NCBI RefSeq assembly: GCF_001282685.1
Contig: NZ_LN875035.1
Span: 1,833,788 to 1,897,787 of the forward strand
DNA length: 64,000 nucleotides
Direction of reading: 5' to 3'
Source: Niameybacter massiliensis
GTDB taxonomy: Bacteria; Bacillota; Clostridia; Lachnospirales; Cellulosilyticaceae
Shown: piece by piece, positions 1 to 64,000 of the stretch
Numbering within the stretch: position 1 is the first letter of the stretch
How the letters are laid out: each line of letters opens with the position of its first letter
Notes under the pieces: model-generated
The model's database searches: none
What the model saw: only the letters and a program-made list of their open reading frames with translations
Told to the model about the DNA's origin: nothing
Made by a program: the position numbers and the translations under genes

Positions 1-180
<180 letters not shown>

Positions 181-308
181 AAAGTTTGTCATCTGACATT
201 TTGTACTGTTAAGTAGTACTGACTCGAATCTTTAAGATTCATTTTGAATCGACTGGTTTAATGGTTATTTGATTAAGTTGTCCATGCTTATTTCGTAAGC
301 ACTTGTTT

Positions 309-337
309 ATATTACCAATTAATACTTTCGCTGTCAA
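309..337 (-). promoter_or_regulatory. rRNA operon promoter
   Basis: On the minus strand there is a perfect -35 TTGACA (332-337), a 17-bp spacer and a -10 TAATAT (309-314). It lies about 130 nt upstream of the 16S start, the usual place for the promoter of an rRNA operon with a processed leader. Confidence 0.75.
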
Positions 338-359
338 CCTATAAATTGTAAAAATCTTG

Positions 360-388
360 TTCAAAATTCATTATGTTTAGTGTATAAT
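360..388 (+). promoter_or_regulatory. promoter of the metallophosphoesterase gene
   Basis: The -10 TATAAT (383-388) is perfect. The -35 TTCAAA (360-365) is a moderate match, with a 17-bp spacer. It sits about 35 nt before the preferred start codon, which also argues against the GTG at 380 as a start because that codon overlaps the -10 box. Confidence 0.5.
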
Positions 389-421
389 GAAGAAGCACAC
401 TTACGGCAAAGGATGAAGACT

Positions 422-1024
422 ATGAAAATACTAATTGTTTCAGATGTAGAAAGTACATATATTTGGGATTTTTTTGATAAAGAAAAGTTTAAAGACATTG
501 AACTGATTATTTCTTGTGGCGATTTAAAGGCATCTTATCTTTCTTTCCTTGTAACAATGATACCGGCACCACTTTTATATGTTCCAGGTAATCATGATGT
601 AAGGTATTTAGATCAAGAACCTGAAGGTTGTATTAGCATTGATGACCAAGTCTTTATCTATAAAAATATAAAAATAGCCGGTCTCGGCGGTTGTATCGAA
701 TACTCTGGTGGCCCTTTCCAATATACTGAAAAGGTTATGCAAAAACGCACCAAAAAACTTATGAAGGCTTGTCAAAAAAAAGGTGGTTTAGATATACTTG
801 TAACTCACTCACCTTCATTAGGCATAGGGGATGGCGATGATTGGGCTCACAAAGGTTTTGCCTGCTTTCATGATGTTTATGAGAAACTTTCACCAAAGTA
901 TCATTTACATGGTCACCAACATCTGAATTACGGAGCTAAAAATAAACGTCAGCTTATCGTAAATGAAACACAAGTTATTAATGGTTTTTCTTATTACATT
1001 CTTGATTATCCGAATCCTGAATAA
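422..1024 (+). CDS. metallophosphoesterase
   Basis: The 200-aa product belongs to the calcineurin-like metallophosphoesterase superfamily, which hydrolyses phosphoesters using two metal ions. Visible motifs are an N-terminal SDVES block (in place of the usual DxH), CGDLKAS, PGNHD and a C-terminal HLHGHQH, all expected metal ligands. The start at 422 has AAAGGATG about 10 nt upstream. An upstream GTG at 380 would add 14 residues but overlaps the promoter. The gene is alone, rightward, between the rRNA promoter and a terminator. The physiological substrate cannot be told from sequence. Confidence 0.85.
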   Translation: MKILIVSDVESTYIWDFFDKEKFKDIELIISCGDLKASYLSFLVTMIPAPLLYVPGNHDVRYLDQEPEGCISIDDQVFIYKNIKIAGLGGCIEYSGGPFQYTEKVMQKRTKKLMKACQKKGGLDILVTHSPSLGIGDGDDWAHKGFACFHDVYEKLSPKYHLHGHQHLNYGAKNKRQLIVNETQVINGFSYYILDYPNPE

Positions 1025-1027
1025 ATA

Positions 1028-1066
1028 AAAAAGCAAGTACATTTAAATGTACTTGCTTTTTTATTT
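1028..1066. terminator. bidirectional terminator
   Basis: A perfect dyad (AAGCAAGTACATTT / AAATGTACTTGCTT) is flanked by an A-run and a T-run. It lies between two convergent genes and can serve both the phosphoesterase gene and the leftward BMP-type gene. Confidence 0.9.
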
Positions 1067-1073
1067 TCAATAT

Positions 1074-3035
1074 CTATCCTTCATTGTGTACAATATTTTT
1101 CATATAACTAAATGGATCTGTTGGTTTTAGATCTTCAGTATTAGGAAGTTCTCCTTCTACCCCATCCACAAGCCAATCCATGTTAATAATATCTTCATAG
1201 TCACATACTTGACCTGTTTTCACACGAAGCACTTTATTTTGATCATAAATAGGTCCTATAAATGGATTAAATTCATTTCTTATAATAGCAGTTTTAACGC
1301 CTTCTACTAATGATTTCATTGGCTGATTAATATTACGATTTGAATAAAGCACATCTACAATACCTGTATTCATCCCTAACCAGAAATTCATTGGTTGGTC
1401 TCCAGCTGAGATATCAGCAAGTGTTTTCCAAGTACCTGTTAAAATATTACGGATAACACTTTCATAAAATACACCCCAGTTCCAAATAGCCATTGCATAA
1501 TGTTTTTTATCCTGTTCATCTTTGCCTATTGCATAAACACCATATTCTTTTGACATATCACCTGGTACCGGTAGATCTTCATTTGAAATAATATCTACCC
1601 CTGCTTCTATTAAATGTTTTGCAACATCTTTACCTTGCTCTGGATTATCCCATCTATATGTCCACATCGCTTTAACTTTGGCATAAGGATTTACTGCGCG
1701 TACACCAAGAGTGAAAGCATTAATACTAGAAACCACTTCTGAAATAGGATAAGGTGCTACATATCCAATAATATTAGTCTTTGTCATTGCACCTGCTATC
1801 ATCCCCAAAATATATCGTGGCTCGTGAATACGTCCAAAATAGAGCGTTAAAGATTTATAAGAATGTGTTCCGGCACAGTTGAAGAATTTAACCTCTGGAT
1901 ACTGCATGGCTGCCTTTAAAGCAGGTGCAACAAAAGTTGGGCTGGTCGTAAAAATAATATCATATTTTTCTTTGGCCAGTTGCTCAAATACTTCATAAGC
2001 TTCTGCACTTTCAGGAACATTAATAATCTTTGTTGTTTGAATTTGATCCTTGAAGATATTATTAATGTGTAAACGTCCTAGTTCATGGCTATAGGCCCAA
2101 CCAGAAGTTTCTGGTGCTTTTGCATAAACAAAAGCAATTTTCAAAGTACGTCTAAAGCTTAAGCGATCTGTTATAGAACTCAACATACCTTTTTTCTTAG
2201 GCACTTCTAAAGAGTCTGTTTTAACATTAGCCTCATCTTGTTCAATCGCTTCTAATTCAGCGATTAACTTCTGAATATATTCTTTATGCTCATTTGCAGT
2301 AATTTCTTCTGGTAAGCCATAGATCTTAAGGAAGTTTAGAAGTGCATCACCTGTGGTAATTTTAAGTCTTGCGCCACCTTCTTTAAGATAGATATTTCTA
2401 AATGGTCGATAAATCTCTGCTATAAATTGCTTTTCTTTAGAGTCAAATACATTTTTACTCCATTTATACTGATTAATAAATTCATTTAATTCTTTAAAAC
2501 GTCCTGGTTGTGTAAACCAGATGATATTAATATGAGTATTTTTATAAAAATCTAAGAACTCATAATAAATGGTATTGACTTTATTACCTGGATCCCTTTT
2601 AGGTACTAAACGTGTAACATAAGCATTAAAAGACGTGGCACCCACATATTTGAGTACACTTACTCGTTTATTACCTTCTACAACAAAAAATCTATTTAAA
2701 TATTCATATACTTTAATAGGGTCACGAATACCTTCATTAACATGCGCACGATATAAACTCATCCATTTATTTGCAAACTCAGTATTAATCCCCATAAGTG
2801 GCATAAAATTATGAGCAAATGAAATGCTTCTTGAATGGGTATAGGTTCCTGTAATTTTATTAATTGGAATTTCTACAAGTCCTAAAGAAACTTCGGACAA
2901 AATTTCACTAGATTGCATAACGCCATCTAATGATGGTAAATAACCAATTTCTCCTTTGTTTACCATAGCATTCCAAGATTGCTTAGCACTTTTATTTGCT
3001 TGTTCGTAAACATTTTCAAGCTCTAATTGATTCAT
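1074..3035 (-). CDS. ParB-like / BMP-family fusion protein
   Basis: The 653-aa product has two parts. The N-terminal ~220 residues include VVEGNKRVSVLKYVG, the ParB/Srx-type nucleotide-binding signature (ExNKR). From about residue 295 it resembles basic membrane protein (BMP/Med) substrate-binding proteins, with LKIAFVYAKAPETSGW, TTSPTF, FFNCAGTH and IIGYVAPYP. BMP proteins are normally secreted lipoproteins that bind nucleosides. This one has no signal peptide or lipobox, so it is probably cytoplasmic. AAAGGGGTGA precedes the ATG. No transporter genes are adjacent, so a ligand-sensing or regulatory role is more likely than uptake. Confidence 0.8.
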   Translation of the reverse strand: MNQLELENVYEQANKSAKQSWNAMVNKGEIGYLPSLDGVMQSSEILSEVSLGLVEIPINKITGTYTHSRSISFAHNFMPLMGINTEFANKWMSLYRAHVNEGIRDPIKVYEYLNRFFVVEGNKRVSVLKYVGATSFNAYVTRLVPKRDPGNKVNTIYYEFLDFYKNTHINIIWFTQPGRFKELNEFINQYKWSKNVFDSKEKQFIAEIYRPFRNIYLKEGGARLKITTGDALLNFLKIYGLPEEITANEHKEYIQKLIAELEAIEQDEANVKTDSLEVPKKKGMLSSITDRLSFRRTLKIAFVYAKAPETSGWAYSHELGRLHINNIFKDQIQTTKIINVPESAEAYEVFEQLAKEKYDIIFTTSPTFVAPALKAAMQYPEVKFFNCAGTHSYKSLTLYFGRIHEPRYILGMIAGAMTKTNIIGYVAPYPISEVVSSINAFTLGVRAVNPYAKVKAMWTYRWDNPEQGKDVAKHLIEAGVDIISNEDLPVPGDMSKEYGVYAIGKDEQDKKHYAMAIWNWGVFYESVIRNILTGTWKTLADISAGDQPMNFWLGMNTGIVDVLYSNRNINQPMKSLVEGVKTAIIRNEFNPFIGPIYDQNKVLRVKTGQVCDYEDIINMDWLVDGVEGELPNTEDLKPTDPFSYMKNIVHNEG

Positions 3036-3074
3036 ATCTTCACCCCTTTATTAGGATTATTTAATTATGTAAAA

Positions 3075-3434
3075 TCATTTACGGTCAAAGTTTTCTATAT
3101 TATTTTCATTAAGTCCCCAGCTTAGTATACGTCCATCTAAGTTATAATACATTTCAAACTGCTTTTCATCTATATTATATAACATTTTACTTGGAGAAAG
3201 AATTTGATATGTTGGCGATTCAATGACTTCATTCAAAGTCATTGTTCCATCTGAGTTAAAAGTTACTTCCTCTCCTGTTTCCTTAGAAATCCAGGTTCCA
3301 ACCAGTTTAGGTTCATTATATTGCTCAATCGTATATAAGCATCCCCCACCTATACCTAACAGACACATTGTCCCTATAATAATACGGCTTATAGAATTTT
3401 TCTTTTTATTTTTAGTAGACTTATAAGTCGACAT
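3075..3434 (-). CDS. small membrane-anchored hypothetical protein
   Basis: The 119-aa product has a lysine-rich start, one hydrophobic segment (about residues 17-36) and a C-terminal domain with LVGTWISKETGEEVTFNSDG. That pattern is seen in lipocalin-like/DUF5640-type extracellular beta domains. It probably has an N-in, C-out topology. AAAGGGGG lies 7 nt before the ATG. It is 39 bp upstream of the ParB-BMP gene on the same strand and may be cotranscribed. Function unknown. Confidence 0.65.
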   Translation of the reverse strand: MSTYKSTKNKKKNSISRIIIGTMCLLGIGGGCLYTIEQYNEPKLVGTWISKETGEEVTFNSDGTMTLNEVIESPTYQILSPSKMLYNIDEKQFEMYYNLDGRILSWGLNENNIENFDRK

Positions 3435-3499
3435 GGTCTTGCCCCCTTTTAATGATTACTCATTATACAATAAAAATTGCCATTTTTCAATGTATCCAT

Positions 3500-3535
3500 A
3501 AGATAAAAGAGCCTAATAATTACAATTAGGCTCTA
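3500..3535 (-). terminator. intrinsic terminator
   Basis: AGAGCCTAAT / ATTAGGCTCT stem followed on the minus strand by TTTTAT, directly after the DUF3298 gene. Confidence 0.8.
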
Positions 3536-4264
3536 ATGTAAATCTTTTTCACTAATGCTAAATTCCATAGTTCCTGATGTATAGGGTGCAACTTCATTTA
3601 AATTAAATACAAGAACTAAGTCTCCATGAGGTGTGATGTAGAAATTTTGGTCATCTTGAATCTTAAGATTTCCATAAATCTCGTCATTTAATAAAGTTTT
3701 TGCGTCCGCTCGTTTTTCAATTTGTTTAAGGATAAGGCCTTGAAGTTTATCTTTATAATTTGCTTCATCTTTAAACAATTGATCCAGTGTGAGAATACGA
3801 TTTGTCTGTAAATCTAACGTTACGTACTTATAGGTAGAAAGCCCATGAGCACCGCCTTTATATTGGTAGTCAAAGAAACTGATAACAAAATATGGACTTT
3901 TAGTTTCTTTTATAGTGTATTGACTAATCAGTTCATATTTGTTTTTAGATGAATCATGTTTCGCTTCTTTAACAAGCTTCTTTTGTAAATCTGTCCCATG
4001 TTTCTTTAGGATGGCGTTAATCTTTTTTTCAGCTTTTTTATCCTTTAAGCCACTAATAGCAGGATACTGAATTTGTACATGCCATTTTTCTTCATTTTGC
4101 ATATTACTTTGCTCTTCTACTTGTACTTCCATTGGAACAGCCATAACAAATATAGCTGTCCCAGGTGTATCATTTGTACGTTCTTTGCTTGTTTCTTCAG
4201 CATAACAAGGTATTATATTTAGAAAAACACTTAAAAATAAAATCAAAGCCATTTTCCTAGCCAT
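3533..4264 (-). CDS. secreted DUF4163/DUF3298 domain protein
   Basis: The 243-aa product starts with a Sec signal peptide (ARKMALILFLSVFLNIIPC, about residues 1-22). The body resembles the DUF4163-DUF3298 pair found in RsiV and PdaC: ISGLKDKKAEKKINAIL early, then SFFDYQYKGGAHG and ITPHGDLVLVF. The family is extracellular and cell-wall associated in Firmicutes. RsiV homologues bind lysozyme. Here there is no anti-sigma domain, so the role is unknown. AGGGGGA precedes the ATG and a terminator follows. Confidence 0.8.
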   Translation of the reverse strand: MARKMALILFLSVFLNIIPCYAEETSKERTNDTPGTAIFVMAVPMEVQVEEQSNMQNEEKWHVQIQYPAISGLKDKKAEKKINAILKKHGTDLQKKLVKEAKHDSSKNKYELISQYTIKETKSPYFVISFFDYQYKGGAHGLSTYKYVTLDLQTNRILTLDQLFKDEANYKDKLQGLILKQIEKRADAKTLLNDEIYGNLKIQDDQNFYITPHGDLVLVFNLNEVAPYTSGTMEFSISEKDLH

Positions 4265-4401
4265 TTTAAAATCCCCCTGTTCATTGATGAAGTTACAAAT
4301 TTAGTATGTGTAATTTATGACACTTTATAATAAGCAAACATTTGCAGAACTGTTTTCTATTTCAATGTATAGGTAAAAATAAGGTTTTATTTGTAATTTT
4401 A

Positions 4402-4430
4402 TTGGATAAATATTGGATGAGTAGTATACT
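4402..4430 (+). promoter_or_regulatory. promoter of the aldehyde dehydrogenase gene
   Basis: -35 TTGGAT (4402-4407), 17-bp spacer, -10 TATACT (4425-4430), 40 nt before the start codon. Confidence 0.6.
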
Positions 4431-4469
4431 ATAAAAGATAGAATGATTAAATAATTTGAGGTGTAGGAA

Positions 4470-5834
4470 ATGAAAGATATGACTGAACAGATTCAATATA
4501 TGCATCGTTTTTTTAAAACAGGCAAAACATTACCTATAGATTTTAGACTTTATTTTTTAAAAAAATTAAAAAGATATCTTATGGCTCATCAGGAAGATTT
4601 AGCTAAAGCTCTCTATGCAGATTTTAAAAAACCATACTATGAAACTTATATGACTGAAATTTATATGGTCCTTCAAGAACTTGATCAAACCATTAAAACA
4701 CTTCCTAAATGGGCAAAGACAAAAAACTATACAGCTCCTTTCCCTCTTTTAAGTGGCACAACACAAGTGACCCCTAAACCTTTTGGTTTATGTGCTGTTT
4801 TTTCACCTTATAACTATCCTATTCAACTTTCTCTTTCTCCTTTAATTGGTGCACTTGCAGCAGGGAATTGTGTGATCTTAAAAGTTTCTGAGTACACACC
4901 ACATACTTCTAGAGTGCTTAAACGTCTTTTATCCGAAGTTTTCCCACCTCATTTAGTATGGACATTAGAAGGTGATGCGACTATCTGCGAAACGCTATTA
5001 AACCAGCCTTTAGACTACATTTTCTTTACAGGCAGTACAGCTACCGGCAAGAAAGTAATGGCACAAGCCTCAAAGCATCTCATTCCTCTTACATTAGAAC
5101 TAGGGGGCAAAAATCCTGTTATTGTAGATTATAGTGCGGATCTAAAAATAGCTGCTAAACGTATTGCATGGGGCAAATTTATGAATGCAGGCCAAACTTG
5201 TGTCGCACCTGATTATGTTTTAGTTCATGATAGTGTGGTAGATGAATTTTTAGAGGCCTTAAAAACTGAGACAGAACGTATGTTTAAAGATAAAGCAAAT
5301 CTTTCTCGCCTCATTCATGAAGGCCATTATGTACACATTTTAAAATGCATCAACGAAGATAACATCTACTATGGTGGTCATTTTGATCCTGAAGATCTTT
5401 ATGTGGAACCTACTATTTTATATCCAACAAAGTTAAGTGATGAATGTATGCAAGAAGAAATCTTTGGACCAGTGCTCCCCGTCCTTACTTTTAACAAACT
5501 TTCAACCGCTATCGAAACTGTACAACGTTTTCCTAAACCACTCGCATGTTATATCTTTAGTGAAGATAGGTTGCGTACCAATCATCTTTTGAAAAATCTT
5601 TCTTTTGGTGGTGGTTGTATTAACGATACCATTATGCATTTAACCCATTCAAAAGCACCCTTTGGTGGTGTAGGTTATAGCGGAATAGGTGCTTATCATG
5701 GTAAATATAGCTTTGAAACCTTCTCACGTCCACAAACCATTTGTTATAGTTCTAAGTTTGAGCTTCCTCTTCGTTATCCTCCTTACGATCGTACACTTCC
5801 ACTTTTAAAGCAATACATTACAAAACGTTTTTAG
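4470..5834 (+). CDS. NAD(P)-dependent aldehyde dehydrogenase
   Basis: The 454-aa product is a full-length class 3-type aldehyde dehydrogenase (YwdH/AlkH-like), oxidising aldehydes to carboxylic acids. Motifs include FSPYNYPIQLSLSPL, FFTGSTATGKKV, the catalytic Glu in LELGGKNP and the catalytic Cys in NAGQTCVAPDYVL. The C-terminus FETFSRPQTICY and the hydrophobic tail are typical of the class. GAGGTG precedes the ATG. The gene is monocistronic, with a clear promoter and a terminator. The natural aldehyde is not evident. Confidence 0.92.
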   Translation: MKDMTEQIQYMHRFFKTGKTLPIDFRLYFLKKLKRYLMAHQEDLAKALYADFKKPYYETYMTEIYMVLQELDQTIKTLPKWAKTKNYTAPFPLLSGTTQVTPKPFGLCAVFSPYNYPIQLSLSPLIGALAAGNCVILKVSEYTPHTSRVLKRLLSEVFPPHLVWTLEGDATICETLLNQPLDYIFFTGSTATGKKVMAQASKHLIPLTLELGGKNPVIVDYSADLKIAAKRIAWGKFMNAGQTCVAPDYVLVHDSVVDEFLEALKTETERMFKDKANLSRLIHEGHYVHILKCINEDNIYYGGHFDPEDLYVEPTILYPTKLSDECMQEEIFGPVLPVLTFNKLSTAIETVQRFPKPLACYIFSEDRLRTNHLLKNLSFGGGCINDTIMHLTHSKAPFGGVGYSGIGAYHGKYSFETFSRPQTICYSSKFELPLRYPPYDRTLPLLKQYITKRF

Positions 5835-5835
5835 A

Positions 5836-5873
5836 TAAAAAAAGAGACTGTTTTCTAACAGCCTCTTTTTTTA
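5836..5873. terminator. bidirectional terminator
   Basis: AAAAAGAGaCTGTT / AACAGcCTCTTTTTTT hairpin between convergent genes, with A and T runs on both sides. Confidence 0.85.
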
Positions 5874-5896
5874 CTTTTAAAGATCTAGTTTCATTT

Positions 5897-6139
5897 CTAA
5901 TCATCACACTCATGACCTGTGCAAATACAATCATGACCCGTTTGTTTTTTAATTTTATTAAGTTGATCTAAGAAATCATCTATCTCACCAATTTCCATAC
6001 GATCATTAGTATGCACATCATAGATTTTACCTTTATTAAAATCTCTTAAAACATACGTGCATCCATTACTATCGTCTTTATGAATACAACGATAGCCTTC
6101 TTTATATTTTTCTTTGAGAGCATCTACATTTGTTGGCAT
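5897..6139 (-). CDS. small Cys/His-tailed hypothetical protein
   Basis: The 80-aa product is not recognised. It is charged, with CIHKDDSNGCTYVL near the start and a C-terminal HDCICTGHECDD that could bind metal. Its GGGGG ribosome binding site lies inside the 3' arm of the terminator hairpin that follows the recombinase gene, so translation may depend on readthrough. The start is otherwise well placed. Function unknown. Confidence 0.6.
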   Translation of the reverse strand: MPTNVDALKEKYKEGYRCIHKDDSNGCTYVLRDFNKGKIYDVHTNDRMEIGEIDDFLDQLNKIKKQTGHDCICTGHECDD

Positions 6140-6142
6140 AAA

Positions 6143-6188
6143 AAAACCCCCTTTTATTTAGTTAAAATAACCTAAATCAAGGGGTTTT
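6143..6188 (-). terminator. terminator overlapping a ribosome binding site
   Basis: On the minus strand AAAACCCCTT pairs with AAAGGGGGTTTT around an inner dyad (TTTAGGTTA / TAACTAAA) and is followed by a T-run. It lies just after the recombinase stop. The GGGGG of the 3' arm is also the only plausible Shine-Dalgarno for the next gene at 6139. Confidence 0.75.
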
Positions 6189-6195
6189 ATACATC

Positions 6196-7158
6196 TTAAC
6201 GTCTATCAAAATTTAACTTTTTAATTTCATTTTGTTTCTGACTCGCTTCTATTTCATGGGTATAAATAGATAGTGTAATAGATGGATTACTGTGGGAAAT
6301 TAATGAAGATAATGTTGTAATATCCATTTTAGCTGCAATACAATAAGAAGCAAAGGTATGTCTAAAAATATGGGCATGAATATGTCTTCCAAGTACTGTA
6401 GAAAGTTTAAGCATTAAATCATGAAGAGAGCGTGATGCTAAATGCTTATTGCTATCTTGACGACTTGGAAATATATAAGGAGAAGCTTCTAAGTTTGAAA
6501 GAATCTCTTTATTTTCAAGTTTTTTAAGCTGCATTTGATAAACACCTAAAAACTCCAATAACTGAGGATGAATAGGAATATTGTTATATTTAAATCCCTT
6601 TGCTAAAAGCAAAATACTATTGGTTTGGATATTAATATCTTGTTTTTTTATACTTACAGCTTCCGTTGCACGACATCCTGTATAAAGTAAGATACCTATA
6701 AGAAGCCTATTTCTGATCCAACAATAATATAAATAATCAAAATGATTGCTACTCCCTAATAGTACTTCATTTTCACCAATTTGACCATCTATGTAATCAA
6801 TGAGTTCTTCTATTTCTTCTGTAGTTAAAATTTCTTTGGGTGCTTTAGTCTTACGCATTTTAATAGGATCAATATATTCGTACAAACGTTCATCACATAA
6901 TCGTTTTTCATAACAAAATTTAAGAAACCGATGTAATACGACGCGTTTACGTTTAAGACTTGCAGGTTTTAGATCTTGACTTTGAAGTTCAATTAAATAA
7001 TCCTGAATCATTTCAAAGTTAATTTCTTCAAGATTCACAGCTTCTATACACTCTTGCCATTGATTAAGATCTTGCATATAAGCTTTAAGTGTATGAGGTG
7101 AAAGCTGCATGCCTTCTAATGAGACTTTAAAATAATGAATACTCTTTTGAATCGTCAT
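6196..7158 (-). CDS. tyrosine recombinase/integrase
   Basis: The 320-aa product is a complete phage-type/Xer-like tyrosine recombinase. The N-terminal SAM-like core-binding domain (about 1-95) precedes the catalytic domain, with Arg in YTGCRATEAV, Lys in LLLAKGFK, HxxR in HAHIFRHTFASY, His in LISHSNPS and the likely nucleophile Tyr in LSIYTH. AGGAGAGGAGGT gives a strong start. It is not next to other phage genes and is 30 kb from the prophage, with no excisionase, so it may be a relic of another element or a domesticated recombinase. Confidence 0.9.
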   Translation of the reverse strand: MTIQKSIHYFKVSLEGMQLSPHTLKAYMQDLNQWQECIEAVNLEEINFEMIQDYLIELQSQDLKPASLKRKRVVLHRFLKFCYEKRLCDERLYEYIDPIKMRKTKAPKEILTTEEIEELIDYIDGQIGENEVLLGSSNHFDYLYYCWIRNRLLIGILLYTGCRATEAVSIKKQDINIQTNSILLLAKGFKYNNIPIHPQLLEFLGVYQMQLKKLENKEILSNLEASPYIFPSRQDSNKHLASRSLHDLMLKLSTVLGRHIHAHIFRHTFASYCIAAKMDITTLSSLISHSNPSITLSIYTHEIEASQKQNEIKKLNFDRR

Positions 7159-7189
7159 TCAATACCTCCTCTCCTAAAAAATTATATTA

Positions 7190-7219
7190 TAAAAGGGCTG
7201 TTAAAAACAGCCCTTACTT
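7190..7219 (-). terminator. intrinsic terminator
   Basis: AAGGGCTGTT / AACAGCCCTT stem with a T-run on the minus strand, just after the formate/nitrite transporter gene. Confidence 0.85.
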
Positions 7220-7224
7220 TCTTA

Positions 7225-8058
7225 TTATTGAGCAGGTTTTGTGCATTTTTTGTAGATTACATAGTACATAACCCCAATAAATACCCCACCGATAAGATTT
7301 CCGATCGTAACTGGAATTGCATTATTGACAAAGAAGTTTCCCCAAGTTAAAGTATCTAACTTATCTGCAGCTACTCCTGACATTTCTACAAGTTCTGGAT
7401 TCATTTTAATAAATAAACCAACTGGAACATAGTACATATTAGCTACAATATGTTCTGCTCCACTAATTGCAAATGCAAAAATAGAGAAGAAACCTGCTAA
7501 TATCTTACCTGTTACATCTTTTGCTGAGTAAATCATCCAAATACCAGCACATACAAAGATATTACAAATGATTGCTAAACAAAGTGCTTCAGTAAAAGGT
7601 AAATTCGACTTTGTAATGGCTGTTTTTAAAGCATAAGCTGCAAAGCCACCATCACTCATTCTAAACAAACCTGTATTTGCTTGCAAGAAAGCAATAGATA
7701 CTGCACCTACAAAATTACCAGCAAGTACAATCACTAAGTTTTTAAAGAAGTCAATTACTCTTGTACGTTTTTCTAAAGTAGATAAGACAATCAGACAGTT
7801 ACCTGTAAAAAGGTCTGCTCCATTAAGTACAACAAACATTAACCCTATTGGGAATACTGCACCTGTTACAAGTTTTGCTACACCTTTATCATGAATAGCA
7901 TGTGCTGCAGTTGATGAAGCTAACGCCCCAAGTGCTATATAAACACCCGCCATAACTGCCATTAAAAAAATTGCAAGTACCGTACGATTAACTTTTGCAA
8001 CACCTGCATCTGTTGTGTAATCTAAAATCTCATTTGGTGCTAAATAATTTTTTGCCAT
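7225..8058 (-). CDS. formate/nitrite transporter (FNT family)
   Basis: The 277-aa integral membrane protein fits the FocA/NirC/FdhC family of pentameric anion channels. It has about six hydrophobic segments and family-type stretches such as LNGADLFTGNCLIV and AGNFVGAVSIAFL, with a C-terminal NLIGGVFIGVMYYVIYKK. The start at 8058 is chosen for AAAGGAG 8 nt upstream. An in-frame start 36 nt further up lacks one. Formate is a likely substrate in a fermentative clostridium that also encodes formate-THF ligase about 9 kb away, but nitrite or hydrosulfide cannot be excluded. Confidence 0.88.
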   Translation of the reverse strand: MAKNYLAPNEILDYTTDAGVAKVNRTVLAIFLMAVMAGVYIALGALASSTAAHAIHDKGVAKLVTGAVFPIGLMFVVLNGADLFTGNCLIVLSTLEKRTRVIDFFKNLVIVLAGNFVGAVSIAFLQANTGLFRMSDGGFAAYALKTAITKSNLPFTEALCLAIICNIFVCAGIWMIYSAKDVTGKILAGFFSIFAFAISGAEHIVANMYYVPVGLFIKMNPELVEMSGVAADKLDTLTWGNFFVNNAIPVTIGNLIGGVFIGVMYYVIYKKCTKPAQ

Positions 8059-8084
8059 TTTATACACTCCTTTTCCAATCAAAG

Positions 8085-8113
8085 AGTATACCACCTATGC
8101 CTATTCATTTCAA
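8085..8113 (-). promoter_or_regulatory. promoter of the FNT gene
   Basis: -35 TTGAAA (minus strand, 8108-8113), 17-bp spacer, -10 TATACT (8085-8090). The -10 is about 27 nt upstream of the preferred start codon. Confidence 0.7.
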
Positions 8114-8115
8114 CA

Positions 8116-8994
8116 TTATTCTTTCTCATTTTCCTTATTCAACAAAATTTGTTGTATTTTTGTCTGAAGTTGTTGCATATCGCTATAATATTTTTCTTGT
8201 ATTTTTGTCTTTTCTTCATTAAATATAATATTTTGTTCTAGTAAGGAATTTTTAAGTTCTAATTCATACTTTTCTTTAACGGTAGCTAATTCTTGTGTAT
8301 ATTTTTCTATCTCTAATCGAAGTACTTCTTTACTTTTTTCTATTTCTCTTTGACTAAACCAAAGTTCTGATGCAATTTCATCGTTACGTACTTGTAAACG
8401 TTCATTTTCACTAGTACGTTCTTCTATTTCTATTTCTAAGCGCTCCCATTTACTATTTTCTCCTTTTAAGCGTTCGATTTCTTCTTCATACTTGTCGCAT
8501 AGTACATGATGTTGCTTCATTTGTTGTTTTTGTTCTTTAACAACTTCTTCTAACCCTTCTTTTTCTTTTTTTAATCCACAAATCTGTGCTTCTAGGTTTT
8601 TCTTTTCTTCCTTTAAAGCTTTTATCTCAGTTTCCTTTTCTTCTTCTAACTTTTTTAATGTCTCTTTAAACATTTCTTGTTTCTCTAATAAAGCAATCTT
8701 TTCTTTTTCTTTTTCACTTAACAGCTCCTCTACTTCATTTACCCGATCTTCTACTAAAAGGTTAACCCTTTCACCCATATTTAAATACATATTTTGAATA
8801 CGATTTAATAGTCTTTGCAATTCATCTATATCTTGAACCAATACACTTTCAGACTGTTTTTGACGTTCTAATTTATAGGCACTCAATAACACACTCATAA
8901 ACTCTTTCCCTGTTAGTTGAGTGTTTTTCATCATCTCTGCTAACTCATTTTTCATCTCTTCTGGTACCTTTACACCAAATGTTACATCTGCCAT
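8116..8994 (-). CDS. putative ribbon-helix-helix DNA-binding coiled-coil protein
   Basis: The 292-aa product starts with VTFGVKVPEEMKNELAEMM, then a second helix (LTGKEFMSVLLSAYK). This beta-strand plus two-helix pattern fits a ribbon-helix-helix DNA-binding domain (residues 1-45). Almost all of the rest (about 55-290) is a Glu/Lys-rich long coiled coil, as in KfrA-like or filament-forming plasmid proteins. Its promoter region carries five GTTAAC palindromes, the likely autoregulatory operator. RHH plus coiled coil plus repeated sites is also the layout of partition or nucleoid-organising systems. No ParA is adjacent. Confidence 0.65.
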   Translation of the reverse strand: MADVTFGVKVPEEMKNELAEMMKNTQLTGKEFMSVLLSAYKLERQKQSESVLVQDIDELQRLLNRIQNMYLNMGERVNLLVEDRVNEVEELLSEKEKEKIALLEKQEMFKETLKKLEEEKETEIKALKEEKKNLEAQICGLKKEKEGLEEVVKEQKQQMKQHHVLCDKYEEEIERLKGENSKWERLEIEIEERTSENERLQVRNDEIASELWFSQREIEKSKEVLRLEIEKYTQELATVKEKYELELKNSLLEQNIIFNEEKTKIQEKYYSDMQQLQTKIQQILLNKENEKE

Positions 8995-9013
8995 TTATAT
9001 TTCTCCTTTTAAG

Positions 9014-9093
9014 GTTAACCTTATTCTATCCAGGTTAACCTATATATTTTATAGTTAACTCTTTTATTTTCAACATAGTTAACCAAAGTTAAC
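9014..9093. repeat. array of five GTTAAC palindromes (operator or centromere-like)
   Basis: GTTAAC occurs at 9014, 9034, 9054, 9078 and 9088, mostly as GGTTAACC or AGTTAACT. The spacings are 20, 20, 24 and 10 bp, close to whole or double helical turns, so sites would face one side of the DNA. The array overlaps the promoter of the RHH/coiled-coil gene. Repeated short palindromes are typical operators for RHH proteins. Confidence 0.75.
9046..9073 (-). promoter_or_regulatory. promoter inside the GTTAAC array
   Basis: Minus strand -35 TTGAAA (9068-9073), 16-bp spacer, -10 TAAAAT (9046-9051). The third GTTAAC palindrome lies within the spacer, so bound repressor would block RNA polymerase. This supports autoregulation. 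Confidence 0.55.
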
Positions 9094-9130
9094 TATTATT
9101 TATATATTAGCATAGTGGATATAATTAGCA

Positions 9131-9176
9131 CAACCTACCACAGATAATTATGTATTATCTGTGGTGGGTTTTTAAT
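9131..9176 (+). terminator. terminator-like hairpin
   Basis: A 17-bp stem (AACCTACCACAGATAAT pairs with ATTATCTGTGGTGGGTT, one G-U) is followed by TTTTT on the plus strand. No plus-strand gene precedes it. A TATAAT at 9120-9125 lies just upstream. It may end a very short transcript or insulate the array. The stretch 9177-9420 holds only a low-complexity hydrophobic reading frame that is probably not a gene. Confidence 0.6.
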
Positions 9177-9414
9177 TTAAAAATAAGAAGTTGATAAAAG
9201 GATAGAAGAAAGGATTAAAAAGTAAAATGGGGATAAAAAGAAATAATAAAAAAGTAGAGGTATGAATTTTCTAACTATTTCTATCATCAGTGATATAGCC
9301 AATGTGATATAAATCAAATTCTTTAATAAAGCAAACTCAAGTATAAATTTAAAGAGAATCATCACTTTCTAGATAAGATCGTACAATAAAGATTTAAACA
9401 AATGAAGATATTTA

Positions 9415-9462
9415 AACAAAATTAAACTACCTTTATCCATGTACTATAGATAAAGGTAGTTT
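9415..9462 (-). terminator. intrinsic terminator
   Basis: AAACTACCTTTATC / ATAAAGGTAGTTT stem with a T-rich tail on the minus strand, after the ferritin-like gene. Confidence 0.75.
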
Positions 9463-9481
9463 AGAAAATATTGCTTTTTGT

Positions 9482-10717
9482 TTATCTTCCTACACTTGTA
9501 TTATCAGCAGCTCTATCCCTTAATTCATATATAGGATTTTCCTTATCCTCATAACGATAGTCTCGACCTTTTTGACAAATATAATCATGAATAACTCTGT
9601 GACTCGGAACTTGATCAACATCATGATTTAAAGTATTTTGGAATTTATAGAACTCTGATTCAGAGGATAATTCTGATACATTAGGATAATTATCTTTTAT
9701 GGAAGTTAATTGTACTGTAGTTCCTAAAACATTTCTTACATATTCTTTATTTTCACCTAATGTTAATAGTTGTGGAAAACATCCATCAGGAATAATTTGT
9801 TGCCATTCTTTATTTTCATATTTCTTGAGTAGATTCGCAGCTTGATGTAAATGATTTACTTCTTCAATAAAATGTTGTTCCCATATTTTCTTAATATATG
9901 GATCGGTTTCATCTTCATAACAAGAATAGTATAAATAACACTCTGTATATTCATGCTGTAAAAGACCTTCAAGCCAAGTCATTTTTGCATCAAGTAAGCT
10001 ACCATAATGACTAACATGTTGCTCTTCAATAAGTGCAATCTCCTGATATAAGCTTCTACCCCTATCTGAGTCATAAAAACCTGCTATATTCATATAATAG
10101 TTCATTGTCTGCTGTTCTGCAGCCGTAATAATACCAATATTAAGTTTAGTAATAGGATCGGCTTTACAAAAATCTACACATGCCCTAATATTATCAGCTG
10201 GATATCGATGTTCTGATATAGTAGGTCTTCCTGGCATAATTTCTGTATAATGCCCTACCAATTGTTCAGCTTTAATTCCTTTTTCCATTTCTAATAAATC
10301 TGAATAGCGATAAAGGTGATCAAAATCTTCTAGCAAAGCAAAATCTAAAGCCATCTTCACATGTTTATCAGGTTCTCTTTGTGCGAGTCTTGCTGTAAGA
10401 TCTACTGCAAGTTGTTCATAACTTATAGTAGTCTCCAGAATAGATTCATCTGCTGGTTTAAGAACACTGATCATTTTTTGTTGTTGCTGTTCACTTCTCC
10501 TAGTTACAGCAATTTCTCTCCGTAATTCATTATTCGTACAGTGTCTTGAAAAATTATGCGAGAACCATACTGCTTCATATTCCGTACCATTCATTAAAAT
10601 GATACGGGTTTTTGTATAGGGATCTACTTCATTTTTATTATAAGGCTTTGGATAAATTTTCTTCCAATCTTTAAATAAATTATCTGTTTTGATAGGTTTC
10701 TCTAAAAAAGGATTCAC
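9482..10717 (-). CDS. ferritin-like superfamily protein, uncharacterised
   Basis: The 411-aa product is not a known named family to me. It is helical and has repeated carboxylate/histidine signatures of ferritin-like diiron proteins: DFALLEDFDHLYRYSDLL, ALIEEQHVSHYGSLLD (EExxH) and HFIEEVNHLHQAANLL (ExxxH). They lie in two helical blocks between about residues 95 and 300. The N-terminus (about 1-80) is basic and polar. The start is GTG with GGAGATGA upstream. The gene is monocistronic with its own terminator. A metal-dependent oxidase or oxygen-detoxification role is possible but unproven. Confidence 0.6.
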   Translation of the reverse strand: MNPFLEKPIKTDNLFKDWKKIYPKPYNKNEVDPYTKTRIILMNGTEYEAVWFSHNFSRHCTNNELRREIAVTRRSEQQQQKMISVLKPADESILETTISYEQLAVDLTARLAQREPDKHVKMALDFALLEDFDHLYRYSDLLEMEKGIKAEQLVGHYTEIMPGRPTISEHRYPADNIRACVDFCKADPITKLNIGIITAAEQQTMNYYMNIAGFYDSDRGRSLYQEIALIEEQHVSHYGSLLDAKMTWLEGLLQHEYTECYLYYSCYEDETDPYIKKIWEQHFIEEVNHLHQAANLLKKYENKEWQQIIPDGCFPQLLTLGENKEYVRNVLGTTVQLTSIKDNYPNVSELSSESEFYKFQNTLNHDVDQVPSHRVIHDYICQKGRDYRYEDKENPIYELRDRAADNTSVGR

Positions 10718-10911
10718 TTTAAAATCATCTCCATTCTTAATTTTAATATGCCAGTTCTATATTCATTTCATCAACTTCCTAATTGTAGAAAGTTAGATTT
10801 CTATGAAATAATCTTATATGTCTAGTTTGTGTAAATTCTCTATTTAAAATCCAAGAATAAATTGTAAAATTATTACCATTTAAAGTCAATTCAGGTTTAA
10901 AATATTTTTTT

Positions 10912-10947
10912 ATAAAAAAACACCGAGGTCTCAGCTCCTCGGTGTTT
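10912..10947 (-). terminator. intrinsic terminator
   Basis: ACACCGAGG / CCTCGGTGT stem followed on the minus strand by a T-run, downstream of the symporter gene. Confidence 0.88.
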
Positions 10948-10992
10948 ATATATAATTCCTTTAAATAGATAAAAGATAAAGGACTAAAAAGA

Positions 10993-12231
10993 TTAGGCTT
11001 CTATAACAGCTTCATCATCTGTCATGATAATTGTTTCATCTGTACTTGATACAAAGAGACAAGCTGATAAGTCACCTGTTACATTAACTGATGTAGTCAT
11101 CATATCTAGTATACGATCTACACCAGCAATAAGTGCAATGGCTTCAAGTGGTAGACCAATTGACGAAAGTACCATTGTCATCATAACAATTACTGTTCCA
11201 GGAATTGCTGCCGCACCAATTGATGCTAAAGATGCTGTAACAATTAGAATGATTAATTGACTTCCTGAAAGTTGAATACCATAGATTTGAGCAATAAATA
11301 CCGCACAAGCAGCTTGGTAAATTGCACCACCATCCATATTGATTGTTGAACCTATATTAAGAACAAATTGTGCAACTTCTTGTTTAACACCTAAGTTTTC
11401 TTTTGCACATTTGAGTGATACCGGTAAAGTTGCAGCACTACTTGCTGTTGAGAATGAAAGCATTTGTGCTGGTAAAATACTTTTAATAAATTGCATTGGA
11501 TTCATTTTTGCAAAGATTTTTGCACTCATTCCATATACAAAGAAACATTGTACAAGGCATGCAATAAAAATTACAAGAATTAATTTAATTAATGAAACAA
11601 GTACACTCCAACCATTTGTTGCTACAACATCTGCAATAAGTGCACATACAGCAATTGGTGTAATACGCATAATCATTTCAACGATTTTGTACATAATATC
11701 AGAGAAATTTGTAAAGAGTACTTTTGCTGCACTCGCTTTTTCACCTAAACTATTAATTGCTACACCTACAAAGGCTCCGAAAATAATAACTTGAAGTGTA
11801 TTACCATCTGTTAAGGCTTTAAATGGATTACTTGGTACAATATCAACGATTAAGCTCATTAAATTTGTTGTTTGAATAACAGGTGCTTCTGCATTTCCTA
11901 GAAGCACACCTACACCCGGTTTCATAATAAGTGCAAGAGTCATTCCAATACATGCTGCTAAAACTGTTGTTGTCATATAATATGTAAGTGTTTTCTTACC
12001 CATAAGACCTAAACGATTCATATCCCCTACATGAGTCATACTTGAAACTAATGTACATAAAATTAGTGGTACAATAACCATCTTCATTAAATTAAGGAAG
12101 ATCGTTCCTATAGGCTGAATCACATATTCTAGTAGCCCATTAAATTGTCCCATTTGGATAATAATTCCTAGCACTACCCCTGCCAGAAGTCCAATAAAAA
12201 TTTTGCTCGATAAACCTAGTGATTTCTTCAT
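10993..12231 (-). CDS. dicarboxylate/amino acid:cation symporter (DAACS family)
   Basis: The 412-aa membrane protein matches GltP/DctA-type transporters that co-import glutamate, aspartate or C4-dicarboxylates with Na+ or H+. It shows the N-terminal LSSKIFIGLLAGVVLGI, the serine-rich hairpin (SFSTASSAATLPVSL) and the substrate/ion motif NIGSTINMDGGAIYQ. The start at 12231 has GGAGGGAA about 6 nt upstream. An in-frame start 39 nt earlier lacks a site. Exact substrate unknown. Confidence 0.9.
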   Translation of the reverse strand: MKKSLGLSSKIFIGLLAGVVLGIIIQMGQFNGLLEYVIQPIGTIFLNLMKMVIVPLILCTLVSSMTHVGDMNRLGLMGKKTLTYYMTTTVLAACIGMTLALIMKPGVGVLLGNAEAPVIQTTNLMSLIVDIVPSNPFKALTDGNTLQVIIFGAFVGVAINSLGEKASAAKVLFTNFSDIMYKIVEMIMRITPIAVCALIADVVATNGWSVLVSLIKLILVIFIACLVQCFFVYGMSAKIFAKMNPMQFIKSILPAQMLSFSTASSAATLPVSLKCAKENLGVKQEVAQFVLNIGSTINMDGGAIYQAACAVFIAQIYGIQLSGSQLIILIVTASLASIGAAAIPGTVIVMMTMVLSSIGLPLEAIALIAGVDRILDMMTTSVNVTGDLSACLFVSSTDETIIMTDDEAVIEA

Positions 12232-12254
12232 ATATTTCCCTCCGTTTGTATTCT

Positions 12255-12276
12255 GTATGATTGTATACAATTATAC
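12255..12276. promoter_or_regulatory. GntR-like operator palindrome
   Basis: A 22-bp near-perfect dyad centred on ATTGTATACAAT (12260-12271), with matching GTAT/ATAC outer arms. TTGTATACAA is a common GntR-family operator form. It overlaps the -10 box and start of transcription of the symporter gene. No GntR gene is in the window. Confidence 0.55.
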
Positions 12277-12298
12277 GTGAGTGATAGGATAAAAGCAA
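12270..12298 (-). promoter_or_regulatory. promoter of the symporter gene
   Basis: Minus strand -35 TTGCTT (12293-12298), 17-bp spacer, -10 TATAAT (12270-12275), overlapping the palindromic operator. Confidence 0.55.
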
Positions 12299-12417
12299 GT
12301 GCTATTTTCAAATTTTGGAATATCATCTAAATATTTTAAAGATGTTCTAGCTATCTTACATATAAAATTACAAAAACACACGTACATACCCTTATCCGAA
12401 TTAAGAAAATAAAAAAT

Positions 12418-12470
12418 AGCCAAAATAAAATGAGCAATTACTCCATCCTGGAAATAATTGCCCATTTTAT
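12418..12470 (-). terminator. intrinsic terminator
   Basis: ATAAAATGGGCAATTA pairs with TAATTGCTCATTTTAT on the minus strand, then a T-rich tail, just after the flavoprotein gene. Confidence 0.8.
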
Positions 12471-12486
12471 AGTTGTATATCTTCTA

Positions 12487-13710
12487 TTATTTAGCTAAAT
12501 GGGTTGCACATACATAAGCTGTTGAAAAAGCTGCTTGTATATTGTACCCACCTGTATCACCGTCAATATCTAACACTTCTCCAATACAATAAAGACCTTT
12601 TTGTTTACGACTTTCCATTGTAGTTGGATTAATTTCTTTAAGAGAAATACCACCGGCTGTTACCATAGCAGAATTCATTCCACCAATACCTGAAAGATTA
12701 AAGGTACATCTTGTCAGTTCTGTTACAAGCATCTCCCTTTCCTTTTTAGAAAGTCTTGCACAGGTCTGGTCATTTGGAATACCTAAATGTTCTAAAACCG
12801 TCTCACAAAAACTACGTGTAAGTGTATCAAATTGCTTTAAATAAGTTAATACCCCTTCTTTTCCACGCTCAGGAATTTCTTTTGCAAATTGATCACGTAC
12901 CATTTCATAAGTCATAGGATAAAGATAGTTCACTGTGAGTTGATCCCCTGGCATCATCCATCTTGTAGCATCTAAAATAACTGGACCAGAGAGCCCTTTA
13001 TGTGTAAAAAGTAAGCTTCCATGGCGTTCTACTTGTTTCTTGTTTTCGTGCCACAAAGTAACGCCTGCATCTTTAAAAGATATACCTGAAAGTGCACAAT
13101 AGGTACGCTCATGAGTTGTTACATAAGTTAGTGCTGGCCTAGGTTCAACAACTGTATGTCCTAAAGCACTTGCTAACCGATAACCATCTCCCGTACTTCC
13201 TAGATGAGGGAAAGATTTTCCGCCTGTTGCGACAACCACATGATCTGCTAAATAACGTTCGCCATCTTGTGTCTCCAACGTAAAAATACCATCATAGCGT
13301 TCAATATGTGATACGCCTTGATTGTATTTTACTTCTACATTGCATTTCTTACACACCATCAATAAAGCATTCAATACATCTATACTTTTTGAACTTTTAG
13401 GAAAGACCTTACCATTTTCTCTTGTTTCGCTACTTATTCCTGCCTGTTCAAAAAATCGAATAGTATCTTCATTGGTAAAACGAGTAAGTGCACCTTTGAT
13501 AAACTTCTCATGATCACCATAACGTGTAAAGAAATGTTCAATAGGACCACTATGCGTAAAATTACATTGCCCACTTCCTGATATTAATAACTTCTTACCT
13601 GCCTGTGCATTTTTCTCTAAAACAAGCACTTTTCTACCCGATTTTCCTATTTGACCCGCAGCAAAAAGCCCTGCTGGTCCAGCACCTATAACAATGGTAT
13701 GATAATGCAT
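12487..13710 (-). CDS. BaiN/HI0933-family NAD(P)/FAD-dependent oxidoreductase
   Basis: The 407-aa product begins with a Rossmann FAD-binding motif (IVIGAGPAGLFAAGQIG), then LVLEKNAQAGKKLLISGSG and CNFTH, the HI0933/YhiN signature. The C-terminus has GGMNSAMVTAGGISLKEINP and GEVLDIDGDTGGYNIQ. BaiN in clostridia reduces bile-acid intermediates, but most homologues have unknown substrates. GAAGGAGG precedes the ATG. Monocistronic with a terminator. Confidence 0.88.
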   Translation of the reverse strand: MHYHTIVIGAGPAGLFAAGQIGKSGRKVLVLEKNAQAGKKLLISGSGQCNFTHSGPIEHFFTRYGDHEKFIKGALTRFTNEDTIRFFEQAGISSETRENGKVFPKSSKSIDVLNALLMVCKKCNVEVKYNQGVSHIERYDGIFTLETQDGERYLADHVVVATGGKSFPHLGSTGDGYRLASALGHTVVEPRPALTYVTTHERTYCALSGISFKDAGVTLWHENKKQVERHGSLLFTHKGLSGPVILDATRWMMPGDQLTVNYLYPMTYEMVRDQFAKEIPERGKEGVLTYLKQFDTLTRSFCETVLEHLGIPNDQTCARLSKKEREMLVTELTRCTFNLSGIGGMNSAMVTAGGISLKEINPTTMESRKQKGLYCIGEVLDIDGDTGGYNIQAAFSTAYVCATHLAK

Positions 13711-14021
13711 AGCGTCCTCCTTCGTTTGATTTAATCTATTTGAATCGCATAAATTTATATCTTAGTTGTTTTTTAGCAACCTTTATAGAATAACAAGAAT
13801 GCTGTCGAAATGCAATGTTTTTTATCAACTTTTTTCTTTTCTCTAGTCTCTCTAAGAGCTATTCACTTTTGTACAACTTCATTTATAGTTAAATTCTTCC
13901 ACAAGTGTCCTAAATTTATACTGTCTACCCATTCTTAATACAGCATAAGTACTGCTAAATAGATAAGAGGTTGATCGGAATCTTCCAATCAACCTCTTAT
14001 TTTAGAATGTAAATTTAGTTT
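13711..14021. other. intergenic region without genes
   Basis: This 311-bp A+T-rich gap separates the flavoprotein gene from the pgsA end of the large operon. It holds the upstream region of the flavoprotein gene and the operon terminator at 13962-14003. I see no other gene or RNA. Confidence 0.6.
13962..14003 (-). terminator. terminator of the dapG-pgsA operon
   Basis: ATAAGAGGTTGATTGG / CCGATCAACCTCTTAT stem followed by CTATTT on the minus strand, after pgsA. Confidence 0.75.
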
Positions 14022-14594
14022 TTATTTAGACTTTGCTTCGCTTTTGAATACTTTTCGATTATCCCAAATGTATTGCCCACCTGAGACAACAGTTAAAATT
14101 AATGCTGCATAAGCTAATAAAGTAGCAATCAATGGCCAAATACTTAACTGAATTGGAGCTAAGTATACAATAATCATGATCATTTGCACAACTGTTTTAA
14201 TCTTTCCAAGTGAACCTGCTGCAATGACAATATTTTCATTAGCAGCTACAAGACGCAAGCCTGATACTGCAAATTCACGAAGTAAAATGATTACAACAAT
14301 CCAAGCTGGTAAAATTCCTGCTGGAAGGACTGTACCTTTGTCAACAATCGCAATCATAGCAGCTGTTACAAGCATTTTATCTGCTAAAGGATCCATAAAC
14401 TTTCCAAGATTGGTTACAAGGTTATATTTACGAGCTAAATAACCATCCAAAAAATCAGTGAAACTTGCTATCACAAATATAGCAAGTGCGATCCATAAAG
14501 TAACCGGCAAGCTTAGCCATGGATTCCATATCACAGCCATAAAAACAAACACTAATAGTATTCTTGCTAACGTAAGTTGATTAGCAATATTCAT
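14022..14594 (-). CDS. pgsA: CDP-diacylglycerol--glycerol-3-phosphate 3-phosphatidyltransferase
   Basis: The 190-aa membrane enzyme makes phosphatidylglycerol phosphate from CDP-diacylglycerol and glycerol 3-phosphate. The CDP-alcohol phosphotransferase signature DG-x2-AR-x8-G-x3-D-x3-D is intact in DGYLARKYNLVTNLGKFMDP followed by LAD, and about five membrane segments are visible. It is the last gene of the leftward operon, 28 bp after rimO. A paralogue lies at 31.5-32.1 kb. The position after rimO matches the common clostridial rimO-pgsA pairing, so this copy is the better pgsA. Confidence 0.9.
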   Translation of the reverse strand: MNIANQLTLARILLVFVFMAVIWNPWLSLPVTLWIALAIFVIASFTDFLDGYLARKYNLVTNLGKFMDPLADKMLVTAAMIAIVDKGTVLPAGILPAWIVVIILLREFAVSGLRLVAANENIVIAAGSLGKIKTVVQMIMIIVYLAPIQLSIWPLIATLLAYAALILTVVSGGQYIWDNRKVFKSEAKSK

Positions 14595-14622
14595 AACTTC
14601 ATCCCCATTCTTTGTGAACTTG

Positions 14623-15963
14623 TTAGATTAAAGCCCCAATTAAATCGTAATCACTTGCTTCAGTAATTTCTACGTCTACGTAATCACCAGAAATTAACTC
14701 ACCTTCAAATGGAATGAATACTTGTCCATCTATTTCAGGTGCATCTTGGTAAGAACGTGCGATATAAACATCTTCGCCTGTAAGTTTACCTTCAATGAGT
14801 ACACGCATTTTTTGTCCCACTTTTTCATGTGTTAAAGCTTCTGAGATTTCATGTTGAATCGCCATAATAATATCTTTACGTTTTGCTTTAACTTCTTCAT
14901 CAATTTGCTCTGTAAGACGTGCAGCAGGTGTGCCTTCTTCTTGTGAATAAGTAAATACACCTAAACGGTCAAAACGCATTTCTTTTACAAAGTTGCAAAG
15001 TACTTCGAAGTCTTCTTCTGTTTCTCCAGGGAATCCTACAATTAAAGTTGTACGAATCGCCATACCTGGAATCTCTTTGCGTAATTTTGTCATTTTAGCA
15101 ATAAGCTCTGCATTTGTGCTCTTTCTTGCCATACGTTTAAGAACTGGGTCTGCCGCGTGTTGAATTGGAATATCTAAATAGTTACACACTTTATCATTTG
15201 TTTTGATTTCTTCAATAAGTTCATCTGTAATATTTTCTGGATAACAGTAAAGAATACGAATCCATTCAATACCTTCTACTTGTCCAAGGCGACGTAAAAG
15301 TTTTGCTAACGTTTCATCACCCGGTAAGTCTGTTCCGTATAAAGTTGTATCTTGAGCAACTAAGATGAGTTCGCTTACACCATCTTTTGCAAGACGTTCT
15401 GCTTCATTTACAAGTTGATCCATTGGACGTGAACGGTATTTACCACGAAGAGATGGGATAATACAGTAAGTACACTTGTTATCACAGCCTTCTGCAATTT
15501 TCATATAAGCAAAGTAACCTGCTGTTGTTAAGATACGTGGCATATTTTCAATATGTTCACGGTCAATTGTATCAAAGTTTTGAACTTTAACACCGTTTTC
15601 TTTAAGCACCTCAGAAACTGTTTCAACAATTTTGTCATAAGAAGTTGTTCCTACTACCGCATCAACTTCTGGCATTTCATCTAAAATTTCTTGTTTATAA
15701 CGTTGCGCCATACATCCTGTTACGATAAGGGCTTTACATGCACCTTCTTCTTTATATTTAGCAACTTCTAATATTTGTTCGATACTTTCTCTTTTAGCAT
15801 CTTCAATAAAGCAACATGTATTAACTACTAGGACCTCTGCCTCAGATTCATCTGCAATAAGTGTAAAGCCTGCTGCATTTAAGAGGCCTAACATATGCTC
15901 GCTGTCTACTAAGTTTTTGTCACATCCTAAAGATACAAAGGCAATTGTATGTTTCAAATTCAT
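14623..15963 (-). CDS. rimO: ribosomal protein S12 methylthiotransferase RimO
   Basis: The 446-aa radical-SAM enzyme methylthiolates an aspartate of ribosomal protein S12. It has the N-terminal UPF0004 domain with RimO-specific FVSLGCDKNLVDSEHMLGLL, the radical-SAM CxxxCxxC in GCDNKCTYCIIP and a C-terminal TRAM domain. The first two motifs carry the ligands of two Fe-S clusters. The start at 15963 overlaps the folD stop by four bases (ATGA) with GAGGAAGG upstream, suggesting translational coupling. Confidence 0.95.
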   Translation of the reverse strand: MNLKHTIAFVSLGCDKNLVDSEHMLGLLNAAGFTLIADESEAEVLVVNTCCFIEDAKRESIEQILEVAKYKEEGACKALIVTGCMAQRYKQEILDEMPEVDAVVGTTSYDKIVETVSEVLKENGVKVQNFDTIDREHIENMPRILTTAGYFAYMKIAEGCDNKCTYCIIPSLRGKYRSRPMDQLVNEAERLAKDGVSELILVAQDTTLYGTDLPGDETLAKLLRRLGQVEGIEWIRILYCYPENITDELIEEIKTNDKVCNYLDIPIQHAADPVLKRMARKSTNAELIAKMTKLRKEIPGMAIRTTLIVGFPGETEEDFEVLCNFVKEMRFDRLGVFTYSQEEGTPAARLTEQIDEEVKAKRKDIIMAIQHEISEALTHEKVGQKMRVLIEGKLTGEDVYIARSYQDAPEIDGQVFIPFEGELISGDYVDVEITEASDYDLIGALI

Positions 15964-16811
15964 TTCTCCTTCCTCATGGCTGCTTGTACGCAATTGTGCA
16001 TCAGCATAGCAATAGTCATAGGACCTACGCCTCTTGGTACAGGTGTCATGAGACTTGCAATCCCTTCACAAGATGCAAAATCTACATCACCACAAAGTTT
16101 GCCATTTTCATCTCGGTTCATACCTACATCGATGACAACGCAACCTTCCTTAAGCATATCTCCTGTAACCATTTTAGCTACACCAACAGCCACTACAAGC
16201 ACATCTGCTTGTTTTATTTCTTCTTGTAAATTTTTTGTTTTTGAATGACACATAGTTACTGTAGCATTTTCTCGTAATAAAAGCAAACTAATTGGTTTAC
16301 CAACAATATTACTTCTTCCTACTACAACACATTTTTTACCTGTTAATTCTACATCATAACGTTTGAGTAGCTCCATAATCCCCGCTGGTGTACAGCTTAC
16401 AAATCCAGGCGCTCCTACTAAAAGTGCACCTGTGTTAGCTACATGGAAACCATCTACATCTTTATATGGTGCAATGGTTGCAATTACTTTTTGCTCATCC
16501 ATATGACGTGGCAATGGTAATTGTACTAAAATACCATGAACATTTTCATCTGCGTTAAGTGTTTCAATAAGCTCTAATAAACTTTCTTCACTTGTTTCTT
16601 CTGGTAACTCATAAGAAAAAGATTTAATACCTACATGCTCACATGCTTTTTTCTTGTTTCCAACATATACTTTTGACGCACTATTCTCCCCTACTAAAAC
16701 AACTGCAAGACCAGGATAAATACCTTGGTCTTGCAATACTAGAACTTGTTCTTTGAGTTCATCTTTGATTTGGGTAGAGATAAGAGCACCATCTATGATT
16801 TTTGTCTCCAT
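15960..16811 (-). CDS. folD: bifunctional methylene-THF dehydrogenase/methenyl-THF cyclohydrolase
   Basis: The 283-aa enzyme interconverts 5,10-methylene-, methenyl- and 10-formyl-tetrahydrofolate. Motifs include the catalytic region YVGNKKKACEHVGI, LVQLPLPRHMD, the nucleotide-binding VVGRSNIVGKPIS and the C-terminal TPVPRGVGPMT (Arg where Gly is most common, a tolerated variant). It directly follows fhs by 23 bp, making a folate one-carbon pair, and overlaps rimO by 4 nt. Confidence 0.96.
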   Translation of the reverse strand: METKIIDGALISTQIKDELKEQVLVLQDQGIYPGLAVVLVGENSASKVYVGNKKKACEHVGIKSFSYELPEETSEESLLELIETLNADENVHGILVQLPLPRHMDEQKVIATIAPYKDVDGFHVANTGALLVGAPGFVSCTPAGIMELLKRYDVELTGKKCVVVGRSNIVGKPISLLLLRENATVTMCHSKTKNLQEEIKQADVLVVAVGVAKMVTGDMLKEGCVVIDVGMNRDENGKLCGDVDFASCEGIASLMTPVPRGVGPMTIAMLMHNCVQAAMRKEK

Positions 16812-16834
16812 ATACTATCCCTCTTTTCTGATCT

Positions 16835-18508
16835 TTAGAATAAACCTGTAATAACACCTTTTTCATCAATATCAATTGCTTCCGCTGCTGGTTTCTTTGG
16901 TAGACCTGGCATAGTCATTACGTTACCTGTAAGGGCTACAATGAATCCAGCTCCTGCTGATATCCTAACTTCTTTGATTGTTGTTGTAAAGCCCTCTGGC
17001 CTTCCTAATGCTTTTGGATCATCAGATAAGGAGTATTGGTTTTTCGCCATGCATACTGGAAGATGACCAAGGCCAAGACTTTCAATACGTGCAATAGATT
17101 TTGCTGCATTTGCTTCAATAGCTATATCTTTCGCACCATAAATCTGAGTTGCAATGGTGTGAATTTTTTCTTTAATGCTTAAAGCATCATCATAAAGGTA
17201 TTTAAATTCACTTGGCTTTGTTTCAAGTACTTCAAGTACTTTCTTAGCAAGTTCAATACCTCCTTCTCCACCATGTTCCCAAACCTTAGCTGGTGCAAAG
17301 TCACAACCAAGTGCTTCGCATTTTTCTTTAACAAAAGCAATTTCAGCTTCTGTATCTGTAATGAATTGGTTAAGTGTTACAACCACCGGTACACCAAATT
17401 TGTGTACGTTTTCAATATGTTTTTCAAGGTTTACAATACCTTGTTGAAGTGCTTCTAAATTTTCTTCTTTTAAGTCTTCTTTTGCTACACCGCCATTGTA
17501 TTTAAGGGCACGGATTGTTGTTACAAGGACAACTGCATCTGGTTTTAAATCTGCTTTACGGCATTTGATATCAAAGAATTTCTCTGCACCAAGATCTGCA
17601 CCAAATCCAGCTTCAGTTACAACAATATCACCAAGTTTAAGCGCAAGTTTTGTTGCACGCACACTATTACATCCATGGGCAATATTTGCAAATGGTCCAC
17701 CATGCATAAGAACTGGCGTATGTTCTAATGTTTGAACAAGATTTGGTTTAATCGCATCTTTTAAGAGTGCAGCCATAGCACCTTGTGCATTTAAATCACG
17801 TGCTGTTACAGGCTTACCTGAGTAGCTATAACCAATGATAATATCACCAAGTTTTTGTTTAAGATCCATTAAATCTGTTGCAAGACATAAAATAGCCATG
17901 ATCTCTGATGCTACAGTAATCATGAAGCCATCTTGACGAGGAATACCATTAAGCATACCACCAAGACCTACTACAATATCTCTTAACGCACGGTCATTAA
18001 GGTCTACGCAACGTTTCCAAGTGATTGTTCTTGGGTCAATTTCAAGTACATTACCTTGGTGAATATGATTATCAATCATAGATGCTAAAAGGTTATTTAC
18101 AGCACCAATTGCATGAATATCCCCTGTAAAGTGTAAGTTGATGTCTTCCATAGGTACAACTTGTGCGTACCCTCCGCCTGCTGCTCCGCCTTTAATACCC
18201 ATACAAGGTCCAAGAGATGGTTCACGAAGTGCAATAATTGCATTTTGTTCAAGTTTGCAAAGTGCTTGTCCAAGCCCAACTGTAATGGTTGTTTTGCCTT
18301 CACCTGCTGGTGTTGGATTGGTTGCTGTAACAAGGATGAGCTTGCCATCTTTATTGTCTTTAACATTTTCGAACAATTCGTGTGAGAGTTTTGCTTTATA
18401 GTTTCCGTAAAGTTCAAGACTTTCTTCTGGTATACCAGCTCTTTTAGCAACTTCTTTAATCGGGTCCATAACAGCTTCTTGTGCAATTTGAATATCAGAT
18501 TTAAACAT
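16835..18508 (-). CDS. fhs: formate--tetrahydrofolate ligase
   Basis: The 557-aa enzyme makes 10-formyl-THF from formate, ATP and THF. The P-loop [10 protein letters not shown] (about residues 64-73), [21 protein letters not shown]-like block and C-terminal [16 protein letters not shown] are full family signatures. An ATG at 18517 sits directly on the AAAGGAG site, so the ATG at 18508 with 9-nt spacing is preferred. It starts 1 nt after the ftsK stop. With folD it feeds one-carbon units to purines or Wood-Ljungdahl-type reactions. Confidence 0.95.
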
Positions 18509-18509
18509 T

Positions 18510-20870
18510 CTATTCATCTCCTTTTGTAATTGGTGTAGTATTTAGTACCTTTCTAGGTTTACTCCCTTCATCTGGGCCAACAACGCCCCTTGCTTCTAAT
18601 GTTTCCATTAATCTAGATGCTCTATTAAAGCCTATTCTAAAATATCTTTGTAACATAGATATAGAGAGTTTGTCTTTACCGTTTGCTAAGTTAATTGCTT
18701 CAACAACGAGTTCATCCTCATCTGAGCTTTCAATGGCAACGGGTGGTGCTACAATGCTTTCAATAACAGATTCTTCATATTGAGCTGTTCTTGTATTTTT
18801 AACAGCCTCTACAATACTTTCAACTTCTTGATCAGAAACAAAAGCCCCTTGAATACGTAAAGGCTTTGATTCACCAATTGGGCAGAACAGCATATCTCCC
18901 TTACCTAAGAGTTTCTCTGCACCATTAGTATCTAGTATGGTTCTTGAGTCAATACCAGATGATACAGCAAAGGCAAGTCTTGAAGGAATATTGGCTTTAA
19001 TAACCCCTGTGATAACGTCTACTGAAGGACGTTGGGTTGCAATAACTAAGTGAATACCAGCAGCACGTGCCATTTGCGCTAAACGACAAATCGCATCTTC
19101 TACTTCTTTTGCGGCTGTCATCATAAGGTCTGCAAGCTCATCGATGATAATGATAATGCTTGGCATTTTTTGTGATGGGTCTGTTACCTTGTTATTATAC
19201 CCTTTCATATCACGTACATTATTATCGGCAAAGAGTTGATAACGTTTGGTCATCTCATTTACTGCCCAGCAAAGTGCACCGGCAGCTTTCTTTGGATCAG
19301 TTACAACAGGAATCAAAAGATGCGGAATCCCATTATAAACATTAAGTTCTACTACTTTAGGATCAATCATAATTAGTTTAACTTCATCTGGAGAAGCCTT
19401 ATAGAGAATGCTTGTAATCAGTGTATTGATACAAACACTTTTTCCTGAACCAGTGGCACCAGCTATGAGAATATGTGGCATTTTACCAATATCCGCAACG
19501 ATTGGTTTACCACCTATGTCTTTCCCTAAGGCAAAAGCAAGTTTAGATGGAAAAGCTGTAAATTGGTCTGTATCGATGACATCACGTAAATAAACAATTT
19601 CACTAGATTCATTAGGTACTTCAATCCCTACAGCAGCTTTCCCTGGAATAGGTGCTTCAATACGTATACCTGATGCTGCTAAGTTTAAGGCGATATCATC
19701 TGCTAGATTAACTATCTTACTAACTTTAACCCCTTGTTTAGGTTGAAGTTCATAACGTGTAACTGTTGGACCTTTATGAATTTGTGTTACTTTTGCTTCT
19801 ACGCCAAAGCTTAGAAGAGTTTCTTCTAGCTTCTTCGCATTACCTAAGGAAGCACGAGAACTGCTTTTTTGTGCTGTTGCCTCACTTTTCTTAAGTAATT
19901 GAATAGAAGGAAATGTATAAGGTATTTCATGGTGTAAAGAACCATCCATTTCCTCATCTGCATCAAACACACTACTTACAGGCGCTTCAGGATCTGTCAT
20001 CAGATGTTTCATCTCTTGCTCATGATGATTAGGTTTAGACATAGATTTTTCTACTTCAGGTTCGTTGTAAATCATAGGTTCCTCATAAGTTGCTGCTTCT
20101 TCATATGCCTCATTTAATGGAGGTTCTTTTACAGGCTCTACACCTAAGTAAATAGGTGGATGTTCAAATTTAGGTTCTTCAAATCTTGCTTCTTCATAGG
20201 TAAGATCTCCTTCTGATACAAGAATTTCTCGTGTAGGTTGCTTAGCCTTCTTCTCTTTTCTAGGTCTACATTCACGATTTGCTAAGGTTTCTTGAATTTT
20301 TGATCTAACCTCTTCGAAAGTTTCACCTAGCCAGCTTAGAATAGGAAATCTGGTTGCAATCAAAATCCAAACACCAAAACATACAAAAAGAACAATATAA
20401 CTCCCTAGTAAACCTAATAAGGTTAAGAAAACTTGTCCAATCAGTGCACCTATGTAACCACCATTTAAATAAGAAGCTGTTTTAAAGTAATCCAAACTCC
20501 ATAATGCTAAAGTAGAATGATCTCCATAACTTATAAGGTGGAAAAAGCAAACAAGCATGATCAATAATGGAATAGTATAAAATAGGAAATCAAACATTTT
20601 GTCTAAACGATGTTTAATATAGTAATATCCCATAATAATCATACCAAAAGGTAAAATATAACCTCCTATTCCAAGTAATCCTATAAACAGTCTTTTAATA
20701 CCTGTCCCTATAAGACCAACTTGATTGGTAAATACACTTGCAATAATCAAAATACTAAAGCCAATTAAAGTGACCCCTATAACCTCACTTGTTAAGTCAG
20801 TACCAAGAGCCTTAGACTTTTGTGTCTTTTTCTTAGATGCTGACGACTTCTTAGTCGTTTTCTTTTTCAT
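18510..20870 (-). CDS. ftsK: DNA translocase FtsK/SpoIIIE
   Basis: The 786-aa septal DNA pump has a Lys-rich cytoplasmic start, four membrane segments (about residues 25-200), an acidic variable linker (about 215-330) and the motor. The Walker A motif [12 protein letters not shown] is near residue 471, with a Walker B ([12 protein letters not shown]). The C-terminal gamma winged-helix (about 710-770) reads DNA polarity sequences. In sporulating clostridia it pumps the chromosome into the forespore. The start at 20870 has AAAGGGG 9 nt upstream. It follows ylzJ as in Bacillus. Confidence 0.94.
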
Positions 20871-20963
20871 ATGTATAAACCCCTTTGAACAGTCTACAAG
20901 CATAAAGCTTATAAAAAATAATAGATGTATAAAGGAAAAATCCCATATACATCTATCATTATA

Positions 20964-21182
20964 TCATTGAATAATTTTATTGATAAGGCTATTTTGCAAT
21001 AAAGTTCCAGGTTGGAGCGAATCTACTAAAAAATCTCCAGGATTTGTAGAAAATATTCTATCTAGTATAAACCCTTCTTCTGTTTTACATGCAACCACTT
21101 CATAGCCCATATAATCTAAAATATGAAAATCTGGCGATGCTTCTGGTGGTATATAAATAGGTTGAACAGCGTAATGAATCAC
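20964..21182 (-). CDS. ylzJ: YlzJ-like protein
   Basis: The 72-aa product (IHYAVQPIYIPP at the start, TNPGDFLVDSLQPG near the end) matches the YlzJ-like family encoded between tepA and the SpoIIIE/FtsK gene in many Firmicutes. The start is GTG overlapping the tepA stop by one base (TAGTG), with AAGGTGA upstream. Function unknown. Confidence 0.8.
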   Translation of the reverse strand: MIHYAVQPIYIPPEASPDFHILDYMGYEVVACKTEEGFILDRIFSTNPGDFLVDSLQPGTLLQNSLINKIIQ

Positions 21183-21943
21183 TACTTATCACCTTCTTTT
21201 TCTTCTATCAATTGGTGCAATTTGTGAAGTGCTTCTTTGAGCCCTCCTACTTCATTAATAATTTTTTCTTCTACTGCTTGTTTGCCAACAAGAATAGTTC
21301 CCATATCTTTTGCAAGCTTGCCTGTATCTAGCATCAATTCTCTAAAACGTTCTGAAGAAATACCAGAATTATTTGATACAAATTCTACAATACGCTCTTG
21401 CATTTGATCAAAATACTCAAATGTCTGTGCCACACCTAATACTGTTCCATTCATACGTACAGGATGAATGGTCATAGTTGCACTTGGAGTAATAAAGGCA
21501 TAGTCACTAGATACTGCAATAGGGACCCCTATAGAATGTGCCCCTCCTAACACAAGTGAAACGACTGGCTTTTCAAAAGAAGTAATCAGTTCTGCAATCG
21601 CAAGCCCTGCTTCTACATCACCACCTACAGTATTAAGTACAACTAGAACACCTTTTATTTTTGGATCATCGGATAAACCTACTAATTGCGGAATAAGATG
21701 CTCATATTTTGTTGTCTTATTTTGTGGTGGCATACTTACATGGCCTTCTACTTGTCCAATGATTGTAATACAGTGTATACCGCTACCTTCTTCTTTACTT
21801 GTAGGGAGTTGTCCAAATTCCTTTATTTCATTGTTGGTATCATTGGCTGAAGTATTTTCATTTTGTTGTGTAGATTCATTTTTTGGTTTGTTTTCTTGAG
21901 GTTGTTTTGGTCCATCTTCGTTAAGAAATTGTGATTTTTTCAT
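21182..21943 (-). CDS. tepA: ClpP-like translocation-enhancing protease TepA
   Basis: The 253-aa product is a ClpP/crotonase-fold serine protease of the TepA (YmfB) type. After a Gln/Asn-rich polar tail (about 1-55) it shows [17 protein letters not shown], the presumed nucleophile Ser in [13 protein letters not shown] and His in [10 protein letters not shown]. In Bacillus TepA degrades SASPs or aids secretion. Start 21943 is chosen because AGAGG lies 10 nt upstream. An in-frame extension of 22 residues has no site. Confidence 0.88.
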
Positions 21944-22009
21944 TAAAATAAGCCTCTCTTTATTTTGCTTTTTAAACTTAGTATGCAAAAAAAAGAGAGG
22001 CTTATACAT

Positions 22010-23206
22010 CTAGATATTAAATTCTAAAAGAAGTGCTGTAACGGCACGGCTTACTTGTTCTGATCGAATTAAGCAACCTATTGTTGTTAATGAATCCGCT
22101 GTTTGAAGTACTTGGATGCCTTCTTTGTTAAGTGCTTTCATAATACGAGACATAACACCAGGAACACCTGTCATACGTTCTCCAATCACTGTAACTTTAC
22201 AGCAATCTTCTACCATTGTATATTCATAGCCATCTTTTTTAAGGATTGCTTCTAATTTATTTTTATCTTCGCCGTCAATTGTAAAGACATTATACTCTGG
22301 GAAAATATTAATAAGGTCAATACTAATATGCTCTTTAGCCATACATTCTAATAAATCACAGTCTGCATCAAGCTTTTCTGTGATTTTAAATTGAATACGA
22401 TTCAAACGATGTGCAACACCTGTGATTAATTTAACAGTTTGAGATGGATAACTTTTCTTCACACTTTGTACAATCGCTGTACCTGGCTCATCGCTAAAAG
22501 TATTCTTAATAATAAGTGGAATATTGGCACGCATTGCATATTCCACCGCACGTGGATGAATTACCTTAGCACCACTATCTGCCATTTGGAAAATTTCGTT
22601 ATACGTAATAGCAGGAATAATACTTGCACATTCACTAACTCTTGGATCTGCTGTCATAATACCATCTACATCCGTGTAAATCTCTATAGACTCAGCACCT
22701 ATTAATCCACCAAGCATTGCTGCTGTTGTATCACTTCCACCACGTCCTAGTGTCGTGATCTCACCTTCTACAGTCATACCTTGGAAACCTGCAACAACTG
22801 GAATGATATCTTTTTCTACATATCCTACAAGTGCATCAGATTTTCCATATAAAAGATCTGCACTTTTGTGTACACCATCTGTAATAATACCACTTTGGCC
22901 ACCTGTTAGTGCAACTGCATCATAACCTGCTGCTTGAAGCATCGTTGCAATCGTAACGGCTGAGATGATTTCTCCACAAGAAAGAAGTAAATCATATTCT
23001 CTATCTTTGATTTCACCCGCCTCATCTTTTACAAATTGTAAAAGGGTATCTGTAGCATATGGTGATGGCACTCTTCCCATTGCCGAAACCACAACAACAG
23101 GTGATTTTCCTTCTTTTTTTGCTTTAAGTATCTTTTGTATAACCTGGCCCCTTGCCTCTGGTGTAGCAACTGAGGTTCCCCCGAATTTTTGAACGATGAT
23201 ATTCAT
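22010..23206 (-). CDS. dapG: aspartate kinase
   Basis: The 398-aa aspartokinase phosphorylates aspartate at the head of the lysine/diaminopimelate pathway. Motifs are VQKFGGTSVATPEAR, GRGGSDTTAAMLGG and YTDVDGIMTADPRV, with two C-terminal ACT domains (from about residue 265) for amino-acid feedback. AAAGGA is 9 nt before ATG 23206. It is the first gene of the operon. The dapG-tepA-ylzJ-ftsK order resembles Bacillus, where DapG is the DAP-responsive isozyme, hence the name. Confidence 0.93.
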   Translation of the reverse strand: MNIIVQKFGGTSVATPEARGQVIQKILKAKKEGKSPVVVVSAMGRVPSPYATDTLLQFVKDEAGEIKDREYDLLLSCGEIISAVTIATMLQAAGYDAVALTGGQSGIITDGVHKSADLLYGKSDALVGYVEKDIIPVVAGFQGMTVEGEITTLGRGGSDTTAAMLGGLIGAESIEIYTDVDGIMTADPRVSECASIIPAITYNEIFQMADSGAKVIHPRAVEYAMRANIPLIIKNTFSDEPGTAIVQSVKKSYPSQTVKLITGVAHRLNRIQFKITEKLDADCDLLECMAKEHISIDLINIFPEYNVFTIDGEDKNKLEAILKKDGYEYTMVEDCCKVTVIGERMTGVPGVMSRIMKALNKEGIQVLQTADSLTTIGCLIRSEQVSRAVTALLLEFNI

Positions 23207-23254
23207 AGTCTGTAATCCTTTCAAGAAAAATTAGCTCATTATCATATATATTAT

Positions 23255-23286
23255 GACAATAAAAAAAGTAGAATCACTCTACTTTT
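23255..23286 (-). terminator. intrinsic terminator
   Basis: AAAGTAGA / TCTACTTT stem and T-run on the minus strand. The stem includes the stop codon of the TSCPD gene. Confidence 0.85.
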
Positions 23287-23527
23287 CTTGTACAAATTGT
23301 TCTAATGCTTTTGCAAGTTGATCTGGACAAGATGTTCCACGTCCACGGCAGTCAATACCTTTAAGGCGTTCAATTGCTTCACTAACTTCCATCCCTTTAA
23401 TTAGAGCAGCTACACCATGTGTATTACCTGGACACCCATTAATAAATTGTACTGATTTAATCATATTATTTTCTACTTCAAATTGAATTTCGCTCGCACA
23501 TACACCTTTTGTTTTAAAGCTTTCCAT
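23279..23527 (-). CDS. TSCPD-domain protein (TIGR03905 type)
   Basis: The 82-aa product matches the short TSCPD family: FKTKGVCASEIQFEVEN at the start, FINGCPGNTHG in the middle and GRGTSCPDQLAKALEQF at the end, with conserved cysteines. Such proteins are common in clostridia. A role in adenosylcobalamin-dependent ribonucleotide reductase chemistry has been suggested because the TSCPD domain is also found there. AAGGAGTG precedes the ATG. Confidence 0.85.
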   Translation of the reverse strand: MESFKTKGVCASEIQFEVENNMIKSVQFINGCPGNTHGVAALIKGMEVSEAIERLKGIDCRGRGTSCPDQLAKALEQFVQEK

Positions 23528-23597
23528 TATTCCACTCCTTAAATACCTATTTTTCTTAAAAAGTATAACATATTTACTTAAGGAAAAAAATAAAAAG

Positions 23598-23662
23598 ATA
23601 AAAAAAAGTGGCCCCCGCCACTTTTTTACTTTTGAATAGAAGGGTCCCTACGCCTTCTATTC
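23598..23662 (-). terminator. tandem hairpins ending in a terminator
   Basis: Reading the minus strand, GAATAGAAGG / CCTTCTATTC (23634-23662) forms one stem. It is followed by a second hairpin AAAAGTGGC / GCCACTTTT (23604-23625) and a T-run. It ends the response regulator-kinase transcription unit. The first stem may protect the 3' end or have a regulatory role. Confidence 0.75.
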
Positions 23663-23755
23663 GTATCCGATCATATTTTGACTAAATAGCATAAACCCAT
23701 TACGTTTTTACTTTTGTTACATTTATTTGTTACAAGTGTGCTCAGATATCTGTAA

Positions 23756-23821
23756 CTAAAATATACCATAGGGATTATCACCATTCAATACTTCTGACAT
23801 GATTGGACCAAAATCATACAT
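23756..23821 (-). CDS. possible 21-residue peptide gene after the GHKL kinase
   Basis: A reading frame starts with ATG two bases after the kinase stop and encodes 21 residues, beginning MYDFGPIMSEV and ending NGDNPYGIF. It has no good ribosome binding site and could depend on re-initiation. Peptide signals often sit beside AgrC-like kinases, but no AgrB-type processing gene is present and there is no cysteine. It may be chance. Confidence 0.25.
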   Translation of the reverse strand: MYDFGPIMSEVLNGDNPYGIF

Positions 23822-23823
23822 AA

Positions 23824-25155
23824 TTAGACTGTTTTAGTAAGAGGAAGAAAGATTTGAACATTAAAAGTTGTTGCATTATAGTTCACTTTCATTTCTCCCT
23901 CATACTTCTCTATAACATGACGTACATTGGATAAACCTATTCCATGTCCTGTTGAAGACGTCTTTGTTGTTATAAATCTTCCATTTTTCTCAATAATATT
24001 ACCATTGCAGCTATTCATCACTTCAATAGCTATATACTGTTTGATCTGTTTAGTAATAATGAGAATTTCACGACTTTTAATATCATTTTTTCGGCAGGCT
24101 TCAATGGCATTATCAATTAAATTACTATAGATGACACATAAATCTATATCTTGTATGGCATTTAGAAGCTGTCCATCCACTTTCATGACCATGCTTATAT
24201 CATAAGCTAACGCCATACCATACTTATCTGTTAAAATCGCATCTATAATAAGATGCCCAGTTCTAATCTGTCCACGCAACATAGCAATATCTTTCTCTAA
24301 AGAATGTAAATACTGATTAGCTTCAGTGCTATACCCTTCACGAATTAAATCGTGAACACATTGGAGATGGTTATGAATATCGTGCCAAATACGTCTAGTG
24401 GCCTCTTCCTTAGCTTCTTGGTTACGATAAAACTCATACTGTTGTTTAACATTTTCTTGACACATTAAATAAAATTGTTTCTCACGTTCATTCTTTATTA
24501 AAGTATCAAATACAGACCACGTTAAAATATTCACTAATAATAGCCCAATACTTATAAGTACTGAACTCACTGCATTAGCCACATTAAAACTTATACTTTG
24601 TATATTACATTGAATGACTAAATCAATCGTATAAAGGGTAATAATAGGTGCTACATGTAAAACAAGTTCTACAGGTGTAAAGCCCTTTTCCTTACGTTTT
24701 ACAATACGGTAAATGGTATTAATCACCATAAAGCAAATGACCTTGCTCCCTATACCCATTAATGTCCAATAAGTTTCGTAAACAAGAGATGCTGGGGGAT
24801 ACAGTAATCTATATTTACCAAACAACATAATAGCAGCTACATCACTCAGAGAAATTATAATACCACATAATGCTACAACCAAAAGTCTCTTTCCAATACT
24901 TCCATTATAAAGTAATAAATGAAAAAGAAAAAAACAAGTTAAGACACTCAAAGCCGTTATAGGAGATGGTCCTATTACAATATTACACATACCCATCACT
25001 AAAATAATTAAGCCTATAGCTATTATTAATTGCCATTTATTAACGTCTTCTTTATTTTTCTCTTCTAGTAAAAGGTTTGCAATTCTACAAGAAACAACCA
25101 ATTCAACTAAGCCTACTACTACTGTCCCAAGCTTTAAAAGGATGATTATATTCAT
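23824..25155 (-). CDS. GHKL sensor histidine kinase (AgrC-like)
   Basis: The 443-aa product has about six hydrophobic segments in the first ~225 residues and a cytoplasmic kinase core. The phospho-acceptor region is RRIWHDIHNHL (about residue 260). The ATP-binding GHKL domain has NLIDNAIEACRK (N box) and GHGIGLSNVRHVIEKY (G box). This is the HATPase_c_5 type paired with LytTR regulators. Its ATG overlaps the response-regulator stop by 4 nt with AGGAGGA upstream. The signal is unknown, perhaps a peptide. Confidence 0.9.
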   Translation of the reverse strand: MNIIILLKLGTVVVGLVELVVSCRIANLLLEEKNKEDVNKWQLIIAIGLIILVMGMCNIVIGPSPITALSVLTCFFLFHLLLYNGSIGKRLLVVALCGIIISLSDVAAIMLFGKYRLLYPPASLVYETYWTLMGIGSKVICFMVINTIYRIVKRKEKGFTPVELVLHVAPIITLYTIDLVIQCNIQSISFNVANAVSSVLISIGLLLVNILTWSVFDTLIKNEREKQFYLMCQENVKQQYEFYRNQEAKEEATRRIWHDIHNHLQCVHDLIREGYSTEANQYLHSLEKDIAMLRGQIRTGHLIIDAILTDKYGMALAYDISMVMKVDGQLLNAIQDIDLCVIYSNLIDNAIEACRKNDIKSREILIITKQIKQYIAIEVMNSCNGNIIEKNGRFITTKTSSTGHGIGLSNVRHVIEKYEGEMKVNYNATTFNVQIFLPLTKTV

Positions 25156-25865
25156 GGTGTTCCTCCTAAATAGTGCATAAATCTTACTTTTACTTCTTTT
25201 TGTTTATACTTACTTAGAAAGACAGTTTGTCCATTTTCTAAAAAAACTTCATTTCCTTTAATCAGCTTTAACCTTGCCATATTTACAAGAAAACTACGAT
25301 GGGTACGTATAAAACCAGACTTTAAAAGTTTTTCTTCCAGGGTATTAATATTATATTGGCATGTATACTGTTCACCATCTAAATAGATATTCGTCTTACG
25401 TATATTACTTTCTATATAATAGATATCTTTAAGCTTGAGTCTTAAATCTCCGCCAGTTGTAGGGAAAATAAAGGCGGGTTCATCATCTACTTGAATATGA
25501 TTCATAATATCTTGCAACGTATGTATAAAGTCTATATGCTGTATAGGCTTTATAATATAGTCATAGGCGTGGATCTTATATCCTTCTAATGCATGACTTG
25601 TATCAGATGTAACAAAAATTATCATGACCTTTTCATCAATTGTACGAACATGTTTAGCTAATTCAATACCTGTCATTCCACCCATATAAACATCTAAGAA
25701 CAATACATGGTAATGGGCACCATCCCATTGTTCTAAAAATGCTTCACCACTTGCATAGTCATCGACGCTAAGCTCTGCGCCTCTTTCTGCGGCAAATGCT
25801 GTAATATATCGCCGTAATTTTGCTCGCTCCTGCGAATCATCTTCGCAAATTGCAATTTTTATCAT
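25152..25865 (-). CDS. LytTR-family response regulator
   Basis: The 237-aa product has an N-terminal receiver domain with acidic pocket ICEDD, phospho-acceptor Asp in LFLDVYMGG (about residue 58) and Lys in YIIKPI. The C-terminal LytTR DNA-binding domain (about 135-235) has YYIESNIRKTNIY and FIRTHRSFLVNMARL. Such regulators control virulence, bacteriocin or cell-wall genes. The start at 25865 has GGTGAG upstream. It is cotranscribed with the GHKL kinase. Confidence 0.92.
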   Translation of the reverse strand: MIKIAICEDDSQERAKLRRYITAFAAERGAELSVDDYASGEAFLEQWDGAHYHVLFLDVYMGGMTGIELAKHVRTIDEKVMIIFVTSDTSHALEGYKIHAYDYIIKPIQHIDFIHTLQDIMNHIQVDDEPAFIFPTTGGDLRLKLKDIYYIESNIRKTNIYLDGEQYTCQYNINTLEEKLLKSGFIRTHRSFLVNMARLKLIKGNEVFLENGQTVFLSKYKQKEVKVRFMHYLGGTP

Positions 25866-25900
25866 GTCTCTCACCATCTAGTCAAATTTTTTCAATTAAC

Positions 25901-25929
25901 ATTATAATTAAATCGTTTTCAAAAGTAAA
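25901..25929 (-). promoter_or_regulatory. promoter of the LytTR/GHKL operon
   Basis: Minus strand -35 TTTACT (25924-25929), 17-bp spacer, -10 TATAAT (25901-25906), about 36 nt before the start codon. Confidence 0.6.
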
Positions 25930-25974
25930 GAAAAAGAGACTTTAGGTTCTAGCCTAAAATCTCTTTTTCTTTTC
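25927..25974 (-). terminator. intrinsic terminator
   Basis: AAAGAAAAAGAGA ... TAGG / CCTA ... TCTCTTTTTCTTT hairpin. It overlaps the end of the cysteine-rich gene and the -35 region of the next operon. Confidence 0.75.
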
Positions 25975-26142
25975 AAAACTCTTACACTTTATTTCATCTG
26001 TGGTGTGACCTATGCCTTGTTGTCTCTGGCATTCATGCACATGATACTCAACCACACGATTATCATGTGTGTAATAATGATAACGATTTTCCATATAATG
26101 CTTACAACCTATACATTGTTTTTTTTCAATGCATTGTTTCAT
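25954..26142 (-). CDS. small cysteine-rich protein
   Basis: The 62-aa product starts MKQCIEKKQCIGCKHYM and has more Cys/His later (HVHECQRQQG, KCKSFEKKK), suggesting a metal-binding knuckle. AGGGGG lies 6 nt before the ATG at 26142, so this start is favoured over one 18 nt upstream. Not recognised. It follows the cobU end of the B12 operon with an 86-bp gap. Confidence 0.6.
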   Translation of the reverse strand: MKQCIEKKQCIGCKHYMENRYHYYTHDNRVVEYHVHECQRQQGIGHTTDEIKCKSFEKKKRF

Positions 26143-26228
26143 GCTCTTCCCCCTGACCATTTAAACTCTAATAATATATTTATAATAAGCGTTATATTTT
26201 TAGACCAATCTTTTGGGGAAAGTTAAAA

Positions 26229-26792
26229 TTATTTTATTTTCATAGGGATACCAGAAACTAAGAAATAAACTTCCTCAGCTTCTCTTGCTAAAAGTTGATT
26301 AATGCGTCCAGCAATATCTCTAAAAATACTACCTAAACGGTAGGCTGGTACGATGCCTAACCCTACTTCATTAGATACGAGAATAAATGCCTTGTTGGCC
26401 TTTTTACAGGCAGAAACAAATGCTAATACCTGTTTTGTAATATCTTGTTCCATTTGATCAATTGTGCCGCGATCGACATGATCAAAGTCTACCTGATATT
26501 CTAATAATAAGTTACTAACCATTAAAGTTACACAATCCATCATTACTACATTTGCCCCAATAAAATCAGGCTGTTCACTTAATGTCTCAAAATCTTTGTA
26601 TTGCTCTAATGTATGCCAGTGACTGGGACGTGAAGCTTGATGTTTCTTGATACGGTCCTTCATGTCCTCATCAAAAGCAATAGATGTTGCCACATAAAGT
26701 ACATCTCCACCTAATGTTTCATTAAGTACTCTTGCCTTTTCTTCAGCATATGAGCTTTTGCCACTTCTGGCGCCTCCTAATATAAGAATCAT
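26229..26792 (-). CDS. cobU: adenosylcobinamide kinase/adenosylcobinamide-phosphate guanylyltransferase
   Basis: The 187-aa enzyme phosphorylates adenosylcobinamide and then attaches GMP, late steps of nucleotide-loop assembly in B12. The N-terminal P-loop LGGARSGKSSYAEEKA, VSNEVGLGIVP and GRINQLLAREAEEVYFLVSG are CobU/CobP signatures. GGAGG is 6 nt before ATG 26792, and only one base separates it from the btuD stop. It is the last gene of the riboswitch-controlled operon. Confidence 0.95.
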   Translation of the reverse strand: MILILGGARSGKSSYAEEKARVLNETLGGDVLYVATSIAFDEDMKDRIKKHQASRPSHWHTLEQYKDFETLSEQPDFIGANVVMMDCVTLMVSNLLLEYQVDFDHVDRGTIDQMEQDITKQVLAFVSACKKANKAFILVSNEVGLGIVPAYRLGSIFRDIAGRINQLLAREAEEVYFLVSGIPMKIK

Positions 26793-26793
26793 C

Positions 26794-27573
26794 TTAAGCC
26801 TCCTTCTCATTTGCTCTAGGAACAACATAAGTATTCCCATGATCGTGAATAATCTTTAGACGATGATGATACACTTGTTGTAGTATCTCACTTTCTAATA
26901 CCTCTTGTCTAGATGCAGCAAGGAGCACCTCTCCCTCTTTGAGTAAAACAATTTCATCACAATATTGAAAAGCTAAATTCAAATCATGAATCACCATAAT
27001 AATGGTCAATTGATGTTGATCTTTAATAGTCTTTAGTCTATTTAACAACTCTACACTATTATGCACATCTAGCATAGAAATAGGCTCATCCAATAAAAGT
27101 ATAGGTGTCTCTTGGGCTAAAGCACGGCCAATAAAAACTTTCTGAGCTTCTCCTCCACTTAAGTTAAGCATAGAACGCTCACGTAGCTTTTCTAATGATA
27201 ATTCATGAATAATACGTTCAATCACTGTTTCATCAGCTTTTGTTGTATGTCCCATATAATCTAAATAAGGATAACGTCCCATAGCGATCATTTCTTCAAC
27301 TGTAAAGTCTAGATCTCTTGGATTTTCTTGAAAAACAAAGCTACACTGTTTGGCATATTCTTTGACTTTTACTTTCGTGACATCTTGATCTTTTAAAAAC
27401 ACTGTAGAGGAAGAAGGTTCAATAATACGCATCATATGCTTAAGTAATGTACTTTTCCCTGCACCATTAGGTCCAATAATGCCGTAGATCGTATGCGGTT
27501 TAAAAGTTAAAGATATGTCCTTTAAAATAGGTTTATCTCCAATCTGATAAGACAAATTTTGAACCTTAATCAT
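26794..27573 (-). CDS. btuD: cobalamin ABC transporter ATP-binding protein
   Basis: The 259-aa ATPase has Walker A GPNGAGKSTLLKHM, signature LSGGEAQKVFIGRA and Walker B LLLDEPISMLD, typical of the FecE/BtuD branch. It powers the BtuC permease. The downstream position from a cobalamin riboswitch and beside cobU/cobQ supports corrinoid rather than siderophore uptake. It overlaps btuC by 4 nt and has AAAGGAGC upstream. Confidence 0.9.
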   Translation of the reverse strand: MIKVQNLSYQIGDKPILKDISLTFKPHTIYGIIGPNGAGKSTLLKHMMRIIEPSSSTVFLKDQDVTKVKVKEYAKQCSFVFQENPRDLDFTVEEMIAMGRYPYLDYMGHTTKADETVIERIIHELSLEKLRERSMLNLSGGEAQKVFIGRALAQETPILLLDEPISMLDVHNSVELLNRLKTIKDQHQLTIIMVIHDLNLAFQYCDEIVLLKEGEVLLAASRQEVLESEILQQVYHHRLKIIHDHGNTYVVPRANEKEA

Positions 27574-28592
27574 AGCATGCTCCTTTTACGTTCTTTATAA
27601 ATTAAATACATAAAGTATGGGGCACCAAATAAGGAGGTAATAATCCCTATTGGAATTTCCGAAGACCCAAGTAGTGCCCTAGATAGATTATCACAACATA
27701 GAACAAAAATCATGCCTAATAGCCCCGTAATGGGTAATGTCTTACGATAATTTGCTCCAAATAAAAGTCTTACCATATGTGGAATAATAAGCCCTACAAA
27801 ACCAATGGTTCCTGTAAAACTTACGGTTGTCGCAATAAGTAAGCTACTTAGAATCAAGAAAACTTTTCTAAGTTTTAACACATCTACCCCCATAGCTTTG
27901 GCTGCATCTTCTCCCATCAATAACAAGTTAAGTTCTTTACGATAAAAGAAGAAACAACACAAAATAGGAAAGGTAAGAAGACTTAGTAATAAAACACGTG
28001 GGTAAGAGGCTCCACTAAGTGAGCCCATTCCCCAAGCAAATAAGGTTAAGTTTTTATTATCCGAATAAGTTCTTATTAAAGATAAGATAGCTGAAAAGAA
28101 ATAATTAATGGCAAGACCTGATAATAGAAGCCTAATGGTAGACGTCTTCCCTTTTGTCCCTGCTAGGGTATTGACAAGTATATTGGCAACTAATGCACCT
28201 AAAAATGCATAGAGAGGTGAAAACCCGCCTAACATAAAGCCAATTCCAGCGCCTAATGAAGCCCCTGATGAAATTCCTAGCATAAAAGGGTCCGCCATAT
28301 CATTTTTAAATAAGGCTTGGTAAATCGCGCCAGTTACAGCTAAATTGATTCCTGTTAAAAGGGCCATTAAAATACGTGGAATACGCAATTGGATAATCAC
28401 CATTAACTGCCCAGCATCCACTAACTCTTTATAGTCTCCTCCGAGTAAACTATAAAATAATACTTTACATACATCAAAAGGATGGATTCTAGAAGCTCCA
28501 ATTGCAATAGAAAGAATGGCAAGCACAAGGGTTACTACCGCAAGGATGCCATAAATTTTATAAAAGGTCTTGGCACTTTGTGGTTTTTTCAT
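27570..28592 (-). CDS. btuC: cobalamin ABC transporter permease
   Basis: The 340-aa FecCD-family permease has about nine or ten membrane helices and family blocks RIPRILMALLTGINLAVTGA, MLGISSGASLGAGIGF, TGTIGFVGLIIPHMVRLL and the C-terminal GAPYFMYLIYKERK. ATG 28592 is given as the start. A GTG at 28601 is an equally possible in-frame start and neither has a strong site, so initiation probably depends on coupling with btuF upstream. Confidence 0.9.
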   Translation of the reverse strand: MKKPQSAKTFYKIYGILAVVTLVLAILSIAIGASRIHPFDVCKVLFYSLLGGDYKELVDAGQLMVIIQLRIPRILMALLTGINLAVTGAIYQALFKNDMADPFMLGISSGASLGAGIGFMLGGFSPLYAFLGALVANILVNTLAGTKGKTSTIRLLLSGLAINYFFSAILSLIRTYSDNKNLTLFAWGMGSLSGASYPRVLLLSLLTFPILCCFFFYRKELNLLLMGEDAAKAMGVDVLKLRKVFLILSSLLIATTVSFTGTIGFVGLIIPHMVRLLFGANYRKTLPITGLLGMIFVLCCDNLSRALLGSSEIPIGIITSLFGAPYFMYLIYKERKRSML

Positions 28593-28604
28593 AACCGTCA
28601 CACA

Positions 28605-29588
28605 CTATTGTAATTCTGGATTAATGATTTGAGCAAGTTTGCTGAAAGCTTCTGCAAGACGAGGACCTTGTCTTGATATCATATCTTGATTAATTTCATA
28701 AATATGTCCTTCTTGTACTGCACGTAAATCTTTGTAGAACTCTGTTGTTTCAAAAGCTTCTTTAAGACCATTTCCAGCTGGTACAATAATCATATCTGGA
28801 TCACCTTCTACGATTTTTTCTTTTGAGATACTCCATCCTTCTACATCTTTAGCAACGTTATCACCACCTGCTAATGTGATCATTTCACCAATAAATGTAT
28901 CACCACCTGCTGTTGAGTCGCTATCTCCATACCATACTGCATAGTAAACGCGAGTTTTAACTTCTTTATTTAAAGCATTAACTTTATTCATCGTTTCTTC
29001 AATTTGTGCTTTCATTCCTGCAACAACTTGTTCAGCTTCTTTTGTACGACCTACAAGTAAACCAATATTTTCGATTGCTGAATAAGTGCCTTCAAAGTTT
29101 TCTTGTTCATTTAAGAATGCTACTGGAATATTTACTTCTCTTAATTTGCTAATGACTTCATCTGAAACATGAGTAGATGCTACAACAAGATCAGGTTGTA
29201 GGGCAACGATTGTTTCAACGTTTGGATTTGATGTGCCTCCTACATCTTGTGCCTCTGTAATAGCTTCTGGATAGTTACAGTATTTCGTACGACCTACTAC
29301 TTTATCTGTTACACCAAGAGCACCTAAGATTTCTGTTGTGCTTGGTGCTAATGAAACGATTTTTTGTGGTTCTTCATTTAATGTAATTGTTGTACCTGTA
29401 GAATCTACAATACTTACTGGGTAAGTGGCTACTTCTGGGGTACTTTCTTCTACTGATGTATCTTCTGCACTGTCTTGTGCTGTTTCATTTTGTACAGGTG
29501 TTGGTTGTTCATTACTTGTACAACCTACTAAACTTAAACTAATGCAACTTGCAATAAGGAATGCTTGTAAAAATTTTCTTTTTTTCAT
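28605..29588 (-). CDS. btuF: cobalamin-binding lipoprotein of ABC transporter
   Basis: The 327-aa substrate-binding protein has a lipoprotein signal with lipobox LVGC (Cys about residue 23), an Asp/Glu/Thr-rich linker, then a helical-backbone BtuF/FecB fold: IVSLAPSTTEILGALGVTDK, KYCNYPE, DLVVASTHVS and a C-terminal ISRQGPRLAEAFSKLAQII. SLAPSxTEIL is characteristic of BtuF. AGGAGG is 9 nt before the ATG. Confidence 0.92.
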   Translation of the reverse strand: MKKRKFLQAFLIASCISLSLVGCTSNEQPTPVQNETAQDSAEDTSVEESTPEVATYPVSIVDSTGTTITLNEEPQKIVSLAPSTTEILGALGVTDKVVGRTKYCNYPEAITEAQDVGGTSNPNVETIVALQPDLVVASTHVSDEVISKLREVNIPVAFLNEQENFEGTYSAIENIGLLVGRTKEAEQVVAGMKAQIEETMNKVNALNKEVKTRVYYAVWYGDSDSTAGGDTFIGEMITLAGGDNVAKDVEGWSISKEKIVEGDPDMIIVPAGNGLKEAFETTEFYKDLRAVQEGHIYEINQDMISRQGPRLAEAFSKLAQIINPELQ

Positions 29589-29616
29589 GGGATATGTCCT
29601 CCTAAGATGTAATAAA

Positions 29617-31158
29617 TTATTTAAATAAAATGGAATAAATTGTTTCGAGGTCTAAATGATCTCTTAATAAATTAGCTAATTGACTATATTGACTTTCTTT
29701 AAAAGCAGCATAATCGGTATGTGTACTTCCAGCAAGCTTAATGCTGTCTGCTCCAAGCCCTTTGGCACAGGCTAGTGCATTTAAAAATGGGAGTGTAAAG
29801 CTGAGTTTGTCAAAAATACCATGTATATAAGTACCATAAACCAATGCATCTGGATCATGATAACCCTCTATACGATGGTCTGCACTTCCTAATGTTTCGT
29901 TTAATGCCACAAAAGGTACAAGACTTTCATCATACCAAATGGTTTGACCCATGTGAATTTCATACCCTTCTATCGGTTGGTTTAAACACCCTTTTAAATG
30001 GCCCTTGTCACTTACTATATATCCCTTTACTTGTGTCATGGTCTTTTCAGTTTCAAATTGTGTATCAATAGATAGAAGATTTAGACCTTCTACTTCTCTT
30101 ATGGTTGTTTCCATTAAGCTTGGATTATACAACTTACGACCTAGCATCTGATAACCGCCACAAATACCAAACAATGTTTTACCTGCTGCTTTATGCCTAT
30201 GTAAAATAGGCACAAAACCTTCCTCTTTCAAGAAGTTCAAGTCATCGATTGTGTTTTTTGATCCTGGCAAAATGATTAAGTCTGCATCTTCTAGCTCATG
30301 AGGCTTGGATGCATAACTTACAGCTACTCCTTCTAAAGCAAATAGTCGATTAAAATCTGTAAAATTAGAAAGATGTGGAAGCCTTATAATCTTAATAATA
30401 AGTTTTTCTTCTAGTGTACTTGGATGTTGCTCAAAAACAGTACTTACACTATCTTCGTCTTCTAAAGCTAATTTAAAGTAAGGGATCACACCTAAAACTG
30501 GAATATGAATGATATCTTCTAACATCTTAAGTCCTGGCTTTAAGATTTCAAGATCACCTCTAAACTTATTAATGACAACACCTTTAACACGTTTACGTTC
30601 TTCTTCAGATAAAAGCATAAGGGTTCCAACTAAAGACGCAAATACGCCTCCCTTATCAATATCGCCAATTAAAATTACTGGGGAGTCAATAAGTTCTGCC
30701 ATCCCCATATTAACGATATCTCCTTCTCTTAAATTGATTTCTGCCGGACTACCTGCCCCCTCTAAAACAACCACATCAAAATCATCTTCTAATTTTTCAT
30801 ATAATGTTTTAAGACGCTTTTTAAGTTCTGGCTTAAACTGTTGATATTCCATAGCTGTCATATCTTTAAAAACTTCACCTTCGATAATATATTGCGCTTT
30901 CATATCACCAGTTGGTTTAATCAGTATAGGATTCATAAGTGCATGGGGCTTAATACCAGCGGCTTCTGCCTGCATCACTTGTGCTCTCCCCATTTCTTTA
31001 CCTTCTTCAGTAATATAAGAGTTCAAACTCATATTTTGTGATTTGTAAGGTGTTACCTTATATCCATCTTCATGAAGTACACGACATAGCCCTGCGACTA
31101 GTACACTTTTTCCAACAGATGAAGCTGTTCCTTGAAACATCACTCTCGGTTTATGCAT
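29617..31158 (-). CDS. cobQ: cobyric acid synthase
   Basis: The 513-aa glutamine amidotransferase amidates adenosylcobyrinic a,c-diamide to cobyric acid. The N-terminal ATPase part starts VMFQGTASSVGKSVLVAGLC with PYKSQNMSLNSYIT. The class I amidotransferase part has the nucleophile Cys in LFGICGGYQMLGR and His in GTYIHGIFD. AAAGGAG is 6 nt before the ATG. It is the first gene after the riboswitch. Other corrin-ring genes are not in view, so the set fits salvage and remodelling or a partial pathway. Confidence 0.95.
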   Translation of the reverse strand: MHKPRVMFQGTASSVGKSVLVAGLCRVLHEDGYKVTPYKSQNMSLNSYITEEGKEMGRAQVMQAEAAGIKPHALMNPILIKPTGDMKAQYIIEGEVFKDMTAMEYQQFKPELKKRLKTLYEKLEDDFDVVVLEGAGSPAEINLREGDIVNMGMAELIDSPVILIGDIDKGGVFASLVGTLMLLSEEERKRVKGVVINKFRGDLEILKPGLKMLEDIIHIPVLGVIPYFKLALEDEDSVSTVFEQHPSTLEEKLIIKIIRLPHLSNFTDFNRLFALEGVAVSYASKPHELEDADLIILPGSKNTIDDLNFLKEEGFVPILHRHKAAGKTLFGICGGYQMLGRKLYNPSLMETTIREVEGLNLLSIDTQFETEKTMTQVKGYIVSDKGHLKGCLNQPIEGYEIHMGQTIWYDESLVPFVALNETLGSADHRIEGYHDPDALVYGTYIHGIFDKLSFTLPFLNALACAKGLGADSIKLAGSTHTDYAAFKESQYSQLANLLRDHLDLETIYSILFK

Positions 31159-31182
31159 ATAATTCTCCTTTAATTTTTTACA

Positions 31183-31219
31183 ATAAAAAAAGTTAGCAGA
31201 ATATTCCTTCTACTAACTT
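31183..31219 (-). terminator. riboswitch-controlled terminator
   Basis: GTTAGtAGAA / TTCTgCTAAC stem with a run of seven T on the minus strand, between the B12 aptamer and cobQ. The placement indicates transcription attenuation when cobalamin is bound. Confidence 0.8.
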
Positions 31220-31280
31220 GAATAGGCGTACAGAATTAACTTGTAAAGCATACGTCTTTCCCTCCGAAAGAATACGTTTA

Positions 31281-31434
31281 ACTTATAAGGCAGGTCTCCT
31301 GGCTCGTAGTTCATCCTCCGGTGGCCTTACCATAAGTAACCTTACAGTGGCATTTTCACCTTCGTCCCTAGTAACAGTAGCGGGGGCTGCAGCTTTTAAC
31401 TTTCCCTATTAAGCTTTTTCAAGCACCTTATAAG
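31281..31434 (-). ncRNA. cobalamin riboswitch
   Basis: The minus strand carries the B12 box AGCCAGGAGACCTGCC near 31288-31306, the GCCACTG element near 31346-31352, and a closing P1 stem CTTATAAGG / CCTTATAAG joining the two ends. It precedes cobQ-btuFCD-cobU. Cobalamin binding should favour the terminator at 31183-31219 and lower expression. Confidence 0.93.
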
Positions 31435-31460
31435 TGGATTATTATTGATATTGTCGGCTT

Positions 31461-31489
31461 ATCATTACATATATTTACCAACTTGTCAA
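31461..31489 (-). promoter_or_regulatory. promoter of the B12 operon
   Basis: Minus strand perfect -35 TTGACA (31484-31489), 17-bp spacer, -10 AATGAT (31461-31466) preceded by an extended TGT. It lies about 25 bp upstream of the aptamer. Confidence 0.6.
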
Positions 31490-31496
31490 GTATGTA

Positions 31497-32057
31497 TTAC
31501 TGTTTATTCATGCGTATAAAGATAATCATGTACATAATAAAAGCAAAAATCAAAACACCCATTGTTATTAAGATCAATAGGTTAACAACAGTTGTACTAA
31601 GCATTGGTACTGCGATTAAAATAATCATTGCAAAATAAAATACTGCAGTAGAAACTTTTCCATACCATAGTGCGCCATTTAACTTTTTACCTTTACGATA
31701 TAAGAATAAACAACTTAAACCTTGTGTCACTTCTTTTACAACAAAAATGATTGTTAACAAGAACGCCATATTGTAACGAAAAACAAGACACAGCACAATG
31801 GACGCTTGTGTAAGTTTATCTGCTAATGGATCAATAAATTTACCGAGTTCTGTGACTTGGTTGTACCTTCTAGCAATAAAGCCATCTAAAAAATCTGTTA
31901 TTCCAGATAAAACTAAGATGCCAGCAGCTATTAAGCAATCTGTGGTCGTTGTCGCAGTAAAATAAGTCCAAATAAAAAGTGGAATCATTATAAGCCGCAA
32001 GTAACTTAAAAGGTTAGGAATACTTAAGGCTTCTTGTAAAAATTTTTCTTTTTTCAT
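31497..32057 (-). CDS. second CDP-alcohol phosphatidyltransferase family protein
   Basis: The 186-aa membrane protein has the intact CDP-OH phosphotransferase motif (DGFIARRYNQVTELGKFIDP, then LADK) and about five membrane helices. It is clearly paralogous to PgsA at 14.0-14.6 kb. The start has AAAGGGGAG upstream. It may be a second phosphatidylglycerophosphate synthase or act on another alcohol. Sequence alone does not say. Confidence 0.88.
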   Translation of the reverse strand: MKKEKFLQEALSIPNLLSYLRLIMIPLFIWTYFTATTTTDCLIAAGILVLSGITDFLDGFIARRYNQVTELGKFIDPLADKLTQASIVLCLVFRYNMAFLLTIIFVVKEVTQGLSCLFLYRKGKKLNGALWYGKVSTAVFYFAMIILIAVPMLSTTVVNLLILITMGVLIFAFIMYMIIFIRMNKQ

Positions 32058-32134
32058 CTTATAAACTCCCCTTTTAGTATATTCCTTAAAACGGTATTTT
32101 ATACTTTATTTTAAATAAGCCTATTATTATAGTA

Positions 32135-32185
32135 TAAAAGGTATTCCTTAAGTTAGCAAGCTTAGCTTAAAGAATACCTTTTTAC
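32135..32185 (-). terminator. intrinsic terminator
   Basis: AAAAGGTATTC..TTAAG / CTTAA..GAATACCTTTT long stem immediately after the DUF1540 gene, with TTTTAT on the minus strand. Confidence 0.75.
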
Positions 32186-32190
32186 TGACT

Positions 32191-32511
32191 TTATTGAGCT
32201 TTAAAACTTGAACAACATGTTTCCACGTATGCGGCTGCATTTCCTGAACCTTCTACAGCAATACAATCTAACATGCATTGATCATTTTTATGATGTACAC
32301 AAGTTGCAACAGTACAACTTACAGCTTTACAAGCTGATTTGTAAGCAGTATGTTCTGCTAAATTACTATAAGCATCTTCATTTAAAAAAGTACCACAACA
32401 AGTTGCTTCATCTACAACCGCTGCTTGTCCGCCAATTGCTACACGTTCTGCATAGCATACATGATCTTTATTGTAGGAACAGTTTGATACACTACATTTT
32501 ACTTTTGTCAT
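32191..32511 (-). CDS. DUF1540 domain protein, two repeats
   Basis: The 106-aa product is two tandem ~40-residue Cys-rich modules: VKCSVSNCSYNKDHVCYAER with CCGTF, and VSCTVATCVHHKNDQC with CCSSF. Each matches DUF1540, a small putative metal-binding domain common in spore-forming clostridia. AGGAGG precedes the ATG. Monocistronic. Confidence 0.92.
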   Translation of the reverse strand: MTKVKCSVSNCSYNKDHVCYAERVAIGGQAAVVDEATCCGTFLNEDAYSNLAEHTAYKSACKAVSCTVATCVHHKNDQCMLDCIAVEGSGNAAAYVETCCSSFKAQ

Positions 32512-32726
32512 TGTAATCCTCCTAGCTGAAATAACGGTCTAATAATCCTTTGAAAGCACACCCATGACGTGCTTCATCTTAGAACTTTATATTTGACCTT
32601 TGATTTTTAAAACTTTTATAATATTCATCCCACACATTTGCCCACATCCTTATATTTTGTGGGCAAACTATAAGAATAGTATATCTCATCTATTTTTTAT
32701 TATTCGTATCATATTTTAATTAAATA

Positions 32727-32760
32727 CAAAAAAGAGACCAGTCCCTCAACTGATCTCTTT
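32727..32760 (-). terminator. terminator-like hairpin
   Basis: AAAGAGAtCAGT / ACTGgTCTCTTT stem with a T-run on the minus strand. No minus gene now directly precedes it, which may reflect the IS insertion. Confidence 0.6.
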
Positions 32761-32883
32761 ACCCCTTGATAGTACTTCTTTACTCCTTGAATATCTATTA
32801 TGTAACCCTTTATCCCCACACATATTAAAACATAACATATGTTATGTTTTCAAGTTCGATTTTATAATGTGTTATAATATTAT

Positions 32884-32952
32884 ACATTCCATACATCTAT
32901 CAAGGCAACATGCACCCCCTATATTACTTCATCGCATGTTGCCTTACTTTTT
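32884..32952 (+). ncRNA. possible short hairpin RNA
   Basis: Downstream of TATAAT at 32873-32878 comes a perfect stem AAGGCAACATGC (32902-32913) / GCATGTTGCCTT (32934-32945) and TTTTTT. A promoter, a ~65-nt transcript and a terminator could form a small RNA. The 24-bp palindrome at 32827-32850 is where a repressor would sit. The -35 is weak. Confidence 0.35.
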
Positions 32953-32973
32953 TATGTATGATAAATTAACATT

Positions 32974-33655
32974 TTAAGTGCAACACTTTCAAAACAATAA
33001 AAATAGCCTATATAGTTACGCTTATGTTAAAGTAAACTCACCACAAAATCACTTTAAAGGACATAAATATATGAGCTATCAACATATTACGTTGCTGTAT
33101 AGCAAATTTTATTGAATTAGGTTGGAGTCTTAGGAAAATAGCCAATCATCTTAGTAGAAATGTTTCTACTATATCAAGAGAAGTTTCTCGTAATAAAATG
33201 AATCATAAATATAATGCTGCCATTGTACAAGAATCCTATGCTTTAAGGAGACAACATTATGGCCCTAAAGGAAAATATTCTCACAATCCTCTTATCATCT
33301 ATGTAGCAAAACTTATGCCTAATAGACAATCTCAAACCTTTAAGTACTACGGCACTTTCCACGTAAACTTGTAAAAACTTTAACTGTTGATAGAGGGGAA
33401 GAATTTGCAGGGTATAGAAAGTTGGAAAATACTTTAAATACTGAAGTCTACTTTGCAGATCCTTATGCATCATGGCAAAGAGGAACAAATGGCCTCATTC
33501 GTGAATTTTATTCTAAGAAATATAACTTTAGTGGGACAACTCAAGATCATTTAAATAAGATAGTGGCTAAAATTAATAATAGACCTCAAAAATGTCTAGG
33601 ATATAAGACACCTAACGAGGTCTTCTTAAGAGAGCTCAATGAATGTCGCACTTAA
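32974..33655 (+). mobile_element. degenerate IS30-family insertion sequence
   Basis: Terminal inverted repeats TTAAGTGCAACA (32974-32985) and TGTCGCACTTAA (33644-33655) differ at one position and enclose 682 bp holding fragments of an IS30-type transposase. Intact IS30 elements are about 1 kb or more, so an internal deletion has occurred. Confidence 0.75.
33071..33655 (+). pseudogene. IS30-family transposase, broken
   Basis: The 5' part begins MSYQHIT, then after a frameshift reads CCIANFIELGWSLRKIANHL and STISREVSRN, the IS30 helix-turn-helix. The middle (much of the catalytic core) is deleted. The 3' part has LTVDRGEEFAGY, VYFADPYASWQRGTNGLIRE and NNRPQKCLGYKTPNEVF, where the NENT with the catalytic Glu is missing. 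It cannot encode an active enzyme. Confidence 0.85.
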
Positions 33656-33671
33656 CTTGACAAACTATCTT

Positions 33672-33703
33672 AAATAAAAAATAAAGGCAAGCCTAAGCCT
33701 GCC
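33672..33703 (-). terminator. terminator of the STAS/GHKL cassette
   Basis: GGCAGGC / GCTTGCC stem followed on the minus strand by TTTATTTTTTA, 60 bp beyond the last gene of the cassette and just outside the IS right end. Confidence 0.65.
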
Positions 33704-33765
33704 CTCGCCAATAAATTTTTTCACTTTCTTATTGCTTCTATTTAATTTATGATGTATCTCCTTAG

Positions 33766-34293
33766 TCAAGTTTTTCTTTTATTCATATATGGTGAATTCC
33801 CAATATCTTTATGATATATATATGTAATTACTTCATTTTTAGATTCGTAGATTTTATTAATGGCTTCACTAGAACTGCCATCCACAATAGCCTCCGTAAG
33901 CTCATCTCTTAAATTTTCTGTATTTATTCTAATTTTTTTTTCTAATTCTGGATCTATTATTTCAATCATCTTACATACACCTGTATAAAACTCATAATTT
34001 AACGTGCTTAATCTATCTATTTGCTTTCTAATAGCTTTCTTAGACTTACCAGCATTCTTTAGTACCTTTATATTTTCATCATAAAAATGTAATATTTTAT
34101 CATAATTTTCTTCTAATAGTAATTTACGCATCCAATATTGTCTAACAGTAGCTTCATATTCCTTCTTGTAACGCACTTTATCATTTGTAAAAATATATAC
34201 TATAACACATATATTTAAAAATGCTATAATTAAATCTAAAATTGTATAAACATCTAGTCCTGTCTCTTGCAATAACTCAATAGTTATACTCAT
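33766..34293 (-). CDS. single-pass membrane protein of the STAS/GHKL cassette
   Basis: The 175-aa product has one hydrophobic helix (about residues 15-36, ILDLIIAFLNICVIVYIFT) followed by a charged, helical cytoplasmic region with coiled-coil tendency. It is not recognised. It is the last of three genes, 15 bp after the DUF4325-like gene, with AGAGGA before the ATG. In a switch-type system it would be the natural membrane effector or anchor, but this is inference. Confidence 0.65.
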   Translation of the reverse strand: MSITIELLQETGLDVYTILDLIIAFLNICVIVYIFTNDKVRYKKEYEATVRQYWMRKLLLEENYDKILHFYDENIKVLKNAGKSKKAIRKQIDRLSTLNYEFYTGVCKMIEIIDPELEKKIRINTENLRDELTEAIVDGSSSEAINKIYESKNEVITYIYHKDIGNSPYMNKRKT

Positions 34294-34308
34294 AAATATT
34301 CCTCTTAA

Positions 34309-34635
34309 TTATTTATCAAATTCCTTTTTAGCTCTAGCTATACCTTCTTCAATATTTCTTCTAATGATATTATTACATATAAATTTATACTTTTCTCTAA
34401 ACTTATCTTCTCCTAATTTTTGGTAACTCAAACTAAACATCCCTAAGAAAAATGAAGGATTTATACTATATATTTTCTCACTTATTTCTATATTGATAAT
34501 GTTATTACTAGTATCTAATTGATCAAGATTTGCTTTTTGTCTAGCTATCTTACCCTCATCTCTTCCTGATAAAATTTTTGAACCCTCTTTTAACATTTTG
34601 TCTAATTTTATTATTTTTTGATTATTTAGGCTCAT
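34309..34635 (-). CDS. STAS-like (DUF4325-type) protein
   Basis: The 108-aa product has IINIEISEKIYSINPSFFLG then MFSLSYQKLGEDKFREKYKF, the beta strand-switch-helix pattern of STAS-like DUF4325 proteins. These are remote relatives of SpoIIAA-type anti-sigma antagonists. The Ser in YSINPSF could be a phosphorylation site. It lies between the GHKL ATPase gene and the membrane gene. The match rests on motif recall only. Confidence 0.55.
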   Translation of the reverse strand: MSLNNQKIIKLDKMLKEGSKILSGRDEGKIARQKANLDQLDTSNNIINIEISEKIYSINPSFFLGMFSLSYQKLGEDKFREKYKFICNNIIRRNIEEGIARAKKEFDK

Positions 34636-34697
34636 ACTTTACACTCTCTTTCAAATTATCTTATTAAAACATATGCTAATTAAATCAACATATGTTC

Positions 34698-36002
34698 TTA
34701 TTTTTTATCTTCTTTAATTTTTTTTATATATTTTTCATCTAATGGAAATTTCATTTCTATAATTGTTCCTGGGAAAAAATTTTTCAACACCCTTATGTTC
34801 TCACTATCAGGTTTTTCTAATAAACTATTTTCTTTATTAAATGCAATACTTTTAAAGCCTTGCCCAAGAATTTCATTTTTTTCTTTACCTAATGAATACT
34901 TATTATTTAATATAATTTGAGTCGATCCAGAAGTAATACTCATAATTGCTTGTTCACCAATTCTATTTCCTGAAATAGACTTAAAAGCTTCTAGTAAAGT
35001 TATGGTTCCTGTACCATGTGTCTTATCTTGATGTTTTAATCTGCTAATTCCTTCTTGCAATGCTACCAATGTCCAAATAGACTCTTTTGTACTATTTCCT
35101 CTTTCTATATTATTACTATGAGCATTTGTAATTTTCTCCAATATTTCATTAACATATTCATCTGTTGTATCTTGTAACCCTTGATATATTGTCTTTCCAT
35201 AATTAAATATAACTAGATGACATTCTCCATATCCTTCTTCGTGATGGTAATAATGTCCTAATGCATACCATCTTAAATATTCTTCATTCAATTTACGAAT
35301 TTGTATTTTTGCATGTTTACTGCAATTATCTAGGATTTCACCTAAAAAATTACTCACCAAACTATAGCCTTCCATTTCTAATGTAAAATTATTTTGTTCT
35401 AGACACTCAACAAAATAGTCTGTAATTTTAGTAGCTGCTCTAGCAGAATCCGAGTGGCTTCCTTTTAATAAATCTAATGTTACTATATTTTCTCTAGTTG
35501 GTAAGTTGAATCCTAAATGTTTAACTATTCCACTAGCCTCTAACAAAGCCTTAATTCTATCATCAGCCCCTTCAACAGTACCTTTAAAATCAACGGGATT
35601 CCTACTCTTCTTTCTACTTGACTCTAATTCTAGTATTATCGTATCCATTATTGTTGATGCAGCGATTCCTATTTCCTTGCAATTAATATGTTTAATATGT
35701 ATTTCTTTAATATTAGGTTTTTTATTCAAGAAAACAATCCGTTGTAATACATTTAAAGTTTCATCCGGATTACTAGTAATACTAAATACTTTGGGTATAT
35801 AAATAGTTGCTATTCTATTGTTCAGTCCTCTGCTTTTTTGAGTAAAATTATTTTCTTGTAAAAAAAAGATATCGCTTATAGAATTATTCCTAATAGTTAA
35901 TGGCTTTTTAGATCTCATTTTTGCTCGCTTTTTATATACTTTCCGAGTTCTCCTTTTATATATTAAAAGTTTCTTATATCTGTAGTATGATCGCTTTTTC
36001 AC
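34698..36002 (-). CDS. STAS-GHKL ATPase fusion protein
   Basis: The 434-aa product has an Arg/Lys/Tyr-rich tail (residues 1-35), a STAS-like segment (about 65-165, ending ADDRIKALLEASGIVKHLGF) and a GHKL ATPase-like region. The latter has an N box, GEILDNCSKHA (about 221-231), a glycine loop, HGTGTITLLEAF (about 329-340), and a closing FPGTIIEMKFP. No histidine-phosphorylation domain is present, so it resembles SpoIIAB/RsbW-like switch kinases rather than sensor kinases. The start is GTG with AAGGAG 7 nt upstream. First gene of the cassette. Confidence 0.65.
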   Translation of the reverse strand: MKKRSYYRYKKLLIYKRRTRKVYKKRAKMRSKKPLTIRNNSISDIFFLQENNFTQKSRGLNNRIATIYIPKVFSITSNPDETLNVLQRIVFLNKKPNIKEIHIKHINCKEIGIAASTIMDTIILELESSRKKSRNPVDFKGTVEGADDRIKALLEASGIVKHLGFNLPTRENIVTLDLLKGSHSDSARAATKITDYFVECLEQNNFTLEMEGYSLVSNFLGEILDNCSKHAKIQIRKLNEEYLRWYALGHYYHHEEGYGECHLVIFNYGKTIYQGLQDTTDEYVNEILEKITNAHSNNIERGNSTKESIWTLVALQEGISRLKHQDKTHGTGTITLLEAFKSISGNRIGEQAIMSITSGSTQIILNNKYSLGKEKNEILGQGFKSIAFNKENSLLEKPDSENIRVLKNFFPGTIIEMKFPLDEKYIKKIKEDKK

Positions 36003-36060
36003 ATTCTATCTCCTTATAAAAATTTACCTTTTGAGGATAATTATGACGTAATTTTATATA

Positions 36061-36089
36061 ATTATACTAGTATTAAATAATTTTGTCAG
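36061..36089 (-). promoter_or_regulatory. strong promoter of the STAS/GHKL cassette
   Basis: Minus strand -35 CTGACA (36084-36089), 17-bp spacer, -10 TATAAT (36061-36066), about 58 nt before the GTG start. Eleven of twelve consensus positions match, so the cassette is probably expressed independently of the prophage. Confidence 0.75.
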
Positions 36090-36291
36090 TATTTTAAAAG
36101 AGTTTTAGAAAATATTTATATAGAGTAGCATTTAAATAACAAATCAATATTGAACTAAAATCTCTTAAAACAGTATTCTATTTAATCCATAAAAAGCGTT
36201 CTACTTTTAATAGTCAGTTGCTTTTTATCTTGTATCATTATATCTTATTTTTGTCTTTAATTCATGTTATTTTTAGTTTTCGAGATGCTGC

Positions 36292-36322
36292 AAAAAGGTA
36301 GCCTTTCATGGCTACTTTTTTT
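36292..36322. terminator. terminator of repeat unit 1
   Basis: AAAAAGGTAGCC / GGCTACTTTTTTT stem with a T-run on plus and an A-run before it, so it may work both ways. Confidence 0.7.
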
Positions 36323-36487
36323 GTTGTTTACTACAATATCTTTACTGTTTACACCGAATTATATTTTAGTTTTTCATTCTATGATAGCATTTAGCTAACA
36401 AGCTATTGAATAACATCAAAATTCAGTATACTACACGTTGTCTTTTCCATGAGCCACAATAGCTTGTTGCCTTTTAATGATTAGTAA

Positions 36488-36524
36488 CAAAAAGAGTAGT
36501 CTCCCCAAAGGCTACTCTTTTTTG
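36488..36524. terminator. terminator of repeat unit 2
   Basis: TAACAAAAAGAGTAG / CTACTCTTTTTTGTTA extended stem with T-run on plus. Confidence 0.75.
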
Positions 36525-36705
36525 TTATTCATTATAATATTTATATGTTTTACACCACGTTATCCCTTTCTCACCTTATTCTATGGTAGCATTTAACTAA
36601 CAAGCTATTCAACCGTTTTAAAATACTACAAAACACTTCGTATTTTTTAATTTCTTATGAATCCCGATAGCTTATTATGCCAAATAATGTAGTAAAATAA
36701 AGTAC

Positions 36706-36744
36706 AAAAAGAGTAGTCTTTCCAGATGTGGCTACTCTTTTTTT
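36706..36744. terminator. terminator of repeat unit 3
   Basis: AAAAAGAGTAG / CTACTCTTTTTTT stem with T-run on plus. Confidence 0.75.
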
Positions 36745-36759
36745 GCATACTCACTTATT

Positions 36760-37328
36760 GTTGCTGTAGATATAGGTCTATTAACTACAAAATCCAGCTT
36801 CTATTAAAAAAGTGACTTTTATTTTAATTGCTGTTAAATAGCAACATCTATAAATGACAAAAAATAGAACCTTACCTTAAGTCGACTACGGCACATGTAG
36901 CTTATAATTTCTTGCGAGCATTAAGGACTTACACTGGTTTTAATATTTGAGATAGCAGATTACTTACGCCAGTAATCGGGCAGCTCTTGTAGTTTTAGGT
37001 CCCCAAGTGAGAATATGGCGCTATCTCATTGCTATACGGATTACTAATCCTAATGATCATATAATAATATATTAGCAGAATTTATATTTTTATCTATAAT
37101 TTTTCATAACAAATTCAAATTTTCCATTTCCCCATCTACACTTGTTATTCGTTTCATCATTTCAACATTTTATAGCATATATTTTATATTTATCTGCATA
37201 CATGATATTATCAACTTGCGAGTTATTGAGTTGAGTTATTCTATCTTTTCATTCTCTAATAACTCGCTCTTTCTGGGGGAACTAAACGTTTTATGTCAAA
37301 GGAGCAGTTTATACACTGCTCCTTTTTT
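36760..37328 (+). ncRNA. candidate large structured non-coding RNA
   Basis: No gene fits here, yet there are several stems: GAGATAGC (36949-36956) with GCTATCTC (37020-37027) enclosing GATTACT / AGTAATC (36958-36977); CCTTAA / TTAAGG near 36875 and 36921; GCGAGTTATT (37218) with AATAACTCGC (37258-37267); and a terminator GGAGCAGT / ACTGCTCC with T-run ending at 37328. Orientation is suggested by that plus-strand terminator. Length and prophage-edge position recall ROOL/GOLLD-type phage RNAs, but no sequence match is claimed. Confidence 0.35.
37298..37328 (+). terminator. intrinsic terminator
   Basis: GGAGCAGT (37301-37308) / ACTGCTCC (37315-37322) stem followed by TTTTTT on the plus strand, converging on the end of the phage late operon. 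Confidence 0.85.
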
Positions 37329-37374
37329 CATGACTTCATGAATTTTTAATTCTATTAATATAGCTCTATTAAGC

Positions 37375-37408
37375 AAAAAAATAAAAGGTAGAGTCTAAGC
37401 CCTACCTT
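37375..37408 (-). terminator. phage late-operon terminator
   Basis: AAGGTAG / CTACCTT stem followed by TTATTTTTTT on the minus strand, overlapping the endolysin stop. Confidence 0.8.
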
Positions 37409-38105
37409 ACAATCTACCAGCATATTTAATTAAAAGACTTCTTACATGATTCACGTTATACTTGCCTGTATTCCAAAGTGTAGCATCTGATATGACGTTT
37501 TCTTTCATAAGCCTATCTATTCCACCCAACTTACTCAGCAACGCTGGTACGTTCTTTAAATTAATCCTGTCTAGCCTATTCCAGCTTGCATCATTTATCT
37601 GCACACCACTATCAATGATTTTAGTTACTGCCTTTTTTAGTTCTGGATCTTCTTTTATCACTGGTTCTTTCCAACCTTTAGGCACTTGAACATGTGGTGA
37701 ATCTCCAAATGCTCCACCCCATTCTAACCCTAAATCAGATACGATCTTTCCACATTTATTAAAGAATACTTTATCACTATACTCTTGCCCTTTTACATTC
37801 TTACAGAAGTCAAAAGCCATACCACCTAAATGATTACTATCTAAAGTCCAAGTAACTTGCTTCTGTGATGGATTAGCATATTTCTCAGCAAATGTTACAG
37901 GTATGCCCATAGCTTTTGCTTGTGATACTGTTCTACCTTGGCATGCTAAATAGTACTGTCTTTCTTTTGTTCTTAATGTCTCTACTATGAGCACATTTAA
38001 TTTTTGTCTTTGGCATTCTTCCATAAAAAGAGCACAAGCCTTTTGAGCCTGTGCTGATAATTGTTTTATATCTCTACATTGTTTTGTTAAATCACTCATT
38101 TTCAT
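37407..38105 (-). CDS. M15-family peptidoglycan peptidase (endolysin)
   Basis: The 232-aa product has a peptidase M15 (CwlK/VanY-like) domain in its first ~150 residues: VETLRTKERQYYLACQG, the zinc-ligand motif SNHLGGMAFDF and the C-terminal ligand region WGGAFGDSPHVQV. It should cut the stem peptide of peptidoglycan. The ~80-residue tail (DASWNRLDRINLKNVPALL) is probably a wall-binding part. It overlaps the holin gene by 14 nt, forming the usual lysis pair at the end of the late operon. Confidence 0.88.
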   Translation of the reverse strand: MKMSDLTKQCRDIKQLSAQAQKACALFMEECQRQKLNVLIVETLRTKERQYYLACQGRTVSQAKAMGIPVTFAEKYANPSQKQVTWTLDSNHLGGMAFDFCKNVKGQEYSDKVFFNKCGKIVSDLGLEWGGAFGDSPHVQVPKGWKEPVIKEDPELKKAVTKIIDSGVQINDASWNRLDRINLKNVPALLSKLGGIDRLMKENVISDATLWNTGKYNVNHVRSLLIKYAGRL

Positions 38106-38532
38106 TTACCTTTCCTTCATCTGCTAATCTATTTTTTACTTCTAAAATATCTACTAAAACCTTAGGAATTTTCAAACCTAGTAGCGCCGCATTTTCAATA
38201 ATAGAAATCCCCTCTGTTGTAATATAAAACCAAAGTGTTGCTGTTCGAATCATTCCACCCGTATTAAACATCTGGTCACATACATTGGCCACAATCAAAA
38301 CCATAAACATATTTCCTTTTTTCTCTAATCCTTCAGCTGCTGCTCTGGAGCTCAATCTACCATTTTTAGTTTTATCACTTTTACCTCTATAGGCCTTTCT
38401 TAATCCCATATAAAAATCAACTGCCGATAACAGCAATAGAAATAAAATAAGCTTATCTGCTACCCCAAACAAAAATGTAAATACCGCTGCAATAAAAGCT
38501 ATTAATATCTCAAAAACTCTTTCAATATTCAT
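38092..38532 (-). CDS. phage holin (TcdE/phi29-like family)
   Basis: The 146-aa product has three or so hydrophobic segments (about 5-25, 28-45, 80-95) and the holin family 4 feature KKGNMFMVLIVANVCDQM with an amphipathic end. It would make membrane holes and release the endolysin encoded directly downstream. AAGGAGAG precedes the ATG. Confidence 0.85.
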   Translation of the reverse strand: MNIERVFEILIAFIAAVFTFLFGVADKLILFLLLLSAVDFYMGLRKAYRGKSDKTKNGRLSSRAAAEGLEKKGNMFMVLIVANVCDQMFNTGGMIRTATLWFYITTEGISIIENAALLGLKIPKVLVDILEVKNRLADEGKVNENE

Positions 38533-38564
38533 CTTTTCTCTCCTTATTTTATGTGTTTAGGCAC

Positions 38565-38597
38565 TAAAAAGAGCACCTCAAATGAGATGCTCTAAAT
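38565..38597 (-). terminator. terminator inside the lysis region
   Basis: AGAGCAtCTCA / TGAGgTGCTCT stem and T-run on the minus strand, between the four-helix membrane gene and the holin gene. It may separate an added gene from the lysis genes or attenuate lysis expression. Confidence 0.75.
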
Positions 38598-38630
38598 TCT
38601 GTGTTTATTTTCATACGTTATATCTTTAAT

Positions 38631-39023
38631 CTAATTATTTTCTTTACTTATTATACTTTTCACTACACTCCATATGGATATTAGTGTTAATATAGCACCA
38701 AGTATAGTTCCTATTGTTATTAAAACAAAAGACAAACTACCATCTAATAATATTGGTAACATAAATACCAACAGAGCTAAAAGGGGCAAGTTCTTGTTAA
38801 GTCCTTTAACTACTCCTTTTTTCCCTACAAAATAATATATAATGCTTAACACTAAAAGCATTGGGACCGAAATCATTACTATTACCAAAAATTGAGTTCC
38901 TGAATTTTCATGCCAAGAAACTTGTGGGTAGTATGAAGTATATACATATTCAGATAGTAAGATCGTCATAAATAATATACTATTTAGTACTAATAATAAT
39001 ATTTTACTTTTAATATTTCTCAT
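38631..39023 (-). CDS. four-helix membrane protein, hypothetical
   Basis: The 130-aa product has four strong hydrophobic segments (about 8-28, 46-67, 78-95, 98-120) and short charged ends. The ATG at 39023 has AAGGATG upstream. Not recognised. It sits between tail genes and holin and ends with its own terminator, like a lysogenic-conversion gene. A second holin or a superinfection-exclusion protein is possible. Confidence 0.6.
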   Translation of the reverse strand: MRNIKSKILLLVLNSILFMTILLSEYVYTSYYPQVSWHENSGTQFLVIVMISVPMLLVLSIIYYFVGKKGVVKGLNKNLPLLALLVFMLPILLDGSLSFVLITIGTILGAILTLISIWSVVKSIISKENN

Positions 39024-39072
39024 CAAATCACATCCTTAGTCAATAATATTTATTATATAACATATCATTGTT

Positions 39073-39291
39073 TTATCCTACTAATCCAAGTTCCTTTTTG
39101 ACTTCTTCTTGATACTTTTCTGGAATAACTTTTTCCCCTATTCCTTCTAACTGCCATTCATAATCAGCAACTAGTACTACACAAATCTCTGTTTGTTGTG
39201 CAGCTGGACACTTTTCTACTTTCTTTCTTCCTGCATCTACTAATCTTGCATTTGCTCTTACTTGTACTGGATATTGTGCTGTATCAATCAT
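39073..39291 (-). CDS. small phage hypothetical protein
   Basis: The 72-aa product (IDTAQYPVQVRANARLVDAG at the start, EEVKKELGLVG at the end) has a perfect AGGAGGT site. Position just after the fibre genes and before lysis genes resembles the small XkdX-type protein slot of PBSX-like phages. Function unknown. Confidence 0.65.
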   Translation of the reverse strand: MIDTAQYPVQVRANARLVDAGRKKVEKCPAAQQTEICVVLVADYEWQLEGIGEKVIPEKYQEEVKKELGLVG

Positions 39292-39329
39292 TGTGATACC
39301 TCCTTTAAATTATTTTATTTATATAAATT

Positions 39330-39728
39330 CTATTTGGGATTTAATATCAGGTCTAGTTTTTCATCCACCGCCATAAGCAACTCCATAATAAGAATTGAAT
39401 CACTCTCGACACTCTCGACTTTAGTATTAGTATCTGTACTCAATTCCATATTAAGTAAGTTATCACTCGCAGTAGCCTCAGTGTTTGAGTGAATAATCGG
39501 TATAATTAATTTTAAATCATCAGGTCTTTTGCCTAACTTACACCATGAAAACTCATTTTGTGCCCTATTATAAGTTAATTGGTACTCATAACCATCATTG
39601 GGGGATTCACCATAGGTCACACCATTGGTAGTAACACAGTTTTCATCATCCCTATACTCTTCATGTTCTTTGAATGTGTCATCAGGGTGTGCCCAAACAA
39701 CAACATCACCACTTAAATATATTGTCAT
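39330..39728 (-). CDS. phage hypothetical protein after the tail fibre
   Basis: The 132-aa acidic product starts TIYLSGDVVVWAHPDDTF and ends with a helical SILIMELLMAVDEKLDLILN. It overlaps the fibre gene by 4 nt with GGAGGA upstream, so it is translationally coupled. Such a gene often serves as a fibre-assembly chaperone, but no family is recognised. Confidence 0.6.
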   Translation of the reverse strand: MTIYLSGDVVVWAHPDDTFKEHEEYRDDENCVTTNGVTYGESPNDGYEYQLTYNRAQNEFSWCKLGKRPDDLKLIIPIIHSNTEATASDNLLNMELSTDTNTKVESVESDSILIMELLMAVDEKLDLILNPK

Positions 39729-40636
39729 AGAATTTCCTCCACACCAAAAATTGAAATTTGTGCATTATCTATTACCCAAGAGTGGAAATGTAACTCTTGT
39801 CCAGCAAACAAATAAACACTACAGAACGTACCTTGATTTAAATTAGAATCACGTGATGCACCATATTCATATACTAATTTTCTACCCTCGCCAAAGTTGG
39901 GGTTTGCGGTATTGACGGGAAATCCAATCATTGTAGAATCTAAAGTTGGTGTACTTACTCCCTGATATTGTGACCCATCTAAAGGTAACAACGAGAACGG
40001 TGAATGTACTGCTATCTTTGATGTTCCTGTCACTCCTTGACGAATATTAAAATAAAGTACAACAGTACCTGAACGTTTAGCTACAAACTTACCTAAATAA
40101 GTCCAGTTACCCGATATTTTATTAATGGGTCCGTCATAGATAGTCTGCAATAACGAATGTTTGCTAATAGTATATTTTTTCTCAGAAACGTTTGCTATGG
40201 ATGCAGTAACATGATCCTTGATATTATCCTTACAAGCTGTTACATGGTTATTTGTACCAGTTAAACTATCTGTAATATGTCTATTAGTTCCACTTAACTC
40301 AGTACTCACATGATGTTTAGTAGCTGTATGCTGACTTGTAACATGGGTTGTCAGAGTACTTATTTTCTCTAAAATAGCTGTTTTAGCTGAATTAAGCCAT
40401 TCATTAATTAAAGTATTAAGTGGTTTAGATGGATCAGAATTAACTTTCTCATTAATAACCTGTCTAACGTCACTTGAAACATCTATATTTTCAATCTGCC
40501 CAGCTAGAGCATTAATTTGTTTTTCATTATTTTTCATTGTTGTATCTATGTTATCCATATTTTCATTGATAATAGCAATATCCACTGCATCTGTACCATC
40601 AGGTTTCTTCAACCCATAATTTGTAGTATTTTTCAT
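39725..40636 (-). CDS. tail fibre / receptor-binding protein
   Basis: The 303-aa product begins YGLKKPDGTDAVDIAIINEN, the common N-terminal attachment motif of Firmicutes phage fibres. The middle (about 90-150) is a His/Thr-spaced repeat (THVTSQHTATKHHVST and similar), suggesting a trimeric shaft. The C-terminal ~140 residues are beta-rich (VVLYFNIRQGVTGTSKI) and likely bind the receptor. Confidence 0.75.
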   Translation of the reverse strand: MKNTTNYGLKKPDGTDAVDIAIINENMDNIDTTMKNNEKQINALAGQIENIDVSSDVRQVINEKVNSDPSKPLNTLINEWLNSAKTAILEKISTLTTHVTSQHTATKHHVSTELSGTNRHITDSLTGTNNHVTACKDNIKDHVTASIANVSEKKYTISKHSLLQTIYDGPINKISGNWTYLGKFVAKRSGTVVLYFNIRQGVTGTSKIAVHSPFSLLPLDGSQYQGVSTPTLDSTMIGFPVNTANPNFGEGRKLVYEYGASRDSNLNQGTFCSVYLFAGQELHFHSWVIDNAQISIFGVEEIL

Positions 40637-40650
40637 TACATTGCTCCTTT

Positions 40651-41256
40651 CTATATAACCTTAACTTTATCCCATGTATGTATTGATAAAGCTGACCAAG
40701 TGTAGGCTTTTAGATTATTCCAATAGTTATAGGTGTATTCAAAAGTAAAGGCTAGATGTGCAGGTTTTACTTCTTCTATTGCACTTGTTAAATCCTTCAT
40801 ATTAGCAGGGACACCTTTTATACCTACAAATTTAACCACAAATCTATATTCGTTAGGGTACTCTATCACTTCTACCTCTCCATTTGAAAAGGCACTGGCT
40901 AGATTTACAATCATTTGTTTAGTTGTTGTTCCTGAACCTCTAATCTTAGATTTAATGCGTTCTCTTCTGAATTCATAATTCTTTTCTATTTCAGTAGGTA
41001 AACCCAATATTTTCTCCCACCTTGATAGCCCCCAAGTAGCTGTTTCAATAAACATCTGATTAAATAAATCTTGTTTAAAAGCTATTACCTCAGCTACGTT
41101 CATTCCTAAAATCTCTTGAAGAACTTTCATTTGCTCAATTTCATACCAATAGGTAGGTAGATACTTCATTAAGTCAACTTCTATGATTTCATCATGTGTA
41201 CTTTCTTGAGATGATCCATAGGAGGATTCTCCATATAAGTTTTGGCCATAACCCAT
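40651..41256 (-). CDS. YmfQ/DUF2313-type baseplate protein (gpI-like)
   Basis: The 201-aa product has LMKYLPTYWYEIEQMKVLQE and FRRERIKSKIRGSGTTTKQM, hallmarks of the XkdU/YmfQ (DUF2313) family linking baseplate and tail fibre. In PBSX it follows the baseplate J gene directly. Here a 736-residue fibre gene is inserted between them. Confidence 0.85.
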   Translation of the reverse strand: MGYGQNLYGESSYGSSQESTHDEIIEVDLMKYLPTYWYEIEQMKVLQEILGMNVAEVIAFKQDLFNQMFIETATWGLSRWEKILGLPTEIEKNYEFRRERIKSKIRGSGTTTKQMIVNLASAFSNGEVEVIEYPNEYRFVVKFVGIKGVPANMKDLTSAIEEVKPAHLAFTFEYTYNYWNNLKAYTWSALSIHTWDKVKVI

Positions 41257-41259
41257 CCA

Positions 41260-43470
41260 TTACACCCCCTTCAAATCATTCCAAGTAAGTCCTATTCTGG
41301 GCAAAAAATCACTTGCGTGTTTACCATCAAGCAAATCAGCGTCCATCCCTGAACCTGCCCCATCATTATTACTTGTCCAAATTTTTCTCCATCCTGGTGA
41401 ATAACTACTTCCATTATTGATATAAACAAATTCCGAATTAAGAGTAAGTGCACTCCCTCCACTTGATGTTGTAGGCGTAAGAATTCTAATTGTATAGGCT
41501 GTGGATGTTCCAAGCACTTCTACTATGCAACCTGCTAAATGAATCTTTCCAAATCCAGAATCAGTTATAATCTGATTCGAAGCATAACTCCAACTACCTC
41601 TAGCAATCCAGTGTGGCTGTTGAAAAGCTCCTAAGTTAGTGAGTAAGTTAATAAACTGTGTCGTTGTAATTTCATTATTATTCCCACCCAAGTTTACTGA
41701 ACCTGAATGTACCCTTGTAAAGCTAGAAGCGTGTAAATTATCTACGGTATCAGCATTTCCACCATTTGCTGGTAATGAAGAAGGCCTACCAGTAACACCT
41801 GTCCACGCTACAGATTCAGCTTTATCTACTACTCCATTGCCATTAGTGTCATATACGGCCTTAGTCATATCACCATAACCAGCAGCACCTAAATCCTCTT
41901 TTGAGACAAACTTAGCATTAGCCTCCGTTTCTGTATAATATCTACTATCATGATCATGTTCTAGTGCTGCTGCACCTATATTACCTGGTGTTACATCTTG
42001 CCAGGTATTATCACACCTTAGGAATTTCTTATTGTTAACTGTTTGAGTTGCAGGAATATGATTACCATGGGAAGCATTGGCTTTTCCATTCCATGTAGCT
42101 TTTTCCGTATCTGTAACATGACGCGTGTTAGCATCATTAGGATGTACATATCTATTAGCATTAGCCTCTATACCAGATAACTTACTTTTTTCAGCTGTTG
42201 TATAATCTTCAGTACTTAATCCTTTTCCACTTACCTTATCTACTTTATTGGATACTGTATTCCATAAATTTCTTTCAGCTGCAGTTATATGTTTAATGGC
42301 ATCTGATAGATGTGTATAAGCTGCATTCCAATTATTAATCACTGTTTGTGTTAGTGCATCTATAATCCCCTTATTGCTATGGGTGTGTTTTTTACTATTC
42401 ATATCATCTAGAGTATTCTTATCCTCTTTAGCCATAAGTCCATCTATCTGGCTTGTAGCTTTAGGAATAGCATTCGCACTAACAGCAATCCACTTCGTGC
42501 CATTAAACCTATATGTATAGTCTGTGTCATTCACATTAACTGTCCAACCATCTTGAGGCTCTGGATAAGTCGTTGCAATATCTGCAAAGGTGTCAACTGA
42601 TTCTTTCCAATCTATGTTCATTTCCAAAGCAGCCAATTTATTATCTATTTCATTGCGTGTATACTTGTCATTCCAGTTAGCTCTCTCTGTAGAAGTCAAA
42701 TGCCTTGCTGTATCTTGATCATGTGCATTAAACTCAGCCTTAGAGGCCTGTTGAATGTTGTCTACGCTTCCTAAACCTACTTGAGTTTTAGTGACTTGAT
42801 GTGGGTTACTCAAATCTTCTTTATGTAAAATAAACTCAGCTTTAGAAGCTTGTTGGATATCTTCTACATTTCCAAGTCCAATCTGATGTTTATTTACAGC
42901 ATGTGGGTTATCCTTTGTATTTTTATGATTCAGTATTTCTTGCTGTGCTAATCCTAGATTCTGATTAGTAGCTTCTAAATTTTCATTCGTAGTTCGTAAG
43001 TTTTCATTTGTTATATCTAAATCCCTTTGAAAGGCTCTACTATTCCAGCTTTCTCTTTCATTACCTGTAATATGACTTACCTTATCCCCATGATGAAAAT
43101 TTAGCTTATTCTTTACATGATCTATAAGATTTTCTAAGTAGTAAGCTGCACCTTGCAATTTATTAATATCTTCAGCTTCTACCATATCTCCATAAGTCTC
43201 ATAGGTAATGTATAAGACATCAGATTGACTAAATACTTTAAGATAAGTCTTCCAAACCTCTTCTTTTTTCTCTAAGGTATAAGCTAGTACACGTTCCCCT
43301 TCCTTATTAGGCAACGTATAAATTTCTATAGTTTTTTCTAGAACATGATCATGCTCCAAAAAACCTTCCCACTTACCAGCCTCTAATGTAATTTGTTCAT
43401 CTGCAATTATGTAAGGTTTATCTCGTTTATTTAACCTGGCAACAAAATTGTAAATTTGCTTTAGGTTCAT
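41260..43470 (-). CDS. long tail fibre protein with repeated shaft motifs
   Basis: The 736-aa protein has an N-terminal attachment region (1-110), then shaft repeats. There are two copies of NPHxVxKxQxGLGxVxxIQQASKAEF (around 185-250) and several H-x-T-x-x-E-R-x-x-W-N units (HLTSTERANWND, HITAAERNLWNT, HVTDTEKATWNG). The C-terminus has NADTVDNLHASS and ADLLDGKHASDFL, typical fibre-tip motifs. GGAGGTG precedes the ATG. It is the main candidate for host recognition. Confidence 0.88.
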   Translation of the reverse strand: MNLKQIYNFVARLNKRDKPYIIADEQITLEAGKWEGFLEHDHVLEKTIEIYTLPNKEGERVLAYTLEKKEEVWKTYLKVFSQSDVLYITYETYGDMVEAEDINKLQGAAYYLENLIDHVKNKLNFHHGDKVSHITGNERESWNSRAFQRDLDITNENLRTTNENLEATNQNLGLAQQEILNHKNTKDNPHAVNKHQIGLGNVEDIQQASKAEFILHKEDLSNPHQVTKTQVGLGSVDNIQQASKAEFNAHDQDTARHLTSTERANWNDKYTRNEIDNKLAALEMNIDWKESVDTFADIATTYPEPQDGWTVNVNDTDYTYRFNGTKWIAVSANAIPKATSQIDGLMAKEDKNTLDDMNSKKHTHSNKGIIDALTQTVINNWNAAYTHLSDAIKHITAAERNLWNTVSNKVDKVSGKGLSTEDYTTAEKSKLSGIEANANRYVHPNDANTRHVTDTEKATWNGKANASHGNHIPATQTVNNKKFLRCDNTWQDVTPGNIGAAALEHDHDSRYYTETEANAKFVSKEDLGAAGYGDMTKAVYDTNGNGVVDKAESVAWTGVTGRPSSLPANGGNADTVDNLHASSFTRVHSGSVNLGGNNNEITTTQFINLLTNLGAFQQPHWIARGSWSYASNQIITDSGFGKIHLAGCIVEVLGTSTAYTIRILTPTTSSGGSALTLNSEFVYINNGSSYSPGWRKIWTSNNDGAGSGMDADLLDGKHASDFLPRIGLTWNDLKGV

Positions 43471-43471
43471 A

Positions 43472-44479
43472 CTACACCTCCACTACTATATTTCCTATAG
43501 CAGGTATTTCTTCTTCTGTTAACCTTATGTTGGCCTGAGTATTATTAAGCTTTAAATGGGTATAATCTATAACTCCATCTACATCTAGAATTAAACTTCC
43601 TATAATAGCATACGAGATAATATTTTTCTTAAAAGTAATGCTTTTAAAATACTCTTGTATCTTTACCTTTACATTCTGTTTAACACTCTCTAGCAATACA
43701 TCTGTTCCTATCTCTAAGGTTACATTAATATCAATGTTCTTAGGCGTTGGTGCGACTACTGATACACTTGCACCTATAGGTCTTACCTTTTCTATATGTA
43801 AAGCCACTTTATCTATCAAGCCTCTGTCAGCGGGAAGTTTGTCTGTATCTGTAATAAGTACCTTCACCGTCCCTGGTCCATCCCATAAAGGAAATATTTT
43901 AGCATCGCCTACACCTTCAACTTCTGTTGCCCATATTTTATAATGATGAACATTCCCAGAAGTAGCAGGCATACGAACATTTAAGTAAAATCGCTCTCTT
44001 AAACGATCATCTGATTCTAAATCTTCACCTGCTATCAGAATATCTTTTAACTCTGCTGTTGTAAGACCTTTTATATAAGAAATAGGTAGTAAATTACCAC
44101 TGTATAGGTTGCCTATTCTTCCTAGTTGTTCACATTCAAGCTTATACTCAAAGTCTTTTATCTTTTCTACTACACAATAAGTTGCATCTTCTAGACCAAA
44201 TCTACTGCCTATTGGTACTTCTACATTAAAAACACCTTTTCTGATTGCTTGAGTAGCTTGTTTTCTATAAATGCCCATATCTGCACAGCATTTATCTAAA
44301 TCTTCTCCTGTACTTGTATCAACATAGGTTCTATCTGCCATATACGCAAGTTGCATGTAGACTTGAGCCAATTCGAAACAAGCGGGTGCTAACGCCATAT
44401 GCATGAGACTTCCTTCTCTTTTGTCCATATCATTAGGCACTTTTTCTAAAGCACTCTTAATCAATTCTTCAAAGGTCAT
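43472..44479 (-). CDS. xkdT: baseplate J-like protein (XkdT)
   Basis: The 335-aa product matches the baseplate J/gp47 family: TFEELIKSALEKVPNDMDKR then EGSLMHMALAPACFELAQVY, AYMADRTYVDTSTGEDLDK, and LPADRGLIDKVALHIEKVRPIGA. It forms baseplate wedges in contractile tails. It overlaps xkdS by 4 nt. Confidence 0.92.
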   Translation of the reverse strand: MTFEELIKSALEKVPNDMDKREGSLMHMALAPACFELAQVYMQLAYMADRTYVDTSTGEDLDKCCADMGIYRKQATQAIRKGVFNVEVPIGSRFGLEDATYCVVEKIKDFEYKLECEQLGRIGNLYSGNLLPISYIKGLTTAELKDILIAGEDLESDDRLRERFYLNVRMPATSGNVHHYKIWATEVEGVGDAKIFPLWDGPGTVKVLITDTDKLPADRGLIDKVALHIEKVRPIGASVSVVAPTPKNIDINVTLEIGTDVLLESVKQNVKVKIQEYFKSITFKKNIISYAIIGSLILDVDGVIDYTHLKLNNTQANIRLTEEEIPAIGNIVVEV

Positions 44480-44892
44480 ATTTTCACCTCACTTTCTATC
44501 CGGATATCTCCATGTACAGTTACTGCAGTAAAGCTTACGTAAAGCCCCTCTTCAATATCAGTTATGGCAACATCCTCTAGTGTTGATATCCTGTCATCTA
44601 CTAATAAGCACTCATTTAGTAATCTTGGTAACTCTACTCTTGCTAAATCTTTAGGCTTACCTACCAACTTATTCATTTCTTCACCATAATTCCAACTGAA
44701 AATAAGATGATTGTATCTTCCTGTTTTTAATACAAGGTAGATACTTTGTTCCATAGCCTTCTTATCATCTATCGTTCCTAATATTTTCTTACTTTCAAAA
44801 TCTATATAAAAAGTTTTAGAAGGCATATGTTCAAATGGTTGCTCTGTACTAAGATCAAGTAAATTACTCTGCGGTATAAGAGATTGTGGCAT
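44476..44892 (-). CDS. xkdS: DUF2634 baseplate wedge protein (XkdS)
   Basis: The 138-aa product has FEHMPSKTFYIDFESKKILG and YNHLIFSWNYGEEMNKLVGK, matching XkdS/gp25-like DUF2634. ATG 44892 has AGGTGA 5 nt upstream and is preferred to a GTG nine bases earlier. It overlaps xkdR by 29 nt. Confidence 0.88.
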   Translation of the reverse strand: MPQSLIPQSNLLDLSTEQPFEHMPSKTFYIDFESKKILGTIDDKKAMEQSIYLVLKTGRYNHLIFSWNYGEEMNKLVGKPKDLARVELPRLLNECLLVDDRISTLEDVAITDIEEGLYVSFTAVTVHGDIRIESEVKI

Positions 44893-45244
44893 TAGGATCA
44901 CCTACCTTATCCAAAACAACATATTCTTCACCTGCCGCACTTACAATAAGCCTATCACCTATCTTTATCTTAGGTTGAAGAATACAAGTACGGATAACTT
45001 CCGTTAAAGAGCTCCCACTACATATATCCCCACCACTACTTGCTGTCGTTTTATAGTCTTTTACTTGAAGAACTCTTTCTTGAAGACTTTCTGGGAATAT
45101 AAGTAACTCCTCTGTTAATTCTAGATTTTCATTAATTTTGACCTTTAGAGGATTTATACCTGTCACTTTACATGTAAAAAGTCTAATCCCCATCCCTTCA
45201 TATTGATGCTTTGCAGTTCTTTGCATCTTTTCAAATAGACTCAT
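44864..45244 (-). CDS. xkdR: DUF2577 phage baseplate-associated protein (XkdR)
   Basis: The 126-aa product (GIRLFTCKVTGINPLKVKIN, LIVSAAGEEYVVLDKVG) matches DUF2577/XkdR, a small OB-like protein near the baseplate hub. GGTGGTGAT precedes the ATG. Position between XkdQ and XkdS supports the call. Confidence 0.82.
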   Translation of the reverse strand: MSLFEKMQRTAKHQYEGMGIRLFTCKVTGINPLKVKINENLELTEELLIFPESLQERVLQVKDYKTTASSGGDICSGSSLTEVIRTCILQPKIKIGDRLIVSAAGEEYVVLDKVGDPNATISYTAE

Positions 45245-46189
45245 TTATATCACCACCATTTCTAAACTCATTGTGTGTTCTTGATCTGTAAATGTATGTA
45301 CTGCTGAGTTAATTAAAAAATAGCCCTCTATGTTTTCTTCTGGAATAGAAACATATGGACTATAACCTGCTTTACATCTTATATCACCTAGACACTCTAG
45401 TTTAAGCGATTTTTTCTCACGATTTTTAAGCTTTAATAGGGCCTGCGCTTGCTCCACGACTTGTGCCTTATTCAATTCTTTATCAAGCACATCATGATAC
45501 TGCAATCTCCCCCAACGCGCCTGAGTTATTTTGTCTTCTACTACAACTTCGCCTTCTACCCCGTCTTGTATCAGCTTAACCCGATTATAAGTATCTGAAT
45601 CAATATCTTTAATAGACTCATAATCCAATAGGAGTGTATCGCCGTCTATAACAAGGTCAAGCTTTGTATCTGCTATATCAAGAAGTTCCATAGCACCTAC
45701 ATTGTCTTGAAGAAAATAAGTTCTACCCGTTGCTAGGAGTGTTTTCTCTAATGCTCCATAGATCGCATCAAAGTACTCTTTATTGTCTGCTATGGTCTTA
45801 GGAATGACATAACCTGTAGAGGCAACCTTGCCTAATTTTATCTGATTAACCTTTGCAATAAGTTTTACAATCTCATCTGCAGTCTTATTGGCCATACCAA
45901 AGCTATCTTTATTTTTCAGATACCTCATTTGGTCATAAGCAAGGATTTTCTTTTCCTCTTCGTCACTTACCTTAAAAACATAACCATAAAATAGAGCGAC
46001 TTCATTGACTTTAAACAATACAACATCACCATTATTTATAGTGATTTTATGGGTAAAAACATCTCCGCCTATATAATCAAATTCTAAGCTTCCTGCTCTT
46101 CCTTTTCTTGAAGTCTTATAAATAACCTTCCCGTGTGGAACTTCAAAAATACTGCCTTGTCTATTATCAATAAGTAATTGAGTCGTCAT
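45245..46189 (-). CDS. xkdQ: baseplate hub protein (XkdQ)
   Basis: The 314-aa product matches XkdQ/YqbQ, a gp27/gpD-like hub: the TTQLLIDNRQGSIFEVP start, VVLFKVNEVALFYGYVFKV, and ILAYDQMRYLKNKDSFGMAN. Its ATG overlaps the xkdP stop by 4 nt. Confidence 0.87.
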   Translation of the reverse strand: MTTQLLIDNRQGSIFEVPHGKVIYKTSRKGRAGSLEFDYIGGDVFTHKITINNGDVVLFKVNEVALFYGYVFKVSDEEEKKILAYDQMRYLKNKDSFGMANKTADEIVKLIAKVNQIKLGKVASTGYVIPKTIADNKEYFDAIYGALEKTLLATGRTYFLQDNVGAMELLDIADTKLDLVIDGDTLLLDYESIKDIDSDTYNRVKLIQDGVEGEVVVEDKITQARWGRLQYHDVLDKELNKAQVVEQAQALLKLKNREKKSLKLECLGDIRCKAGYSPYVSIPEENIEGYFLINSAVHTFTDQEHTMSLEMVVI

Positions 46190-46842
46190 AATGTTAACAC
46201 CTGACCTGGATAAATTACATTAGGATTTGATATATTGTTCTTCTTCGCAATGTCCTTATATTTGCCACTATCCCCTAAGCACTTTTTAGCTATACTACAT
46301 AAAGTATCTCCTTTTTGTACTGTATAAGTCTTAGGAATCTCTTTTTCTACCGGTCTTTGTTCTGTTTTTGTAACAGACGCTTGATTGGTTTTAGATTCAT
46401 TAACTATTTCAACCTTTTTAACCTTAAACCATCTATACTCCTTAAAACTTATGGTGTATTCAATATCACCGACAGCACCAGCTTTTTCTTTATAGCTAAA
46501 GTCTTCAATGGTACAAGCCCAAGATAAATCGACACTGGTACCTGTAATCACAAGTCTTACAGGTTTGCCAGTGTCTCTCCATCTTTTTATTTTTTCAACA
46601 TATACTGCTGGTTTTAATAAATATTTGCTTGTTACATATGGCCCATTCTCCATAGGGAAAAGACCTTTTAAAGTTAAGGTGTATGCCTTAACCTTATTAA
46701 TTATTGTTACTTCACCTATATTTTGAAGTATGTGGCTTTTATTATTTCCTTTTTCCTTAACTTCAACTTCTTCTGGTAATACCGGAAACTCGAAGGCTTC
46801 TGCTTGATTATTGAAACTTAAATAGATTTTAGCCAATTCCAT
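46186..46842 (-). CDS. xkdP: LysM-domain tail protein (XkdP)
   Basis: The 218-aa product has a tail-type N-terminal domain (FPVLPEEVEVKEKGNNKSHI) and a C-terminal LysM domain (TYTVQKGDTLCSIAKKCLG and NVIYPGQVLTL, about residues 172-218). It matches XkdP, a hub/tail-tube initiator. The LysM module may bind peptidoglycan during injection. It overlaps the tape-measure gene by 14 nt. Confidence 0.9.
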   Translation of the reverse strand: MELAKIYLSFNNQAEAFEFPVLPEEVEVKEKGNNKSHILQNIGEVTIINKVKAYTLTLKGLFPMENGPYVTSKYLLKPAVYVEKIKRWRDTGKPVRLVITGTSVDLSWACTIEDFSYKEKAGAVGDIEYTISFKEYRWFKVKKVEIVNESKTNQASVTKTEQRPVEKEIPKTYTVQKGDTLCSIAKKCLGDSGKYKDIAKKNNISNPNVIYPGQVLTL

Positions 46843-48817
46843 ACACCTCCTTTGTACTTGCTTCCATTTCTTCCTCTATGGATTTCTCTATACGTCTTAA
46901 AATTTCATCAATATCTACCTCTTTACTTACTGGCCCTGTTTTGATATTAACTTTCGGAGTTAGTGTAACAAAGTTCTGGATAGATTCCATTTCAGCAAGT
47001 TCGCGCATAATTTCAAGGTCTTCATTGGATACATCTACTGTATCTTCAATGCTTCCAACTGAATCAATATGTCCACCTTCAAAGCCCATACTATTCATAG
47101 ATGTTGTAAGGTCTTCAAAGATTTGTATTGCTCCATTTGATAAATCCACACCAAAGTCATAACCTTTATTAAAATTATCCGCTACATCAAGCCTTTCCAT
47201 ACGTTCTATAGTAACTGTTTGTTCTCCGAAGGTGTCATCAGCCCATGATTGCATATTGCTTCTCCACCCTGCTAGTGTATCAGCCATGCTAGAGCCAAAA
47301 AGTGCATCCATAGCATTTGCTATACTCTCTAAAATACCTAATACTGTGTCTGCAAAGCCTATAAATAATCTAACAGTTGCTGCTAAAGGATCATTACAAA
47401 AGTTCCCAAGAAACTCACCAAATACAGCAAATAAATTCCAGATGTCAGCAACTAAGTTGTAAAGGAATGCGTAGAGCCCAAAGAATATCCCTGTAACTGT
47501 TCCTATAATTTGTTCTGTTGTTACACCCATACTATGCAACATAGTCATAAACAATATTACGCTACCGATCACCATTAATATAGGATAATTCATTATAATC
47601 CACGCACCAGCTTGTGCTATTAATGCTGGTACCATTGCCCATAATTTCGGCAATAGCATACTCCCTATAATCATACTTGCTCCTAACAACATCATACTAA
47701 CGAAATCCCAGTTTTCTATAAATAGGGATGCTACACTCCCTGCAACATTCCCCATAAATACCAATCCATTTGTTATCCATTCAATAACAGTTGCTATCAT
47801 AAGTAAAAAGCTCATGCCTTGTGGCGTATCTAACCACTCAGCAAATGCATAGAATTGATTAATCAAAGGATTTAGAATACCTGTCCCCTGATCATTAGCA
47901 AGATAATGTAAAAAGTTTGTCCAACTATTGCCTAATCTGGTTGTGACATCTCCCCATGTTCTAGGGATGTTTTCAAAAGTGCTATTAATGACATTTTTTT
48001 GATTTTCAAAGGCCTGTATGATTACATCTGTTGTTAGCTCACCATCTGCCCCCATACCTTTTAATTCACCTCTTGCTACGCCTAAACCATCTGCTAAAAC
48101 TTTCATTAAGTAAGGTGCATTTTCACTTAAAGAACGTAATTCATCTCCTTGTAAAACCCCACTACCTAATGCTTGTGATAACTGTAGCATAGCTGATTTA
48201 TTCATTTCCTCAGTACCACCACTGATACGAATAGCTTTATTAATTTGCTCTGTAAAATCCATAACCCCTTTTGTACTATCAAAAGCGCCTGACATAGTTA
48301 ATTTACTCATCATATCTACAGTCTCTGCATAACCACTACGAGTATCATTAGCCATCTGAAGAATTTTCTTCTGCAACTCATAATGCTTTATTAACCCATC
48401 ATTCATCATACCAATTCTTGAATTAATCATCATAGATTCATCGTTATAATTCATAAATATATTGATGCCATTACCTACACGCTGTATTAATTCAAGACCT
48501 TGATTCACTGCAATGGTAGCACTGCCTAATCTGTTCATCCTACTTTCACTGCGCCGGACTGATTGGGTAAATTCATCCTGATTCTGAGTCATACGGTCTT
48601 GCTGTACCTGTATTTCTCTCATCTCAGCACCAAGTTGGTTAACAGCACTTCTTGCAAGTTCGATCTCATGTGTACCAAAATCTATAGCAACATTTTGTTC
48701 AATGCTATTTTGCATACTTTCAAAAGCATTGAGTGTAAGTGCCATGGCTTGCTGCATTTGTTTTAATGGCCCTGTCACACCATCATAAAGGCTCATAGAT
48801 TGTTGAATCGTAGCCAT
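46829..48817 (-). CDS. tape measure protein (XkdO-like)
   Basis: The 662-aa product sets tail length and is ejected with DNA. It has an N-terminal coiled coil (residues 1-110), the tape-measure domain (SEQ blocks GTEEMNKSAMLQLSQALGSG and LQGDELRSLSENAPYLMKVL), and a hydrophobic middle (about 330-470). The length is short for a tape measure, suggesting a short contractile tail. It begins 9 bp after the stop of the frameshifted chaperone product. Confidence 0.88.
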   Translation of the reverse strand: MATIQQSMSLYDGVTGPLKQMQQAMALTLNAFESMQNSIEQNVAIDFGTHEIELARSAVNQLGAEMREIQVQQDRMTQNQDEFTQSVRRSESRMNRLGSATIAVNQGLELIQRVGNGINIFMNYNDESMMINSRIGMMNDGLIKHYELQKKILQMANDTRSGYAETVDMMSKLTMSGAFDSTKGVMDFTEQINKAIRISGGTEEMNKSAMLQLSQALGSGVLQGDELRSLSENAPYLMKVLADGLGVARGELKGMGADGELTTDVIIQAFENQKNVINSTFENIPRTWGDVTTRLGNSWTNFLHYLANDQGTGILNPLINQFYAFAEWLDTPQGMSFLLMIATVIEWITNGLVFMGNVAGSVASLFIENWDFVSMMLLGASMIIGSMLLPKLWAMVPALIAQAGAWIIMNYPILMVIGSVILFMTMLHSMGVTTEQIIGTVTGIFFGLYAFLYNLVADIWNLFAVFGEFLGNFCNDPLAATVRLFIGFADTVLGILESIANAMDALFGSSMADTLAGWRSNMQSWADDTFGEQTVTIERMERLDVADNFNKGYDFGVDLSNGAIQIFEDLTTSMNSMGFEGGHIDSVGSIEDTVDVSNEDLEIMRELAEMESIQNFVTLTPKVNIKTGPVSKEVDIDEILRRIEKSIEEEMEASTKEVYGIG

Positions 48818-48826
48818 GTCTCACAC

Positions 48827-49003
48827 CTACTTTCCTTTAGTTCTTCTAGCTGCTTTTTTCTCAGCTTCAATATGCATATCAATACTTGCATAAATAAAAG
48901 CTCTTTCAAGCCTATCCATACTTAATAATTCACTCGGTTTTATTCCAAGCTTATGGAGGGCGTAGTGGGCATAATTTGCCTCACCATCACCCTCCTTAAT
49001 TAG
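48827..49003 (-). CDS. -1 frameshift extension of the tail assembly chaperone
   Basis: A reading frame with no good start of its own continues in the -1 frame from the slippery site A-AAA-AAC (49003-49009), two codons before the chaperone stop, and ends with TAG at 48827. It adds 58 residues, including GDGEANYAHYALHKLGIKPS and HIEAEKKAARRTKGK. The fused product would be about 197 aa. This is the XkdN/XkdO-type equivalent of lambda G/GT. Confidence 0.8.
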   Translation of the reverse strand, partial: LIKEGDGEANYAHYALHKLGIKPSELLSMDRLERAFIYASIDMHIEAEKKAARRTKGK

Positions 49004-49419
49004 TTTTTTGCTTCATCTCTCAGCTCATTCATATCCTTTTCATACCCATTAATTTCTTGTACGATATTAAGAACCTCTTGATATTCTCCTGGTAAAAGCA
49101 TTGTCTTAAGGAGCACATCATCTCCCCTCACACCATAGGAATTTTGTAGATCCTCATTTTTCAAATCCGGATAAACAATACATGCTACTGCTACCTTACC
49201 CAAAAAGGTTGCTTGATCTACTTGGTCCATTGTAATATGCTTCTTAACTTTAACCTTTACCATACAGCTTTTACGAATTGCTGCTTCTTCTTCACCCGTT
49301 ATAGCTTTAAACTCAAATGGAATAGGTTTCCCACCTTCATCAATAAAACGGTCACTTACTACTCTTTTTTCTGTACCAACTTGTCTGGCATTTTGTGCCA
49401 TAAATGCTTGTAAATTCAT
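49000..49419 (-). CDS. xkdN: phage tail assembly chaperone (XkdN-like)
   Basis: The 139-aa product (NLQAFMAQNARQVGTEKRVV, EFKAITGEEEAAIRKSCMVK) matches the XkdN-type chaperone placed between tube and tape-measure genes. It keeps the tape measure in an assembly-ready state. Its last codons GCA-AAA-AAC-TAA contain a canonical slippery heptamer. AAGGAGG precedes the ATG. Confidence 0.88.
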   Translation of the reverse strand: MNLQAFMAQNARQVGTEKRVVSDRFIDEGGKPIPFEFKAITGEEEAAIRKSCMVKVKVKKHITMDQVDQATFLGKVAVACIVYPDLKNEDLQNSYGVRGDDVLLKTMLLPGEYQEVLNIVQEINGYEKDMNELRDEAKN

Positions 49420-49432
49420 CTTTATTTCCTCC

Positions 49433-49897
49433 TTAGCCTAATGTTGGCTTTTTAAATTTTTCTAATAAATCTGCATCACTAAATGTAAAATCTAAATCTT
49501 CTTCAAGGACATCTGCATCTACATCAAAGCTTGCTAAAACAACGCTGTCTAAGTTGCAGTCTTTAAGTAGTACAGTTTGTGTACCAATTGAAGAGGTTGG
49601 GTCCTCATTAGTCACCTGAATATCAAAATAGGTATCCACGCCTGTTTTCATATACTTGATCATAAGTTCTCTAAAAAGTGATGTGGCATAATACACCGTC
49701 ATACTTCCCTCACCACTCCAACCATTGGCCTTATGTTGTGTTCCTCTATGCCCTAAAGTCTTGATTTCTGTCTTTTTCTTTTTAGCTGTAGCTTCTAAAT
49801 TTTTGGCATAAAAAAGAGGCTCCACCCTCCCATCAATTGTGATGAAAGCTCTAGCCTCTTGCCCACTAATCGTATCACCTGCTTTAAAAAATCCCAT
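49433..49897 (-). CDS. xkdM: phage tail tube protein (XkdM)
   Basis: The 154-aa product matches the XkdM tube (core) family: FFKAGDTISGQEARAFITID, IKTLGHRGTQHKANGWSGEG, and a C-terminal DVDADVLEEDLDFTF. It polymerises into the inner tail tube. TAGGAGGG precedes the ATG. Confidence 0.92.
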   Translation of the reverse strand: MGFFKAGDTISGQEARAFITIDGRVEPLFYAKNLEATAKKKKTEIKTLGHRGTQHKANGWSGEGSMTVYYATSLFRELMIKYMKTGVDTYFDIQVTNEDPTSSIGTQTVLLKDCNLDSVVLASFDVDADVLEEDLDFTFSDADLLEKFKKPTLG

Positions 49898-49907
49898 AGT
49901 CTCCCTC

Positions 49908-51224
49908 CTATCTTACTGTTACAGTCATATACAATTTTTCCATGCTATCTACTGGTTGCACATAGATATTAGTTACGACTGCATCACTTTCTTGTCCTGG
50001 TAATACCTCAACATCTTTTGTACTATCAAAGTTTTGAATAGCACTAATCCCTTGAAGCGTATCTAGATAATTAATACACTCACCTTTAAAGAGTTTTCTA
50101 CCATCTGCATGATTATCCGTGCTCCCAAGATAATACTGACCAAAGATTGTATTTATGTCGTTCCCAATAGCATCTAATACACGAATCACTCGATTTTTTC
50201 TAAAGGATTTATCCTTATCTGCAGTAAAGCTTGTAAGCGTATTAATGTCTTGCTCGACAACCGCTTTTCCACCTTGCTCGACAAAGACAAATTCGCCCTT
50301 TTGTAAGGCTTCTATAATCTGTGTATTAGTGTATCTGACATCCACATCTACACTATCATCATAAGTTGTATATGTATTGGACTCATTTACCTCTGCACCT
50401 GCTGTAGCTGCTGCTACCCATGCTGTAGCTTTTACGGCATCAATGATTATACCATCCGTTAATTTAACACCATTCTTGACACTGATAATCCCTTCATAAT
50501 CTGCAGTAGGATAGTTTTCAAGTACCCCTTGTACTTTCTTCCCTTCCTCTTCCCTCATGCGTTTAATAAAGGATACGGCTGCACCTTTTACTGTACTATC
50601 TTTTGTAGGAATAGCCATAGTGTTCCATGTAAGGACCTCAATCGCTTTAAAGTAATCTAGATAACTTTGAGTTTCTGCTTCTGTATCTGTCCCATTTGTT
50701 AAAGGTGATCCAGAACTTGCTGCAAGAGCGCCTGTTCCACTAAAGGTCACAAAGCTATTATTTTTTAAATCCTCAACCTTTTTACCAAGTTGTTCATGTA
50801 CAGAGCGACCATCTAAAAGGGTTACGACCTTGAATGTACCCTCTGCATCCACATCTTCTGTCAATGTCACTGAAATAGCATTCCCTCTTGTTCCACCATA
50901 CCTGGCTGTTATTGTTAGGGGTTCTACTGTAGCTGTTGCTTTTGTACCATCATTTACTCGGTAAAGAAGTATCTTACTAGCTCTTTTTACGGCCTCTTTA
51001 ATAAGTAAAAGTTCTTGATCTAAAAGACTATAACCTAATACTTCTTGAATATCGGTTTCATTAGTAATCTCTATAACCTTTTTACTTGGTCCCCATTTTA
51101 ATGATAAAGGCATTGTCATAATCCCTCTATCGGATAACGTCCCAAGTGGCTTGCCAGCACTCTTAAAATTAATATATGCACCTGGTCTTACCTTGTTCTG
51201 AACAGTAAATGTACCTCCTGCCAT
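49908..51224 (-). CDS. xkdK: contractile tail sheath protein (XkdK)
   Basis: The 438-aa product matches XkdK-type sheaths: TFTVQNKVRPGAYINFKSAG at the start, DRGIMTMPLSLKWGPSKKVI, and FRKNRVIRVLDAIGNDINTI near the end. Presence of a sheath marks the phage as a contractile-tail type. Its ATG overlaps the stop of the preceding 52-residue gene (TAATG). Confidence 0.94.
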   Translation of the reverse strand: MAGGTFTVQNKVRPGAYINFKSAGKPLGTLSDRGIMTMPLSLKWGPSKKVIEITNETDIQEVLGYSLLDQELLLIKEAVKRASKILLYRVNDGTKATATVEPLTITARYGGTRGNAISVTLTEDVDAEGTFKVVTLLDGRSVHEQLGKKVEDLKNNSFVTFSGTGALAASSGSPLTNGTDTEAETQSYLDYFKAIEVLTWNTMAIPTKDSTVKGAAVSFIKRMREEEGKKVQGVLENYPTADYEGIISVKNGVKLTDGIIIDAVKATAWVAAATAGAEVNESNTYTTYDDSVDVDVRYTNTQIIEALQKGEFVFVEQGGKAVVEQDINTLTSFTADKDKSFRKNRVIRVLDAIGNDINTIFGQYYLGSTDNHADGRKLFKGECINYLDTLQGISAIQNFDSTKDVEVLPGQESDAVVTNIYVQPVDSMEKLYMTVTVR

Positions 51225-51382
51225 TATTTCACCTTCCTTTTCTTTTCCTTTTTTAATAATTCTTTAACTTCTTTCATGGTGTATGTTTTGTTTTCTTTTA
51301 GCAACACCTCTAAAAGATAACGTTCTTCTTGTTCGAATTGTTTACTATCTAAGAACTGATCTTTTGTAAATTTACTTTCCAT
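51224..51382 (-). CDS. small phage protein before the sheath gene
   Basis: The 52-aa, Lys/Glu-rich product begins MESKFTKDQFLDSK and ends with a basic KKEKKRKVK tail. GGAGGA lies 8 nt before its ATG. It overlaps the upstream gene by 11 nt and the sheath gene by one base, which fits real translational coupling. Small genes occupy this slot in PBSX-like phages. Function unknown. Confidence 0.65.
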   Translation of the reverse strand: MESKFTKDQFLDSKQFEQEERYLLEVLLKENKTYTMKEVKELLKKEKKRKVK

Positions 51383-51770
51383 AAACATGTTCCTCCAATC
51401 GGTTCATCTTTGGATATTGCTTCGCATCTTTCATTAAATGCACTTTATAATCAATAAAAAAATGAAGTACCCTATCCGATACCTCATGCTTCATCTTTTT
51501 ACCCTTTATTTTAATGGCTTCTAATACTTCCATTTGCTCATAGAGCTTATCGGCCATCTTTTCAGCATCCTTATTGCTTGTTGCAAAGTAATGTATATCT
51601 ATACTTACTTCGTGGATATAGCGTCTATCTAATTGTTGCGCTCTTGAGCCATCAAGTACCTTTACAAAGAAACTTGGCTCCTCAAAACCTTGCGATATTG
51701 ATTCACCATAGATAGGTATATCAGGATATAACCCATCTAACTGTTTAATGACTTCTTGTCTTATATCCAA
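51372..51770 (-). CDS. phage tail terminator-like protein (DUF6838 type)
   Basis: The 132-aa product (LYPDIPIYGESISQGFEEPS, YIHEVSIDIHYFATSNKDAE) matches the small tail-completion family found between the HK97-gp10-like protein and sheath in PBSX-like phages. The start is TTG, supported by AGGAGGG 6 nt upstream. Confidence 0.78.
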   Translation of the reverse strand: MDIRQEVIKQLDGLYPDIPIYGESISQGFEEPSFFVKVLDGSRAQQLDRRYIHEVSIDIHYFATSNKDAEKMADKLYEQMEVLEAIKIKGKKMKHEVSDRVLHFFIDYKVHLMKDAKQYPKMNRLEEHVYGK

Positions 51771-51781
51771 TCTATACCCTC

Positions 51782-52279
51782 CTATTTAAATAATTGTTCT
51801 AACACCTTCTTGCAATGTTTATCTGCTATTTGTTGCAGAGAATGTTCAACCTCTTTCATGGAAATCGTCAGCATAAAGCGCCCTTCTACCCACCCTTTAT
51901 TATTACGTTTACGGTGTCCATACTCAACAAACGATGCATATTCTACGTTGTTATAGATAAGAATAAAGTGTGTGTTACCATTTTTTCTTACACCTGTAAT
52001 ATACCAACCTTTTCGGAGTGTACCACCTAAATGTCCATCATATCTTGCCTTGGTTCTTAAAACTTTTTTACCTTTGTTCTTTCCATTTTTAATGCTATAT
52101 TCATAAGTTCCATAGTCACCTACAGGCGTTCTTTTTTTAGTTTTAGCCAGTACCCTATTACTGGCTTCTTTCAAGATAGCTTCTATAAGTTGTTGACCGA
52201 CTTCGTTCTTAACAGCTTCTTCAAAGTTTATAGCCATCTTTTCAAAAGCTTTATAATCTATTTTACCCCACTTGGCCAT
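51782..52279 (-). CDS. HK97 gp10-like / XkdI neck protein
   Basis: The 165-aa product has the KRTPVGDYGTYEYSIKNGKN, GGTLRKGWYI and NNVEYASFVEYGHRKRN blocks typical of the HK97 gp10 / XkdI family, a tail-head joining protein. Its ATG overlaps the preceding stop (TAATG). Confidence 0.87.
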   Translation of the reverse strand: MAKWGKIDYKAFEKMAINFEEAVKNEVGQQLIEAILKEASNRVLAKTKKRTPVGDYGTYEYSIKNGKNKGKKVLRTKARYDGHLGGTLRKGWYITGVRKNGNTHFILIYNNVEYASFVEYGHRKRNNKGWVEGRFMLTISMKEVEHSLQQIADKHCKKVLEQLFK

Positions 52280-52635
52280 TATGCTTTACCTACTTCAACA
52301 AGATTAATCTCTTGATGTGTAGAATAAACTGCTGGTAAGCCACTAGCTTCAAGGTTATAGGTTCTACCATGCTGAATAACTGCTATTTTACTTCCTGGTT
52401 TAACCTCTATCTCTGGTGCTAAAAATAACTTAACCATTTGACTGGCTTCTGCATGAACAGAGCCTTGTTTTGCATGAGTGTTTGAACTATGTGATAAAGC
52501 ACATGGCTGATTTTCAACAACAATTGTTTCTTGAGTTGTTGTTTCTCCATCTACCTTTATACTTTTCATGTTCTTAATGGTACAAATTGCTTCATAAGTT
52601 TTTTCTAAAATTTTTCTTTGTAGACTGGTATTCAT
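52279..52635 (-). CDS. head closure protein (XkdH-like)
   Basis: The 118-aa product is beta-rich (KLFLAPEIEVKPGSKIAVIQ, HGRTYNLEASGLPAVYSTHQ) and matches the XkdH/YqbH-type minor protein that closes the head opening. It lies between the connector and gp10-like genes. GGGTGATG precedes the ATG. Confidence 0.75.
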   Translation of the reverse strand: MNTSLQRKILEKTYEAICTIKNMKSIKVDGETTTQETIVVENQPCALSHSSNTHAKQGSVHAEASQMVKLFLAPEIEVKPGSKIAVIQHGRTYNLEASGLPAVYSTHQEINLVEVGKA

Positions 52636-52638
52636 TAC

Positions 52639-52989
52639 TTACATCACCCGAACCCTTTTATCCTTAAACTTGTCCAAAATCTGTACATCTTCAACAGTCA
52701 AACGTTCTTTTGTCGTGAGCATATTGATAGTCGTATCACCTCTAGAGACAGATTTAACTTCTTCATCCCATTCACCTATAACACCTGTTGCACCACTTTT
52801 GATATAAGCTATAACCTTTCTCTTTACAAAAGGCTCCAAAGCTCTCGGTAGTTCTTTTAAACTACAGTATTCTAATACTTCTACTACTAAATCTTCAATT
52901 TCTTCTCGTATTAAATCATCTTGATCTTCATCTACTATGGACAATCTTCTTTTAATGCTTACAAGTAGTTTTTCAACCAATTCATCCAC
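52639..52989 (-). CDS. head-tail connector protein (YqbG/gp6-like)
   Basis: The 116-aa helical product (VEKLLVSIKRRLSIVDEDQD, LEYCSLKELPRALEPFVKRK) resembles phage gp6-type connectors. The start is GTG with AGGTGA 6 nt upstream. Confidence 0.78.
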   Translation of the reverse strand: MDELVEKLLVSIKRRLSIVDEDQDDLIREEIEDLVVEVLEYCSLKELPRALEPFVKRKVIAYIKSGATGVIGEWDEEVKSVSRGDTTINMLTTKERLTVEDVQILDKFKDKRVRVM

Positions 52990-53008
52990 TATTTGTCACC
53001 TACTTTCT

Positions 53009-53040
53009 TAAAGAGACTACTCTTAATGAGTAGCCCCTAA
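53009..53040 (-). terminator. hairpin after the capsid region
   Basis: CTACTC / GAGTAG stem around ATTAA on the minus strand, overlapping the Rho_N-like stop, followed by a U-rich CTCTTT. It may be a weak terminator limiting readthrough from the strongly expressed capsid gene. Confidence 0.45.
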
Positions 53041-53181
53041 TAACTCCACTAATTCAGATTTTGTCATAGAAGAATAACCTTCTAGCCCTCTTTCTTTACA
53101 GAGTGCTTTTAATTGAGTCACTGACATAGTTTCATAGTGAGTATCTTCTTGTCTGGTACCATCACTAGCTGCTACATCCAA
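53023..53181 (-). CDS. short Rho_N/SAP-like phage protein
   Basis: A 52-residue frame ends with [20 protein letters not shown] then [14 protein letters not shown], the helix-extended-helix pattern of Rho N-terminal/SAP-like motifs, commonly encoded just after phage capsid genes. The start is uncertain: TTG at 53181 or the internal ATG at 53127. Neither has a good site, so re-initiation after the capsid stop is likely. Confidence 0.6.
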
Positions 53182-53191
53182 TGTAGCTGGA

Positions 53192-54013
53192 CTAGGGTGT
53201 AGTCTTAATTTTAAGAAACCCTACAGCTACACCTTCTGGTCTTAATACTTGTCCACCATATACAGCAAGCCCACGAACACCATCTGCAAAGTCACTTTCA
53301 AGACGTAAAGCTTCTGTTTCTTGAAGTTGTTCACCGTAGCCAATAGCTGTATTATGATTTGCAATTACTTTAATAACGTCACTTGTTGTGTCCACATCTT
53401 CTGATAATACAAGTTGCGAACCGTTAATTTTAGCACCATCTAAAATACCATTTTCAAGTACTGTATAGTTACGAGTAAAACGATCATCTTTTTCAAGCAT
53501 ACCTAAAATATCAGCATTAATTGTAATAAAGCGTCCTGAACGTGGCACACGTTTCTTATCAAGTTTTTTATTGATATCAACAATTGTGTCATAAATATTT
53601 GTTTTATCAACTTCAATAGGTGACTCTTGTGTACCTAGCTTGTTATCTGCATGTGCACTTGCATAAAGTCCTAATACAAACTTATCTGCTGTTTCTTGAA
53701 GCACTGCACCTGCTTCTCTTACATGAGGGTCAATAAGCTCTCCTGCTGCTTGAACCTTATCAACATCTCCTACTTTAAAAGCCCAATACTTCTTTTGATC
53801 CATGTTGATTTCACGCTTTGGTGTAGTAAGTTCGTCAAATGTTACTGTTCCTGAATAATCCTTTACTGCAATATCCGATACAACATTATAAATAATTTTG
53901 TTCCCTTCAATCTTTGTTGGTGGCACTGTAATTGCCTTTGCTACTGAACGTGCATGAAATTTTTCAATTAATCTCGCTTCCCAAACTTGTGGGATAAAAT
54001 TTGTTACTGCCAT
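53192..54013 (-). CDS. major capsid protein
   Basis: The 273-aa product starts [20 protein letters not shown] and has [20 protein letters not shown] and [20 protein letters not shown], matching a clostridial phage HK97-fold capsid family (P22 coat-like/gp5). It follows the scaffold gene by 15 bp and has AAAGGAG upstream. It forms the head shell. Confidence 0.88.
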
Positions 54014-54028
54014 ATACTTTCATCTCCT

Positions 54029-54667
54029 TTAAATTAAATGTTTGATTTGATCCCAGTTCTTATTAATTTCTTCTGGGCTCATTTTCTTTACATCTTCTAG
54101 TGTGTAATTGCTCTTCACCTGATTATTTCCACTTCCAGGTGTTGTTGTTTGAGTTCTTTCTTCTAAACGTTTTTCTACCGCTTCACTAAACATCTTTTTG
54201 AAGTCCGTAATACGTGTCATAATGTCTTCTGCTTTTTCTACCCCAGCCATGATCCAATCACAACATTCTGCTGGTAAATCTTCTGCTGCTAGGGTCTTAA
54301 GTGTCTGATTTGTAAGGCGCTCTCTTTCGAACTCACGTTTTTGCTTCTCAAACTCTTCTTTTTGTTTCTCAAAGACAGCCTTTTCTCTTTCTGCTGCACT
54401 AAGCTTTGCAAGACGTTCAGCCTCTTGTTTTTCTGCCTCTAACTTCTGCTGATAATCTTTCTCCCACTTCTCTTGAGAAGTTTTTAAGGCCTGTGTTACA
54501 CGCCTATCAATTTCTGATTGAAATTCCTGTTCTGTGTAGGTCTTCCCTTGTGGTTCACTTGGTGATGTAGGCTCTGTTGTTGGTGGCTGTTGTGTTGCTG
54601 GATCTCCTTCGCCTGGTTCTGAAAAAAATTGCAAGTTAAACTGTAAAGCTTTCTTATTTAATTTCAT
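54029..54667 (-). CDS. capsid scaffolding protein (DUF4355)
   Basis: The 212-aa product is Pro/Thr-rich near the start (about 18-42), then a long Glu/Lys coiled coil (45-125), and a helical C-terminus. YTEQEFQSEIDRRVTQALKT is the DUF4355 signature. It scaffolds head assembly before DNA packaging. AGGAGGT precedes the ATG. Confidence 0.9.
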   Translation of the reverse strand: MKLNKKALQFNLQFFSEPGEGDPATQQPPTTEPTSPSEPQGKTYTEQEFQSEIDRRVTQALKTSQEKWEKDYQQKLEAEKQEAERLAKLSAAEREKAVFEKQKEEFEKQKREFERERLTNQTLKTLAAEDLPAECCDWIMAGVEKAEDIMTRITDFKKMFSEAVEKRLEERTQTTTPGSGNNQVKSNYTLEDVKKMSPEEINKNWDQIKHLI

Positions 54668-54804
54668 TTCTATACCTCCTATGCCCTTCTATGAGTTCAT
54701 TTAAGCCCTCTATGAAGTTCATTATGTATTTTTACTTGAAACAGTTTAATGCCTTATTTCAGGGCATAAAAATAGCACCTACTCATTTTCTAAGTAAGGT
54801 GCTA
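54668..54804 (-). promoter_or_regulatory. control region between toxin/immunity and scaffold genes
   Basis: The minus strand has a strong terminator (54766-54803), a second hairpin ATGCC / GGCAT (54749-54766) and two ~20-bp imperfect direct repeats (around 54681-54702 and 54703-54724) just before the scaffold ribosome binding site. Transcription may stop and restart here. Confidence 0.5.
54766..54803 (-). terminator. terminator after the putative immunity gene
   Basis: AGCACCTTACT / GAGTAGGTGCT stem followed by TTTTTAT on the minus strand. Confidence 0.8.
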
Positions 54805-55053
54805 CTACATATTCAATATTTTATTATATACTTCTTCCACCCTTGTTTTAAGTTCTTCATCATTCAATAAATCTTCTTCATCTTCTTTATATGGATCATA
54901 GTCTGCACATATTTCTGGCATTTCATCTAACAAAAGAAGTAGATTCTCATCTTCTAACTCAAGCATTTCATTTGGAAAATCATAAGAGAAGTCATTACAA
55001 TTATAATTTCCATCTATTAAATCTTTCATCATTTTTAATAGTTTTTCTTTCAT
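54805..55053 (-). CDS. putative immunity protein for the capsid-borne toxin
   Basis: The 82-aa acidic, helical product (NDFSYDFPNEMLELEDENLL, EMPEICADYDPYKEDEEDLL) looks like small immunity proteins of colicin/CDI-type nucleases. It overlaps the end of the gp7-like gene by 4 nt (ATGA), directly after that protein's putative nuclease domain, and ends at its own terminator. A start at 55065 is also possible. The pairing is inferred from position and charge. Confidence 0.6.
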   Translation of the reverse strand: MKEKLLKMMKDLIDGNYNCNDFSYDFPNEMLELEDENLLLLLDEMPEICADYDPYKEDEEDLLNDEELKTRVEEVYNKILNM

Positions 55054-56570
55054 AATGTTTCCCATCCTTCCTTTGGTTTGTTCCTAGTTACTATTGACAC
55101 TATTTCCTTAGTATCTTTATTTTGTATAACAGCTATATCATTATAAAACTTAACTACTCTTTCATCTCCATCTAAATAGTTAGCTTTTCCACCAAGCACA
55201 CTTAATAAATCCTCCTTGGTAAATAACTTTTTGCCTTTTCCTGTTTTTTGCCCTAAAAATCTATTAAGTGAGTGATCTGTAAATTCATATCCAGCATTTC
55301 TAAAATCATAATAGGTATCTCTCATTTTCTGCCTATACGTATCTGAATAGGATTCCTTGTTTTTAATTTTAGCTATAGTTTCAAATTCTCTCTTCTTTTG
55401 TTCCCATCTATTATCATCAGTATACTTTAAGTTTTGGAACTCATCAAGAGACCGAGGAACTTCTTTACCAAGCAATTCCTTATAGTTTTCATACTGTTTC
55501 TTATCAGCATGTCTATTTTGATGTTTCTTCTCTGCTAACAGCTCATTCGGATTACTCTTAACATATTTATCATACCATTCATGATAGGTCATATCCTCTG
55601 GTACATAGTATACTTTGCCTTCATAATTTCTAGCTATACGTTTACCATAGGATTCTTCATCCTCAAAATATGGGACTGTCGTACTTCTGCATCTACAATG
55701 TAATGGGGGATAGTTTAGCCACACAACCTTCTCGCTGAGATTAAATGTCTTCCCATCCATATCCCTGCAAATTTGTGAGGTTCGTGTATCTAGTGTTGCT
55801 AAGTATTCATACTTTTCAACACCTGTCTCTTCATATCCTTTAAAGGTGGCTTCTCCTGCTATGTATGCGTGTTCTGTTTGAATAATATTAGCTGCTCTAC
55901 TGTAACCTACTCCCATCCTCTTATCAAATGTCTTGATTACCTTGTCTATACGATCTCCACGTATAAAAGCTTGGGATAATGCTGTCTCGAGCTCGCCAAG
56001 TAATAAATCTTTATTAGTCCAAACTGTACTGCTAAAGTGACCCCATTTCCATGGTTTTGATACAATCTTTTTTACTGCATCTTCATTGAATAGGGCAAAA
56101 TTGGTACCTATTCCAGTGCCCTTCTGAATTTCATAGACTGTTTGATAATATGTATCAGCAAAAGTATCTGTTAGCAATGCTCCTAATTCAGTATTAAGGT
56201 CACTATACAATGTTTCTAATTGTGCTCTTATTTGCAGCTCTAAGGCTTTTAATCTACTTACCCTACTCTTACTATACATACTTTCTATTTGGTTTATAAA
56301 CTCTTCATCCAGCGCCATTTTTCGATACTCTTCAAGTGACACTTCCCACTTTTCTTTTTCAGCATTTGATAATAACTTTCTAGCTGTCGCCATATTTACA
56401 CCTTCAGCATTAGCATACCTGATATAAAAGGCTTCTAAATCCCTTTGTATGCTTGCCATAGCTTTCTTGTACTGAAACTCTAAGGATTCTATATATTCAT
56501 CTGCCTTTTTATTTTGAGTATCTGCTATATTTTCAAGACGTTTCTTCCAGTAGTCACTACTCTTGGCCAT
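55050..56570 (-). CDS. SPP1 gp7-like head morphogenesis protein with C-terminal nuclease-like domain
   Basis: The 506-aa product has the gp7 minor head domain (about 1-310) with YLATLDTRTSQICRDMDGKT and YPPLHCRCRSTTVPYFE. From about residue 400 comes a domain with YEFTDHSLNRFLGQKTGKGK, LFTKEDLLSVLGGK, VVKFYNDIAVIQNKDTKEIV and a closing NKPKEGWETL. This fits the BECR (barnase/EndoU/colicin/RelE-like) nuclease fold reported on phage gp7 proteins. It could be carried in the virion and injected. Confidence 0.75.
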   Translation of the reverse strand: MAKSSDYWKKRLENIADTQNKKADEYIESLEFQYKKAMASIQRDLEAFYIRYANAEGVNMATARKLLSNAEKEKWEVSLEEYRKMALDEEFINQIESMYSKSRVSRLKALELQIRAQLETLYSDLNTELGALLTDTFADTYYQTVYEIQKGTGIGTNFALFNEDAVKKIVSKPWKWGHFSSTVWTNKDLLLGELETALSQAFIRGDRIDKVIKTFDKRMGVGYSRAANIIQTEHAYIAGEATFKGYEETGVEKYEYLATLDTRTSQICRDMDGKTFNLSEKVVWLNYPPLHCRCRSTTVPYFEDEESYGKRIARNYEGKVYYVPEDMTYHEWYDKYVKSNPNELLAEKKHQNRHADKKQYENYKELLGKEVPRSLDEFQNLKYTDDNRWEQKKREFETIAKIKNKESYSDTYRQKMRDTYYDFRNAGYEFTDHSLNRFLGQKTGKGKKLFTKEDLLSVLGGKANYLDGDERVVKFYNDIAVIQNKDTKEIVSIVTRNKPKEGWETL

Positions 56571-57945
56571 CTATATCACCTTCTTTCTCTGGATACGGAA
56601 CGCCTTTTTGAATCTTTTTCCCTTCTTCTTTCTTGATCTTTTCCATCTCAACTTTAGGATCTGGAACAATATCACTAAGTAATGTTAATCTTGTCTCATG
56701 TGAAACATCTTGAGATAGGTTATTAAACATTTCTACAAGTTCTTTATTATTTTTAGGGACATTACGTGTAAATACAGGTTCAATCACAGTGTAATCATAA
56801 GTTGGCAAATTCTTATTAATAACTTGATTTTTAAATGATAAAGTATTAGCAATAAGCTCATTTCTTCTTGCTAATCCCATTCTAAAAGATTGCTCTTTAA
56901 AGCCTGTTAAAGTCTCAAGGCCTAATAACTTATACTTCATAGCTTCACCAGACACATTGCCTGCGAAGTTTTCATCTGTCATAGGTGGGACCATCGAGAA
57001 CTTATGAATATCTCTATCTAAACGATTCTTATAATTCTCTGTGGCTGTATCATTAATATTCTTAATAAGCCATTCGGCCTTACTACCGTTCTCTTGAAAG
57101 ATTAACATTCTATTTTCTTTCATATCAACATCTTCATTATCATTAGAATCTACTGGGCCCTCTGTACCATAAAACGCCAGATAAGCATCTGTAAAATATT
57201 CGAAATCATTAGCTGTATCCGATTGAGCTTGGTCATAAGAATTAATAAGATGTATAACCTTCTCAAAATCACCAATACCTTCTTCATTGTTTTCATAGAT
57301 AGATACTGGTACATCATTAAAATTATGTACAACTGGATCCCTTTCAACCTGTAAGTCCTCTTTTTCATCCTCTTTAATGTAGTATGAAATATTCGTTTGA
57401 CTATACACTTCGATATGTAGCTTGTCTTTACCTGTAATAAAATCTTTTAAGTTATAGTACCTAATCGCATAGAGTGGTGCTTCTTCAAGTGTACTATCTA
57501 CAATATAAATAACTTCATAAGGTCTAATTGCTTTATAGCGTGTTTTCTTATTTGTATCTGTATATAGCAACTCAAAACTATAACCAGCTATACTTGCATA
57601 CTTAGCCAAGGTAGCATTATGTTTAGGCTCATCGTTATACTTATTGATACTCTGAAGTTCATCATAAAACTTTTGAGCCTGTTCATCTGCCTCTACAGTA
57701 TAAGTAATAGGCTCCCCTACAAAATACCCTGTAGCTAAATTCGTAATATAGGCTGCATAGGAATGAGGTAATTTATTATTAGGCTTGTCACTATCTCTCA
57801 TCTTACGATTTAAAATACTGTTATGATTCTCATAGTATTCAAATAGCTGTACAACCCTATTTTTCTCATTTTTATGACTTTCTATAAGACTCTCTATCAA
57901 CTTAGGTGTCATTTGGGTACCTTTAGGTATTTTATATTTAAACAA
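56557..57945 (-). CDS. phage portal protein (SPP1 type)
   Basis: The 462-aa product matches SPP1-type portals: YFVGEPITYTVEADEQAQKF, ALYAIRYYNLKDF-like core, and SGEAMKYKLLGLETLTGFKE in the C-terminal half. Twelve copies would form the DNA gate. The start is TTG with AGGAGG 8 nt upstream. It overlaps the gp7-like gene by 14 nt. Confidence 0.92.
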   Translation of the reverse strand: MFKYKIPKGTQMTPKLIESLIESHKNEKNRVVQLFEYYENHNSILNRKMRDSDKPNNKLPHSYAAYITNLATGYFVGEPITYTVEADEQAQKFYDELQSINKYNDEPKHNATLAKYASIAGYSFELLYTDTNKKTRYKAIRPYEVIYIVDSTLEEAPLYAIRYYNLKDFITGKDKLHIEVYSQTNISYYIKEDEKEDLQVERDPVVHNFNDVPVSIYENNEEGIGDFEKVIHLINSYDQAQSDTANDFEYFTDAYLAFYGTEGPVDSNDNEDVDMKENRMLIFQENGSKAEWLIKNINDTATENYKNRLDRDIHKFSMVPPMTDENFAGNVSGEAMKYKLLGLETLTGFKEQSFRMGLARRNELIANTLSFKNQVINKNLPTYDYTVIEPVFTRNVPKNNKELVEMFNNLSQDVSHETRLTLLSDIVPDPKVEMEKIKKEEGKKIQKGVPYPEKEGDIDGQE

Positions 57946-57957
57946 TATCGTAACCTC

Positions 57958-59238
57958 CTATAACCCTTTTGGTTTCTTCATAACTTTAACTTTATTACCC
58001 TTATTGAATAATAAAGCAATTTCACTACAACAATCTGGTGCATCATCATGTTCATTCTCTTTAAAGTTCGCTAGGAACATTGACATAGCTCCATAAAAAC
58101 TCTTCCATCTTGTATCCCAATCTATTGGAAATAATAAGTTATTCATAACCCACATATCTTGGCTTAAAATCTTACTTTCTTTGTTTACTGATTGATGAAA
58201 GGAATCAATATTACAAGCATAATTAAAATCTTCTCTTAAGATTCTTTTTATGTTTCTGCAAATTACATCACCTGCTCCATTACTTTCTATCCTTGCATAC
58301 CTTACTTGATTTTCTGATAACATCTTAGCTATTTTAGGCTCCGCTACAGCTGATGTTGCATCTGAGTAATAAACATCTAATACATAAGCTTGTTTTTTAT
58401 ATACACCATATACAATGGCACAAAAATAATCACTTCCTTTATCCTTAAAGTCTATTTGACAACATATCTTTTCAAACTTATTAGGCTTTACAATCTCAGT
58501 TCCTGGACCATATATCGTAAACTTTGTATATAATAGACCTTCACTTATTCCCCACTCACCTAGTCCTTCAACCCTGTATCTTCTAGGAGAGTCTTTTTTC
58601 ATTTGCTCAAAAAGCTTTAAATCATCTTCTCCTAACCACTCGTTACACATATAGTTCGTTGTTATAGCTAATATATTTTCATTTTTCACATCAAAAAAAC
58701 GCTTCTTTAACCAATGTTCTTCACTCCAAGGATTAAAAGTAAGCGTTATTTGTTTAAAATATCCATCCGGTAATTTACCACGAATAGACATATCTACTTT
58801 ATTAAATGCATCTTCATCTACTATTTGATAAGCTTCTTCAAACCATGCCCAACATAAATAGCCATGTTCTACAGTAATAGATGTGATACTCATTGGATCA
58901 TCTAATCCTCTAAACAATATTTTTTGCCCAGTAGGCAAATATGTAGCTTCAAGTGGCGACTTACTAAAATGCCATAGATGAGATACACTCAGGTTATATG
59001 TTGCCCATTTAAGTTGTGTCCATGTAGAATCTTTATGCGTATTAAATACCTTTCTTACCACAAGTGTATTTGCTAATGGATATTTCATCATATTGTATAT
59101 AATGTTTTGAGCTGTTGTAGTAGATTTCTTTGAACCTCTTGAACCTTTACATACCCTATAACGCCCTTTAAAATTCCAAAATGATTTATATCCCTTACCT
59201 ATTTTTTCAGGTAAACTAATCCTCAAGCTCTTGCTCAT
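57958..59238 (-). CDS. terL: terminase large subunit
   Basis: The 426-aa motor has a Walker A-like CKGSRGSKKSTTTAQ, a Walker B region in GYLCWAWFEEAY and a C-terminal nuclease with Asp residues in KICCQIDFKDKGSDYFCAIV and DVYYSDAT. It cuts and packages phage DNA through the portal. ATG 59238 overlaps terS by 23 nt. Confidence 0.94.
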   Translation of the reverse strand: MSKSLRISLPEKIGKGYKSFWNFKGRYRVCKGSRGSKKSTTTAQNIIYNMMKYPLANTLVVRKVFNTHKDSTWTQLKWATYNLSVSHLWHFSKSPLEATYLPTGQKILFRGLDDPMSITSITVEHGYLCWAWFEEAYQIVDEDAFNKVDMSIRGKLPDGYFKQITLTFNPWSEEHWLKKRFFDVKNENILAITTNYMCNEWLGEDDLKLFEQMKKDSPRRYRVEGLGEWGISEGLLYTKFTIYGPGTEIVKPNKFEKICCQIDFKDKGSDYFCAIVYGVYKKQAYVLDVYYSDATSAVAEPKIAKMLSENQVRYARIESNGAGDVICRNIKRILREDFNYACNIDSFHQSVNKESKILSQDMWVMNNLLFPIDWDTRWKSFYGAMSMFLANFKENEHDDAPDCCSEIALLFNKGNKVKVMKKPKGL

Positions 59239-59611
59239 CACAGAACACCACCTGTTGCTGTACATTTGCCTCTACTTTGTCAGTCCACATTCTATATCTC
59301 TTTCCTAAAAGCTCTGCACACTTTGTTCTATCTTGAAGCGAAGCCTCCATATCAAATTGATCTTTTTCTTCTCCACGCATTACTTTAGTTAGATATTGTA
59401 ATACTTCTTGTGGCCCAGCAATCCTATCAGACTCAATTTGCTTTCTTCGCTCTTCTAAATATAACTTTATGCTATCATTTGCTATCAGCCTTGAAGCATT
59501 AGCCCTTGCTCCTTTTTCATTGTATCCTGCTTTAATATAAGCCTCTGTAGCGTTCCCCAGTTCCAAATAATAATCACAAAAGGCCTTCTGTCTATCAGTT
59601 ATTTTACTCAC
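59216..59611 (-). CDS. terS: terminase small subunit
   Basis: The 131-aa product has LTDRQ-type start (KITDRQKAFCDYYLELGNAT), the helix-turn-helix AYIKAGYNEKGARANASRLI and RTKCAELLGKRYRMW, a terminase_2 family pattern. It recognises packaging sites. GTG 59611 with AGGTGA upstream is preferred over GTG 59620. Confidence 0.9.
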   Translation of the reverse strand: MSKITDRQKAFCDYYLELGNATEAYIKAGYNEKGARANASRLIANDSIKLYLEERRKQIESDRIAGPQEVLQYLTKVMRGEEKDQFDMEASLQDRTKCAELLGKRYRMWTDKVEANVQQQVVFCDEQELED

Positions 59612-59840
59612 TGTTATCACCTGCCTTAAGTATTTCTATAAGTGATTTAAGTAAATTCACTTTACCATATGCTGTTGCCACTACATCATTCTTCTTTCCC
59701 TTGGCTCTACCATAATGTAAAACGTACTTAGTAACTGGACCATTATCTCCATAAAATTGTTCTTGATCTATAAGTGGCATTATACCTTTTGCATTTAATA
59801 CCTTAGATACTTTACCTATTAACTTTTGTACATTAGCCAT
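59604..59840 (-). CDS. phage hypothetical protein upstream of terS
   Basis: The 78-aa basic product (VQKLIGKVSKVLNAKGIMPL, KYVLHYGRAKGKKNDVVATA) is not recognised. It has a good AAAGGGGTGG site and slightly overlaps terS, so it is coupled to packaging genes. It might bind DNA, given its charge. Confidence 0.6.
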   Translation of the reverse strand: MANVQKLIGKVSKVLNAKGIMPLIDQEQFYGDNGPVTKYVLHYGRAKGKKNDVVATAYGKVNLLKSLIEILKAGDNSE

Positions 59841-59856
59841 AATACCACCCCTTTCT

Positions 59857-59887
59857 TAAAATAAAAAAGAGCCTTATTTGGCTCTTA
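59857..59887 (-). terminator. intrinsic terminator
   Basis: AAGAGCC / GGCTCTT stem with a T-run on the minus strand, just after the two-helix membrane gene. Confidence 0.82.
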
Positions 59888-60322
59888 TAATTGATTATCT
59901 TCACTTAATAATTCTTCTATTGCAATTTTAAGTTCTATGTATCTATTGGTTTTTCCCTTTATATCTTGGTGTATTTTATCAGTATCTTTTGTAAGTCTAT
60001 GTATTGAAATAAGCATTACTACTCCTACAATACTAATTAAAACCATCCTTATTACTACATTATTAGTAACTTCCCAACCAATTATTGTTATCCAAGTAGA
60101 CATTATCATAGTCATGAATACAAGAAAAACATTAAATGGATCTAGTTTATTTATATTGAGCATTCTATGTTCTAATACAACTTTAAGTCTACTTAAATAT
60201 GTCCTATCCATTTCCTTCAGTGTAACTTTTAATTGTTCAATTCTTATATTAGTAATTTCCTTATTGTCTTCAATTAATTTATCAATTTCCTTATTATAAT
60301 CTGTTTTTTCTATTCCTATCAT
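59885..60322 (-). CDS. two-helix membrane protein, hypothetical
   Basis: The 145-aa product has a charged N-terminal helix (1-50), two membrane helices (about 58-78 and 84-104) and a charged tail. AAGGAGA precedes the ATG. It has its own terminator, inside the prophage but separate from the packaging genes. Function unknown; possibly a lysogeny-expressed gene. Confidence 0.6.
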   Translation of the reverse strand: MIGIEKTDYNKEIDKLIEDNKEITNIRIEQLKVTLKEMDRTYLSRLKVVLEHRMLNINKLDPFNVFLVFMTMIMSTWITIIGWEVTNNVVIRMVLISIVGVVMLISIHRLTKDTDKIHQDIKGKTNRYIELKIAIEELLSEDNQL

Positions 60323-60457
60323 TCCTATTCTCCTTAAACATTTATTAATTAGAGTATAGGATAAACATCAACAATTGTAAATCAATTAAATTATCCATTA
60401 CCTAGCTTTTATAACAATATACATAATCTTTATATTAATTATCTATTATGCCTTAAT

Positions 60458-61213
60458 CTAATAATTTGTTATAATCAATTCACCGTATTCTTTTCTAGCC
60501 TTTTGCTCTTTAGATACTGAATAGGCTACCTTTACTTCTTCTATATTAAAATTCTTATACCACTCTCTTACTTGAGTATGGTCATTGATTGTCACCATAA
60601 ATTTACCTTTTATCTGAGATAATGTATCTCTTAACAAAAGATGCTCTTGCTCTCCAAACTCATTCTCATAACCTGCAGTTTCAAAATAAGGTGGATCACA
60701 AAAGAAAAAGCTATGGGACCTATCATATCTTTTGATAATATCCTCAAAGCTTTTATTTTCTACATATGTATTTCTCAAGCGTTCTTTTATCTCTCCTAAT
60801 ACACCTTGATAAAATATTTGTGGTGAGGGGGCCTTATTGGTACCATAACCATATGTCTCTCCCTTACCTGCAAAACTTTGTGAAATAAGGTATAAAAAAC
60901 GCACTGCTCTTTGAATATCTGTAAGATACTCAAGTGTACAGTGCTTATATTCTTCAAACATATCTCTACCCGAGAACTCATATTGAAGCATTCTTTCAAT
61001 CTCTGGTGCATGGTATTTGATCATACGGAACATGTTTATAAGTTCTTTATCTATGTCATTGATTACTTCAACCTTACTGGGGTCTTTACCAAAATACACC
61101 CATCCAGCTCCAAAGAACGGTTCTACATAGCAAGTATGTTCAGGTATTCTCTCTAAGATTATTTTTCTTAATTTTGATTTTCCACCCATACGTGGAATTG
61201 GTGGTTTTAACAT
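60458..61213 (-). CDS. DNA adenine methylase (D12 class)
   Basis: The 251-aa N6-adenine methyltransferase has the SAM-binding FVEPFFGAGWVYFGK-like motif, a GGKSKL start and catalytic DPPY in FFFCDPPYFETAGY. It is the Dam/D12 type common in phages for escaping host restriction. GGAGGA precedes the ATG. Recognition sequence unknown; often GATC. Confidence 0.9.
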   Translation of the reverse strand: MLKPPIPRMGGKSKLRKIILERIPEHTCYVEPFFGAGWVYFGKDPSKVEVINDIDKELINMFRMIKYHAPEIERMLQYEFSGRDMFEEYKHCTLEYLTDIQRAVRFLYLISQSFAGKGETYGYGTNKAPSPQIFYQGVLGEIKERLRNTYVENKSFEDIIKRYDRSHSFFFCDPPYFETAGYENEFGEQEHLLLRDTLSQIKGKFMVTINDHTQVREWYKNFNIEEVKVAYSVSKEQKARKEYGELIITNY

Positions 61214-61276
61214 TTTTTATTTCCTCCATAAACAGATTTATTTGGGTTAATACACAATGTACACACCTGTTTAGTG

Positions 61277-61324
61277 AAAATAAAAAAGCATCATAGACCA
61301 CAAAATTCTGCGGGCGATGATGCT
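61277..61324 (-). terminator. intrinsic terminator after the ArpU-like gene
   Basis: GCATCAT ... CCGCA / TGTGG ... ATGATGC long hairpin with a T-run on the minus strand. It lies between the ArpU-like gene and the Dam gene, where late transcription probably restarts. The stretch 61325-61495 holds only A+T-rich sequence with possible promoters (TATAAT near 61444). Confidence 0.75.
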
Positions 61325-61495
61325 TGTCCTTCAACTTATGAAAGACCGATCTACCATTTATATAAAACACTAGCTATTCATTACACAATATGCATAAAAT
61401 ACAATTAACACTTAAATCCTCAACTAGTCTTTTACTTAATATCATTATACTACTTTATCATAATATTGGGTTATTATAATCTTAATTTTATCTTA

Positions 61496-61948
61496 TTATT
61501 TAATTAAGCTTTTGAAGTAGGTTCTCAATATATTCTTCTTTACAAAACATAAATGTTGTGAGGTTCTATCTAATTCTATAGATAAATCTATAAGTGTTAC
61601 TCCTTCAATATAAAAACCCTTTATTAACCTTCTATCCCTATCAGATAGCATTTCTAATATATTATCTATCTTCTTAATTAGGCGCCTACACTCTAATAGC
61701 CTAAAATACTTTTCATCTAAGTCTTGCGTACGTCCCATTAATGTATCTTCTATTAGGCTGGTTGCACATCGTGCTGTACTTCTCCCTGGTATAGGATTAT
61801 TACTTTTATTCCCTCCTGCATATACTTCTGTAGCTCCTGAGCCATAACTAGGTCTATAACCTTCCAAATCAATTTCAAGGTTATCAACTTCTACTTTTAA
61901 TAACTTATATGATTTTAATTTTTCTTCTATCAGTCTAATATCTTGCAA
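61496..61948 (-). CDS. ArpU/RinA-like phage late transcription regulator
   Basis: The 150-aa product ends in a sigma-70 region 4-like helix-turn-helix: LSDRDRRLIKGFYIEGVTLI then DLSIELDRTSQHLCFVKKNI. This matches ArpU/RinA-type late regulators placed before phage packaging genes. The start is TTG with AGGAGGG 5 nt upstream. It probably activates the leftward late operon. Confidence 0.82.
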   Translation of the reverse strand: MQDIRLIEEKLKSYKLLKVEVDNLEIDLEGYRPSYGSGATEVYAGGNKSNNPIPGRSTARCATSLIEDTLMGRTQDLDEKYFRLLECRRLIKKIDNILEMLSDRDRRLIKGFYIEGVTLIDLSIELDRTSQHLCFVKKNILRTYFKSLIK

Positions 61949-61990
61949 AATATCCCTCCTAAAAGAAATTTTAACCTAATCTTTTTAAAA

Positions 61991-62005
61991 TGATATTGAT
62001 TTTCA
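61991..62005. promoter_or_regulatory. Fur-box-like sequence
   Basis: TGATATTGATTTTCA matches the 7-1-7 Fur consensus TGATAATnATTATCA at 12 of 14 defined positions. It sits 43 bp upstream of the ArpU-like start. Chance is possible in such A+T-rich DNA. Confidence 0.35.
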
Positions 62006-62076
62006 TTTTCTTTTATGTTATTATTATTTTGACATGATTAATACATATTGTTTCAACATTTCCCTCCCGATTTGGG

Positions 62077-62109
62077 AAGCACTAGCTCAAGTTAGTGCTT
62101 ATTTTTTTT
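62077..62109 (+). terminator. intrinsic terminator
   Basis: AAGCACTA / TAGTGCTT stem followed by ATTTTTTTT on the plus strand. No plus gene precedes it in the window region, so it may end a small RNA starting near 62040. Confidence 0.65.
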
Positions 62110-62277
62110 GCCCAGTTAAAGTTAATTTTTATGTAATACATATATTTAACGTATTTGACCATAATAATTACTATATTTCACATTTACTGCTGAATGATTT
62201 ACTAGAGTAGCCTTGAGTTGTCGACTCCCTCATAGCTACTCTATACATATCAAAATCAATTTTTATTGAACTATACA

Positions 62278-62418
62278 TTATATCTTTAATAAACATATAA
62301 TTGCTAAAATTACATTTGCTTTTGATAACCAGGGCCATGATGCCTTATCATTTTCCAGTGCCCATAATTGATAGTTCATTAAAGCTACCCAGAACATAAT
62401 TGTTATTAATCTATCCAT
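62278..62418 (-). CDS. 46-residue membrane microprotein
   Basis: A short frame starts MDRLITIMFWVALMNYQLWA and ends with a second hydrophobic helix (NVILAIICLLKI). GGAGG is 9 nt before its ATG. Two hydrophobic segments separated by a polar ENDKASWPW loop suggest a hairpin membrane protein. It was missed by length-based gene calling. Function unknown. Confidence 0.6.
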   Translation of the reverse strand: MDRLITIMFWVALMNYQLWALENDKASWPWLSKANVILAIICLLKI

Positions 62419-62458
62419 CTTCTTACACCTCCAAAAACATTTTTATCAAACACTTCTA

Positions 62459-62487
62459 TTGAATAGTAAAAAGTTATACTTTATAAT
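62459..62487 (+). promoter_or_regulatory. promoter of the small RNA at 62.5 kb
   Basis: -35 TTGAAT (62459-62464), 17-bp spacer, perfect -10 TATAAT (62482-62487). Predicted start of transcription near 62494. Confidence 0.7.
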
Positions 62488-62493
62488 AATTAT

Positions 62494-62614
62494 CAGATAG
62501 GTTTTACACTCCTAAATGTCTACCTATCTTAATTAAATACCCCTGGCGATTATAAAATTAAGATCCACCTCCCGTGGCATGTTATTATATCTATCTGCCA
62601 AGGGGTATTTTTTT
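62494..62614 (+). ncRNA. putative prophage small RNA
   Basis: About 120 nt between a promoter and a terminator. Hairpin 1 is AGATAGGT (62495-62502) / ACCTATCT (62522-62529). Hairpin 2 is TACCCCTGGC (62538-62547) with GCCAAGGGGTA (62597-62607, one bulge), carrying an inner CCAC / GTGG loop, then TTTTTTT. No ribosome binding site and no long frame. It could also be a 5' attenuator for the gene at 62724, but that gene has its own TATAAT at 62691. Confidence 0.6.
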
Positions 62615-62723
62615 GTTCAAGAACAAATTCTATTTATCGTACCCCCTATCTAACTAGTTTTTACATATTTTTTCTAGTATTGCTAATCCTTATAATAAAA
62701 GACTATCTGATATGAGGTGTATT

Positions 62724-63188
62724 ATGAAAAAATATTCTTTTACTAAATTTATCTTAATTATAGTTGTTCTTTCTGTTCCCTTATATTTAACGGCTTCTAC
62801 ACTCAATACCACTAAAGACTTAAATAATTTTTATGAAGAGATTGTTAATATTCAAACTCAACTTAATGGAATTTCTCAATCACTATATATCGCTGATCAA
62901 GAAGGAGAATCTTCAACATCACTGCTGCAAAGTTTATCTGTCTATAACGCAAAAATAAAAAACCTTAATTCACAAATATTTAATTATGTAGCAAATAATG
63001 ATATTTCTTCTATTAATAAAATTCGTTTAAAGACTCTTATTATAGCTATTGAATTACTTAATAACTTGAATCTTACCTTAAATGAACTTTCGATAAATAA
63101 AGATTATGAAATGGAATATAAATTATTGAAATCTTTCTTTGCTACTGATGAATTATTAACTCAAAGTCTATCAGCATTCCCTCTCTAA
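62724..63188 (+). CDS. secreted or membrane-anchored hypothetical protein
   Basis: The 154-aa product has an N-terminal hydrophobic signal or anchor (KYSFTKFILIIVVLSVPLYL) and a helical, Asn/Leu/Ser-rich body. GAGGTG is 5 nt before ATG 62724, which is preferred over a start 12 nt upstream. It runs opposite to the phage late genes, so it may be expressed in lysogens. Not recognised. Confidence 0.6.
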   Translation: MKKYSFTKFILIIVVLSVPLYLTASTLNTTKDLNNFYEEIVNIQTQLNGISQSLYIADQEGESSTSLLQSLSVYNAKIKNLNSQIFNYVANNDISSINKIRLKTLIIAIELLNNLNLTLNELSINKDYEMEYKLLKSFFATDELLTQSLSAFPL

Positions 63189-63191
63189 TTA

Positions 63192-63234
63192 ACTTGCATA
63201 AGAAATGTATCTATTTTTTATGCAAGTTTTGTTT
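63192..63234 (+). terminator. intrinsic terminator
   Basis: ACTTGCATAA / TTATGCAAGT stem followed by TTTTGTTT, directly after the plus-strand gene. Confidence 0.8.
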
Positions 63235-63512
63235 AACCCACCTAGATGAATTTAAAAAACTATTTTATTAAACCGAACATAAAAATTTATTTGATGACAT
63301 AACTTAATATGTTTTACTACATTTTCTCAATAAATTAATAATTTTCATTTATACTTAAAAATAGTTTTTTCACATTGCTAAGAGGTGCTGGATATTTATC
63401 TAGTACCTCTTTCTCATATCTAGAAAATATACCTTTAAGCACAAAGAACTATTTTATTATTTTGTTATCTGCTTACTTAAATTATTAATAAAACTTTGGA
63501 TAGGAGATAAAA
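63235..63512. other. gene-free stretch with one hairpin
   Basis: A+T-rich DNA with a 13-bp stem AGAGGTGCTGGAT / ATCTAGTACCTCT at 63381-63410 followed by a T/C-rich run, possibly a weak terminator or operator. Nothing else recognised. Confidence 0.5.
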
Positions 63513-63710
63513 ATGTATCTTTTTTTAACACAATTAGCATATCTTACTGCTCCTTTTTTAGTATTCATATTTATCTTTAGCCTCTTATCAGCAATCAAAG
63601 GGGTTATTACTAATGCCGAATCAAAAAGTATTAAGTCCAATGGAATACTAGCTGCAATTTCATTACTAATACTACTCTCTCCACTCTTCTATATTTTTAG
63701 TTGTTTTTAA
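63513..63710 (+). CDS. two-helix membrane protein, hypothetical
   Basis: The 65-aa product has two hydrophobic helices (about 4-26 and 46-64) linked by a polar ITNAESKSIKSNG segment. AGGAG is 6 nt before the ATG, and a terminator follows. Not recognised. It might be a lysogeny-expressed or immunity-type membrane peptide. Confidence 0.55.
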   Translation: MYLFLTQLAYLTAPFLVFIFIFSLLSAIKGVITNAESKSIKSNGILAAISLLILLSPLFYIFSCF

Positions 63711-63711
63711 T

Positions 63712-63747
63712 AAGTACAGGTATCTTACTACTTGTACTTATTTTTTA
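63712..63747. terminator. intrinsic terminator between convergent genes
   Basis: AAGTACA / TGTACTT stem with ATTTTTT on the plus strand and A-rich upstream. Confidence 0.78.
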
Positions 63748-63755
63748 TAGAAGAA

Positions 63756-63983
63756 TTATTTTATTAACTCAAAATGCTCTTCAAATGTCTCTTTCTGTAT
63801 CTCCAACCACCATAGTTCTTCATCTTTATTTATAAGTCTTACCTCACCACCAATAAGCCTCCACTCATCTTCATCTATAATCCATATAGAACCTTCTTTT
63901 ATTTCATTGTACTCACCTTCTACAGTAAGCCCATCGCCATCGCATACTTCACAAAACCATGATTTCTTACATCTATATTCCAT
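63756..63983 (-). CDS. small phage hypothetical protein
   Basis: The 75-aa acidic, Trp-rich product begins MEYRCKKSWFCEVCDGDG and ends with EIQKETFEEHFELIK. It resembles small uncharacterised early-region phage proteins. AGGTG precedes the ATG. The next genes to the right are outside the window. Confidence 0.6.
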   Translation of the reverse strand: MEYRCKKSWFCEVCDGDGLTVEGEYNEIKEGSIWIIDEDEWRLIGGEVRLINKDEELWWLEIQKETFEEHFELIK

Positions 63984-64000
63984 TTCTTCACCTTCTTAAA

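Follow-up and report, generated by a model that had tools for sequence, protein, structure and literature searches.

We found that a chromosomal gene in the window (the whole 64,000-nucleotide stretch of DNA analyzed here) encodes a protein with a ribbon-helix-helix (RHH)-like head and a long predicted coiled coil, and that the five GTTAAC palindromes overlapping its promoter recur as an array upstream of most of its homologues. This conserved layout makes it very probable that the protein binds the array and represses its own gene. For the family as a whole we favor a role in replicon maintenance, carried out by an autoregulated, array-binding coiled-coil protein, at a probability of roughly 0.55 on the sequence evidence described below. 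The family is undescribed as judged from Pfam, NCBIfam, and PHROG scans and from the open-access literature, a search of which did not find GTTAAC together with ribbon-helix-helix.

The original prediction had described five GTTAAC sites within 80 bp at steps of 20, 20, 24, and 10 bp, and this arrangement was confirmed from the sequence (9014–9093). As also predicted, the sites straddle the -35 and -10 of a promoter-like sequence (10/12 consensus positions): two lie above the -35, one in the spacer, one after the -10, and one before the ribosome binding site (RBS). The description of the array as helically phased holds loosely, with the 24-bp step departing from a whole turn. GTTAAC occurs 12 times in the whole window versus 18 expected, which leaves the cluster as the one unusual feature, and a compositional effect does not account for it. 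Dinucleotide shuffling of the gene's 150-bp upstream stretch, repeated 300 times, never gave two sites. We saw no clear avoidance of GTTAAC across the genome (over 364 kb the ratio was 0.82, which ranked 15th among 64 palindromes; over 400 kb it was 1.05). The additional copy predicted inside the gene is present (Table 1), and over 25 homologous genes we counted 11 intragenic sites versus 5.1 expected (P = 0.012). In one homologue (L034), intragenic sites at +372 to +415 repeat the promoter spacing (30, 8), and in another (L031) they lie at +173 to +374 of the gene.

Table 1. Positions of the RHH coiled-coil gene, its GTTAAC sites, and adjoining features in the window.
Feature	Coordinates	Strand	Basis
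RHH coiled-coil protein gene, 292 aa	8116..8994	-	ORF and homologues
RHH head, residues 4–45 (DVTFGVKV strand, helices 12–25 and 29–45)	8860..8985	-	AlphaFold model
Continuous helix/coiled coil, residues 50–290, with conserved late block	8125..8847	-	Model and alignment
Intragenic GTTAAC, as GGTTAACC	8761..8766		Sequence
RBS core GGAG	9003..9006	-	Sequence
GTTAAC nearest the RBS	9014..9019		Sequence
GTTAAC directly past the -10	9034..9039		Sequence
Promoter-like TTGAAA-16-TAAAAT	9046..9073	-	Consensus match only, 10/12
GTTAAC within the -35/-10 spacer	9054..9059		Sequence
GTTAAC upstream of the -35	9078..9083		Sequence
GTTAAC upstream of the -35, most distant from the gene	9088..9093		Sequence
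27-bp inverted repeat CCACAGATAAT-N5-ATTATCTGTGG, core of a terminator-like hairpin (9132–9170)	9138..9164		Sequence
Formate/nitrite transporter, next gene downstream	7225..8064	-	Sequence cluster/Pfam comparison of loci
Xer-like tyrosine recombinase, second gene downstream	6196..7158	-	Pfam

The reading of the protein as a ribbon-helix-helix-like start followed by a long coiled coil agrees with the structure models. The head, modeled from 19 sequences (mean pLDDT 83; pTM 0.44), is extended to residue 11 and then forms helices 12–25 and 29–77, which gives the N-terminal strand followed by two helices of the RHH superfamily, with weak or middling scores in the fold lists; the strand itself was left unassigned in this single-chain model. 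RHH proteins dominated the Foldseek matches to the head (best E = 0.36, none at 0.001 or better), and RHH chains likewise dominated the VIA-align list (best Z 5.9 to 5.0, middling by the tool's notes), where families missing from the list were not counted as excluded. By sequence, the nearest PDB entry was Reg576 (E = 0.012), a regulator of a Gram-positive plasmid. In two plasmid homologues RHH_1 fell below its cut-off of 20.5 bits (L103, 19.1 bits, E = 0.0013; L102, 15.5 bits), and a DUF7557 match in L102 was just over its cut-off (25.6 versus 25). For the window protein itself, neither Pfam nor NCBIfam gave a match above cut-off, and the PHROG scan gave no convincing one (one listed at E = 0.02). 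In the full-length model, one predicted helix of about 240 residues spans residues 50–290 (mean pLDDT 85; pTM 0.32), and the head was poorly predicted, at pLDDT 42–71. Late in the coiled coil lies a block conserved across 11 family members. The DVTFGVKV strand is invariant in 19 aligned rows, an invariance that is partly built in because loci were fetched with DVTFGVK as one of two patterns; other searches returned the strand variants TKGFK, TWGTK, KGFR, and KSFN. At two loci (L009, 1501–2400; L011, 1501–2400) the reading frame is interrupted at poly-A runs 8 and 9 nt long, and the conserved coiled coil continues in another frame, by slippage, recent mutation, or sequencing error.

Homologues were found in 13 of 24 same-family genomes (the window's own among them), at 18 loci of a named genome collection, in 10 of 391 genomes of the class at E = 0.001 (again counting the window's genome; five weak), in 12 of 398 genomes from the class to which a Paenibacillus belongs at E = 0.0001 (two of them known beforehand), and in 15 plasmid records. 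Named carriers include Cellulosilyticum, Sporanaerobium, Epulopiscium, Alkalibaculum, Haloimpatiens, Ammoniphilus, Paenibacillus, and Cohnella. A phage origin was considered and rejected, with no match in phage records and no relative confirmed in IMG/VR. In a single-contig genome of the same family (G012), the best DnaA match reached 47 bits versus a cut-off of 343.9, a score so far below cut-off that the usual DnaA seems missing.

The original prediction had proposed a search for homologues with conserved upstream GTTAAC arrays. When this was run on the 44 homologues with a placeable start, 32 had at least two sites within 150 bp upstream (0.10 expected from shuffles) and 12 had fewer than two; the 44 homologues are kin, and the 32 carriers are not 32 independent events. 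By group, arrays were found in 13/13 homologues of the same family, 7/9 from the named genomes, 0/4 from the Clostridia sample, 5/8 from the Bacilli sample, and 7/10 on plasmids, where the carriers came from Caldicellulosiruptor, Sporosarcina, Lysinibacillus, Psychrobacillus, and Paenibacillus. Left out of the 44 were loci in which the N-terminus was not found (L112) or was lost (L144), weak or short matches (L045–L049), two loci on short contigs with four and three GTTAAC sites just upstream of the matched frame (L140 and L142), and two from the same genomes as other loci (L135 and L136, which share genomes with L037 and L036); doubly fetched loci were counted once. Eleven of the matched plasmid records were fetched and 10 were counted (H9–H11 and H16 outside). 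Such conservation supports the array as a real target, to which the protein itself would bind.

Over 96 sites, the hexamer was preceded by A/G in 81% and followed by C/T in 79%. The 69 steps between neighboring sites in 27 arrays fell at 8–11 bp (19 steps), 17–24 bp (34), 29–33 bp (12), 40–42 bp (3), and 63 bp (1), with none at 12–16 or 25–28 bp. Vector strength of the neighbor steps was 0.62 at 10.5 bp, 0.56 at 10 bp, and 0.61 at 11 bp (0.46 for all pairs), and their mean phase was 1.4 bp short of whole turns; because the array sequences are related, no formal test was applied to this phasing. Promoter boxes matching at least 10 of 12 positions were found in 6 of the 27 rows, and none in the other 21. 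Sites lie on both sides of the -35 or -10 in three of these (the window, L026, and L033), and the array starts directly past the -10 in three others (L031, L103, and L105); in L033, a perfect TTGACA-17-TATAAT is bracketed by array sites.

The three-site pattern was largely confined to the gene within the family. It occurred in 13 places in 24 family genomes, 11 of them at the RHH coiled-coil gene, and no three-site array turned up in the 11 genomes in which the gene was not detected. A reversed control pattern gave 12 matches versus 27 for the true pattern in the same 24 genomes, overlapping matches counted, and since this control was not silent, a lone three-site match elsewhere carries little weight. 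The window's genome contained no second regular array, with one irregular three-site match inside an open frame.

We also compared the sites with the head sequence. The four sampled Clostridia, all without an array, carry SVR instead of the TFGVK strand. Given three loci that have the TFGVK strand yet lack two sites (L032, L035, and L147) and two with arrays despite other strands (L111 and L143), the correspondence between strand and site is only partial. In several relatives without GTTAAC (L041, L043, L044, L107, and L146), repeated GTAAAC/GTTTAC was spotted by eye upstream, perhaps a shifted DNA word.

Beyond the array lies an inverted repeat, whose start is 70–71 bp from the array's 10-bp pair in all eight loci with the exact repeat (window included). 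Its inner arms are nearly invariant in 10 aligned loci (of 13; L015, L017, and L018 lack the repeat). The exact repeat pattern was present in 9 of 24 family genomes, once per genome in eight of the nine, and the only extra copy, in the window's genome (G000, C11:344582), sits behind another gene and has the look of an ordinary terminator. We considered the repeat as the dif site of Cellulosilyticaceae and rejected it, because it lies away from the skew switch of the window's genome, scores as a terminator, and has this terminator-like second copy. A search for known RNA at the hairpin gave only a chance-level miRNA match.

Taken with the models, the arrays suggest a mechanism in which the gene product would form an RHH dimer whose second helix runs on into the long coiled coil, and in which dimers would occupy (A/G)GTTAAC(C/T) words. 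Dimers on words about one to three turns apart could load together, closing the promoter and producing self-repression. At arrays elsewhere (after rep, near parM, or next to dif), placement suggests that the protein may mark and tether DNA via its coiled coil, and DNA so marked might serve replicon maintenance through segregation, dimer handling, or organization of the region. The chromosomal copy in the window would keep the self-controlled form of this module. Of these elements, the predicted autoregulated RHH protein is supported by array conservation across Clostridia, Bacilli, and plasmids and by promoter overlap, and more weakly by the fold comparison.

The near restriction of regular arrays to the gene in family genomes, and their single occurrence in the window's genome, would also suit a plain autorepressor that controls only its own amount, with a coiled coil unrelated to DNA handling and with any extra arrays being decoys or relics. 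Extra arrays on plasmids argue against this. The three-site pattern was found away from the gene's promoter in 4 of 10 whole plasmid records (pFN9B, pPB01, pPlas3, and pFN9A), with no extra array in the other six and no match of the control pattern in any of the ten. On pPB01, the second array lies ~34 bp past the stop of the replication initiation gene (rep). On pPlas3, three tandem copies of a 30-9-10 array start ~250 bp past a small gene downstream of parM, and a partial second set of array sites lies elsewhere on the plasmid; the RHH coiled-coil protein of this P. peoriae plasmid is divergent (strand KGYKVD) and its gene has no array of its own. On pFN9A (L110), a MerR-headed DUF3967 gene (13420–13974) starts ~285 bp from the second GTTAAC array. 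Plasmids commonly carry rep and recombinase genes, which counts against the maintenance reading. A plain autorepressor is further opposed by two genomes in which the gene itself lacks an array and one lies next to a dif-like site, and we consider it unlikely, if the most credible of the alternatives.

These two genomes are those of Haloimpatiens and Clostridium sp. KNHs214. In both, a regular array lies in a conserved stretch without a clear gene (530/780 aligned columns identical, gaps and overhangs included). The Haloimpatiens genome had one three-site match and 13 control matches; KNHs214 had two three-site matches, one of them irregular (steps of 15 and 27), and no control match. A dif-like site lies 87, 68, and 59 bp from the three array sites, at equal offsets in the two genomes, and the array is 450–490 bp upstream of an Xer-type recombinase gene. 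The reference for the dif comparison was a presumed B. subtilis dif sequence. One half of the dif-like site matched it exactly in one genome and with one mismatch in the other, and the whole site matched at 21 and 20 of 28 positions; 17-base dif-half matches with up to two mismatches were about as frequent as those of a reversed control. No known RNA was found near the dif-like site. The Xer-type frame beside it at L174 (2550–3932) has an N-terminus ~120 residues longer than that of its L175 relative; a MerR-like match fell below cut-off, and the start codon is uncertain.

The placement of this array raises the question of whether the protein is a terminus or dif organizer or an Xer accessory, a MatP-like job in which it would bind beside dif and connect the terminus with division or with the recombinase. 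A published survey of Firmicutes found a correlation between the position of dif and the points where the skew shifts (PMC3025954). In KNHs214, GC skew was +0.31 at 828–830 kb, +0.05 at 832–834 kb, and -0.11 at 834–836 kb, with the array at 834.7 kb and a short dip at 818 kb; among 19 sampled 20-kb stretches, those up to 810 kb had positive skew and those from 838 kb on had negative skew. The skew thus switches within about 4 kb of the array, in a sample of these 19 stretches and one 6-kb locus of a single contig, with 830–832 kb outside it. As to the confinement of targets to the terminus that marks MatP, the array of KNHs214 (G417) lies at the skew switch, and the window locus lies away from the switch of its genome. 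Elsewhere, the G001 gene is at 50.6% of the circle from dnaA, with the skew switch ~58 kb away; in G018 the switch zone is noisy and begins roughly 100 kb from the gene. In the window's genome, the skew switches near 0.11–0.12 Mb of contig C11 and the gene is at 1.84 Mb, a distance that leaves a terminus role there unsupported. We rejected terminus location as a general rule, since G001 and G018 fit it and the window's genome contradicts it. Sites with up to 7 mismatches of 28 to the presumed B. subtilis dif were absent from 240 kb of G001 and from 160 kb around the G000 switch, and 200 kb of G018 gave one 7-mismatch match.

The genes downstream provide a further link to Xer. A formate/nitrite transporter adjoins the gene in 8 of 9 family loci compared (exception L033), and an Xer-like recombinase follows the transporter in six of these eight; one contig ends earlier, and in L030 the Xer-like recombinase lies farther away on the opposite strand. 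A recombinase of the same cluster is also second downstream in L033 and L034, and serine recombinases, named from sequence only, lie near the Paenibacillus copies. The window recombinase scored well under the XerC and XerD cut-offs, as did the others tested, so these enzymes are Xer-like and their Xer identity is only putative. Such neighbors, together with the KNHs214 and Haloimpatiens sites and the nearby skew switches in KNHs214, G001, and G018, speak for a terminus organizer. They are set against the distant switch in the window's genome, an array at dif in what is one lineage (KNHs214 and Haloimpatiens proteins are 76% identical), the presumed dif reference with half matches near control frequency, and the partial skew sample. 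We judge such an organizer improbable, ranking it second among the alternatives, and it is doubtful that a terminus or dif role is the main job of the family. In its fullest and still tentative form, which we think improbable, an undescribed Bacillota RHH coiled-coil family would mark the terminus, loading on a GTTAAC array beside dif and acting with the neighboring Xer recombinase or division machinery to resolve or order chromosome dimers, with plasmid relatives using the same array for dimer or copy handling. If true, a self-regulated protein unrelated in family to MatP would do a MatP-like job.

Operon read-through could also make the protein a local regulator of the formate/nitrite transporter, which is next on the same strand in most family loci, but a different gene comes next in L033, L031–L040 have no transporter from this cluster, and the annotation shows none next to the plasmid homologues, many of which retain the array, making this very improbable.

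The analysis brings out a family not named by the database scans and gives its likely DNA word, along with a partial correlation of strand to site. It also provides a concrete starting point for asking how dif may be marked in some Firmicutes and by what means their plasmids may be maintained.

Several known systems share parts of this design. MatP has its DNA target in the terminus, and its matS motif differs from GTTAAC. The head resembles the RHH fold of MatP (4d8j; Z 5.4, a middling value only; rmsd 2.5; 58 aligned), whereas the sequence has no MatP family match. Small RHH regulators (CopG, Reg576, Arc, and omega) act as dimers on short operators and are not known to carry a long coiled coil; their chain lengths are 41–70 where listed, and the long coiled coil is a trait of the present protein. 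The ParR- and TubR-like partition functions raised in the original prediction were not supported. ParR is an RHH protein that works with ParM, and no ParM-type partner was found in the next two genes downstream of the window gene, which encode the transporter and the Xer-like recombinase. TubR has a winged-helix head, and no TubZ was seen beside the gene.

Like pSK1 Par and RocS, the present protein combines a DNA-binding head and a coiled coil in a single chain; theirs act in DNA partition, and RocS, with its HTH head and a membrane helix at the C-terminus, shares DUF536 with pSK1 Par (PMC11500499). Neither DUF536 nor an HTH head was found here. No KfrA, DUF536, or MatP model was listed up to E = 1 in the Pfam scan, nor KfrA or MatP in NCBIfam, in scans whose HMMER filters drop most weak matches.

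KfrA of RA3 and R751 has a small DNA-binding head, a long coiled-coil tail, and autoregulation (PMC7783346, PMC7821693). In RA3, five 9-bp repeats cover the -35/-10 of the promoter of KfrA itself and a terminator lies immediately upstream; the protein ends in a coiled-coil tail and takes part in plasmid maintenance (PMC7783346). The present family shares with KfrA a repeat operator over its own promoter, in layout only, and a predicted long helical tail. The original suggestion of a KfrA-like protein therefore stands for the layout, by analogy, and fails for family membership, with no KfrA family match. The family differs further in its GTTAAC palindromes, where RA3 has the 9-bp TGTATTGTA, and in its range, which lies in Bacillota and takes in both chromosomes and plasmids. 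Because the head models as RHH-like and a KfrA-type HTH head was not found, we do not class the protein as KfrA; it may instead represent a convergent counterpart of KfrA, with the same layout built on another DNA-binding fold.
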